The notes below the pieces were generated by a model. It was not told where the DNA came from, ran no database searches, and was given only the letters and a program-made list of their open reading frames with translations. A stretch of 33,066 nt of DNA from an uncultured Clostridia bacterium (GTDB lineage: Bacteria; Bacillota; Clostridia; Oscillospirales; Acutalibacteraceae). The translations under genes were made by a program, and so were the position numbers. Numbering within the stretch: position 1 is the stretch's first letter; each line of letters begins with the position of its first letter. The stretch is taken from contig CANRMW010000005.1 in NCBI GenBank assembly GCA_947631835.1, forward strand, positions 1-33,066, written 5' to 3'. Positions 1 to 33,066 of the stretch are shown one piece after another.

Positions 1-750
1 ATGTTCGTGAACCTCGCGAACGACCCGGCCATCGAGCGCATCGCGACGCCGAAAATGGCGCTGACCGCCGCCGAATACCTCGCCTTTGAGAAAAATTACC
101 ATGTGCTCGTCATCCTGACGGACATCACGAACTACGCCGACGCGCTGCGCGAGGTCTCCGCCGCGCGCAAAGAGGTCCCGGGCCGCCGCGGCTATCCGGG
201 CTATATGTACACCGACCTTGCTTCCATCTATGAGCGGGCCGGCCGGCAAAAGGGCAAGACCGGGTCCATCACGCTGATCCCGATCCTCACGATGCCGGAA
301 GACGACAAGACCCACCCGATCCCGGACCTCACCGGGTACATCACGGAGGGGCAGATCATCCTCTCCCGTGAGCTCTACCGCAAGAACGTCACGCCGCCGA
401 TCGACGTGCTGCCCTCGCTTTCGCGACTCAAGGACAAGGGCATCGGCGAGGGCAAGACCCGCGCCGACCACGCGAGCACGATGAACCAGCTCTTCTCCGC
501 CTACGCCCGCGGCAAGGACGCGAAGGAGCTGATGGTCATCCTCGGCGAGGCGGCGCTGACCGACATCGACAAGCTCTACGCGAAGTTCGCCGACGCGTTC
601 GAGACGGAGTACGTCTCGCAGGGGTACACGACGAGCCGCGACATCGAGGAGACGCTCGACATCGGCTGGAAGCTGCTCTCGATCCTCCCGAGAAGCGAGC
701 TCAAGCGCATCGACGACAAGTATCTCGACATGTACTACGGAAAGGTGTGA
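1..750 (+). CDS. atpB: V-type ATP synthase subunit B (5' end truncated by window)
   Basis: Protein contains typical V/A-ATPase B-subunit segments ([75 protein letters not shown]). The first in-window Met is internal to the family. Confidence 0.95.
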
Positions 751-1406
751 TCGGCGTGGCCGGAACACAAGTGAACCCCACCCGCATGGAGCTGACGCGC
801 CTCAAGGCGAAGCTCGTCACCGCGCAGCGCGGCCACAAGCTGCTCAAGGATAAGCGCGACGAGCTGATGCGGCAATTCCTCGACAAGGTGCGGGAGAACC
901 GCGCCCTGCGCGAGGAGGTAGAGGCCGCCCTCACCGAGGCGAACCGCGACTTCATGCTCGCGCGCGCGTCTATGTCGGACGAGGCGCTGAACACCGCGCT
1001 CCTCGCGCCGAAGCAGGAGGTCACGATCGAGGCGGGCACGGAAAACGTGATGAGCGTGGAGATCCCCGCGTTCGATTTCAAGACCCGCACGCCGGACCCG
1101 AACGACATCTATTCCTACGGCTTCGGCTTCACCAGCGGCGACCTCGACGAGGCGATCCAGTCGCTCTCGGCGGTGTTTCCGAAGATGCTGAGGCTCGCGG
1201 AGATCGAGAAATCCTGCCAGCTCATGGCCGCGGAGATCGAAAAGACCCGCCGCCGCGTCAACGCGCTCGAGCACGTCATGATCCCGGAGACGCAGGCGAG
1301 CATCAAGTACATCACGATGAAGCTCGACGAAAACGAGCGCTCCACGCAGATCCGCCTGATGAAGGTCAAGGACATGATGCTCAAAGAAGCCCACGGCTAC
1401 GAATAA
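747..1406 (+). CDS. atpD: V-type ATP synthase subunit D
   Basis: N-terminus [36 protein letters not shown] and C-terminal [13 protein letters not shown] match V-ATPase D. GTG start overlaps the end of subunit B. Confidence 0.95.
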
Positions 1407-1483
1407 GGCGCGGTGGAGCGGATCGAGGCGCTCGCGGCGCAGCTCGACGGCGGGTCAAAGACGGATCCGCGCTGAAAAAGGTC

Positions 1484-1516
1484 AGGACCGCCGGTCATGC
1501 CGGCGGTCCTTTTGCT
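1484..1516 (+). terminator. Intrinsic terminator of the V-ATPase operon
   Basis: AGGACCGCCGG-tcatg-CCGGCGGTCCT followed by TTTTG. A second hairpin, GAGCGGC...GCCGCTC followed by TCTTTTTT, lies at ~1530-1566. Confidence 0.85.
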
Positions 1517-1579
1517 TTCTGTTTTTGGGGAGCGGCTGCGTGAAAAAGCGCCGCTCTCTTTTTTCCCGGGGGCATGAAC

Positions 1580-2857
1580 CTAACACCCGCACATGATGCG
1601 GATGATCTCGGCGTCCGTTTCCGCCATGCCGAGCCGCGCGAGCAGGCCGATGTTGCGGATGGTATTCTCCTCGCCTTTTTCCACGATGCCGTCTCCGCCG
1701 TAAAACTCGGAGCCCTGCCGCTGCATCTGGAAGCCCAAGAGCCCGGCTTCCACCGCCGAGGCGATCTTCGCGGCGCAGCTCGCCTTCGCGCCGTCGCAGA
1801 TCATGCCGGAGTTGATCGCCACCGCGTTCACGACGGTATGCGCGATCTCCTGCGCGCCCCCGCCGTGCAGGTAGCAAATGCCCGCGCCCGCGCCGCATCC
1901 CGCGCTGGTCGCGCCGCAGTACGCCGAAAGCCGCCCGATGCCGGTCTTGAGGTGGATCGTCACAAGATTGGAGACGACGAGCGCGCGGTAGAGGCGTTCC
2001 GTTCCGGCGTGCATCGCCTCCGCGTAAACGATCACGGGCAGCGAAGCGGTGAGCCCCTGGTTCCCGCTCCCGGAATTGATGACGACCGGAAGCTCGCAGC
2101 CGCTCATCCGCGCGTCGGAGCCTGCGGCGGCCGCGGCCTTCGCCCGGTTGTGGACGCTGTCCCCATACGCGGAGAGCAGCACGCGCCCGATGTTTGCGCC
2201 CCAGTCCCCGGAAAATCCCGCCTCGGCGATGGCCGTGTTGCATTCGATCTGCCGCTTCAGCGTCGGCGCGACGTCTTCGATCTCCACGCAGTCCGCAAAC
2301 GCCGCGATCTCCCGCACGGTGAGGCAGTCTCTCCCCTCCGGCTCCGCCTGCGCGCACTCCGAAAACGGCGCGGAAAAGCGCGTTTCGCCGTCTCTTTCGA
2401 TGCGGACCACGTTCGTGTGGCTCCCGAGGATGCGGACAAAGGCGCTGTGCGCCGCCGCGCGCAACAGGATCCCGATCTCAAAGACGTACCCGCTCTCCGA
2501 GGCATGGACCTGCACCGGCATTGTTTCGAGGCATTCCCGAATGGCCGGGAGCTTTTCCTCGGTGATCTTCGACAGCACCTCCAGCTTGTCCTCGGCGCGG
2601 CCCGCCGCGACCCCGGCGGCCACGGCGGCGGCGATGCCGCGCAGGTTCCCCGTGTGCGGCACGACGACGCTTTTCACGTTCTTGATGATGTTTGGGCTGA
2701 CCGTGACCTCCGCCGACTCCGGCGCCTCCCCGAGCGTGTCCCGGGCGAGCGCCGCCGCATAGGCCACGGCGATCGGCTCGGTGCAGCCCATGGCGGGCAC
2801 CAGCTCTTCCCGCAGGATCCGCAGATATTTCTCATACAGTGCGTCATGCTTTTCCAT
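1580..2857 (-). CDS. L-cysteine desulfidase / L-serine ammonia-lyase-like protein (UPF0597, CyuA family)
   Basis: VPAMGCTEPIAVAYAAALAR, NIIKNVKSVVVPHTG, NSGSGNQGLTASLPVIVYA and CGATSAGCGAGAGICYLHGG are UPF0597/CyuA-type motifs. Met at 2857 is preceded by GGAGGAG. Confidence 0.88.
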   Translation of the reverse strand: MEKHDALYEKYLRILREELVPAMGCTEPIAVAYAAALARDTLGEAPESAEVTVSPNIIKNVKSVVVPHTGNLRGIAAAVAAGVAAGRAEDKLEVLSKITEEKLPAIRECLETMPVQVHASESGYVFEIGILLRAAAHSAFVRILGSHTNVVRIERDGETRFSAPFSECAQAEPEGRDCLTVREIAAFADCVEIEDVAPTLKRQIECNTAIAEAGFSGDWGANIGRVLLSAYGDSVHNRAKAAAAAGSDARMSGCELPVVINSGSGNQGLTASLPVIVYAEAMHAGTERLYRALVVSNLVTIHLKTGIGRLSAYCGATSAGCGAGAGICYLHGGGAQEIAHTVVNAVAINSGMICDGAKASCAAKIASAVEAGLLGFQMQRQGSEFYGGDGIVEKGEENTIRNIGLLARLGMAETDAEIIRIMCGC

Positions 2858-2903
2858 CGCAAACTCCTCCACGGGCGCGCGCCCGGTTTCCGCCTTTTTT
2901 AAA

Positions 2904-2932
2904 AGTATACCTGATTTTTTTGCTTTTTTCAA
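2904..2932 (-). promoter_or_regulatory. Sigma-A-like promoter for the UPF0597 gene
   Basis: Minus strand TTGAAA-17 nt-TATACT. Confidence 0.7.
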
Positions 2933-2963
2933 GGGCTTTCTCCCTGTTTCGCGCAGGGAGCAA

Positions 2964-2999
2964 AAGAAGCGCCCGGCGGCGTCCGTCGGAGCGCTTCTT
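2964..2999 (-). terminator. Terminator downstream of the HAD gene
   Basis: AAGAAGCGC...GCGCTTCTT hairpin followed on the minus strand by TTTTG. A second hairpin CTCCCTG...CAGGGAG is at ~2939-2960. Confidence 0.7.
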
Positions 3000-3018
3000 C
3001 TGTTTTCGTTTCGCTGTC

Positions 3019-3756
3019 TTAAACGTCTTGCAGGATGCCCGAAAGCTCCGCAAAGGACGCCGTGCGAAACTCTGCAAGGTCCGCGTTCCGCTCGTTGATG
3101 AGGCAGTCCGTCACGAGGAGCGTTTCCATCCCCGCTTTTCCCGCGGCGACGGCGTCCTCGTCCACGTTGTTGCCGACCATCAGGCAGTCCTTCGGGTCCG
3201 CGTCGAGCCGCTTTGCGATCGCCGTGAAATACGCCGGGTTCGGCTTCGAGCAGGACATATTCTCATACGTCGTGACGAGCGCGAAATCCGAGGCTTTCAG
3301 CCCGATCCACCCGAGGCGCGTCTCCACGCCGATCTTCGGAAAAATGGGGTTCGTCGCGAGCACGACGGTATGTCCCGCCGCTTTCAGCCCGTCGATCAGC
3401 GGCTTTGCGAGCGGGTTTTCCCCGGTAAAGCGCTTTGCGCCCGCAAACTCGTGCGCGTAGAAATCGTCGGTGACGCTGCGGTGCTCCGGGACGTACTGCG
3501 GGAACAGCCCGGCGAACGTCTCCCAGAACGCCTCGCAGTTCGGCCGGGAGCCGTCGTTTTTCACCATCGCCGCCGTGCCGGCCCAAACGCCCGCGATGAG
3601 CGCCTTCGCGTCGGTGTAGCCGAGCGGCGCGAGCTTCGCCGCGAGGAGCCCGAAATACCCGCGCGTAAATTCGTCGTTGTCCATCGGCAGCAGCGTGCCG
3701 TCGAGATCGAACAAAATCAGCTTTTTTCTCAATTTCTCATCCCTCGATCGGAACAA
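3019..3756 (-). CDS. HAD family hydrolase
   Basis: LILFDLDGTLLPMDN (motif I), VLATNPIFPK, and KPNPAYFTAIAKRL..DCLMVGNNVDEDAVAAGKAGM (motifs III/IV). Start uncertain (TTG). Confidence 0.9.
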   Translation of the reverse strand: MFRSRDEKLRKKLILFDLDGTLLPMDNDEFTRGYFGLLAAKLAPLGYTDAKALIAGVWAGTAAMVKNDGSRPNCEAFWETFAGLFPQYVPEHRSVTDDFYAHEFAGAKRFTGENPLAKPLIDGLKAAGHTVVLATNPIFPKIGVETRLGWIGLKASDFALVTTYENMSCSKPNPAYFTAIAKRLDADPKDCLMVGNNVDEDAVAAGKAGMETLLVTDCLINERNADLAEFRTASFAELSGILQDV

Positions 3757-3795
3757 GAGGGCCAGTTCCCCGACTCCCTCTTTTGTAACCGTCCT

Positions 3796-4164
3796 TTACC
3801 GTGCTCTCTGCAGGCTCGCGCTCGCCACGACGTCCACGCCCGTCCCACAGACGTTTTCGATCACGACGTCCCCGATCCGCACGGGCGTCTCGATCTCCGC
3901 CGCGTTGATCGCCTCCATGACCGCAAAGATCTTCGACTTCGGAACGTCGGTCTTCGTGCGCACGGCGACCACGGGCCGCTCGCCGCCGATGGCCCGCACC
4001 GTGGAGGTGACGGTCCGCGTCGGCGCGGTGACTTCCTTCTTCGCGTAGATCTCGCCGCGCTTGCAGGTGTTCCCCTCGACCTTCACGACCTCGCCGTTTT
4101 CGAGCGTGACGGTGAGCGGACAGCCCAGCGGGCAGTTGATACAGATGAGGTTTCTCGTTTCCAT
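3796..4164 (-). CDS. DUF1667 domain-containing protein
   Basis: ICINCPLGCPLTVTLENGEVVKVEGNTCKRGEIYAKKEVTAPTRTVTSTV is the DUF1667 Cys-rich signature. It follows two flavoprotein genes, the usual context. Confidence 0.92.
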   Translation of the reverse strand: METRNLICINCPLGCPLTVTLENGEVVKVEGNTCKRGEIYAKKEVTAPTRTVTSTVRAIGGERPVVAVRTKTDVPKSKIFAVMEAINAAEIETPVRIGDVVIENVCGTGVDVVASASLQRAR

Positions 4165-4165
4165 G

Positions 4166-5428
4166 TCAGTCCTCCTCCGTCGTGACCGTAATCTTCCCGA
4201 CGTTTTTACCCAGCAGGTCTGCGCGCTTTAAAACGACCTGCTCCATCTCGCCCGGCGCCATGACCTGCTTTTTCCGGTGCAGCACGCGTTCGCCGTCAAA
4301 ATAGACGCTGGTGTAGACGTTTTTATAGATGTTCCCGACGCGGAAGCGCACCGTGAGGAGCTCGGGCATGTGCGCCGGGTCCACAGCGCTCGGCACCGTG
4401 TAGCGCACGCCGCCTCCCACCGCGATCGGGATCTCCGCGCCGCCGCTGCGTTCGGGCTGCCCGTTTGCGATGTACTCCGCAGCCGCCCTGCCGGCGGCCG
4501 CCGCCTCCTCCGAGACGTAGTCCACGAGGTCGTGGACGTGCAGCACGTTCCCGCAGGCGAAAACGCCCGGCACGCTCGTCATGAGCCGCTCGTTGACCGT
4601 CGGACCGTTCGTCGCGCGGGAAAGCTCCACGCCCGCGCCGGTCGAAAGCTCGTTCTCCGGGATCAGTCCCACAGAGAGCAGCAATGTATCGCAGGAATAA
4701 TACTCCTCCGTGCCGGGGATCGGCTGGAGCCGATCGTCCACCTCGGAGATCACAACGCCGGTCACGCGGTCCTTGCCCCGGATCTCCGTCACGGTGTGGG
4801 AGAGCTTCAGCGGGATGCCGTAGTCGTCGAGGCACTGGACGATGTTCCGCTTGAGCCCGCCGGAATACGGCTGCAGCTCCGCGACGACCTTCACCTTCGC
4901 ACCCTCGAGCGTCATGCGGCGCGCCATGATGAGCCCGATGTCGCCCGAGCCGAGGATGACGACCTCATGGCCGGGCATCTGCCCCTCCATGTTGACGAGA
5001 CGCTGCGCGGTCCCGGCGGAATAGATGCCCGCCGGCCGGAAGCCCGGGATGTTCAGCGCGCCTCTCGAGCGCTCGCGGCAGCCCATCGCGAGGATGACTG
5101 CCCCGGCCTCGATCGTGACGAGCCCCTTTTCGCGGCTGACCGCCGTGATGACGCGGTCCTTCGAGAGCGAGAGGACCATCGTCGAGAGCCAGACCTCCGC
5201 GTCGGTCTCCATGACCTTTTCCTCGAACCGCGCGGCGTACTCCGGGCCGGTGAGTTCTTCCTTAAACGTGTGCAGGCCGAAGCCGTTGTGGATGCACTGG
5301 TTTAAAATGCCGCCGAGCCGCACGTCGCGCTCCAAAATGAGCACGTCCTTCGCGCCCGCCTCCTTTGCGGCGAGCGCTGCGGCAAGCCCCGCCGGGCCGC
5401 CGCCGATGATGACGATTTCGCGTTTCAT
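4166..5428 (-). CDS. NAD(P)/FAD-dependent oxidoreductase (pyridine nucleotide-disulfide family)
   Basis: IVIIGGGPAGLAAALAAKEAG Rossmann motif; GRLVNMEG..VILGSGDIGLIMARR second dinucleotide fold; PGVFACGNVLHVHDLVDYVSEEA. Confidence 0.92.
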   Translation of the reverse strand: MKREIVIIGGGPAGLAAALAAKEAGAKDVLILERDVRLGGILNQCIHNGFGLHTFKEELTGPEYAARFEEKVMETDAEVWLSTMVLSLSKDRVITAVSREKGLVTIEAGAVILAMGCRERSRGALNIPGFRPAGIYSAGTAQRLVNMEGQMPGHEVVILGSGDIGLIMARRMTLEGAKVKVVAELQPYSGGLKRNIVQCLDDYGIPLKLSHTVTEIRGKDRVTGVVISEVDDRLQPIPGTEEYYSCDTLLLSVGLIPENELSTGAGVELSRATNGPTVNERLMTSVPGVFACGNVLHVHDLVDYVSEEAAAAGRAAAEYIANGQPERSGGAEIPIAVGGGVRYTVPSAVDPAHMPELLTVRFRVGNIYKNVYTSVYFDGERVLHRKKQVMAPGEMEQVVLKRADLLGKNVGKITVTTEED

Positions 5429-5440
5429 AAAGCCCCTCCC

Positions 5441-6862
5441 CTATTTCGTTTTCCCGTAGACGAGCACGGACGCGGGCGTGTTCTTGCGGATCCCGCTGAG
5501 CGGGAGCCCCAGCTCGCGGGAAAGGATCTCCATGACGCGCGGCGAGCAGAACCCCGCCTGGCATCGTCCCATCCCGGCCCGCGTGCGCCGCTTTACGCCG
5601 TCGAGCGTCGTCGCGCCCGGCGTGCGGCGGATCGCGTCGCGGATCTCACCCTCGCTGACCGTCTCGCAGCGGCAGACGATGCTCCCGTAGAGCGGATCTT
5701 TTTCGATGTATGCCCGGCGTTCCTCCTCGGGCAGGGAATAGATATGCGGCACGCCCTTGCGGATCGGGTCGAAGTCCGCGCGCTTCGAAAGTCCGAGCGC
5801 GGCGGCGATCTTTTCCGCCATCATTTCCCCGATGACCGGCGCGGAGGTCAGTCCGGGCGATTCGATGCCCGCCGCCTCGAAGAAGCCGGGCGCGGCCTCG
5901 CGCAGGATGAAGTCGTCCACGTCGGTGTGGGCGCGAAGGCCCGAAAACGACGTGATGACCTGCCTTGTCGGCAACGACTTCACGCTCAGCGCGGCGCGCT
6001 TTTGCAGGTCCGCGAGGCCGAACGCCGTCGTCGCGGTGTATTCCTTGTCGTCGGTGTCCTCGGCGGTCGGGCCAAGGAGCAGGTTCCCGTGGACCGTCGG
6101 TGTGACGAGCACGCCCTTGCCGAGCTTCGTCGGAAGCTGAAAGATCGTCCGATCGACCAGCCCGCCGACGGTCTTGTCGCAAAGGCAGTATTCGCCGCGC
6201 CGCGCCGTGACAGTGTAGTCGTGCGGCAGCAGCAGGTCGTGGATCCGGTCGGCATAGACGCCCGCCGCGTTCACGACGGCCTTCGCCCGAATCTCTCCGC
6301 TTTCCGTCTCGAGCGTAAAACCGTCCTCGCCGCGCGCGACGCCGGTGACGCCGCTCAAAAAGCGGAACTCGGCCCCGTTTTTTGCCGCGTTTTCCGCGAA
6401 GCCCAGCGTCAGCTCAAACGGACAGACAATGCCCGAGGACGGGCACCAGAGCGCCGCGACCACGTTTTCCGAGAGGTTCGGCTCCATCTTCCGCGCCTCG
6501 TCCCCCGAAACGATGGAAAGGTCGGTCAGGCCGTTTTTCACGCCCCGCTCGTAGAGCGTCTCGAGCGCCGGACGGTCCTCCTCCTGAAAACAGAGCACAA
6601 ACGCACCGTTGCGCCGGAAGGGCACGTCCAGCTCCTCGGAAATGCGGGTCATCATCCGGTTGCCGAGGACGTTCATCTTCGCCTTCATCGTGCCGTTTTC
6701 GGCGTCGAACCCGCCGTGGACGATGGCGCTGTTCGCCTTGGAGGTACCGGTGCAGACGTCCTCGCCCTTTTCCACGACGACGACCGACCCGGTATACCGC
6801 GTCAGCTCCCGTGCGATCGCGCAGCCGATCACGCCGGCCCCGATCACTGCAACATCATACAT
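5441..6862 (-). CDS. GlpA-like FAD-dependent glycerol-3-phosphate dehydrogenase family protein with BFD-like [2Fe-2S] C-terminus
   Basis: DVAVIGAGVIGCAIARELTRY; SKANSAIVHGGFDAENGTMKAKMNV; C-terminal IVCRCETVSEGEIRDAIRR..CQAGFCSPRV. Confidence 0.9.
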   Translation of the reverse strand: MYDVAVIGAGVIGCAIARELTRYTGSVVVVEKGEDVCTGTSKANSAIVHGGFDAENGTMKAKMNVLGNRMMTRISEELDVPFRRNGAFVLCFQEEDRPALETLYERGVKNGLTDLSIVSGDEARKMEPNLSENVVAALWCPSSGIVCPFELTLGFAENAAKNGAEFRFLSGVTGVARGEDGFTLETESGEIRAKAVVNAAGVYADRIHDLLLPHDYTVTARRGEYCLCDKTVGGLVDRTIFQLPTKLGKGVLVTPTVHGNLLLGPTAEDTDDKEYTATTAFGLADLQKRAALSVKSLPTRQVITSFSGLRAHTDVDDFILREAAPGFFEAAGIESPGLTSAPVIGEMMAEKIAAALGLSKRADFDPIRKGVPHIYSLPEEERRAYIEKDPLYGSIVCRCETVSEGEIRDAIRRTPGATTLDGVKRRTRAGMGRCQAGFCSPRVMEILSRELGLPLSGIRKNTPASVLVYGKTK

Positions 6863-6948
6863 AGTTTCACGATCCTTCCCGCCGGCACCAAAGCCGGCCT
6901 TTCACTTCGCGCGGCCCCCAAAGCCGCGCCATATCCGATGCTGCTTGT

Positions 6949-6977
6949 ATTTTATCACAGAAAAGGTCGGGAATCAA
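6949..6977 (-). promoter_or_regulatory. Sigma-A-like promoter of the GlpA-like/FAD/DUF1667 operon
   Basis: Minus strand TTGATT-17 nt-TAAAAT. Confidence 0.75.
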
Positions 6978-7036
6978 CGGGAAAAGCGGAAAAGACAGCG
7001 GGATTTTCTTTCCATTCCCCGCAAAATGCGTTTTTC

Positions 7037-7065
7037 TTGCGCAGCGGGACAAGTCGTGCTATAAT
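7037..7065 (+). promoter_or_regulatory. Sigma-A-like promoter for the GtrA family gene
   Basis: TTGCGC-17 nt-TATAAT. Confidence 0.7.
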
Positions 7066-7093
7066 AGAAAAAAAGCAGCGGGAGGCGAAACGC

Positions 7094-7507
7094 ATGAAGA
7101 AGCAAAAGGCCCCGTGGAACCGTCCGCAGTTCCGGGAGCTGTTCCTGTATCTCATCGTGGGCGGGCTCGCCACGCTGGTGGAGTGGGCGGGCTTTTGGGC
7201 GCTGGACTCCGGGCTGCATGTGCACTATCTCTTGGCGACCGCGCTGGCGTTCGCCGTATCGACCTTCGCAAACTGGGCGTTCGGGCGGCTTTTGGTGTTC
7301 AAAAAGCGCGAGGGCCAGTCGCTCGTCCGGGAGATCGCCTCGGTGTACCTCGCGGCGGCGGTCGGGCTCCTGCTGAACCTCGGGATCATGTATGTGCTCG
7401 TGGACTTTCTGCACCTGATGACAATGCTCTCGAAGATCGTCGCGACGGTCCTCGTCTTTGCTTATAATTATCTGATCCGAAAGCTCGTGATCTACCGAAA
7501 ATCTTAA
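7094..7507 (+). CDS. GtrA family membrane protein
   Basis: FLYLIVGGLATLVEWAGFWAL, STFANWAFGRLLVFKKRE, FAYNYLIRKLVIYRKS are typical of GtrA. ATG at 7094 preceded by GGGAGG. Confidence 0.9.
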   Translation: MKKQKAPWNRPQFRELFLYLIVGGLATLVEWAGFWALDSGLHVHYLLATALAFAVSTFANWAFGRLLVFKKREGQSLVREIASVYLAAAVGLLLNLGIMYVLVDFLHLMTMLSKIVATVLVFAYNYLIRKLVIYRKS

Positions 7508-7525
7508 TTCGCAGGGAGGGTTACC

Positions 7526-8377
7526 ATGAACGAAATCTCCATTTTTTTCGCACACCTTGAGGAAGCGGCCGTGCAGGAGGGCCTGCCGCTCGCCGAGATC
7601 TGCCGCCGCGCGAAGGCCTTCGGCTTTGACGCGGTCGAGATGGACGCGGCGCGTCTCGCCGAAGACGGAGAAGCGCTGCTCCAGAGCGCGCGGGACGCGG
7701 GCCTCCGCGTGAACTGCGTCAACACCTTTTTCAATTTCGGCGCGAAAGAGGACTCTGCGGCGGACGACGACGCCGCGATCGACACGGCGCTCGCCGCCGT
7801 GCGGAACGCGGGCAGCGAGAAGATCCTCGCGATCCCCGGCTTTCTCACCGACGCGGAGATGCAGCGCGGCTCCGCCGCCTTTGTCCGCCGCCGCGAACGG
7901 ATGGCGGAATCGATGCGCAAGCTCTGCGGGAAGGCGGCCGAGACGGGCGTTACCGTGCTGATGGAAGACTTCGACCTCGACCGCACCCCGTTCTACAACG
8001 CGGAAGAGCTGCTCTGGTTCATGGAACACGTCGAGGGTCTCCGCTGCGCGTTTGACACCGGGAACTTCCTCTACGCCGAGGAGGACGCGTCCGAGGCGCT
8101 CGAAAAGCTCCTGCCGTATATCGGCCTCGTCCACTGCAAGGACCGCGGCCTTCTCCCGAACGACGGCGACCCGAAGGAGACCGTATCGGGCAGGAAGCTC
8201 TACCCCGTCGCGGTGGGCGGCGGTGAGATCGACATCGGGGGCATCGTCCGGCGCGTCCTCGATTCCGGCTTTACCGGCACGTTCGCGGCGGAGCATTACG
8301 GCTCCAAGCACCAGCTCAGAGACATGGAGCGCTCCGCCCAAACCCTTCGGCGCATCCTCGGATCGAGCCGAACATAA
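7526..8377 (+). CDS. Sugar phosphate isomerase/epimerase (xylose isomerase-like TIM barrel)
   Basis: FGFDAVEMDAARLAE, VTVLMEDFDLDRTPF, FDTGNFLYAEEDASEALEKLLPYIGLVHCKDR. SD GGAGGG upstream. Confidence 0.88.
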   Translation: MNEISIFFAHLEEAAVQEGLPLAEICRRAKAFGFDAVEMDAARLAEDGEALLQSARDAGLRVNCVNTFFNFGAKEDSAADDDAAIDTALAAVRNAGSEKILAIPGFLTDAEMQRGSAAFVRRRERMAESMRKLCGKAAETGVTVLMEDFDLDRTPFYNAEELLWFMEHVEGLRCAFDTGNFLYAEEDASEALEKLLPYIGLVHCKDRGLLPNDGDPKETVSGRKLYPVAVGGGEIDIGGIVRRVLDSGFTGTFAAEHYGSKHQLRDMERSAQTLRRILGSSRT

Positions 8378-8394
8378 ATCAAGGAGGAAATCCC

Positions 8395-8901
8395 ATGCTG
8401 CTGCATACAAAATCCAAGCTGCTTTCGATCCACCAGAAAATGGATATTTTGGACGAGGAGGACTGCGTCGTCTACACGGTGGAAAGCAAAGTCGTCTCCA
8501 TCCACAACACCACCACGATCTCGAACGCCGCAGGGCAGGAGGTCGCCGTGCTCACCCATAAGCCCATCTCCCTCCACGAGACCCACGACCTCGTGATGGC
8601 CTCGGGCGAAAAGATCGAGCTGCGCACGGAGCTCTTCCACTTCACGGACGACGTCGTGGACCTTTCCGGCATCGGCTGGCAGCTTCGCGGCGATATGCTT
8701 CAGCACAGCTATGAGATCGTCGATGAGGCCGGGCGCGTCCTCGCCTCGGCGCACCACAAGTGGGTCTCCCTCCACGACGTCTACTACATTGACGTGCTGG
8801 ATGAGTCCCAGACCGACCGCATCGTATGTATTTATGTCGCGCTCGAAAAGATCATCCGGGAGCGCGAGACCCGCCGCGCGGACAGCGGAACGCAGAACTG
8901 A
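8395..8901 (+). CDS. LURP-one-related / YxjI-like protein
   Basis: ~168 aa all-beta-like sequence (DEEDCVVYTVESKVVSIHNTTTISNAAGQEVA..YEIVDEAGRVLASAHHKWVSLHDVYYIDV) resembling the LURP-one/tubby-like family. SD AGGAGG. Confidence 0.75.
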   Translation: MLLHTKSKLLSIHQKMDILDEEDCVVYTVESKVVSIHNTTTISNAAGQEVAVLTHKPISLHETHDLVMASGEKIELRTELFHFTDDVVDLSGIGWQLRGDMLQHSYEIVDEAGRVLASAHHKWVSLHDVYYIDVLDESQTDRIVCIYVALEKIIRERETRRADSGTQN

Positions 8902-8917
8902 ATCCCAAAAACACAGA

Positions 8918-9014
8918 GGAAACGGGCCCCGTACATCGCGGGACCCGTTTTCCACATCTTTCCGAAAAAACACAAAAGGCTCTGACGGTCGCCCGCCGGA
9001 GCCTTTGTTTTTGG
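8918..9014. terminator. Two hairpin terminators between convergent genes
   Basis: AAACGGGCCC...GGGACCCGTTTT, and CAAAAGGCTC...GAGCCTTTG followed by TTTTTG. Confidence 0.7.
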
Positions 9015-9039
9015 TGCGTTTTTCCGCCTGGTCCCGTTC

Positions 9040-10269
9040 TCAGTACCGGTTGTCGTAGACGCGGGTGGACTTCTTTTCGCTGCGCGGGAGCTCGCCGAGC
9101 GCGACGGGCTTCGGCACGACGGTGAGGCCGACCTTCGCCTTAAATTCGCGCTGGACGTTGAGCCCGACGGCTTCCTTATCGACGCCGGCCTCGGTCTCGA
9201 AGAACAGCGTCATGATGTCGCGACCGTAGAGGTGGTCGATCATCACCTGATACTCGCTCGAAACGCCCGGGATGTCGCGGAGCACGTCTTCGATCTGTCC
9301 CGGATAGATGTTGACGCCCTTCACCTTCACCATGTCGTCGCTGCGGCCGATGAGGATGTCGATGCGCGGGAACTCGGAGCCGCAGGTGCACTTCTCGGGC
9401 AGGATGCGCGTGAGGTCGTGCGTGCGGTAGCGGATGAGCGGCGCGCCCTGCTTGCGGAGCGTCGTGATGACCAGCTCGCCGTAGGTGCCGTCGGGCAGGA
9501 GCTCGCCGGTCTTCGGGTCGATGATCTCGAAATAGACGAAGTCGTCCCAGTAGTGCATCCCGCTGCCGTCCTTGCAGTTGATGCCGATGCCCGGGCCGTA
9601 GATCTCGGTGAGGCCGTAGATGTCATACAGCTCGACGCCGAGCTCGCCCGCGATGCGCTTGCGCATCTTCTCGCCCCAGCGCTCGCTGCCGATGACGCCC
9701 TTCTTGAGGCGGATCGTGTCTTTGATGCCGCGCTTTTCGATCTCCTCGGCGAGGAGCAGCGCATAGGAGGACGTGGCGCAAAGCACCGTGCTCTGCATAT
9801 CCTGCATCATGCGGATCTGCTTGTCGGTGTTGCCCGGGCCCATCGGGATCGCCATCGCGCCGAGCTTTTCCGCGCCGAGCTGGAAGCCGATGCCCGCGGT
9901 CCAAAGGCCGTATCCCGGCGTGATGTGGATGCGGTCCTTCTTCGTGATGCCCGCCATGCGGTAGCAGCGGGCGAAGAGCTCCGCCCAGTCCTCGACGTCC
10001 TGCTTCGTGTAGGGGATGATGATCGGCGTGCCCGTCGTGCCGGAGGACGAATGGATGCGCACGATCTCCTCGTCCGGCACCGCCGCAATGCCCAGCGGAT
10101 ACGCGTCGCGCAGCTCCTCCTTGTTCGTGAAGGGGAGCTTCTCGAAATCCGCCTGGTCGCGGATGACGTCAATGCCGTCGTATTTTTTCTGGTAGAATCC
10201 GTTCGGGATCTCCTTCAGGCGCTTCATCTGAGCCTGTACGAGCCCGAGCTGCATTTCGTTGAGCTGCAT
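9040..10269 (-). CDS. Phenylacetate-CoA ligase family protein (PaaK-like adenylate-forming enzyme)
   Basis: IHSSSGTTGTPIIIPYTKQD AMP-binding motif; YGLTEIYGPGIGINCKDGSGMHYWDDFVYFEIIDP; LIGRSDDMVKVKGVNIYPGQIEDVL. Confidence 0.93.
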   Translation of the reverse strand: MQLNEMQLGLVQAQMKRLKEIPNGFYQKKYDGIDVIRDQADFEKLPFTNKEELRDAYPLGIAAVPDEEIVRIHSSSGTTGTPIIIPYTKQDVEDWAELFARCYRMAGITKKDRIHITPGYGLWTAGIGFQLGAEKLGAMAIPMGPGNTDKQIRMMQDMQSTVLCATSSYALLLAEEIEKRGIKDTIRLKKGVIGSERWGEKMRKRIAGELGVELYDIYGLTEIYGPGIGINCKDGSGMHYWDDFVYFEIIDPKTGELLPDGTYGELVITTLRKQGAPLIRYRTHDLTRILPEKCTCGSEFPRIDILIGRSDDMVKVKGVNIYPGQIEDVLRDIPGVSSEYQVMIDHLYGRDIMTLFFETEAGVDKEAVGLNVQREFKAKVGLTVVPKPVALGELPRSEKKSTRVYDNRY

Positions 10270-10328
10270 GGTCTGCCTCCGTTTTTTTGTTTTTTGTTAT
10301 CGGCCCGCCGCCGTCTCCGGCCGGCGGG

Positions 10329-10351
10329 AAAAAGCGGCTGCGCCGCAAAGG
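10329..10351. terminator. Small hairpin terminator downstream of ecfT
   Basis: Minus strand TTTGCGGC-gca-GCCGCTTTTT. A second hairpin, CCCGCCG...CGGCGGG, lies between it and the PaaK-like gene. Confidence 0.65.
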
Positions 10352-10359
10352 ATCCGTTT

Positions 10360-11118
10360 TCAGAAAAGGATGCCCGCCGCGATCAAAAGCAGGGAAAAGA
10401 CGAGGAATGCGTAATCGGCGGGGATGAACGCGTACCGCTTCGACTGGCTCGCGCGCGTGCGGAGCGTGAAGCCCCTGAGCTCGGCCGCCGCCGCGCTCTC
10501 GTGGATCTTCCCCACCGAGGAGATGAGCAGCGGCGCGCAGAGCGGCAAAAGGAGCCCGATCTTCTTCACCGGGTTCTTCGTGTCAAATTCCACGCCGCGC
10601 GCGGTCTGCGCCTCCATGATGCCGGACATCTCCGCGGCGAACACCGGGATGAACCGGATCGCCGTCGTCAGCGTAAACGCGTATTTATACGGCACAAAGA
10701 GCCGCTGGACGAGCACGCCGGAAAGGTCGGAAAGCTGCGTGACCGAGAGCAAAAGCTGCAGCGGCAGCGTCGCCGCCGTCAGCCGCAGCACGAGCCGCGC
10801 GCCGACGAACAGCCCGTCGAGCGTGATCTTCAGGATCCCATACTCAAAGAGCACCGCCCCCGAGCGGACGAAGAGCACCTGCAAAAGAAACAGGAACACA
10901 GAGAGCTTGAGCAGTCCGGAAAGGAGCCGCAGCGCCTTTTGGAACACCCCGCCCAGCACGCCGAGCAGAAGGTCCATGCCGACGAGCACGAGCAGGAAGA
11001 TCAGGTTGTCGGTCAAAAACGCCGAGATGCACACGCAAAGCGAGAGGACGAGCTTCGTCAGCGGGTCCAGCCGGTGCAAAACGGAGCTGCCCGGCACATA
11101 GTCGAGAAAGCCGGTCAT
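10360..11118 (-). CDS. ecfT: ECF transporter transmembrane (T) component
   Basis: YVPGSSVLHRLDPLTKLVLSLCVCISAFLTDN; C-terminal A-R-G motif region EAQTARGVEF; start Met at 11118 overlapping the ATPase stop. Confidence 0.9.
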   Translation of the reverse strand: MTGFLDYVPGSSVLHRLDPLTKLVLSLCVCISAFLTDNLIFLLVLVGMDLLLGVLGGVFQKALRLLSGLLKLSVFLFLLQVLFVRSGAVLFEYGILKITLDGLFVGARLVLRLTAATLPLQLLLSVTQLSDLSGVLVQRLFVPYKYAFTLTTAIRFIPVFAAEMSGIMEAQTARGVEFDTKNPVKKIGLLLPLCAPLLISSVGKIHESAAAAELRGFTLRTRASQSKRYAFIPADYAFLVFSLLLIAAGILF

Positions 11119-11924
11119 GCCTTCGCCCCCTTTCTTTCGCGGATCGCCGCTTCCATCTCCTCCACCGTGTCGGCGGGAGGGAGCACATCGGCGAGCCGCT
11201 GGGAGAGCCGCGTGATCTGCGGCGGCAGCACGGACGCCTTCGGGAGCGTCTCCGTGTCGCGGAAGACCTTCCGCGTCTCGCCGTCGAGCAGCAGCCGCCC
11301 GGCGGAAAAGACCAGCACCCGCTCGGCGAAATCCAGCACGAGCTCCATATCGTGGCAGACCATCACGACGGTCGTGCCCGCCTCGTGCAGCGCCTTCACG
11401 CGCCCGAGCACCGCCATGCACTCGCGGTAATCGAGGCCGGTCGTCGGCTCGTCAAGGATCAGCGTCTTCGGCTCCACGGCGATCAGCGACGCGAGCGCCA
11501 ACCGCTGCCGCTCGCCGCGGCTCAGCGCAAAAGGCGAGCGCTCCGGGTCGAAGTGGAAATCCTCGAGCACCGCGTCCACGCGTTTTTGGATCTCGTCCCC
11601 GGGCACGGAGAGCAGCTCCAGCCCGAAGGCCAGCTCCTCGCGGACGGTCGGCTTGCAGAGCTGCCTGTCCGGGTTTTGGAACAAAAAGCCGATGCGCTTC
11701 GCAAGCTCGCTCGTGCGAAGGGCGGTCGTCGCCGTGCCGTCGATCAACACCTGCCCGTCCGTCGGCTTCAAAAGGCCGCGCATGAGTTTTGCGGCCGTCG
11801 TCTTCCCCGCGCCGTTCGCGCCGATCACGGCCACGAACGCGCCGTCGGGGATCGTAAAGCTCAGGTCGTGTACCGCCGCCGCGCCGGAGCCGTAGCGGAG
11901 GAATACGTTTTGAAATTCGATCAT
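11115..11924 (-). CDS. ECF transporter ATP-binding protein (A component)
   Basis: Walker A GANGAGKTT, LSRGERQRLALASLIAVEPKTLILDEPTTGLD. Confidence 0.94.
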   Translation of the reverse strand: MIEFQNVFLRYGSGAAAVHDLSFTIPDGAFVAVIGANGAGKTTAAKLMRGLLKPTDGQVLIDGTATTALRTSELAKRIGFLFQNPDRQLCKPTVREELAFGLELLSVPGDEIQKRVDAVLEDFHFDPERSPFALSRGERQRLALASLIAVEPKTLILDEPTTGLDYRECMAVLGRVKALHEAGTTVVMVCHDMELVLDFAERVLVFSAGRLLLDGETRKVFRDTETLPKASVLPPQITRLSQRLADVLPPADTVEEMEAAIRERKGAKA

Positions 11925-12754
11925 CGGAGCACCTCCCGGACCATGGCCTCGGCTTCCTCCACCGTCGCGGCGATCGCGCCGCTCGTGAGGTCCTCAATGT
12001 GCCGGGAGAGCGTCACCACGCGCGGGCAGTTGACGCCGATCTCCTCGAGACGGCGGCTCTCTTTCAGCACTTCGCGCACAGGCCCGGCGACCTCGAGCTG
12101 CCCGTCGTTGAGCACCGCGAGCGTCTTCGCGTAGCTCGAGAGCAGCATGATTTTCTGCTCGACGACGATGACCGTCATGCCGAAGCGCTCGTTCATCTCG
12201 CGCAGGATCCGGAAGATCTGCTCGGAGACGGCGGGGTCGAGCTCGCCGGTCGGCTCGTCCAGCAGGAGGATCTTCGGCCGAAGCGCGAGGATCGCGGCGA
12301 TCGCGACGCGCTGCTTCTGCCCGCCGGAGAGCGAGCCGATCACGCGGTCCCGAAGGTCCTCGATCCCGGCGGCCCTGAGCGCTTCGACGATCCTTTCCTC
12401 GATCTCGTCCTTCGGCGCCCCGAAGTTTTCCAGCCCGAAGCGCAGCTCGTCATCGACGTTCGCGGCGACCATCTGGCTGTCCACATCCTGCAGCACCGTC
12501 CCCACGACCCGCGCGAGGTCCGTCAGCTCGGCATCCACGGTATCCATGCCGTCCACCGTGACGGAACCGTAAAAGTCGCCGCCCCGGCGGTGCGGGACAA
12601 GGCCGCAGACGCTGTGGATCAGCGTGGTCTTGCCCGCGCCGGACGGCCCGATGATGCCGAGGAAATCGCCGTCCGGGACGGTGAGCTCGATGTTTTGGAG
12701 CGCATCACGGTCGCTCCCGGCATATCGGAAAGAAAGTCCGTGTATCTCGATCAT
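11921..12754 (-). CDS. ECF transporter ATP-binding protein (A component)
   Basis: Walker A GPSGAGKTT, LSGGQKQRVAIAAILALRPKILLLDEPTGELDP. Overlaps the next ATPase gene. Confidence 0.94.
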   Translation of the reverse strand: MIEIHGLSFRYAGSDRDALQNIELTVPDGDFLGIIGPSGAGKTTLIHSVCGLVPHRRGGDFYGSVTVDGMDTVDAELTDLARVVGTVLQDVDSQMVAANVDDELRFGLENFGAPKDEIEERIVEALRAAGIEDLRDRVIGSLSGGQKQRVAIAAILALRPKILLLDEPTGELDPAVSEQIFRILREMNERFGMTVIVVEQKIMLLSSYAKTLAVLNDGQLEVAGPVREVLKESRRLEEIGVNCPRVVTLSRHIEDLTSGAIAATVEEAEAMVREVLR

Positions 12755-12802
12755 AGTCTATCCCTTCAAAAGGAAATTCCGGAGATCGGCCCCTTTAAGA
12801 AC

Positions 12803-13357
12803 TCAGGCCTTCAGCGCCGCGCGCGCCGGCACATACAGCACGCCGACGATCACCATGTTGAGCAGCGCGGTGCAGAGCACGATCGGCACATAAGCGACGA
12901 GCGTCTCCGCCGTCGCGTTCGCGAAGAGGAACAGGCAGACGGTATAGAGCCCGCCGGAAACCACCGTCGCGACGAACGTGGAAACGACGGAGGAGAGGTT
13001 CTTCTGCATCGGGATCTTGATCATCAGCGCCATGACGAGCGCGCCGGCGATCTCGGAGATGAAGTTGAGGTACGGCGTGCCGGGGAAGAACTGGCACACG
13101 GCGCCCGCGAGGATGCCGATGATGAGCGCGCGGAGCAGGTCCGGCTTGATGAGCAGGATCGCGAGGCAGTACATCGCAATGATGAAGTTCGGCTTCATGC
13201 CGCCGATGTTGACAACGCTGCCGACGAAGAACTTGAGCACCGCGCCCGCCGCGAGCAGGACCGCCGTGAGAATGAGGTTGCGGATCTCGACCGCCGCGCG
13301 GCTTTCGGCCTTGACTTCGCGCTTTTGAGCCGTTCTGTTGCTGTTTTCGTTTGCCAT
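12803..13357 (-). CDS. trpP: ECF-type tryptophan transporter substrate-binding (S) component, TrpP-like
   Basis: Small polytopic protein (RNLILTAVLLAAGAVLKFFVGSVVNIGGMKPNFIIAMYCLAILLIKP..FFPGTPYLNFISEIAGALVMA) resembling TrpP. Preceded by a T-box with a probable UGG specifier and followed by EcfA/EcfA/EcfT. Confidence 0.85.
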   Translation of the reverse strand: MANENSNRTAQKREVKAESRAAVEIRNLILTAVLLAAGAVLKFFVGSVVNIGGMKPNFIIAMYCLAILLIKPDLLRALIIGILAGAVCQFFPGTPYLNFISEIAGALVMALMIKIPMQKNLSSVVSTFVATVVSGGLYTVCLFLFANATAETLVAYVPIVLCTALLNMVIVGVLYVPARAALKA

Positions 13358-13471
13358 GATGAAAAACTCCTTTCGCCGGGGAACTGCCTCGGCCTGCAAA
13401 ATAATGGGTTCGGTTGGCCGGGGCGTTCACAATGTCCCTTTGGAAGCGGAAGTGTCCCGGAGAAATAAAAA

Positions 13472-13755
13472 AGCCCTTACATGCGCACACGCGCACATAA
13501 GGACAAGAGAAACTCCTGCGGTACCACCTTACTTGATATGCCGTTTCCGACATACCCGCTCTAACGAAAATGCCAACACATTTCCTGCCTTTAACGCCGG
13601 CACGCGTCTCGGCTACTCGTCGCCTTTCGCCTCGCCCTCCGCGGTCCATTTACCGAGTGGCATCTCCGCAGGACTTTCACCACCGCCTGCTCTCTGTGGG
13701 CGCCTGCCCCGGCTTGATCTCCGCATCATCGGTTTGCTTTGTGAACTTGTAAGAC
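13472..13755 (-). promoter_or_regulatory. T-box leader, probable tryptophan specifier (UGG at 13646-13648, minus strand)
   Basis: Minus-strand RNA contains AGAGAGC...GGUGGUGAAAGUCCUGC (Stem I distal motifs), CGGUAAAUGGACCG (specifier loop, UGG followed by A), and AAGGUGGUACCGC (T-box). It ends in terminator CCTTATGTGCGC-gtgt-GCGCATGTAAGG-GCTTTTTT. Confidence 0.92.
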
Positions 13756-13784
13756 ATTATACGCCGCTCTTTTCCGTTTGTCAA
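13756..13784 (-). promoter_or_regulatory. Consensus sigma-A promoter of the T-box/trpP-ecf operon
   Basis: Minus strand TTGACA-17 nt-TATAAT, exact consensus hexamers and spacing. Confidence 0.9.
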
Positions 13785-13842
13785 CCCCTTTTTTTCGATC
13801 CCGCGAAAAAAACGGCGCGACCCCGGAAGATCCCGCCGCCGC

Positions 13843-13871
13843 TGGACTTTGCGGGCGGAGTATGCTATAAT
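13843..13871 (+). promoter_or_regulatory. Sigma-A-like promoter directly upstream of the tandem repeat array
   Basis: TGGACT-17 nt-TATAAT, with TG at the extended -10 (TATGCTATAAT). Confidence 0.7.
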
Positions 13872-13913
13872 AGCCGCAAGAACGGCGGTCATGGTGCGGG
13901 TCTCCATGCGCCG

Positions 13914-14704
13914 CGCCGGCTCGCGGGAAACAGAAGCAAATCCACCAAACGAACTCGGTTTCCGGCACGGGGCAAAGCCCGCCGAAAGCACCGGCGAAGT
14001 TCGCGGAGCGAACGACCAACGCGACGAAACAGCCTTCGGCTGCGCGCGGCAGAGCCGCTTTCGTTTGTTCTACGCCGGCTCGCGGGGAACAGAAGCAAAT
14101 CCACCAAACGTAGTCAGTTTATGGCGCGGGACAAAGCCCACCGAAAGCGCCGGCGAAGTTCGCGGAGCAAACGACCGGCGCGACGAAACAGCCTTCGGCT
14201 GCGCGGCGGCAGAGCCGCTTTCGTTTGTTCTACGCCGGCTCGCGGTAAACGGAAGCAAATCCACCAAACGCAGTCCGTTTATGGCACGGGGCAAAGCCCG
14301 CCGAAAGCACCGGCGAAGTTCGCGGAGCGAACGACCGGCGCGACGAAACAGCCTTCGGCTGCGCGGCGGCAGAGCCGCTTTCGTTTGTTCTACGCCGGCT
14401 CGCGGGAAACAGAAGCAAATCCACCAAACGTAGTCAGTTTATGGCGCGGGGCAAAGCCCGCCGAAAGCACCGGAGAAGTTCGCGGAGCGAACGACCAACG
14501 CGACGAATCGGCCTTTGGCCGCGCGCGGGCATAGCCCGCTTCGTTTGCTCTACGCCGGCTCGCGGGAAACAGAAGCAAATCCACCAAACGCAGTCCGTTT
14601 ATGGCGCGGGGCAAAGCCCGCCGAAAGCACCGGCGAAGTTCGCGGAGCGAACGACCGGCGCGACGAAACAGCCTTCGGCTGCGCGACGAATCGGCCTTTG
14701 GCCG
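13914..14704. repeat. Tandem array: five copies of a ~160 bp palindrome-rich unit
   Basis: Unit starts (CGCCGGCTCGCGG) at 13914, 14073, 14233, 14393 and 14553, giving periods of 159, 160, 160 and 160. Shared core: GAAGCAAATCCACCAAACG..GGGGCAAAGCCCGCCGAAAGCACCGGCGAAGTTCGCGGAGCGAACGACC..GCGACGAA. Confidence 0.97.
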
Positions 14705-14722
14705 TGGAAAGGAAGGAGCGGG

Positions 14723-15799
14723 ATGAAAGCCATATTGGAAAAGGGCGCGCGTCTTACGGAACGCGCGTGGAAGCGCCTTGCGGCGGCGGGTCTCGCGCTC
14801 CTGCTCGTCGTGGTCCTCGCCATCGCGCTGTTCCCGCTGCTCGACGGCGGCTCGCCCGCAGAGATCGTCACTTATGCCATGGGCAGCTATGTGCGGCAGA
14901 CGGTCTACGGAAAGAACGGGGAGGAAGCCGCGCGCGAGGCCGCAGGCGCCGTGCAGGCGCTCGACAACGAGATCTCGTGGCGCGCCGTCGGTGGGGACAT
15001 CCAACGGCTGAACGAGCACGCCGGGGACGACTGGATCGAGCTCTCCGAGGAGACGGTCGGCCTCCTCGCCCTCGCGCAGGAGGTCTGCGAAAAGAGCGGC
15101 GGCGCGTTCGACGTCACCGTCGCGCCGCTCACCCACCTCTGGGATTTCGACGACGCGAAAAACGAGGTCCCCTCTGCGGAAAAGATCGCCGACCGGCTGC
15201 AATACGTCGGCGGAAAATTTCTGCGGCTGGACCAAAACGAAAACACCGCCTCCCTTCGAAATACGGGGAACGCCGTGGACCTCGGCGGCCTCGGGAAGGG
15301 CGCCGCCTGCGACGCGGCGTGCGCGGTCTATGAAACGCTCGGCGTGCGCGCGGCGGTGATCGCCGTCGGCGGCAGCATCGGCGTTTACGGCACAAAACCG
15401 GCGGGCGGCCGCTGGAACATCGCCGTGCGCGACCCGAACAGCGACGGCTCCATCGGGACGCTCTCCATTGAGCGCGGGTTCGTCTCCACCTCCGGCAGCT
15501 ACGAAAAATGCTTCGAAAAAGACGGCGTGCTGTACCACCACCTGCTCGACCCGCACACCGGGATGCCCGCGCGCACGGGCCTGCTCTCCGTCACGGTCTG
15601 GAGCGAAAACGGCGCGCTCTCGGATATGCTCTCGACGGCCTGCTTCGTCCTCGGGGAATCGGACGGCGCGGCGCTCCTTGAAACATTTGGCGCGGAGGGC
15701 ATCTTCATCCGCGAGGACGGCGCCGTCGCGGTGACGGACGGCCTTTCGGAGAGCTTCCAGCTCACGGCGGAGGGATACGCCCTCGCCCCGCTCGCATGA
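14723..15799 (+). CDS. apbE: FAD:protein FMN transferase
   Basis: VQALDNEISWRAVGGDIQRLNEHAG, FDVTVAPLTHLWDF, VDLGGLGKGAACD, SGSYEKCFEKDGVLYHHLLDPHTGMPA are ApbE motifs. ATG at 14723 after GGAAGGAG. Confidence 0.93.
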   Translation: MKAILEKGARLTERAWKRLAAAGLALLLVVVLAIALFPLLDGGSPAEIVTYAMGSYVRQTVYGKNGEEAAREAAGAVQALDNEISWRAVGGDIQRLNEHAGDDWIELSEETVGLLALAQEVCEKSGGAFDVTVAPLTHLWDFDDAKNEVPSAEKIADRLQYVGGKFLRLDQNENTASLRNTGNAVDLGGLGKGAACDAACAVYETLGVRAAVIAVGGSIGVYGTKPAGGRWNIAVRDPNSDGSIGTLSIERGFVSTSGSYEKCFEKDGVLYHHLLDPHTGMPARTGLLSVTVWSENGALSDMLSTACFVLGESDGAALLETFGAEGIFIREDGAVAVTDGLSESFQLTAEGYALAPLA

Positions 15800-16179
15800 G
15801 GGCCCCTAGATCCCGCCGCCTGCCCGGGAAAGGCGAGGCCGCGGCGCTCCTCGCGCTTTTGCTCCTCGCGCTCGCCGTGTTTTTCGGCGCGCGCCGGTTC
15901 GCCCCCGCCGGGGAGACGGTTTTGATCGAGCAAAACGGCGAGACCGTGTTCTCCGCCCGCCTCGCCGACCTCGGGGAGGCGCGGGTGCTCGAGATCGGCG
16001 GCGCGGCGGTCGAGGTCTCCCGGCGCGGCGCGCGGTTCCTCGAGAGCGACTGCCCGGACCGCCTCTGCGTCAAGGCCGGGCTTTTGACGCGCGCGGGCGA
16101 GAGCGCGGTCTGCCTGCCAAACCGCGTCAGCGTGCGGATCACCGGCGGCGGGGGAAGCATCGACGCCGTGACCGGCTGA
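15796..16179 (+). CDS. NusG domain II-containing protein
   Basis: Single TM helix, then ETVFSARLADLGEARVLEIGG..FLESDCPDRLCVKAGLLTRAGESAVCLPNRVSVRI. The DCPDxxCV..G..I/VCLPN pattern is typical of NusG_II proteins linked to apbE. Confidence 0.88.
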   Translation: MRAPRSRRLPGKGEAAALLALLLLALAVFFGARRFAPAGETVLIEQNGETVFSARLADLGEARVLEIGGAAVEVSRRGARFLESDCPDRLCVKAGLLTRAGESAVCLPNRVSVRITGGGGSIDAVTG

Positions 16180-16192
16180 AGGGAGGCCGAAA

Positions 16193-16708
16193 ATGGACAA
16201 AAAAAACGCCGCGAAGCACGCGGCTCTCTGCGGGCTCCTCGGGGCGCTCGCGCTCTCCCTCTCCTATCTCGAGGGACTGCTGCCGCCGCTTCCCGGCATC
16301 CCGCCCGGGGCGAAGCCCGGCCTTTCGAATCTCGCGGTGCTCGCCGCCGCCGACCTGCTCGGCCTGCCCGCCGCGCTTTCCCTCGCCGTGCTCAAGGGCG
16401 GGTTCGCGTTCCTCACACGCGGCGTGACGCCCGGGATCATGAGCCTTTCGGGCGGCCTGCTCAGCGCTCCCGCCATGACGCTCATCCTCCGGAAAACCAA
16501 GCTCTCCCCGCTCTTTGCGGGCGTCACGGGCGCGCTCGCGCACAACGCGGCGCAGCTCGCCGCCGCCCGCTTTCTGACCGGTCCCGCCGCGTGGGGCTAC
16601 GCCCCGGGGATGCTCCTGCTCGGCGTCGTCTCCGGACTTCTGACCGGCGCGTGTTTTTCCGGAATCTCCGCCGTCTTGGAAAAAGCCTTCGGCCATCGGA
16701 CTCCCTGA
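16193..16708 (+). CDS. Gx transporter family protein (heptaprenyl diphosphate synthase component I-like)
   Basis: ALSLSYLEGLLPPLPGIPPGAKPGLSNLAVLAA, GGFAFLTRGVTPGIMSLSGGLLS. Follows apbE and NusG_II. Confidence 0.88.
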   Translation: MDKKNAAKHAALCGLLGALALSLSYLEGLLPPLPGIPPGAKPGLSNLAVLAAADLLGLPAALSLAVLKGGFAFLTRGVTPGIMSLSGGLLSAPAMTLILRKTKLSPLFAGVTGALAHNAAQLAAARFLTGPAAWGYAPGMLLLGVVSGLLTGACFSGISAVLEKAFGHRTP

Positions 16709-16718
16709 CGGCGCGGTG

Positions 16719-17204
16719 CTACGCCCCTTTTTCCAGCGCCAGCAGAAACTTTTTCCGCTCCATCCCGGCGGCAAAGCCGGTCAGCGAGCCGTCCGCGCCG
16801 ATCACCCTGTGGCAGGGCGTGACGATCAAAATCGGGTTCGCATGGTTCGCCGCGCCGACGGCCCGCGCGGCTTTCGGCCTGCCGACCGCCGCCGCGACCT
16901 CCCCGTAGGTGCGCGTCTCCCCGTAAGGGATATCCCGCAGCGCCGCCCAGACGGCCTTTTGGAACGCCGTGCCCTTCGGCGCGATCGGGAACGTGAAGCG
17001 CTTCCGGTCCCCGGCAAAATATTCGCGCAGCTCTTTTTCCGCGCGACGCAGGACGGCCGTCTCCGAAAACGGCCCTTCAAGCGGCTCCACCGTGATCCTC
17101 GTCACCGCGCCGCGCTCCTCTTCGAGAAAAAGCGCCCCGATCGGTGTTTCGAGGCGCGTTCTTGCGGTATCCAATTTCGTCTCCTCAATCAAAATCCTGC
17201 TCAA
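16719..17204 (-). CDS. ogt: Methylated-DNA--[protein]-cysteine S-methyltransferase
   Basis: Active site ILIVTPCHRVIGADGSLTGFAAGMERKKFLLALE. Confidence 0.95.
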   Translation of the reverse strand: MSRILIEETKLDTARTRLETPIGALFLEEERGAVTRITVEPLEGPFSETAVLRRAEKELREYFAGDRKRFTFPIAPKGTAFQKAVWAALRDIPYGETRTYGEVAAAVGRPKAARAVGAANHANPILIVTPCHRVIGADGSLTGFAAGMERKKFLLALEKGA

Positions 17205-18042
17205 TGACGCCCATCGCGTGGACGCCCGCGCCGACGTGGCAGCAAATGCTGATTGGCAGGCGGCACATCTCGATGGAATTGTCCCCGAAGTGCTTCCGGA
17301 CCTCCTTGCGGAACTCCATCGCGGATTTCGGGTCGCCGGAATACGCCATCTGGATGATGTACTTCTTCCCCTTAAAGCGCGTCTCGATGTCCTTCTCGCA
17401 CGCTTTGATCATCGTCTCCTCGGCCTTCGCCATGCCGCGGACCTTCGCGTAAGCGTCCAGCTTTTCCCCTTGGATCTGCAGCACGGGCTTCAGCCCGAGC
17501 AGCGTCGCGAGCGCCGCGCCCGCCGGGGTGACGCGCCCGCTCTTCTTGAGCAGCTCGAGCGTGTTCACCGCAAGGTAAATCGAGCAGTTCAGCGCCGCCG
17601 CCTCGAGCTGCACACAGATCTCCTGCGCATTAAGGCCCTTTTTGATGAGTTTCAGCGCGTCGTAGACCGAGTCGCGCTGCGTGATCGAGATGCGCTTGTT
17701 GTCCACCACGACGACGCGGCCGCTGTACTCCGCGGCGAGCGCCTTCGCCGTCCCGCAGGAGCCCGAAAGCGCCGAGGACATCGGGATGTGTACGATGGAA
17801 TCGTAGGTCTTCAAAAGCTCGTCCCAGAGATCCGTGATGGACTCCGGCGACGGCTGGGAGGAGGACACGCTGTCCCCGTTCGCCAGCATCTCAAAGAAAT
17901 GCTCGTAGGTACATGTGACGCCTTCCAGATAACTCGTACCGTTCACGATAAACGGCATCGGAAGAAGATGGATCCCGTTTTTTTTCGCCTCTTCCGGGGT
18001 CATGCTGCTGTTCGTATCCGTGACGACAGCGATCCTGCTCAT
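17185..18042 (-). CDS. DegV family protein
   Basis: IAVVTDTNSSMTPEEAKKNGIHLLPMPFIVNGTSYLEG, SSQPSPESITDLWDELLKTYDSIVHIPMSSALSGS, VGAGVHAMGV. Confidence 0.94.
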   Translation of the reverse strand: MSRIAVVTDTNSSMTPEEAKKNGIHLLPMPFIVNGTSYLEGVTCTYEHFFEMLANGDSVSSSQPSPESITDLWDELLKTYDSIVHIPMSSALSGSCGTAKALAAEYSGRVVVVDNKRISITQRDSVYDALKLIKKGLNAQEICVQLEAAALNCSIYLAVNTLELLKKSGRVTPAGAALATLLGLKPVLQIQGEKLDAYAKVRGMAKAEETMIKACEKDIETRFKGKKYIIQMAYSGDPKSAMEFRKEVRKHFGDNSIEMCRLPISICCHVGAGVHAMGVIEQDFD

Positions 18043-18099
18043 AAACCTTCCGCCCTTTCCGTTTTTTCCCTTCGCCCGCCGAGCGGGTGTCCTTATACT

Positions 18100-18127
18100 A
18101 TGATAAGGGAAAAATCGGATTTGTCAA
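18100..18127 (-). promoter_or_regulatory. Sigma-A-like promoter for the degV gene
   Basis: Minus strand TTGACA-16 nt-TATCAT. Confidence 0.6.
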
Positions 18128-18167
18128 GCGCTCCCGGAGAAATTCGGGTAAAAACGCAAAAATCCGC

Positions 18168-18196
18168 TTGCAATGGGCCCTTTTCTGTGCTATACT
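18168..18196 (+). promoter_or_regulatory. Sigma-A-like promoter for rpsO
   Basis: TTGCAA-17 nt-TATACT (GTGCTATACT). Confidence 0.75.
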
Positions 18197-18296
18197 ATTC
18201 CACGACCCACCCACGGATCAGGGACCAACCCCAATGAGGAACACACCGACCCCGACCTGTGAGCGCGGCAGATTTTTGAAAAGGTGGAATACCGAA

Positions 18297-18560
18297 ATGC
18301 TGAAGAGCGAAAAGACAGAGATCATCCAGGCGTATGCCCGTCACGAGGGCGACACCGGCTCCCCCGAGGTGCAGATCGCGGTCCTCACGAAGCGCATCAA
18401 CGACCTCACGGAGCACCTCCGCCAGAACCAGAAGGATCATCACTCCCGCCGCGGCCTGCTGAAGATGGTCGGCCAGCGCCGGAGCCTCCTCAACTACCTG
18501 ATGAAGGTGGATATCGAGCGCTACAGAGCGATCATCGCGAAGCTGGGCATTCGTAAGTAA
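18297..18560 (+). CDS. rpsO: 30S ribosomal protein S15
   Basis: [81 protein letters not shown]. Confidence 0.98.
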
Positions 18561-18587
18561 GCGGATCGCGCACGCATCGGAAGCGGG

Positions 18588-18615
18588 ACGGCTGCGTGAA
18601 AGCGCAGCCGTTTTG
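18588..18615 (+). terminator. Intrinsic terminator after rpsO
   Basis: ACGGCTGCG-tgaaag-CGCAGCCGT followed by TTTGTT. Confidence 0.8.
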
Positions 18616-18673
18616 TTCCGGGCGCGCCGTTCGGCGTTTCTGTTCCGCCCCAAACACACTTTATTTTACGCGC

Positions 18674-18735
18674 CGGGTACGTTTAGCAGTGAAACGAGCG
18701 CACAGCCGCTGCGCGTTGGTTTAACTGCTGACCCG
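18674..18735 (+). promoter_or_regulatory. Long structured hairpin in the pnp 5' leader
   Basis: Nested complementary arms CGGGT/ACCCG, AGCAGT/ACTGCT, AAAC/GTTT, GCGCA/TGCGC form one extended stem ~40 nt upstream of the pnp ATG. Confidence 0.7.
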
Positions 18736-18774
18736 TGCCGCGCGCGCCCGGAACACCGGGAGAAAGGAAACAGC

Positions 18775-20973
18775 ATGTTCGAAAAATTCAGGACTTTCGA
18801 GACCGAGTTCGCCGGACGCCCCCTCGTCATCGAGACGGGCAAGATGGCGCAGCTCGCAAACGGCGAGTGCCTCGTGCGCTACGGCGACACCGTGGTCCAC
18901 GTCGCCGCGACCGCCGCGGCCAAGCCGAGAGACGGGATCGACTTCTTCCCGCTCTCCGTTGACTTTGAGGAAAAGCTCTACTCCGTGGGCCGCATCCCCG
19001 GCTCCTTCCTGCGCCGCGAGGGCAGGCCGTCCGAAAAGGCCATCCTCACCTGCCGCATGATCGACCGCCCGATCCGCCCGCTCTTCCCGAAGGATATGCG
19101 CAACGACGTCACGATCGTCGCGACCGTCATGTCCGTCGATCAGGACAACTCGCCGGAGATCGCCGCAATGGTCGGCACCTCCGTCGCGCTCTCCATCTCC
19201 GACATCCCGTGGGACGGCCCGATCAGCGGCGTCTCCGTCGGCCTTGTCGAGGGCAAGTTCGTCATCAACCCGAACGAGGAACAGCGCAAGGTCTCCGAGA
19301 TGGCCGTCACCGTCGCCTCCACGAGCGACCGCATCGCAATGATCGAAGCGGGCGCGAACGAGGTCTCCGACGAGGATATGCTCGACGGCATCATGGCCGG
19401 CCACAAGGAGAACCAGAAGATCATCGAGTTCATCAAGGGCATCCAGGCCGAGATCGGCAAGGAGAAGTTCTCCTATCCGTCCAACGAGCCGGACGAGGAG
19501 ATGTTCGAGGCCGTCCGCGACTTCTCCGTGGAGGACATCAAGGTCGCGATGGATACCGACGACAAGACCGTCCGCGACGAGCGCCTCAAGCCCATTTACG
19601 AAAAAGTACACGCGCACTTTGACGAGATCTATCCGGATCAGGCCGCGAAGATCGACGAGTGCCTCTATAAGACGCAGAAGTTCGTCGTGCGCCGCTGGCT
19701 GCTCGACGAGCAGAAGCGTGTGGACGGCCGCAAGATGGACGAGATCCGTCCGCTCGCAGCGGAAGTCGGCATCCTGCCGCGCGTCCACGGTTCCGGCATG
19801 TTCACCCGCGGCCAGACGCAGGTGCTCACCGTGGCGACGCTCGGCTCCACGCGCGACAACCAGCTCCTCGACGGCATCGACAAGGAAGAGACGAAGCGCT
19901 ACATCCACCACTACAACTTCCCGTCCTATTCCGTCGGCGAGACCCGCCCGGCCCGCAGCCCCGGCCGCCGCGAGATCGGCCACGGCGCGCTCGCGGAGCG
20001 CGCGCTGCTCCCGGTGATCCCCTCCCTCGAGGAGTTCCCGTATACGATCCGCCTCGTCTCCGAGGTGCTCTCCTCCAACGGCTCCACCTCGCAGGGCTCG
20101 GTCTGCGGCTCGACGCTCGCGCTCATGGATGCTGGCGTGCCGATCAAGGCCCCTGTCGCGGGCATCTCCTGCGGCCTCATCACCGAGGGCGACCGCTGGA
20201 TGACGATGGTCGATATCCAGGGCGTGGAGGACTTCTTCGGCGACATGGACTTCAAGGTCGCCGGCACGAAGAAGGGCATCACCGCGATCCAGATGGACCT
20301 GAAGATCCACGGCCTCACGCCGGAGATCATCAAGGAAGCCTTTGAAAAGACCCACAAGGCCAGAAACTATATCCTCGACGAGATCATGCTCCCGGTCATT
20401 GCGGAGCCGCGTCCGGAGCTTTCGAAGTACGCCCCGAAGATGCTCTCCACGGTCGTCCCGGTGGACAAGATTCGCGAGGTCATCGGCTCGGGCGGCAAGG
20501 TCATCCAGAAGATCTGCGCCGAGTGCGAAGTCACCATCGACATCGAAGACGACGGAAGCTGCTTCATCTCCGGCATCGACATCGAAAAGTGCCGCCGCGC
20601 GCTGGAGATCATCGAGACCATCGTCAACGACCCCGAGCCCGGCACCTATTACAGCGGCCGCGTGACGCGCATCATGGACTTCGGCGCGTTCGTGGAGATC
20701 GCCCCCGGCAAGGAGGGCCTCGTGCACATCTCGCACCTCGACATCCGCCGCACCGAGAACGTCACCGACGTCGTGAACGTGGGCGACATCATCAAGGTGA
20801 AGGTGCTCGAGATCGACGACAAGGGCCGCCTGAACCTCTCCCGCCGCGACGCGCTGATCGACCTCGACGGCGCCGTGCCGGAGAACACGCTCTCTGACAA
20901 GCCGCGCGGCGAACGCCGTGACCGCGACCGCGGCCCGCGCCGTGACCGCGGCGACCGCAGAGACCGCCGCTGA
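18775..20973 (+). CDS. pnp: Polyribonucleotide nucleotidyltransferase
   Basis: ETGKMAQLANGECLVRYGDTVVHVAA, RIPGSFLRREGRPSEKAILTCRMIDRPIRPLFP, KH region VIGSGGKVIQKICAECEVTIDIEDDG, S1 region YYSGRVTRIMDFGAFVEIAPGKEGLVHISHL, Arg/Asp-rich tail. Confidence 0.98.
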   Translation: MFEKFRTFETEFAGRPLVIETGKMAQLANGECLVRYGDTVVHVAATAAAKPRDGIDFFPLSVDFEEKLYSVGRIPGSFLRREGRPSEKAILTCRMIDRPIRPLFPKDMRNDVTIVATVMSVDQDNSPEIAAMVGTSVALSISDIPWDGPISGVSVGLVEGKFVINPNEEQRKVSEMAVTVASTSDRIAMIEAGANEVSDEDMLDGIMAGHKENQKIIEFIKGIQAEIGKEKFSYPSNEPDEEMFEAVRDFSVEDIKVAMDTDDKTVRDERLKPIYEKVHAHFDEIYPDQAAKIDECLYKTQKFVVRRWLLDEQKRVDGRKMDEIRPLAAEVGILPRVHGSGMFTRGQTQVLTVATLGSTRDNQLLDGIDKEETKRYIHHYNFPSYSVGETRPARSPGRREIGHGALAERALLPVIPSLEEFPYTIRLVSEVLSSNGSTSQGSVCGSTLALMDAGVPIKAPVAGISCGLITEGDRWMTMVDIQGVEDFFGDMDFKVAGTKKGITAIQMDLKIHGLTPEIIKEAFEKTHKARNYILDEIMLPVIAEPRPELSKYAPKMLSTVVPVDKIREVIGSGGKVIQKICAECEVTIDIEDDGSCFISGIDIEKCRRALEIIETIVNDPEPGTYYSGRVTRIMDFGAFVEIAPGKEGLVHISHLDIRRTENVTDVVNVGDIIKVKVLEIDDKGRLNLSRRDALIDLDGAVPENTLSDKPRGERRDRDRGPRRDRGDRRDRR

Positions 20974-20987
20974 CCCCAAACGCAAAA

Positions 20988-21020
20988 CCGCCGCCCGTTC
21001 CGATTGGACCGGGCGGCTTT
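20988..21020. terminator. Intrinsic terminator after pnp
   Basis: GCCGCCCG...CGGGCGGC followed by TTTGC. Confidence 0.75.
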
Positions 21021-21069
21021 GCTATTTCTGTTTCGATGTCTGTCCGACGCATCCAACACGACGGAAAGC

Positions 21070-21834
21070 TCATTTTTGAATCGAACGGCGGCGTCTTCTG
21101 TCTTTGAGAAAAAGAACTACGGAAGCGGCAAGGATGAGAAGACTGATCCATTGGGAGGTAGAAAAATCGCCCCAAGCGCCACGCACGGAATCCCCCCTGA
21201 GATATTCCAGAAGGAAGCGCAGAACGGAATAAACCGTAAAATACAGGAGCAGCAGTTTTTCCCCGGAAACGCGGCGCCTGCGAAGGACAAGAAGCAGAGC
21301 AAAGAGCAGCAAATTCAGAAAGCTCTCCAAAAGTTGAACAGGAAACACCGCTTGCGGTGCCAACACTGGAAAAACGACGCTCCCCGGACCGTCATACGGC
21401 ACGCCATAGCAGCAGCCTGCAAAAAAGCATCCTAAGCGCCCAAAGGCGTGCCCCAAAGGAAGCGCGGGAACAACGGCGAAGCACACAGCGCTCACGCTTT
21501 CCTTCATCAAGAGGGTCCCCAAATATGCCCCTAAAGCGCCAAAAAGCAGCCCGCCGTAGAAGACGAATCCCTCGCCGATCAGGGCAGACAAGCCCTCGCT
21601 CCGAAGTACGGGAAGGATGTTTTTCACGCCCAGCACCGTTACAAGATAGAACCCCTTGGCACCGGCGATTCCAAAGCTGATCCCAAGAGCGAGAATGACG
21701 ATCATGGAATCCACATCGACTTTATATTTTTTCGCGCCGTAAACCGAGAAAAAAGACGCGGCAAGTATGCCCGCTGCCATGCAAAGGCCATATAACGGTA
21801 TTTCGACCCCAAAAAGGCGGATTGATTCCAGCAA
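21070..21834 (-). CDS. Prolipoprotein diacylglyceryl transferase-like membrane protein (divergent Lgt paralogue)
   Basis: IPLYGLCMAAGILAA, GEGFVFYGGLLFGALGAYLG, LGHAFGRLGCFFAGCCYGVPYDG, multi-pass membrane protein. TTG start. Confidence 0.85.
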   Translation of the reverse strand: MLESIRLFGVEIPLYGLCMAAGILAASFFSVYGAKKYKVDVDSMIVILALGISFGIAGAKGFYLVTVLGVKNILPVLRSEGLSALIGEGFVFYGGLLFGALGAYLGTLLMKESVSAVCFAVVPALPLGHAFGRLGCFFAGCCYGVPYDGPGSVVFPVLAPQAVFPVQLLESFLNLLLFALLLVLRRRRVSGEKLLLLYFTVYSVLRFLLEYLRGDSVRGAWGDFSTSQWISLLILAASVVLFLKDRRRRRSIQK

Positions 21835-21853
21835 AATAATACCTCATTAAAAA

Positions 21854-21888
21854 TGGTTGGGCGCACAAGGTGCGCCCAACCAGCCATA
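21854..21888 (-). terminator. Perfect 13-bp stem / 3-nt loop terminator after the DUF4190-like gene
   Basis: TGGTTGGGCGCAC-aag-GTGCGCCCAACCA. The minus strand continues with ATTTTTAAT. Confidence 0.7.
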
Positions 21889-21896
21889 CCGATTTC

Positions 21897-22163
21897 TTAG
21901 AAGAGAGAGTTCGCGGCACCTGCCGCACCGATCGCACCGATGCACGCGGCGCATGCTACAAACAGAATAATGGAAAGAACAAAACCGATGATCGAGAGCA
22001 CGAGACCCGCCGTAGCCATTCCCTTTTTCTCCGGAACCTTCCGGGCCAAAGCGCCCAAAATGATGCCGATGATACCGGTAATCGCGCCAACCCACTGGAA
22101 TCCCGCAAAGAAAAGCGCCATCACAACGGAAATGATTCCCAGAACCAAAGAACCAATCGCCAT
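21897..22163 (-). CDS. Small DUF4190-like membrane protein
   Basis: MAIGSLVLGIISVVMALFFAGFQWVGAITGIIGIILGALARKVPEKKGMATAGLVLSIIGFVLSIILFVACAAC: two-helix pattern typical of DUF4190. SD GGGAGGG. Confidence 0.8.
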   Translation of the reverse strand: MAIGSLVLGIISVVMALFFAGFQWVGAITGIIGIILGALARKVPEKKGMATAGLVLSIIGFVLSIILFVACAACIGAIGAAGAANSLF

Positions 22164-22289
22164 TAATCATTACCCTCCCTTCCCGTAAAATATAATTTTA
22201 TGGGAATATGGTCAGATTTTACCCTCCCATAAATACCCCGCTTTATGGACTGTTCTCCAAAATGCTTCAAAATGTAGCTTTCATCGCTC

Positions 22290-22318
22290 ATTATATCAAC
22301 AAAACGAAGCAAAGTCAA
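22290..22318 (-). promoter_or_regulatory. Sigma-A-like promoter for the DUF4190-like gene
   Basis: Minus strand TTGACT-17 nt-TATAAT. Confidence 0.85.
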
Positions 22319-22413
22319 GCATTATTTCGAGTTAGGCACGGTAAAATTTTCAAAATTGCAATTTATCTGGAATTAAATCGTCATAAAGGCTATAATAGCA
22401 ATCGGTGAGGATA

Positions 22414-22770
22414 GTGAGTTTGCGTTTGAAAGAACTTCGGTTGCAACGGGGACTACACCAATACGAGCTGGCGGAACAGTTAAACTTGTCACGTTCCGCA
22501 TACAGCTTGTATGAAACCGAAAAAAGAGAAATGAGCTACGAGGCCCTTTCCGCCGTCGCCGACTACTTTGGCGTGAATATGGACTACATCCTCGGAAGGA
22601 CGGAGATCGACGCGCCGATCCCCACCTTTTCCCGCGAGGAGATCGAGCTCATCGAAAAGTACCGCCGGCTGGACGTGCGCGGCCGCGCTACCGTGCGGGG
22701 CCTCACGGAGTTCGAGGCGCGCCTTCGCGAACTGGACGCGCAAAGCGCGGACCCCAGGAAAAAGCAGTAA
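22414..22770 (+). CDS. Xre-family helix-turn-helix transcriptional regulator
   Basis: LRLKELRLQRGLHQYELAEQLNLSRSAYSLYETEKREMSYEALSAVADYFGVNMDYILGRT. GTG start at 22414 (or 22405), with TATAAT at 22391. Confidence 0.93.
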   Translation: MSLRLKELRLQRGLHQYELAEQLNLSRSAYSLYETEKREMSYEALSAVADYFGVNMDYILGRTEIDAPIPTFSREEIELIEKYRRLDVRGRATVRGLTEFEARLRELDAQSADPRKKQ

Positions 22771-22803
22771 ACCCCACCCGTTTTTGAAGCGGGTGGGGTT
22801 TTC
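22769..22803 (+). terminator. Intrinsic terminator after the Xre regulator
   Basis: AAACCCCACCCG...CGGGTGGGGTTTT. Confidence 0.9.
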
Positions 22804-22826
22804 GGTTCAAAGGCGCGCGCAGGCGC

Positions 22827-24179
22827 TCATTTTTTATGGGCGGCCTTGGCTTTTCCCTTGCCTTTCGAAAACATCGGCGTCTTCGCGCGCTGCTTTTCCA
22901 GCACATGCGCGGAGAGCGGGCGGCCGCTGACGTCGCTCGCGAAGCGGGAATCGTTGAGATACGGGTGGCTGCCCGGCGCGAGGTCCTCATTGACGATGCC
23001 GCGCCGATAGAGCCGGTTCGAGACGCTCCGGCGGATCGTCATGTAAAACACCGCCGCGATGGGCGTGCCGAGGATGATGCCCATGATCCCGAACAGCCCG
23101 CTGAAGATCGTGATGGCCGTCATGACCCAGACCGCCGGCAGGCCGATGGTGGAGCCGACGACGCGCGGGTAGATCACGTTGCCCTCAAACTGCTGCAGGC
23201 AGATCAGGAAGACCACGAACCACACCGCGTCCATGGGATCGACCAGGAGCAGGAGGAACGCGCCGATGCCGCAGCCGATGTACGCGCCGAGGATCGGGAT
23301 GAGCGCCGTGAGCGTGATGATGCAGGAGATCAAGAGCGCGTAGTGGAACCCGATGATCGACATGCCGATGAAGCACAGGCAGCCGAGGATCACGCATTCC
23401 GTGAGCTGGCCGCGCACGAACGAGGAAAACACGCTGTTCGCCGTGATGCCGAGATCCGCCACCGTCGCGACGACCTTTTTCGGCAGCACCGCGTAGGCGA
23501 TGCGTTTGGCGGAAAGGATGAGGCTTTCCTTCCCCGAAAGGAAATATGCGGAGAAGATGATCGAGAGCACGAAGGTGAAGATGCCGCTCGCCACGTTCAC
23601 CGTCGCCGTCACGACGGACGAAATGAACTGCGTCGTCACCTCCGTCGCGCCGGAAAGGAACTCCGAGAAGTTGAAATTCTGCAGGGATTGCAGGATCTTC
23701 GAGAGGTCGAGGTCGAAATCCCGGGAGATCTCCTCCACCCATCTTGTCACTGTATTGATATAGATCGGCAGGTTGACCCGCGCCGCGTCCGTGATCGTGT
23801 CCATCGATTTGAACACTTCCGGGATGATGTAAAGCACGATCGCCGCGATGATCAGAAGGATCACGGCATAAGACAGCGCGACGCAGATCGGCCGCTTGAT
23901 CTTGCTCCAGACCTTCCCAGGGTTCCGCGTCCACCGCCCGAAAACGACGTCCTCAAAAAGCGAGAGAAAGACGTTCAGAATATACGCGATGAAAAGCCCC
24001 ACCAGAAACGGATTGACCGCGTTGAGGATAACGCCGCCCACATGCTGCAGACTCTCGAAACGGAACAGCACATAGATCAGCACCACCGTGAACCCGGCGA
24101 CGAGGATCGCTGGCTTCACGAAGCTCTTCGCGAACGCTCTCGGGTCCGTGTGCAGTGTGTCCTTTTCCTGCTCCTGCAT
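22827..24179 (-). CDS. AI-2E family transporter (YdiK/PerM-like)
   Basis: ~450 aa multi-TM protein with FLVGLFIAYILNVFLSLFEDVVF, LISCIITLTALIPILGAYIGCGIGAFLLLLVDPMDAVWFVVFLICLQQFEGNVIYPRVVG. Confidence 0.93.
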   Translation of the reverse strand: MQEQEKDTLHTDPRAFAKSFVKPAILVAGFTVVLIYVLFRFESLQHVGGVILNAVNPFLVGLFIAYILNVFLSLFEDVVFGRWTRNPGKVWSKIKRPICVALSYAVILLIIAAIVLYIIPEVFKSMDTITDAARVNLPIYINTVTRWVEEISRDFDLDLSKILQSLQNFNFSEFLSGATEVTTQFISSVVTATVNVASGIFTFVLSIIFSAYFLSGKESLILSAKRIAYAVLPKKVVATVADLGITANSVFSSFVRGQLTECVILGCLCFIGMSIIGFHYALLISCIITLTALIPILGAYIGCGIGAFLLLLVDPMDAVWFVVFLICLQQFEGNVIYPRVVGSTIGLPAVWVMTAITIFSGLFGIMGIILGTPIAAVFYMTIRRSVSNRLYRRGIVNEDLAPGSHPYLNDSRFASDVSGRPLSAHVLEKQRAKTPMFSKGKGKAKAAHKK

Positions 24180-24216
24180 TTTATGTTCCCCCTTCTCTGT
24201 TCCCCGCTTTGGCGCT

Positions 24217-25182
24217 TTAGAATGTATACGCCATGCCCGTTTCCGCCGCCTGATACGCGCCGTGCATGAGCTTTGTGAGCATCACGGCCTCCTCGACATT
24301 GGAGGGCGCGGGGCTTCCCTTCGTGACCGCCGCGATCCACTGGTGGATCGGGAGCGGCTCCGCTTCGGGAAGAGGCAGATCGACCCACCTTCCGCCGGTC
24401 TCCCTGCCGCCCCAGCGGGCGGTCCCGCCGTGGATCATCAGCGCGCCGTCCGTCCCGCTGATCTCCAGCGTATACGGGTTCGCTTCGGAGACGAACCCCG
24501 TCTCGGAAACGCCGATCGCCCCGTTTGCAAATTCGATGACCGAGACGGCGTTGTCCTCCACGCCCTTGCCCGTCACCGACGTGAACGTCGAGACGATGCG
24601 CTTCGGGTCCCCGAGCAGCCAGTGGAGCGTGTACATCGGGTGCGCCCCGAGGTCCATCATCGCGCCGCCCCCGCACTGTGCCTTGTCATAGAAATGCGGC
24701 GGCAGCCAGTCTGCGGACGCGCCGTTGTGGACGTTCCGCACGCGCGCGTAGGTGACGCGCCCGAGCTTCCCGGAATCGAGCAGCGCTTTTGCGGCCCGGA
24801 GCGTCGGGAAGGTGCGGTGCGGATAGGAGATGGTGAACACCGCGCCCGAGGCCTTGATCGCCTCGGCCGCCTTCTCGGCGTCCTCCACGCCGATGGTCAG
24901 CACCTTTTCGGTGAAAATATTCTTCTTCGCCTTTGCCGCCGCGAGCAGCAGCGCCGGGTGGTCGCAGGTGGCCGAGGTCAGCACCACGCTGTCGATGTTC
25001 CCGTCGTTGAGGATCTTCCGCAGCTCCGGTTCAAAGGGGAGCCCCATCTTCTGTGCAAAGGCTTCGCCGCGCGCGGCGTCGCTGTCCCAGACGCAGACCG
25101 CTTCGCTCGCCGGGTCCTCCATCACGCCCCGTGTGTACTCTTCCGTGTGGACATGCCACGTCCCCAAGATCGCAACGCGCAT
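24217..25182 (-). CDS. Gfo/Idh/MocA family oxidoreductase
   Basis: MRVAILGTWHVHTEEYTRG N-terminal Rossmann fold, EKVLTIGVEDAEKAAEAIKASG, GGGAMMDLGAHPMYTLHWLLGDPKRI. SD GGAGGAG. Confidence 0.93.
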   Translation of the reverse strand: MRVAILGTWHVHTEEYTRGVMEDPASEAVCVWDSDAARGEAFAQKMGLPFEPELRKILNDGNIDSVVLTSATCDHPALLLAAAKAKKNIFTEKVLTIGVEDAEKAAEAIKASGAVFTISYPHRTFPTLRAAKALLDSGKLGRVTYARVRNVHNGASADWLPPHFYDKAQCGGGAMMDLGAHPMYTLHWLLGDPKRIVSTFTSVTGKGVEDNAVSVIEFANGAIGVSETGFVSEANPYTLEISGTDGALMIHGGTARWGGRETGGRWVDLPLPEAEPLPIHQWIAAVTKGSPAPSNVEEAVMLTKLMHGAYQAAETGMAYTF

Positions 25183-25223
25183 TTTTACTCCTCCCGATCC
25201 TTTCTGCCGGTCTCCCGGCGTCC

Positions 25224-25622
25224 TCAAGTTTTCTGGTTGAACGCTTTCCCGCAGCGCTGGCACGTCACGAGGATCTTTCCCCGGCCGCGCGGCGCGCGTA
25301 GGCGCTGCTTACAGTTTGGGCAGCGGAAATATTTGTAGGTCTTCCGGTCCCGGAACACCGTGCGCAGATACCCGATCTCCCGCCACGCCGGCTCCCAGAT
25401 CCGCCGAAACGCCGCGTCCTCCCGCTGGCGCGCCGGGATGTTCCTTGAAAGCATCCGGAAGATCGCCCAAATGTACAGCGCGTAGTAGGCAAAGACCAGC
25501 GGCCAGAAGTTCACGACCCGCGCGACCACCGAGATCAAAAGACCCAAAACCAGCAGCCCGATCATCAGAGAATCCCCACCGTAGCGCCCGTACATCCACC
25601 GCCGGATCTTCTCCAAAAACAT
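25224..25622 (-). CDS. Small membrane protein with C-terminal zinc-ribbon
   Basis: Two hydrophobic segments, then FRCPNCKQRLRAPRGRGKILVTCQRCGKAF (CxxC...CxxC). Confidence 0.8.
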   Translation of the reverse strand: MFLEKIRRWMYGRYGGDSLMIGLLVLGLLISVVARVVNFWPLVFAYYALYIWAIFRMLSRNIPARQREDAAFRRIWEPAWREIGYLRTVFRDRKTYKYFRCPNCKQRLRAPRGRGKILVTCQRCGKAFNQKT

Positions 25623-25740
25623 GAAAACGTACACTTCCTTTTTTGGGATAGTTTCAGTATAAACGCGGCGGCGCGCTTTTGCAAGGCTTCCCGTAAACCT
25701 TTCACACATAATTTACAATCCAACAGCGTGTTCCCGCACC

Positions 25741-26457
25741 TCACCCCGCTTTCATCAGGTCTTGACGGAGGCGCTGCAAAATGCGCTTTTCGAGCCGGGA
25801 AATGTAGGACTGCGAGATGCCGAGGACGTCCGCGACCTCCTTTTGGGTGTGCTCTCTCCGATGCCCGAGGCCGTACCGCAGCTCCATGATCTGCTTTTCA
25901 CGCGGCTGGAGCCGCTCCACGGCGTCGAGGAGCAGCTTTCTCTCCGCCTCCTGCTCGATGTCCCGGTTCACCTCGTCCGGGTCGCTGCCGAGCAGGTCCG
26001 AAAGGAGCAGCTCGTTGCCGTCCCAATCGACATTCAGCGGGTCGTCGAGCGAGACTTCGTTTTTGAGCTGGGCGCTCTTCCGCAGGAACATCAGGATCTC
26101 GTTCTCGATGCACCGGGAAGCGTAGGTTGCGAGCTTGATGTTCCGGTCGATGCTGAAGGTGTTCACCGCCTTGATGAGCCCGATGGTGCCGATGGAGATC
26201 AGGTCCTCCGTGCTCGCGGCGGGAGAATCGAACTTCTTCGCGATGTACACCACGAGCCGGAGGTTGTGCGTGATGAGCGGGTCACGCGCGCCGGGAACGC
26301 CCGCCCGGATGTCCGCCATCACCCGCTGCTCCTCCTCCTTTGTGAGCGGCGGCGGGAGCGTCTCCGGGCCGTGGATATAGTGGCAGGCGCCGTCGTTGAG
26401 GCGCAGGACGATCCGGGCAAAGAGGACCTTCGCCCGCTGAAGCAGGACATGAAGCAT
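25741..26457 (-). CDS. sigE: RNA polymerase sporulation sigma factor SigE
   Basis: [71 protein letters not shown]. Follows spoIIGA. Confidence 0.93.
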
Positions 26458-26478
26458 GGGGATTCTCCTTTTCTTCTT

Positions 26479-27309
26479 CTATTTTTCGGGTTTTGGCGCG
26501 CCCTCAAGGAGCGCCGGATGCAAAAGCGCGGCAAACGTGCCGGCGGAAAGCGGCTTCTCCGAGACCGCCACCCATCCCGCAGCGGGGACGCCGCGCACGG
26601 TCAGGCGGTCCGGGCGAAACGCGGGGAGGATACCGTCCGCGCCGAGGGAGGAAAACGGCACGAGGCGCACGCCCGGCGGCCCTTTGCCGCCCGAAAGCGC
26701 GGGGAAGTCCTCCGGCAGAAGGTCCCCGAGCGCCCTCCGCTCCGCGATCAGGACCGGCTCGCCCGAAAACGGCTCCGTCAGGGAGAGCCCGGTATCCGTC
26801 TTTCCGGTCAGCGACACCGTCCGCCCGCGCAGGGTGATCTCGATCGGCGCGAAAAGTGCGTCCGGCTCCCGCTTATCGGAAAGCCCCGAAAAGATGCGGA
26901 GCAGGCCGTATGCCGCGCAGGTCGTCCCAAGGAGCAGCGGCGCGGAGATCGGGAAGTACACCGCGCCGTTTCGCAGCGTCAGCCCGCCGAAGGGCAGCAG
27001 GAACAGCAGCCCGGAAAGAGACGCCGCAAAGAGGAAGAGCACGAACGCGGCCTTCACGATCGTGCGAAAGGGCTTCGGGGCGAACGCGGCCGCCGCGAGC
27101 AGCGCCGCCTCCAAGAGGCCGAGAAGCACCGCGGCGGCGGGCGGCAGGCGCGGCAGCAGCGCGGAAAAGGCCAGCGCTCCGCCGAGCACCGAAGCCGCGA
27201 TCCACCGCCCCGTCGGGAGCGGCAAGCGGAGGAATCGCCGCGTGAGCGCCAGCAAAAGCGCGTCTATGTAGAGGTTCGTGAGAAACAGGATGTCTCCGTA
27301 GATGATCAT
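26479..27309 (-). CDS. spoIIGA: Sigma-E processing peptidase SpoIIGA
   Basis: MIIYGDILFLTNLYIDALLLALTRRFL N-terminal membrane domain; aspartyl-protease-like VSLTGKTDTGLSLTEPFSGEPVLIAE; directly upstream of sigE. Confidence 0.92.
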   Translation of the reverse strand: MIIYGDILFLTNLYIDALLLALTRRFLRLPLPTGRWIAASVLGGALAFSALLPRLPPAAAVLLGLLEAALLAAAAFAPKPFRTIVKAAFVLFLFAASLSGLLFLLPFGGLTLRNGAVYFPISAPLLLGTTCAAYGLLRIFSGLSDKREPDALFAPIEITLRGRTVSLTGKTDTGLSLTEPFSGEPVLIAERRALGDLLPEDFPALSGGKGPPGVRLVPFSSLGADGILPAFRPDRLTVRGVPAAGWVAVSEKPLSAGTFAALLHPALLEGAPKPEK

Positions 27310-27430
27310 CGCACCGCCCCTTTCCCTTTGACTCCAGTATACTCCCTCCCCCGTGGGACACCTTGTCGGAATCGGCGGACGCGCAAATTTTTCCCTTGAC
27401 GGAAAATTTCCTTCATCCGCCGCCAATGGC

Positions 27431-27475
27431 AAAAAAGCAGGACCGGCGCCGCTCTTTTGTCGGTACCGGTCCTGC
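27431..27475 (-). terminator. Intrinsic terminator after the aldo/keto reductase gene
   Basis: GCAGGACCGG...CCGGTCCTGC (10-bp perfect arms) with a minus-strand TTTTTT tract. Confidence 0.85.
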
Positions 27476-27527
27476 ACATATTGCTCTTTTCAGGCCGCAG
27501 CGGGCCTTTTTCCGTCCCTTTCGGGAT

Positions 27528-28679
27528 TCAGCACCCGAACAGCTCCGCCGTCTTCTGCATCCTCTCCGCCACCGCGACCCCGAACGGGCATCTGGATTCG
27601 CACTCCCGGCACCCGATGCACTCGGAGGCTTTGTGCTCCAGCAGCATATAGTGGGAGCGGACCGTCGCGGGGACCTCCGGCTGCATGGACGCGAGATCGT
27701 AAAACTTTCCGATCATGGCGATGTCCAGCTCCGCCGGACACGGTCTGCAGTGACCGCAGTAGGTGCATTCCCCGCGGTAGGAATGCAGCGGCGCGTTCGC
27801 AAGGACCGAAGCGTAATCCTTTTCTTTCTCGTCGGCGGTCTCGTAGCGCACCGCCTCGTCCACCTGCTCCTTCGTGTCATACCCGCAGAGGATCGAAGAC
27901 ACGCCGGGCCGCGTGAGCGCGTAATGGATGCACTGCAGCGGCGAGAGCGCAACCCCGAACGGCGAGCGCTTTTCGTCAAACAGCCGGCCGCCCGCAAAGC
28001 CCTTCATCACCGTGATCCCGACGCCCTTCTCCTCGCAGAGCTGGTACAGCGCCGCCCGCTCGGGATCGATGCCGGAAAGCCGCTCGTCATAGCGGTACCC
28101 CTCCGTGAGGAGGTCCTCCAGCTTCTCGCTCGAAGGCAGCATATCGAACGCGGGATTGACGCTGAACAGGATCATTTCGACCAGCCCGGATTCGACGACC
28201 GCCTTCGCGACCTTCGGGTTGTGGGAGCTTGCGCCGATGTGCCGGATGACGCCCTTCGCCTTCAGCTCCTTCACATAGTCCAGAAACGCGGAGTGCTGCA
28301 GGCTTTCCCAGTCCTCCTCGGTATCCACATAGTGGATCATGCCGAGGTCGATGTAATCCGTCTGCAAACGGCGCAGCAGATCCTCAAACGCGGGCTTCAC
28401 ATACTGCATGTCCCGCGTGCGCACATACTGGCCGTTCTGCCAGGTGGAGCCGAGATGCCCCTGCACGATCCAGTTCTCCCTGTTGCCGCGCATCGCTTTT
28501 CCGAGAATGTCTCTGGATTTCGGGTCCGGCATCCAGCAGTCGATGATGTTGACGCCGAGTTTCCCCGCGTAGCGCATCACCTCCACGGCTTCTTCCTCCG
28601 GGTGGCGCTCCAGCCATTCCCCGCCAAAACCGATCTCGCTCACGAGCAGGCCGGTTTTTCCAAGCATCCTTTTCTTCAT
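27528..28679 (-). CDS. Aldo/keto reductase with C-terminal ferredoxin-like 4Fe-4S motif
   Basis: KRMLGKTGLLVSEIGFGGEWL; HIGASSHNPKVAKAVVESG; CTYCGHCRPCPAELD..CIGCRECESRCPFGVAVAERM. Confidence 0.93.
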   Translation of the reverse strand: MKKRMLGKTGLLVSEIGFGGEWLERHPEEEAVEVMRYAGKLGVNIIDCWMPDPKSRDILGKAMRGNRENWIVQGHLGSTWQNGQYVRTRDMQYVKPAFEDLLRRLQTDYIDLGMIHYVDTEEDWESLQHSAFLDYVKELKAKGVIRHIGASSHNPKVAKAVVESGLVEMILFSVNPAFDMLPSSEKLEDLLTEGYRYDERLSGIDPERAALYQLCEEKGVGITVMKGFAGGRLFDEKRSPFGVALSPLQCIHYALTRPGVSSILCGYDTKEQVDEAVRYETADEKEKDYASVLANAPLHSYRGECTYCGHCRPCPAELDIAMIGKFYDLASMQPEVPATVRSHYMLLEHKASECIGCRECESRCPFGVAVAERMQKTAELFGC

Positions 28680-28780
28680 GCGGATCCCTCCATGTTCCTT
28701 TGTTCCGTCACGCCGGGCCGAAGCCGGCTCCCGTCCGCGAAATGCCGCGCAAGGGGCCGCAGGCGGGTTTTTCTGCCTTT

Positions 28781-28809
28781 ATTTTACCAGTATGAAGCCC
28801 CGTTGTCAA
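28781..28809 (-). promoter_or_regulatory. Sigma-A-like promoter for the aldo/keto reductase gene
   Basis: Minus strand TTGACA-17 nt-TAAAAT. Confidence 0.8.
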
Positions 28810-28886
28810 CACGAAGACAGGCGCTCTTTCCGGCCGAGCGCAAAAGCAGCCGGTCTCCCGCCGCGCCGGAGCGCGATTAAACGCGG

Positions 28887-28924
28887 AAAACGCTCCCGGG
28901 CTTTGCATTCCCGGGAACGTTTTC
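28887..28924. terminator. Intrinsic terminator after the acyl-CoA synthetase gene
   Basis: AAAACGCTCCCGGG...CCCGGGAACGTTTT. Confidence 0.75.
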
Positions 28925-28964
28925 GCTGTATGCAAAATATTTTTCTGTGTTTTCCTGCGGCCGG

Positions 28965-30599
28965 TCAGGCGCGGTTCTGCGCTTCGACCAGACGGACGCC
29001 GCAGTAGATCTCGCGCAGCTTCGGCTTCTCGATCTTGCCGGTCGCGTTGCGCGGCACGTCCGCAAAGATGATCTTTCTCGGGCGCTTGTAGCGGGGCAGG
29101 TCGCCGCAGAAGTGCATGACCTCTTCCTCGGTGAGCGTCATGCCCGCTTTGACCTGAATGATCGCCGCGGCGATCTCGCCGAGGCGCGGGTCCGGCAGGC
29201 CGATGACCGCGACGTCGTGGATCTTCGGGTGCGCCGCGAGGAAGTCCTCGATCTGCACGGGGTACAGGTTCTCGCCGCCGGAGATGATGACGTCCTTCTT
29301 GCGGTCCACGAGGAAGACGAAGCCCTCCTCGTCCTGCATCGCCATGTCTCCGGTGTGCAGCCAGCCGTTCTCCAGCACCTCTTCGGTGGATTTTGGGTCG
29401 TGATAATAGCACACCATGACGCCCGGCCCCTTCACGCAGAGCTCGCCGACCTCGCCCTGCTTCACGGGCTCGTTCTTCTCATCGACGATCTTGAGCCGCC
29501 AGCCGTAGCCCGGCACGCCGATCGCGCCGACCTTGCGCGTGTTCTCCAGCCCGAGATGCACGCATCCGGGGCCGGTGGATTCCGAGAGGCCGTAGTTCGT
29601 GTCATACTGGTGGTGCGGGAAATAGCGGAGCCAGCGCCGGATCAGCGAAGGCGGCACGGGCTGCGCGCCGATGTGCATCAGCCGCCACTGGGAGAGCTGA
29701 TAGTCTTCGAGCTTCAGGTCGCCCCGGTCGAGCGCCGCGAGGATGTCCTGCGCCCACGGCACGAGGAGCCACACGTTGGTGCAGCCCTCCCCCGAGACCG
29801 CCTCGAGGATGGACGTCGGTGAGTTGCCCTTGAGCAGCACGGCGCGGCTCCCGGTATAGAGCGAGCCGAACCAGTGCATTTTCGCGCCGGTGTGGTAGAG
29901 CGGCGGGATGCAGAGGAACACGTCGTCGTGGGTGGTCTGGTGGTGGATGGCCTCCATCTTCGCGGACTGCGAGAGCGCCTGGTGCCGGAGCAGGATCGCC
30001 TTCGGGAAGCCGGTCGTGCCGGAGGAGTAATAGATGGCGGCCTCGTCGTCCTCCTCGATGAGGACCTTCGGCGCGACGCTCGAGCAGTTCGCCGCCGCGA
30101 GGTGGTAGTCCTCCGCAAAGGACGGGCAGTTCTCGCCCACATAGAACAGCAGCCGCTCCCGGCCGAGCTCATCCGCAATGTCCTCCACGCGGCCGATGAA
30201 CTCCGGGCCGAAGAACAGCACGTCCACGTCCGCGAGCTTCACGCAGTAGGCGATCTCGTCCGCCGTGTAGCGAAAGTTGAGCGGCACGGCGATCGCGCCG
30301 GATTTCAGCACGCCGAAATAGATCGGGAGCCATTCGAGGCAGTTCATCAGCAAAATCGCGACCTTCTGCCCCTTGCGGATCCCCCGCCCGAGCAGCAGGT
30401 TCGCCACGCGGTTCGCCTTCTCGTCAAAGACGGACCATGTGATCGTGCGCCGGTAGGGCGCCGTGGCGCTGGGCTGGATGAGCTCATACTCCTTCCATGT
30501 GACGCGCTGTATCTCCTGCACCTCCGGGTTGATCTCCACCAGAGCGGTCTCTTCGCCGTACAGCTTGCTGTTGCGTTCCAGCAGATCCGTAATGGGCAT
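28965..30599 (-). CDS. Class I adenylate-forming acyl-CoA synthetase (AMP-binding)
   Basis: IYYSSGTTGFPKAILLRH, NYGLSESTGPGCVHLG, GWLHTGDMAMQDEEGFVFLVDRKKDVIISGGENLYPVQIEDFLAAHPKIHDVAVIG, RNATGKIEKPKLRE. Confidence 0.95.
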   Translation of the reverse strand: MPITDLLERNSKLYGEETALVEINPEVQEIQRVTWKEYELIQPSATAPYRRTITWSVFDEKANRVANLLLGRGIRKGQKVAILLMNCLEWLPIYFGVLKSGAIAVPLNFRYTADEIAYCVKLADVDVLFFGPEFIGRVEDIADELGRERLLFYVGENCPSFAEDYHLAAANCSSVAPKVLIEEDDEAAIYYSSGTTGFPKAILLRHQALSQSAKMEAIHHQTTHDDVFLCIPPLYHTGAKMHWFGSLYTGSRAVLLKGNSPTSILEAVSGEGCTNVWLLVPWAQDILAALDRGDLKLEDYQLSQWRLMHIGAQPVPPSLIRRWLRYFPHHQYDTNYGLSESTGPGCVHLGLENTRKVGAIGVPGYGWRLKIVDEKNEPVKQGEVGELCVKGPGVMVCYYHDPKSTEEVLENGWLHTGDMAMQDEEGFVFLVDRKKDVIISGGENLYPVQIEDFLAAHPKIHDVAVIGLPDPRLGEIAAAIIQVKAGMTLTEEEVMHFCGDLPRYKRPRKIIFADVPRNATGKIEKPKLREIYCGVRLVEAQNRA

Positions 30600-30741
30600 C
30601 TATGTTCCTTCCTTTCCATGGCGGCGCTTCTCCGCCTGCGTATCGGTTTTTCGGGCCGCGTGAGCCGCCGGCCGCGCCCCCGCCTGCCCGTCTCCAAAAC
30701 GCGCGCACGCGCGGCGGCGGACGGATTCAGCGGTACTTACC

Positions 30742-30770
30742 ATCATATCCGATTTCGCCCGAAAAGTCAA
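30742..30770 (-). promoter_or_regulatory. Sigma-A-like promoter for the acyl-CoA synthetase gene
   Basis: Minus strand TTGACT-17 nt-TATGAT. Confidence 0.7.
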
Positions 30771-30852
30771 GAGAAAGCCGAGAAAATGACCCCCTTCGGC
30801 AAACCTTTTGCAGCCTTCGCGGCGCAAACCTGCAAATTTCGCGTTTTTCCTA

Positions 30853-30881
30853 TTGACTTTATCGCTTTTATCTGATAAACT
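30853..30881 (+). promoter_or_regulatory. Sigma-A-like promoter for the symporter gene
   Basis: TTGACT-17 nt-TAAACT. Confidence 0.55.
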
Positions 30882-30917
30882 CATACAGATAGGATCGACT
30901 GAAAGGATGAGATAAAA

Positions 30918-32480
30918 ATGATACTCAAAGTCCTGCTTCTCGTCGTTTTCTTCGGCGTCATGGTCGCCATCGGCATCTATTGCCGCCGCCACGCCACCGA
31001 TGTGAACGGCTTCGTTCTGGGCGGGCGCGCCGTCGGCCCGTGGCTCACGGCCTTCGCCTACGGCACCTCTTACTTCTCCGCCGTCGTCTTCGTCGGGTAC
31101 GCCGGCCAGTTCGGCTGGAAATACGGCATCGCCGCCACATGGGCCGGCATCGGCAACGCGCTCATCGGCTCGCTGCTCGCGTGGGCGGTCCTTGGCAGAC
31201 GCACCCGCATCATGACCCAGCACCTCGACAGCGCGACCATGCCGGAATTTTTCGGCCGGCGCTTCGGCAGCCCGGCGCTCAAGATCGCGGCCTCGATGGT
31301 CACGTTCATTTTCCTGATCCCCTACACCGCCTCGCTCTACAACGGCCTCAGCCGCCTCTTTGCGATGGCCTTTGACATCGACTACTCGATCTGCGTGATC
31401 GTCATGGCGGTGCTCACCGGCGTCTACGTCATCGCCGGCGGGTACATGGCCACTGCGATCAACGATTTCATCCAGGGCATCATCATGATCTTCGGCATCT
31501 GCGCCGTGATCGCCGCGGTCCTGAGCAGCAGGGGCGGCTTCCTCGCCGCGCTGGAGGGCCTCTCGCAGGTCACGGATGAGACCGTCTCCTCCGCGCCCGG
31601 CATCTTTAACTCCTTCTTCGGACCCGATCCCATCAACCTGCTCGGCGTCGTGATCCTGACGTCGCTGGGCACCTGGGGCCTTCCGCAGATGGTCCAGCAG
31701 TTCTACGCCATCAAAAGCGAGAAATCCGTCAGCACCGGCCTCGTCGTCTCCACAGCGTTCGCGTTCATCGTCGCGGGCGGCTGCTACTTCCTCGGCGGCT
31801 TCGGCCGGCTCTTCTCCGACAAGATGGAGATGGTGAACGGCCTGCCGAACGGCAGCTACGACTCCGTGATCCCGACGATGCTCTCCGGCCTGCCCGATCT
31901 TCTGATCGCGCTCGTCGTCATCCTCGTGCTCTCGGCTTCCATGTCCACGCTCTCCTCCCTGGTGCTCACCTCCAGCTCCACCCTGACGCTGGACCTTCTC
32001 AAGGGCCATGTCGTCAAGAACATGACTGAAAAGCGCCAGGTGTTCATCATGCGCTGCCTCATCGTCGTGTTCATTGCGATCTCCGTCGTCATGGCGATCA
32101 TCCAGTATAAGTCCAGCGTCACCTTCATTGCGCAGTTGATGGGCGTGAGCTGGGGCGCGCTCGCGGGCGCGTTCCTCGCGCCGTTCCTCTACGGCCTCTA
32201 CTGGAAGCGCACGACGAAGGCCGCCTGCTGGGTCAGCTTCATTTTCTCCACCGTGTTCATGCTGGCCGTGATCTCCCCGCTGAAGGTCTTCCTCCCGGCG
32301 TTGCTCCAGTCCCCGATCAACGCGGGCGCGTTCTGCATGCTCATGGGCCTTGTCCTCGTGCCCGTCGTCTCGCTGTTCACCCCCGCGCCCGATCACAAGC
32401 TCGTGGACAACGCCTTCTCCTGCTACGACCAGAAGGTGACGGTCCGCCAGAGCGAAGCGCTCGGCGACCCCGAAGACTAA
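30918..32480 (+). CDS. Sodium:solute symporter family protein
   Basis: VNGFVLGGRAVGPWLTAFAYGTSYFSAVVFVGYAGQFGWKYGIAATWAGIGNAL; GGYMATAINDFIQGIIMIFG; LVVILVLSASMSTLSSLVLTSSSTLTLDLLK. Confidence 0.94.
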   Translation: MILKVLLLVVFFGVMVAIGIYCRRHATDVNGFVLGGRAVGPWLTAFAYGTSYFSAVVFVGYAGQFGWKYGIAATWAGIGNALIGSLLAWAVLGRRTRIMTQHLDSATMPEFFGRRFGSPALKIAASMVTFIFLIPYTASLYNGLSRLFAMAFDIDYSICVIVMAVLTGVYVIAGGYMATAINDFIQGIIMIFGICAVIAAVLSSRGGFLAALEGLSQVTDETVSSAPGIFNSFFGPDPINLLGVVILTSLGTWGLPQMVQQFYAIKSEKSVSTGLVVSTAFAFIVAGGCYFLGGFGRLFSDKMEMVNGLPNGSYDSVIPTMLSGLPDLLIALVVILVLSASMSTLSSLVLTSSSTLTLDLLKGHVVKNMTEKRQVFIMRCLIVVFIAISVVMAIIQYKSSVTFIAQLMGVSWGALAGAFLAPFLYGLYWKRTTKAACWVSFIFSTVFMLAVISPLKVFLPALLQSPINAGAFCMLMGLVLVPVVSLFTPAPDHKLVDNAFSCYDQKVTVRQSEALGDPED

Positions 32481-32497
32481 ACCGAAAACAGACGAAA

Positions 32498-32536
32498 ACG
32501 GCGGGATGCCCTGCGCACCCCGCCGTACTTTTTTGT
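32498..32536 (+). terminator. Intrinsic terminator between convergent symporter and ACT genes
   Basis: ACGGCGGG...CCCGCCGT followed by ACTTTTTTG. Confidence 0.85.
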
Positions 32537-32544
32537 TTTTTCGG

Positions 32545-32979
32545 TCACAGCTCGGCGACCGTCTCCTGCTCGAGCGGCGTGATCCCGTGCGCGCGAAGCG
32601 CGGCGGCCGCCGCTTCCTCGTCCCGCACGCGGAAGATCATATACGCCTTGTCGGAGGTCTTGCCGCCGAGGAACGCGTACATATACTCGACATTCACCCC
32701 GGCGTCCGCGAGAACCCCGAGCACCTTCGCGAGCCCGCCCGGCTCGTCCGGGATGCCCACGCCGAGCACCGTCGTGACGCTGTGGACAAAGCCCGCGTCC
32801 CGAAGCGTCGTCGTCGTGCGGTACACGTCGTCCACGATGATCCGTGCGATGCCGAAATCCGTCGTCTCGGCGAGCGAGAGCGCGCGCATGTCGATGTCGT
32901 TCTTCGCCAGCACGTCCGCCATCGCCTTGAGCGCGCCGGAGCTGTTTTCCAGAAATACGGAAATCTGCTTGATGTTCAC
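32545..32979 (-). CDS. ACT domain-containing protein (tandem ACT, amino-acid binding)
   Basis: IKQISVFLENSSGALKAMADVLAKNDIDMRALSLAETTDFGIARIIVDD and second repeat VLGVGIPDEPGGLAKVLGVLADAGVNVEYMYAFLG. Confidence 0.93.
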   Translation of the reverse strand: MNIKQISVFLENSSGALKAMADVLAKNDIDMRALSLAETTDFGIARIIVDDVYRTTTTLRDAGFVHSVTTVLGVGIPDEPGGLAKVLGVLADAGVNVEYMYAFLGGKTSDKAYMIFRVRDEEAAAAALRAHGITPLEQETVAEL

Positions 32980-33013
32980 TCCATTTCCTCCTCGTATTAT
33001 AAAAGAGTAGTAT

Positions 33014-33045
33014 TTGTAGACCCCTCTCCAGGGGTATGCTACAAT
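33014..33045 (+). promoter_or_regulatory. Candidate MerR-family-type promoter (long spacer with dyad operator)
   Basis: TTGTAG-20 nt-TACAAT. The spacer contains inverted repeat ACCCCT-ctcc-AGGGGT, and outer arms TTGTAG/CTACAA are also complementary. Confidence 0.55.
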
Positions 33046-33066
33046 GTAAGGGATGCTGTGGATTGG

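Follow-up and report, generated by a model that had tools for sequence, protein, structure and literature searches.

The tandem array upstream of apbE in the window (the whole stretch of DNA analysed, 33,066 nucleotides from an uncultured Clostridia bacterium) is probably a local and recent expansion, within the apbE leader, of a dispersed mosaic palindromic repeat that is lineage-specific, non-autonomous and similar to BOX elements and BIMEs. Dispersal of the repeat, its occurrence in tandem, its polarity with respect to genes and the variation of its copy number between sister species were all observed. The best reading of the family is that it is a new, lineage-specific and previously unlisted member of the broad kind of dispersed mosaic palindromic repeats; a search of the literature turned up no relevant earlier account of the repeat from these bacteria. 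The family gives the Clostridia a compact and young BOX/BIME-like case, and because sister species share loci at which the unit counts differ, the birth, polarity and amplification of a repeat become directly traceable.

The array and the apbE leader

Tandem Repeats Finder (TRF) detected a tandem array at 13914-14685 with a period of 160, 4.8 copies, 91% matches and a score of 1304. As delimited here (13914-14705) the array consists of four complete units and one truncated unit, all head-to-tail and ~93% identical. The preliminary description had given a ~160 bp unit with five starts, at 13914, 14073, 14233, 14393 and 14553, and both these starts and their spacings of 159/160/160/160 bp proved exact by TRF and by spacing, with the qualification that the fifth unit is incomplete. 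Its sequence breaks off near position 136 of 160, where a second hairpin cassette takes over, followed by the apbE ribosome-binding site. When compared with unit 3, units 1-4 were 88-100% identical over their full length and unit 5 was 97% identical across 136 bp. The features of the array and its surroundings are as follows.

12803-13399, minus strand: neighbouring trpP-like tryptophan transporter gene (Pfam PF17099, E 4e-10)
13496-13738, minus strand: T-box leader preceding the divergent trpP, separate from the repeat (cmscan RF00230, 82.1 bits against a gathering score of 93, E 6.6e-18)
13756-13784, minus strand: T-box/trpP promoter-like site, TTGACA-17-TATAAT (consensus scan, 12/12)
13843-13871, plus strand: apbE promoter-like site, TGGACT-17-TATAAT with TG ahead of the second hexamer (consensus scan; homologous sequence in sister locus L080 at ~1373-1400)
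13914-14072, plus strand: repeat unit 1, 159 bp (TRF, matches to unit 3, spacing)
14046-14058, plus strand: terminator-like hairpin of unit 1, GCGGCAGAGCCGC then TTTCGTTTG (site scan)
14073-14232, plus strand: repeat unit 2, 160 bp (TRF, matches to unit 3, spacing)
14205-14219, plus strand: terminator-like hairpin of unit 2 (site scan)
14233-14392, plus strand: repeat unit 3, 160 bp (TRF, unit alignment, spacing)
14365-14379, plus strand: terminator-like hairpin of unit 3 (site scan)
14393-14552, plus strand: repeat unit 4, 160 bp, with a differing second-hairpin cassette CGGCCTTTGGCCG and end cassette GCGGGCATAGCCCGC (sequence, unit alignment, spacing)
14525-14539, plus strand: terminator-like hairpin of unit 4 (site scan)
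14553-14705, plus strand: repeat unit 5, incomplete, comprising the core with the CAGCCTTCGGCTG and CGGCCTTTGGCCG hairpins, ahead of the apbE ribosome-binding site (sequence, unit alignment, spacing)
14709-14719, plus strand: apbE ribosome-binding site AAGGAAGGAGC (sequence)
14723-15799, plus strand: apbE, FMN transferase family (Pfam PF02424 / PF07009 / PF07456 matches across the apbE gene set)

The gene apbE is the first of a set, apbE / NusG_II / Hpre_diP_synt_I. The array is placed between its promoter-like site and its ribosome-binding site, the latter and the ATG lying directly 3' of the last hairpin, so that the array should be transcribed as an untranslated leader, which from its position would measure ~0.85 kb. 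The claim that the array is noncoding and its ORFs are frame artefacts held, as the only call made inside it by a hexamer-based gene finder was an in-frame N-terminal extension of apbE, the true start of which is the ATG at 14723, downstream of the array. Long ORFs do span the array and would be the basis for reading it as a coding repeat or repeat protein, but that reading can practically be dismissed: the period is no multiple of three, so the units fall in different frames, and the ORFs were rejected by a coding-potential model. The apbE ORF is open upstream to 14441 within the array (14441-14722, plus strand), which was called an artefact, and apbE may be annotated automatically with 94 spurious residues at its N-terminus.

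A tRNA search of the array found none, and against Rfam nothing in the array reached the gathering score, while allowing E up to 10 yielded chance-level matches only; at 15 further family loci only tRNA and 5S were matched. An Rfam RNA family was thereby ruled out for the array, in line with the earlier remark that it was not recognisable as a named family. CRISPR, which had also been discounted, was ruled out in turn since there are no unique spacers and the 160-bp homologous units run continuously. An assembly artefact, raised at the outset as a possible objection, is unlikely because the family occupies many separate contigs as well as an independently assembled sister MAG; the exact copy number of the array, read from a short-read MAG, is not certain.

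In that sister species (G001) apbE is 84% identical and is preceded by a matching TTGGACTTTGCGGG...GCTATAAT promoter, and its leader is ~65 nt long and without the repeat. The left neighbour of apbE differs there, the flank being rearranged, and the leaders cannot be aligned base by base. The insertion junctions are therefore unreadable at the level of single bases, and no clean empty site with a target duplication was demonstrable at apbE in the comparison with G001.

Anatomy and folding of the unit

Units across the family are ~115-160 bp long with several hairpins each, and are mosaics of conserved linker words and interchangeable hairpin cassettes. On the window plus strand the order is CGCTGGCTYGCGG..., CRCCGGCGAAG, inner hairpin, CGACCRRCGCGACG, second cassette, (third cassette), end hairpin and TTTCGTTTGCYCTA. 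That the array is palindrome-rich, as had been reported, was borne out by 16 perfect hairpins (stem of at least 5, loop 3-5) against 4.07 +/- 1.85 (maximum 11) in dinucleotide shuffles; a second count gave 360 hairpins against 101.8 +/- 8.1 in shuffles.

Of the two stems tested only that of the inner hairpin covaries, with 64 double-change cells compared with 24.9 in shuffles, because alternative and mutually unrelated stems (TTCGC/GCGAA, TGCGC/GCGCA, CGGCGG/CCGCCG and CGTGTG/CACACG) replace each other; a frequent variant, TGAGC/GCGAA, makes a poor stem. The outer stem (A1 columns 5-11 with 43-49) pairs on the minus strand in 85% of cells by way of G-U pairs, which are A-C on the opposite strand, and its covariation score of 0.251 was no better than that of shuffles (0.238; 60/500 shuffles). 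Neither strand had an unusual folding energy (mean z -1.05 and -0.88), nor did the strands differ (p = 0.39). A single folded RNA is not supported by these values, and the structured RNA suggested in the preliminary description, taken as one conserved fold, found no support in them either; the unit core is a chain of small hairpins rather than one fold. A structured noncoding RNA or repeated sRNA gene transcribed from the strand opposite the window plus strand would fit the G-U pairing of the outer stem and the covariation of the inner hairpin, but it is improbable given that the outer stem covaries no more than shuffles do, that the folding energy is ordinary on either strand, that the inner hairpin as a perfect palindrome suits both strands and that there is no Rfam match.

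Most clusters end in an AT-rich terminal hairpin module (e.g. AAAAGTTCTTTTGCTTACTTTTCTTTCAAGAAAAGTAAG), the pattern of which was found 93 times near clusters as opposed to 6 times elsewhere (sampled 500 kb). As regards the features of a MITE, terminal inverted repeats and a target site duplication, this module lies at the 3' end of 38/60 clusters and, inverted, at the 5' side of 18/59, where the upstream gene nearly always points at the cluster, and no target duplication could be made out at the apbE site. At L066 8658-8852 there is a short tandem array of hairpin plus AAAAGACTTTT without the 160-bp unit, which may be the terminal module multiplied alone.

Distribution and copy number of the family

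Homology searches recovered both solitary and tandem copies. With one unit as blastn query, the window's own genome (2.05 Mb, 218 contigs) yielded 79 matches and the sister species G001 yielded 39, and the same search of 38 other relatives, 5 of them from the same genus, gave zero. In a 406-kb sample of the own genome, taken mainly around the blastn matches, nhmmer found 97 units with a seed model, and 119 once the model had been iterated. Many units occur as tandem pairs up to sextets, and many sit at contig ends. These matches uphold the earlier proposal that a dispersed repeat has expanded locally to form the array.

A covariance model run with strict filters on 394 genomes of the order found the own genome alone, and a 16-base signature occurred 36 times there, with single hits in two other genomes of the order that are probably due to chance. 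A slightly looser signature was found within the genus 46 times in G000, 57 times in G001 and once in G003. With a 24-base signature eight contigs were retrieved from the GTDB collection, all of them from the MAG 'uncultured Clostridia bacterium Lapin-028__bin84'. The covariance model, pattern and collection searches together covered the order, 85,462 species, viruses, phages and plasmids and revealed no further carrier; there was no match in viral contigs, phages or plasmids, and thus no carriage of that kind was seen. Among the genomes searched the family is confined to two closely related sister species of gut Clostridia.

Shared loci in the two species carry different numbers of units: 1 and 5 at L036/L108, 1 and 4 at L058/L094, 4 and 3 at L033/L105, and 1 and 2 at L060/L098. 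Units were more alike within arrays than between them (identity 0.753 vs 0.648; permutation p ~0.001). The array in the window, with a mean unit-core identity of 0.93, ranks with the most uniform ones, and its expansion therefore looks recent. Under the favoured reading, copies at new sites would have arisen through a trans-acting or recombinational process, and local multiplication would have followed by unequal recombination or replication slippage.

Comparison with known repeat systems

The closest known parallels to the way the repeat works are BOX elements and BIMEs, and for its expansion locus by locus the parallel is STAR elements. The BOX elements of Streptococcus pneumoniae (boxA/boxB/boxC) have defined end modules as well as terminal inverted repeats and target duplications, and a resemblance of their ends to those of an insertion sequence has been pointed out (PMC3049150). 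The present family resembles them in being modular and hairpin-forming, with ~100 elements per genome and a variable number of modules, in occupying untranslated regions (where BOX is expressed) and in being nearly absent beyond a few related species (PMC3049150). Unlike BOX, it is the whole unit that repeats here and neither a mobiliser nor a duplication was found, the two having been compared by description; the unit is also GC-rich in a GC-rich genome, and host group and composition differ. The STAR elements of Staphylococcus are likewise GC-rich, intergenic, lineage-restricted direct repeats that expand and contract at fixed loci (PMC3532100). They have a 14-bp core and spacers of at least 40 bp, and have not been described as a mosaic of swapped hairpins (PMC3532100), whereas the units described here are such mosaics.

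ERIC is an imperfect palindrome of ~127 bp, intergenic and transcribed, usually single and found chiefly in enterobacteria; it is not known to have a transposase. On a comparison by description only, the present repeat is similarly an intergenic palindromic element, but one that is tandem and found in Clostridia.

BIMEs and REPs are, like this family, intergenic palindrome mosaics with interchangeable motifs and are often clustered (PMC2817692, PMC3733652). REPs measure 20-40 bp, with one hairpin, a GTAG/CGTC tag, alternating orientation and often a RAYT (PMC2817692, PMC3733652); the units here are long, contain several hairpins and lie in direct orientation, and no RAYT was found. The short intergenic palindromes in tandem clusters, together with a CGTC that is conserved where the minus-strand core starts, beside the outer stem that lacks covariation, may recall CGTC-tagged REPs. 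A REP/REPIN-type element moved by a RAYT (Y1 transposase) is nevertheless very unlikely, for the unit is 115-160 bp rather than 20-40 bp, and Y1_Tnp (PF01797) was absent from the own genome and from G001, both incomplete MAGs (95.7% and ~82%), while control genomes were positive. Y1 genes of the genus were found in three other species, G002, G003 and G004, all without the repeat. The RAYT/IS200-like partner suggested in the preliminary description was thus not found in either carrier, and the name Clostridia does not occur in a survey of REPs. No mobilising enzyme for the repeat was identified. The own genome's sole RVT_1 match is a reverse-transcriptase-like protein of 447 residues (L148 1186-2526, minus strand), which nothing ties to the repeat.

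Position relative to genes and possible function

Genes were located with a small gene finder for which these contigs served as the training set. The clusters are polar, with a 3' end that usually adjoins a ribosome-binding site, promoter or stop codon, and the gap was smaller on the 3' than on the 5' side in 35/42 (p = 1.5e-5; medians 43 vs 214 bp). The nearest gene was downstream and co-directional in 41/57, with the terminal hairpin just 5' of the Shine-Dalgarno or promoter, and anti-directional in 16/57, where the array starts soon after its stop codon. Several clusters have a TATAAT box 32-49 bp ahead of their first unit, and in these the array takes up the leader. A simple count nevertheless put promoter-like sites ahead of the arrays no higher than the antisense control (8 vs 6), which real promoters of divergent genes possibly raised. 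The genes beside the repeats are of mixed kinds.

Terminator-like sites, each a GC hairpin with a T-rich tract behind it, were enriched on the unit-sense strand (54 vs 16.3 +/- 3.6 expected from shuffles) and showed no enrichment on the opposite strand (31 vs 39.3 expected); this is the sole functional hint with a strand preference. The T-tract is interrupted (TTTCGTTTG; TTTCGTTT), termination at such tracts may be negligible, and the T-rich stretch could pair instead with an upstream CGAAA. Since arrays stand before the starts of genes or are turned towards their ends, the hairpins would stop transcripts bound for the neighbour or attenuate the leader of the gene itself, and weak cis-attenuation or insulation would be the most testable function. 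Each full unit would add to the mRNA strand a GC hairpin and TTTCGTTTG, a weak terminator-like site, and the most likely effect would then be a mild cis-control of the adjacent gene, with unit number tuning read-through. Should these hairpins work, an uncultured gut bacterium would have in unit number a simple and evolvable dial for gene expression. It is unlikely that the repeat goes further and forms a new class of portable leader attenuators countable in tandem, with each unit placing a one-strand terminator-like hairpin between promoter and ribosome-binding site, cassettes being swapped between units and unit number setting the expression of many genes in this lineage. Occlusion or shielding of the Shine-Dalgarno by the array was rejected, as array ends had no average effect on its predicted access over 21 leaders (p = 0.86).

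The repeat may equally be tolerated DNA without a selected role. A selfish or neutral repeat, either MITE-like or a by-product of hairpin recombination, that piles up where it is least harmful and has no regulatory role has a substantial though less than even chance of being the correct account. It would be consistent with the restriction to two species, the mixed neighbouring genes, the drift of copy number at shared loci and the unaffected Shine-Dalgarno access. The strong gene polarity and the enrichment of terminator-like hairpins on one strand would be unexpected of random tolerated insertions, although a polar insertion mechanism could yield the polarity.

A second intergenic multi-copy repeat, of ~370 bp and 80-88% identical between copies, often lies directly upstream of the palindromic units; its sites are L042 ~3700-4060, L055 ~1880-2250, L099 5453-5818 and L108 2905-3253.

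Follow-up and report, generated by a model that had tools for sequence, protein, structure and literature searches.

A mosaic interspersed repeat upstream of apbE in an uncultured gut Clostridia bacterium, with hairpins apparently swapped between copies

Between a promoter-like site and the start codon of apbE, the window (the whole stretch of DNA analysed here, 33,066 nt) carries a tandem array whose units are rich in short hairpins and differ from one another by changes that match on both arms of a stem. What kind of element is this array, and do its matched changes record base pairs compensated one at a time? The locus is laid out as follows.

13843..13871, + strand: promoter-like site, TGGACT-17-TATAAT, with TG before the -10
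13914..14685, + strand: tandem array, 160-nt unit, 4.8 copies, 91% matches
13914..14072, + strand: unit 1, with a perfect internal hairpin at 13999-14013
14073..14232, + strand: unit 2, internal hairpin at 14158-14172 with one mismatch (A at 14169)
14233..14392, + strand: unit 3, hairpins at 14289-14299, 14318-14332, 14349-14361 and 14366-14378
14318..14332, + strand: internal hairpin slot of unit 3, GTTCGC-GGA-GCGAAC, a slot with strong covariation and apparent genome-wide swaps of whole-hairpin alleles
14393..14552, + strand: unit 4, apparently swapped hairpins at 14509-14521 and 14525-14539
14500..14521, + strand: unit 4 block GCGACGAATCGGCCTTTGGCCG, the same sequence as the terminal block of the array
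14553..14707, + strand: unit 5, truncated; core up to 14665, slot-3 hairpin at 14669-14681, followed by a second hairpin with the other allele
14683..14704, + strand: terminal block GCGACGAATCGGCCTTTGGCCG, ending 18 nt 5' of the apbE start codon and adjoining a purine-rich ribosome-binding site
14723..15799, + strand: apbE (ApbE family, FAD:protein FMN transferase; PF02424, E=5.6e-75)

From this arrangement we infer that the array lies in the 5' leader of apbE and is transcribed; a like promoter arrangement stands upstream of apbE in a sister species (TGGACTTTGCGGGAGGTTCGTGCTATAATG, L109). Long open frames cross the array, and we treated them as GC-rich artefacts rather than as protein-coding, because a codon-usage caller trained on this genome put no gene there (gene calls come from this purpose-made caller, not from a published program). 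In an Rfam search of the window, no family reached its gathering score, and assignment to a known RNA family was rejected on that ground. The sole match was a T-box leader beside the array (13496-13738, - strand; 82.1 bits, E 6.8e-18, below the Rfam gathering score of 93), which is accompanied by a perfect TTGACA-17-TATAAT promoter (13784-13756, - strand) upstream of a leftward gene (12803-13357).

A preliminary description presented the units as chains of perfect hairpins. Checked base by base, the six hairpins that it named are all in place: GGGC-AAA-GCCC (14289-14299), GTTCGC-GGA-GCGAAC (14318-14332), CAGCC-TTC-GGCTG (14349-14361) and GCGGC-AGA-GCCGC (14366-14378) in unit 3, CGGCC-TTT-GGCCG (14509-14521) and GCGGGC-ATA-GCCCGC (14525-14539) in unit 4. 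The alternative GCGAA-G-TTCGC pairing is also present (14314-14324). The picture of perfect hairpins holds for those checked in units 1, 3 and 4, but unit 2 breaks two stems, a point that had been overlooked: it reads GTTCGC-GGA-GCAAAC at the internal hairpin (A at 14169) and GGAC-AAA-GCCC where the A at 14131 leaves one pair mismatched. Compared position by position, units 3 and 4 differ at 19 places. Three base pairs are changed on both arms, which accounts for six of these places: A-T to G-C at 14350/14360, as had been reported, C-G to G-C at 14367/14377, and G-C to C-G at 14366/14378. At 14379 a G.T wobble becomes G-C. Of the remainder, two lie in loops, one lies beside a stem (14348) and nine fall outside the named hairpins. 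What had been read as one pair added on both arms is indeed an altered stem, but one altered by two flipped pairs (14366/14378 and 14367/14377) plus the mended wobble (14379). The 22-nt block at 14500-14521 holds the changed slot-3 hairpin of unit 4 together with linked unpaired and loop changes; these linked changes, and the duplication of the block within the window, would fit its replacement in a single step.

Beyond the window, the repeat family is a mosaic. Its core of about 116 nt runs from CTACG(C/T)(C/T)GGC to CGCGACG, and boundary modules stand before or after it: a first module, CGGCC-YYY-GGCCG or CAGCC-YYY-GGCTG; (G)GGC-RNA-GCC(C) followed by TTTCGTTTGCCCTA (R, N and Y being IUPAC base codes); AAAAGT(T)CTTTT; and an A/T-centred hairpin, for example CTTACTTTTC-TTTCAA-GAAAAGTAAG. 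In some arrays the last modules are inverted at the upstream end, and an array can be bracketed by inverted copies of a boundary module (AAAAGACTTTGACG...CGACGCAAAAGTCTTTT). The family also has another core type, more diverged, and some units wholly lack the internal hairpin. Copies are intergenic, often in short tandem arrays, and mostly point to where the next gene begins. In 34.7 kb of array sequence there are 630 perfect hairpins with stems of 5 bp or more, whereas mononucleotide shuffles give 210. Slot 3 is occupied by CGGCC/GGCCG in 50 cases, CAGCC/GGCTG in seven and a mixed form in two. Three further loci or repeats were also encountered: an array of short units that have no internal hairpin and are separated by GGCACCTGCGGTGC-type modules (L193:881-1560; G000:C137, about 1836-2515), whose orthologous stretch (L125) has a different build; another dispersed repeat, akin in style to the inverted boundary modules, with many matches in the window's genome (AAGGTCGCGCCTTTTGAAAAAGGCGCCCGAAAACTTTTGCG; L121:3836-3906); and a lone tail hairpin immediately 5' of a putative tRNA gene in both species (L078:8657 and L128:15138).

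How abundant and how widespread is the family? One unit finds 74 places by BLAST in its own genome (2.05 Mb, 218 contigs), and an iterated HMM gives 108 matches in 42 clusters there (444 kb examined) and 70 matches in 29 clusters in the sister species (920 kb examined), a metagenome-assembled genome (MAG) of an uncultured Clostridia bacterium of the same genus (Lapin-028__bin84). These counts rest on stretches of the genomes and are lower bounds, because several contigs have a copy within a few hundred bases of their start (at L046, L047, L054, L059, L061, L065, L067, L072 and L073, on contigs C24, C47, C36, C57, C86, C43, C62, C80 and C78, respectively). The assembly seems to break at the repeat, and the real copy number is likely higher. 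A covariance model of the core was run on 118 relatives, with five other species of the genus among them, and matched only the window's species and its sister; no copy of the element was found anywhere in those five. The same model matched only the window's genome among 300 genomes sampled from the phylum, and an exact-pattern search of a genome contig database returned only the sister MAG; since these large-scale searches used stricter filters, weak relatives may be missed. Plasmids, phages and viral contigs gave no match to the element, and an origin from a phage or plasmid was rejected for that reason. The idea that the tail hairpin ranges widely was likewise rejected: an exact pattern, whose fixed spacing may overlook variants, had no match in 294 further genomes of the order, and a 60-nt BLAST query had none in eight relatives besides the sister. 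A literature search found no earlier description of this repeat.

Many arrays occupy the same loci in both species, and all resolvable loci other than apbE are filled in both, with differing copy numbers (1 vs 5, 1 vs 3 and 4 vs 2). The sister apbE, 82% identical in amino acids where the two proteins match, has its promoter and no array in front of the gene; therefore, either the array was gained here or the sister lost it. Comparison of the two leaders revealed no clean empty site with a target duplication, and they are too diverged for an insertion point to be placed.

We then come to the covariation. Across 81 copies, standard pairs fill 90.5% of the cells of the internal hairpin, and pairing becomes much poorer when the partners of this hairpin and of the closing stem are slid by 1-3 columns. 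Because the shuffles of the pairing tool ignore relatedness, we let each column evolve independently, in 500 simulations, along a tree from which the hairpin columns had been left out, a simplified version of the R-scape idea that uses a quick tree on about 116 nt with uncertain branches. At the internal hairpin (the GTTCGC-GNA-GCGAAC slot), 63 double-change cells were counted where a mean of 16.9 was expected, a value reached in 0 of the 500 simulations, and both sides had changed on 44 of the 93 changed branches. Covariation is therefore present at the internal hairpin, but no excess of double changes was seen at the closing stem (206/500), at the GGG/YCC stem (202/500) or at the CGCG long-range pairing (500/500), the last being uninformative because its columns (65-69 with 131-134) are near-invariant. 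RNAalifold predicts 13 pairs at -8.84 kcal/mol for the 81 copies, of which the internal hairpin alone survives the tree-based test; one conserved fold for the whole unit was rejected on these results. Covariation thus supports local hairpins and not a global fold. The short hairpins are conserved as pairs, and the excess of paired over unpaired changes upholds the earlier proposal that pairing is maintained.

On the other hand, the same proposal offered selection on structure as one reason for the compensatory changes, and here the alleles found across copies point elsewhere. Between constant flanks, GAAG and CGACC, the internal slot holds unlike perfect hairpins: TTCGC-GNA-GCGAA, TGCGC-GGA-GCGCA, CGGCGG-TTTA-CCGCCG, CGTGTG-NNTA-CACACG, CGCGGG-TTTA-CCCGCG and, with a bulge, CGTCGTGCG-TTTC(A)-CGCACACG, and in the short forms the loop is almost always GNA. 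When the slot is left out of the tree, its allele is seen to have changed at least 24 times, the changes looking like whole-hairpin replacements, and near-identical neighbouring copies differ in the allele they carry. About one-fifth of the copies have GTGAGC-GNA-GCGAAC, with two internal mismatches, and perfect pairing is therefore not essential. Because the slots hold interchangeable perfect hairpins, most of the paired changes look like whole-hairpin replacements between copies. For the events originally cited, selected compensatory substitution is not supported, as both unit 4 forms are common genome-wide alleles (which include CGGCC-YYY-GGCCG, and CGGGC-RNA-GCCCG vs GCGGC-RNA-GCCGC). Judged from these sequences, the matched stem changes look mainly like the outcome of hairpins swapped between copies and not of one-by-one compensating mutations, so that pairing is conserved but the unit of change would mostly be the hairpin rather than the base pair; the preliminary interpretation is in this sense partly supported.

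Placement relative to genes bears on what the element may do. Where a cluster has a downstream gene, 46 of 64 point in the same direction as that gene (p=0.0006, with orthologues counted in both species). In 15 same-direction cases, the terminal A/T hairpin ends 10-17 nt 5' of the start codon, so that little more than a ribosome-binding site fits between, and at nine convergent genes it lies 0-4 nt past the stop codon. The bias toward gene starts and the tight abutment to ribosome-binding sites and stop codons exceed the regularity that neutral insertion predicts and may reflect a selected function. These observations speak for a structured cis-regulatory or stabilizing RNA, in which the hairpin chain would be a selected leader or 3'-end element, protecting the mRNA or tuning translation from its place at the ribosome-binding site or stop codon, and the paired changes would be selected compensations. 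The position of the window's array between promoter and apbE, the near-constant GNA loop of the short internal hairpins and the folding stability of a single unit, which exceeds that of shuffles by more on the + strand (z -2.44, against z -1.29 on the - strand), all agree with it. However, the neighbouring genes are unrelated housekeeping genes (GyrA, OTC, ArgJ, GroES, UvrB, MetRS and ApbE), and a regulon was rejected because the downstream genes share no common function. Presence and copy number also differ between the sister species, a few arrays lie upstream of a promoter instead of in a leader (L053 and L046), only local hairpins covary, and no Rfam family reaches its gathering score in the window. 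We consider this reading unlikely.

A miniature mobile element of the MITE or REP type would have its transposase encoded elsewhere in the genomes and use the hairpins as recognition sites on single-stranded DNA. It is compatible with the explanation that we favour below, to which it adds an active mobilizer, and it is consistent with the dispersed intergenic copies, with the boundary modules sometimes inverted at the two array ends and with the lineage-specific occupancy at apbE. Against it, no target duplication was seen in the diverged apbE leaders, and recent transposition is not obvious because so many arrays are shared by both species at the same loci. The search for a mobilizer covered Y1_Tnp and RVT_1. 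Y1_Tnp (PF01797, RAYT) had 0 matches in the genome, which is 95.7% complete, whereas control genomes including E. coli were positive; a RAYT/Y1 transposase was rejected as the mobilizer. We hold this alternative to be rather improbable. The genome does encode one reverse transcriptase (RVT_1, E 1.8e-14; a 447-aa frame at L182:1183-2526, match at G000:C2:37508-38071), and no repeat cluster was detected in the stretch around it.

We give about the same small chance to a bolder view, that of a novel mosaic repeat whose intact hairpin cassettes are exchanged via single-stranded DNA or template switching, so that covariation would come from cassette exchange and the terminal hairpin, set against ribosome-binding sites or stop codons, would be a portable mRNA-end element. 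Finally, replication-level palindrome correction, in which template switching copies one arm onto the other and keeps hairpins perfect without selection, is a possible account of the one-arm change between GTGAGC-GGA-GCGAAC and GTTCGC-GGA-GCGAAC (two adjacent changes, as predicted, found also between the near-identical copies L062:3565 and L063:1287, at distance 0.08), and template switching able to mend such changes is documented for RNA genes (PMC8794818), but as a general explanation it is very improbable, given that the changes in the window hit both arms, loop and flank together, which one-arm copying would not do, and that loop inversion, its expected footprint at perfect stems, is unseen among internal-slot loops.

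We consider it probable, with some reserve, that this array is a single locus of a mosaic interspersed repeat, lineage-specific and non-autonomous, that is BOX- or BIME-like in kind, whose hairpins are swapped between copies and whose function is a matter of inference. The many copies would exchange whole hairpins by recombination or gene conversion, replication template switching could make or mend a hairpin, and badly paired forms may be removed by selection or by the mechanism itself. In the window's species, the array would have been inserted or expanded inside the apbE 5' leader, 3' of an existing promoter. Once transcribed, it would form a chain of hairpins beside the ribosome-binding site and may alter mRNA stability or translation; because the neighbours are unrelated housekeeping genes, this placement appears generic, and the array would not act as a specific regulator of apbE. 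Covariation tools are usually read as reporting independent compensatory substitutions, and this repeat departs from that reading, offering a clear natural example of a repeat family whose strong stem covariation seems to arise mainly by another route. With about 100 copies in each of two sister species, it is also a resource in which hairpin swapping, template switching and selection can be measured together, and it adds a dispersed mosaic repeat, regularly linked to mRNA ends, in an uncultured Clostridia lineage.

Likened by description to known systems, the element is best read as of the same kind as BOX or BIME. BOX elements of Streptococcus pneumoniae are module mosaics with a variable number of inner modules and about 100 copies per genome, intergenic, with predicted stem-loops, sometimes in transcribed leaders and over-represented between convergent genes (PMC3049150). 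The modular build with a variable number of inner modules is found here too, and the likeness, which concerns build and not boxA/boxB/boxC sequence, extends to copy number, intergenic location and stem-loops; here, in contrast, the tandem unit is of about 160 nt and GC-rich, slot hairpins are replaced by unrelated perfect hairpins, and copies favour pointing at gene starts. BIME/REP (GTAG) elements, associated with RAYT transposases, are extragenic palindromes in mosaic clusters whose palindromy is kept by complementary changes between variants (PMC2817692). Our repeat resembles them in these clusters and in the complementary changes, but the genome has no Y1/RAYT gene, the repeats are direct and of about 160 nt (116-nt core) rather than alternating palindromes of 20-40 nt, and the conserved ends are CTACG... 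and GCGACG, with no GTAG head. CGTC-tagged palindromic repeats are short palindromes without a dedicated transposase, with an 8-9 bp stem and a 4-5 nt loop (PMC3733652); several boundary hairpins here are followed by CGTCG on the - strand, and CGACG/CGTCG junctions are present, but stems are often of 5-7 bp with loops of 2-3 nt, outside that definition. Lastly, the BrickBuilt MITE of Porphyromonas gingivalis, according to the available part of its description (PMC4596501), is species-specific and intergenic, with a 23-nt tandem unit, 19 copies, and leader and tail subunits with inverted ends. The tandem repeats with inverted end subunits, the narrow range and the intergenic location recall our element, in which the hairpins are apparently swappable, a feature that this part of the description does not mention for BrickBuilt.
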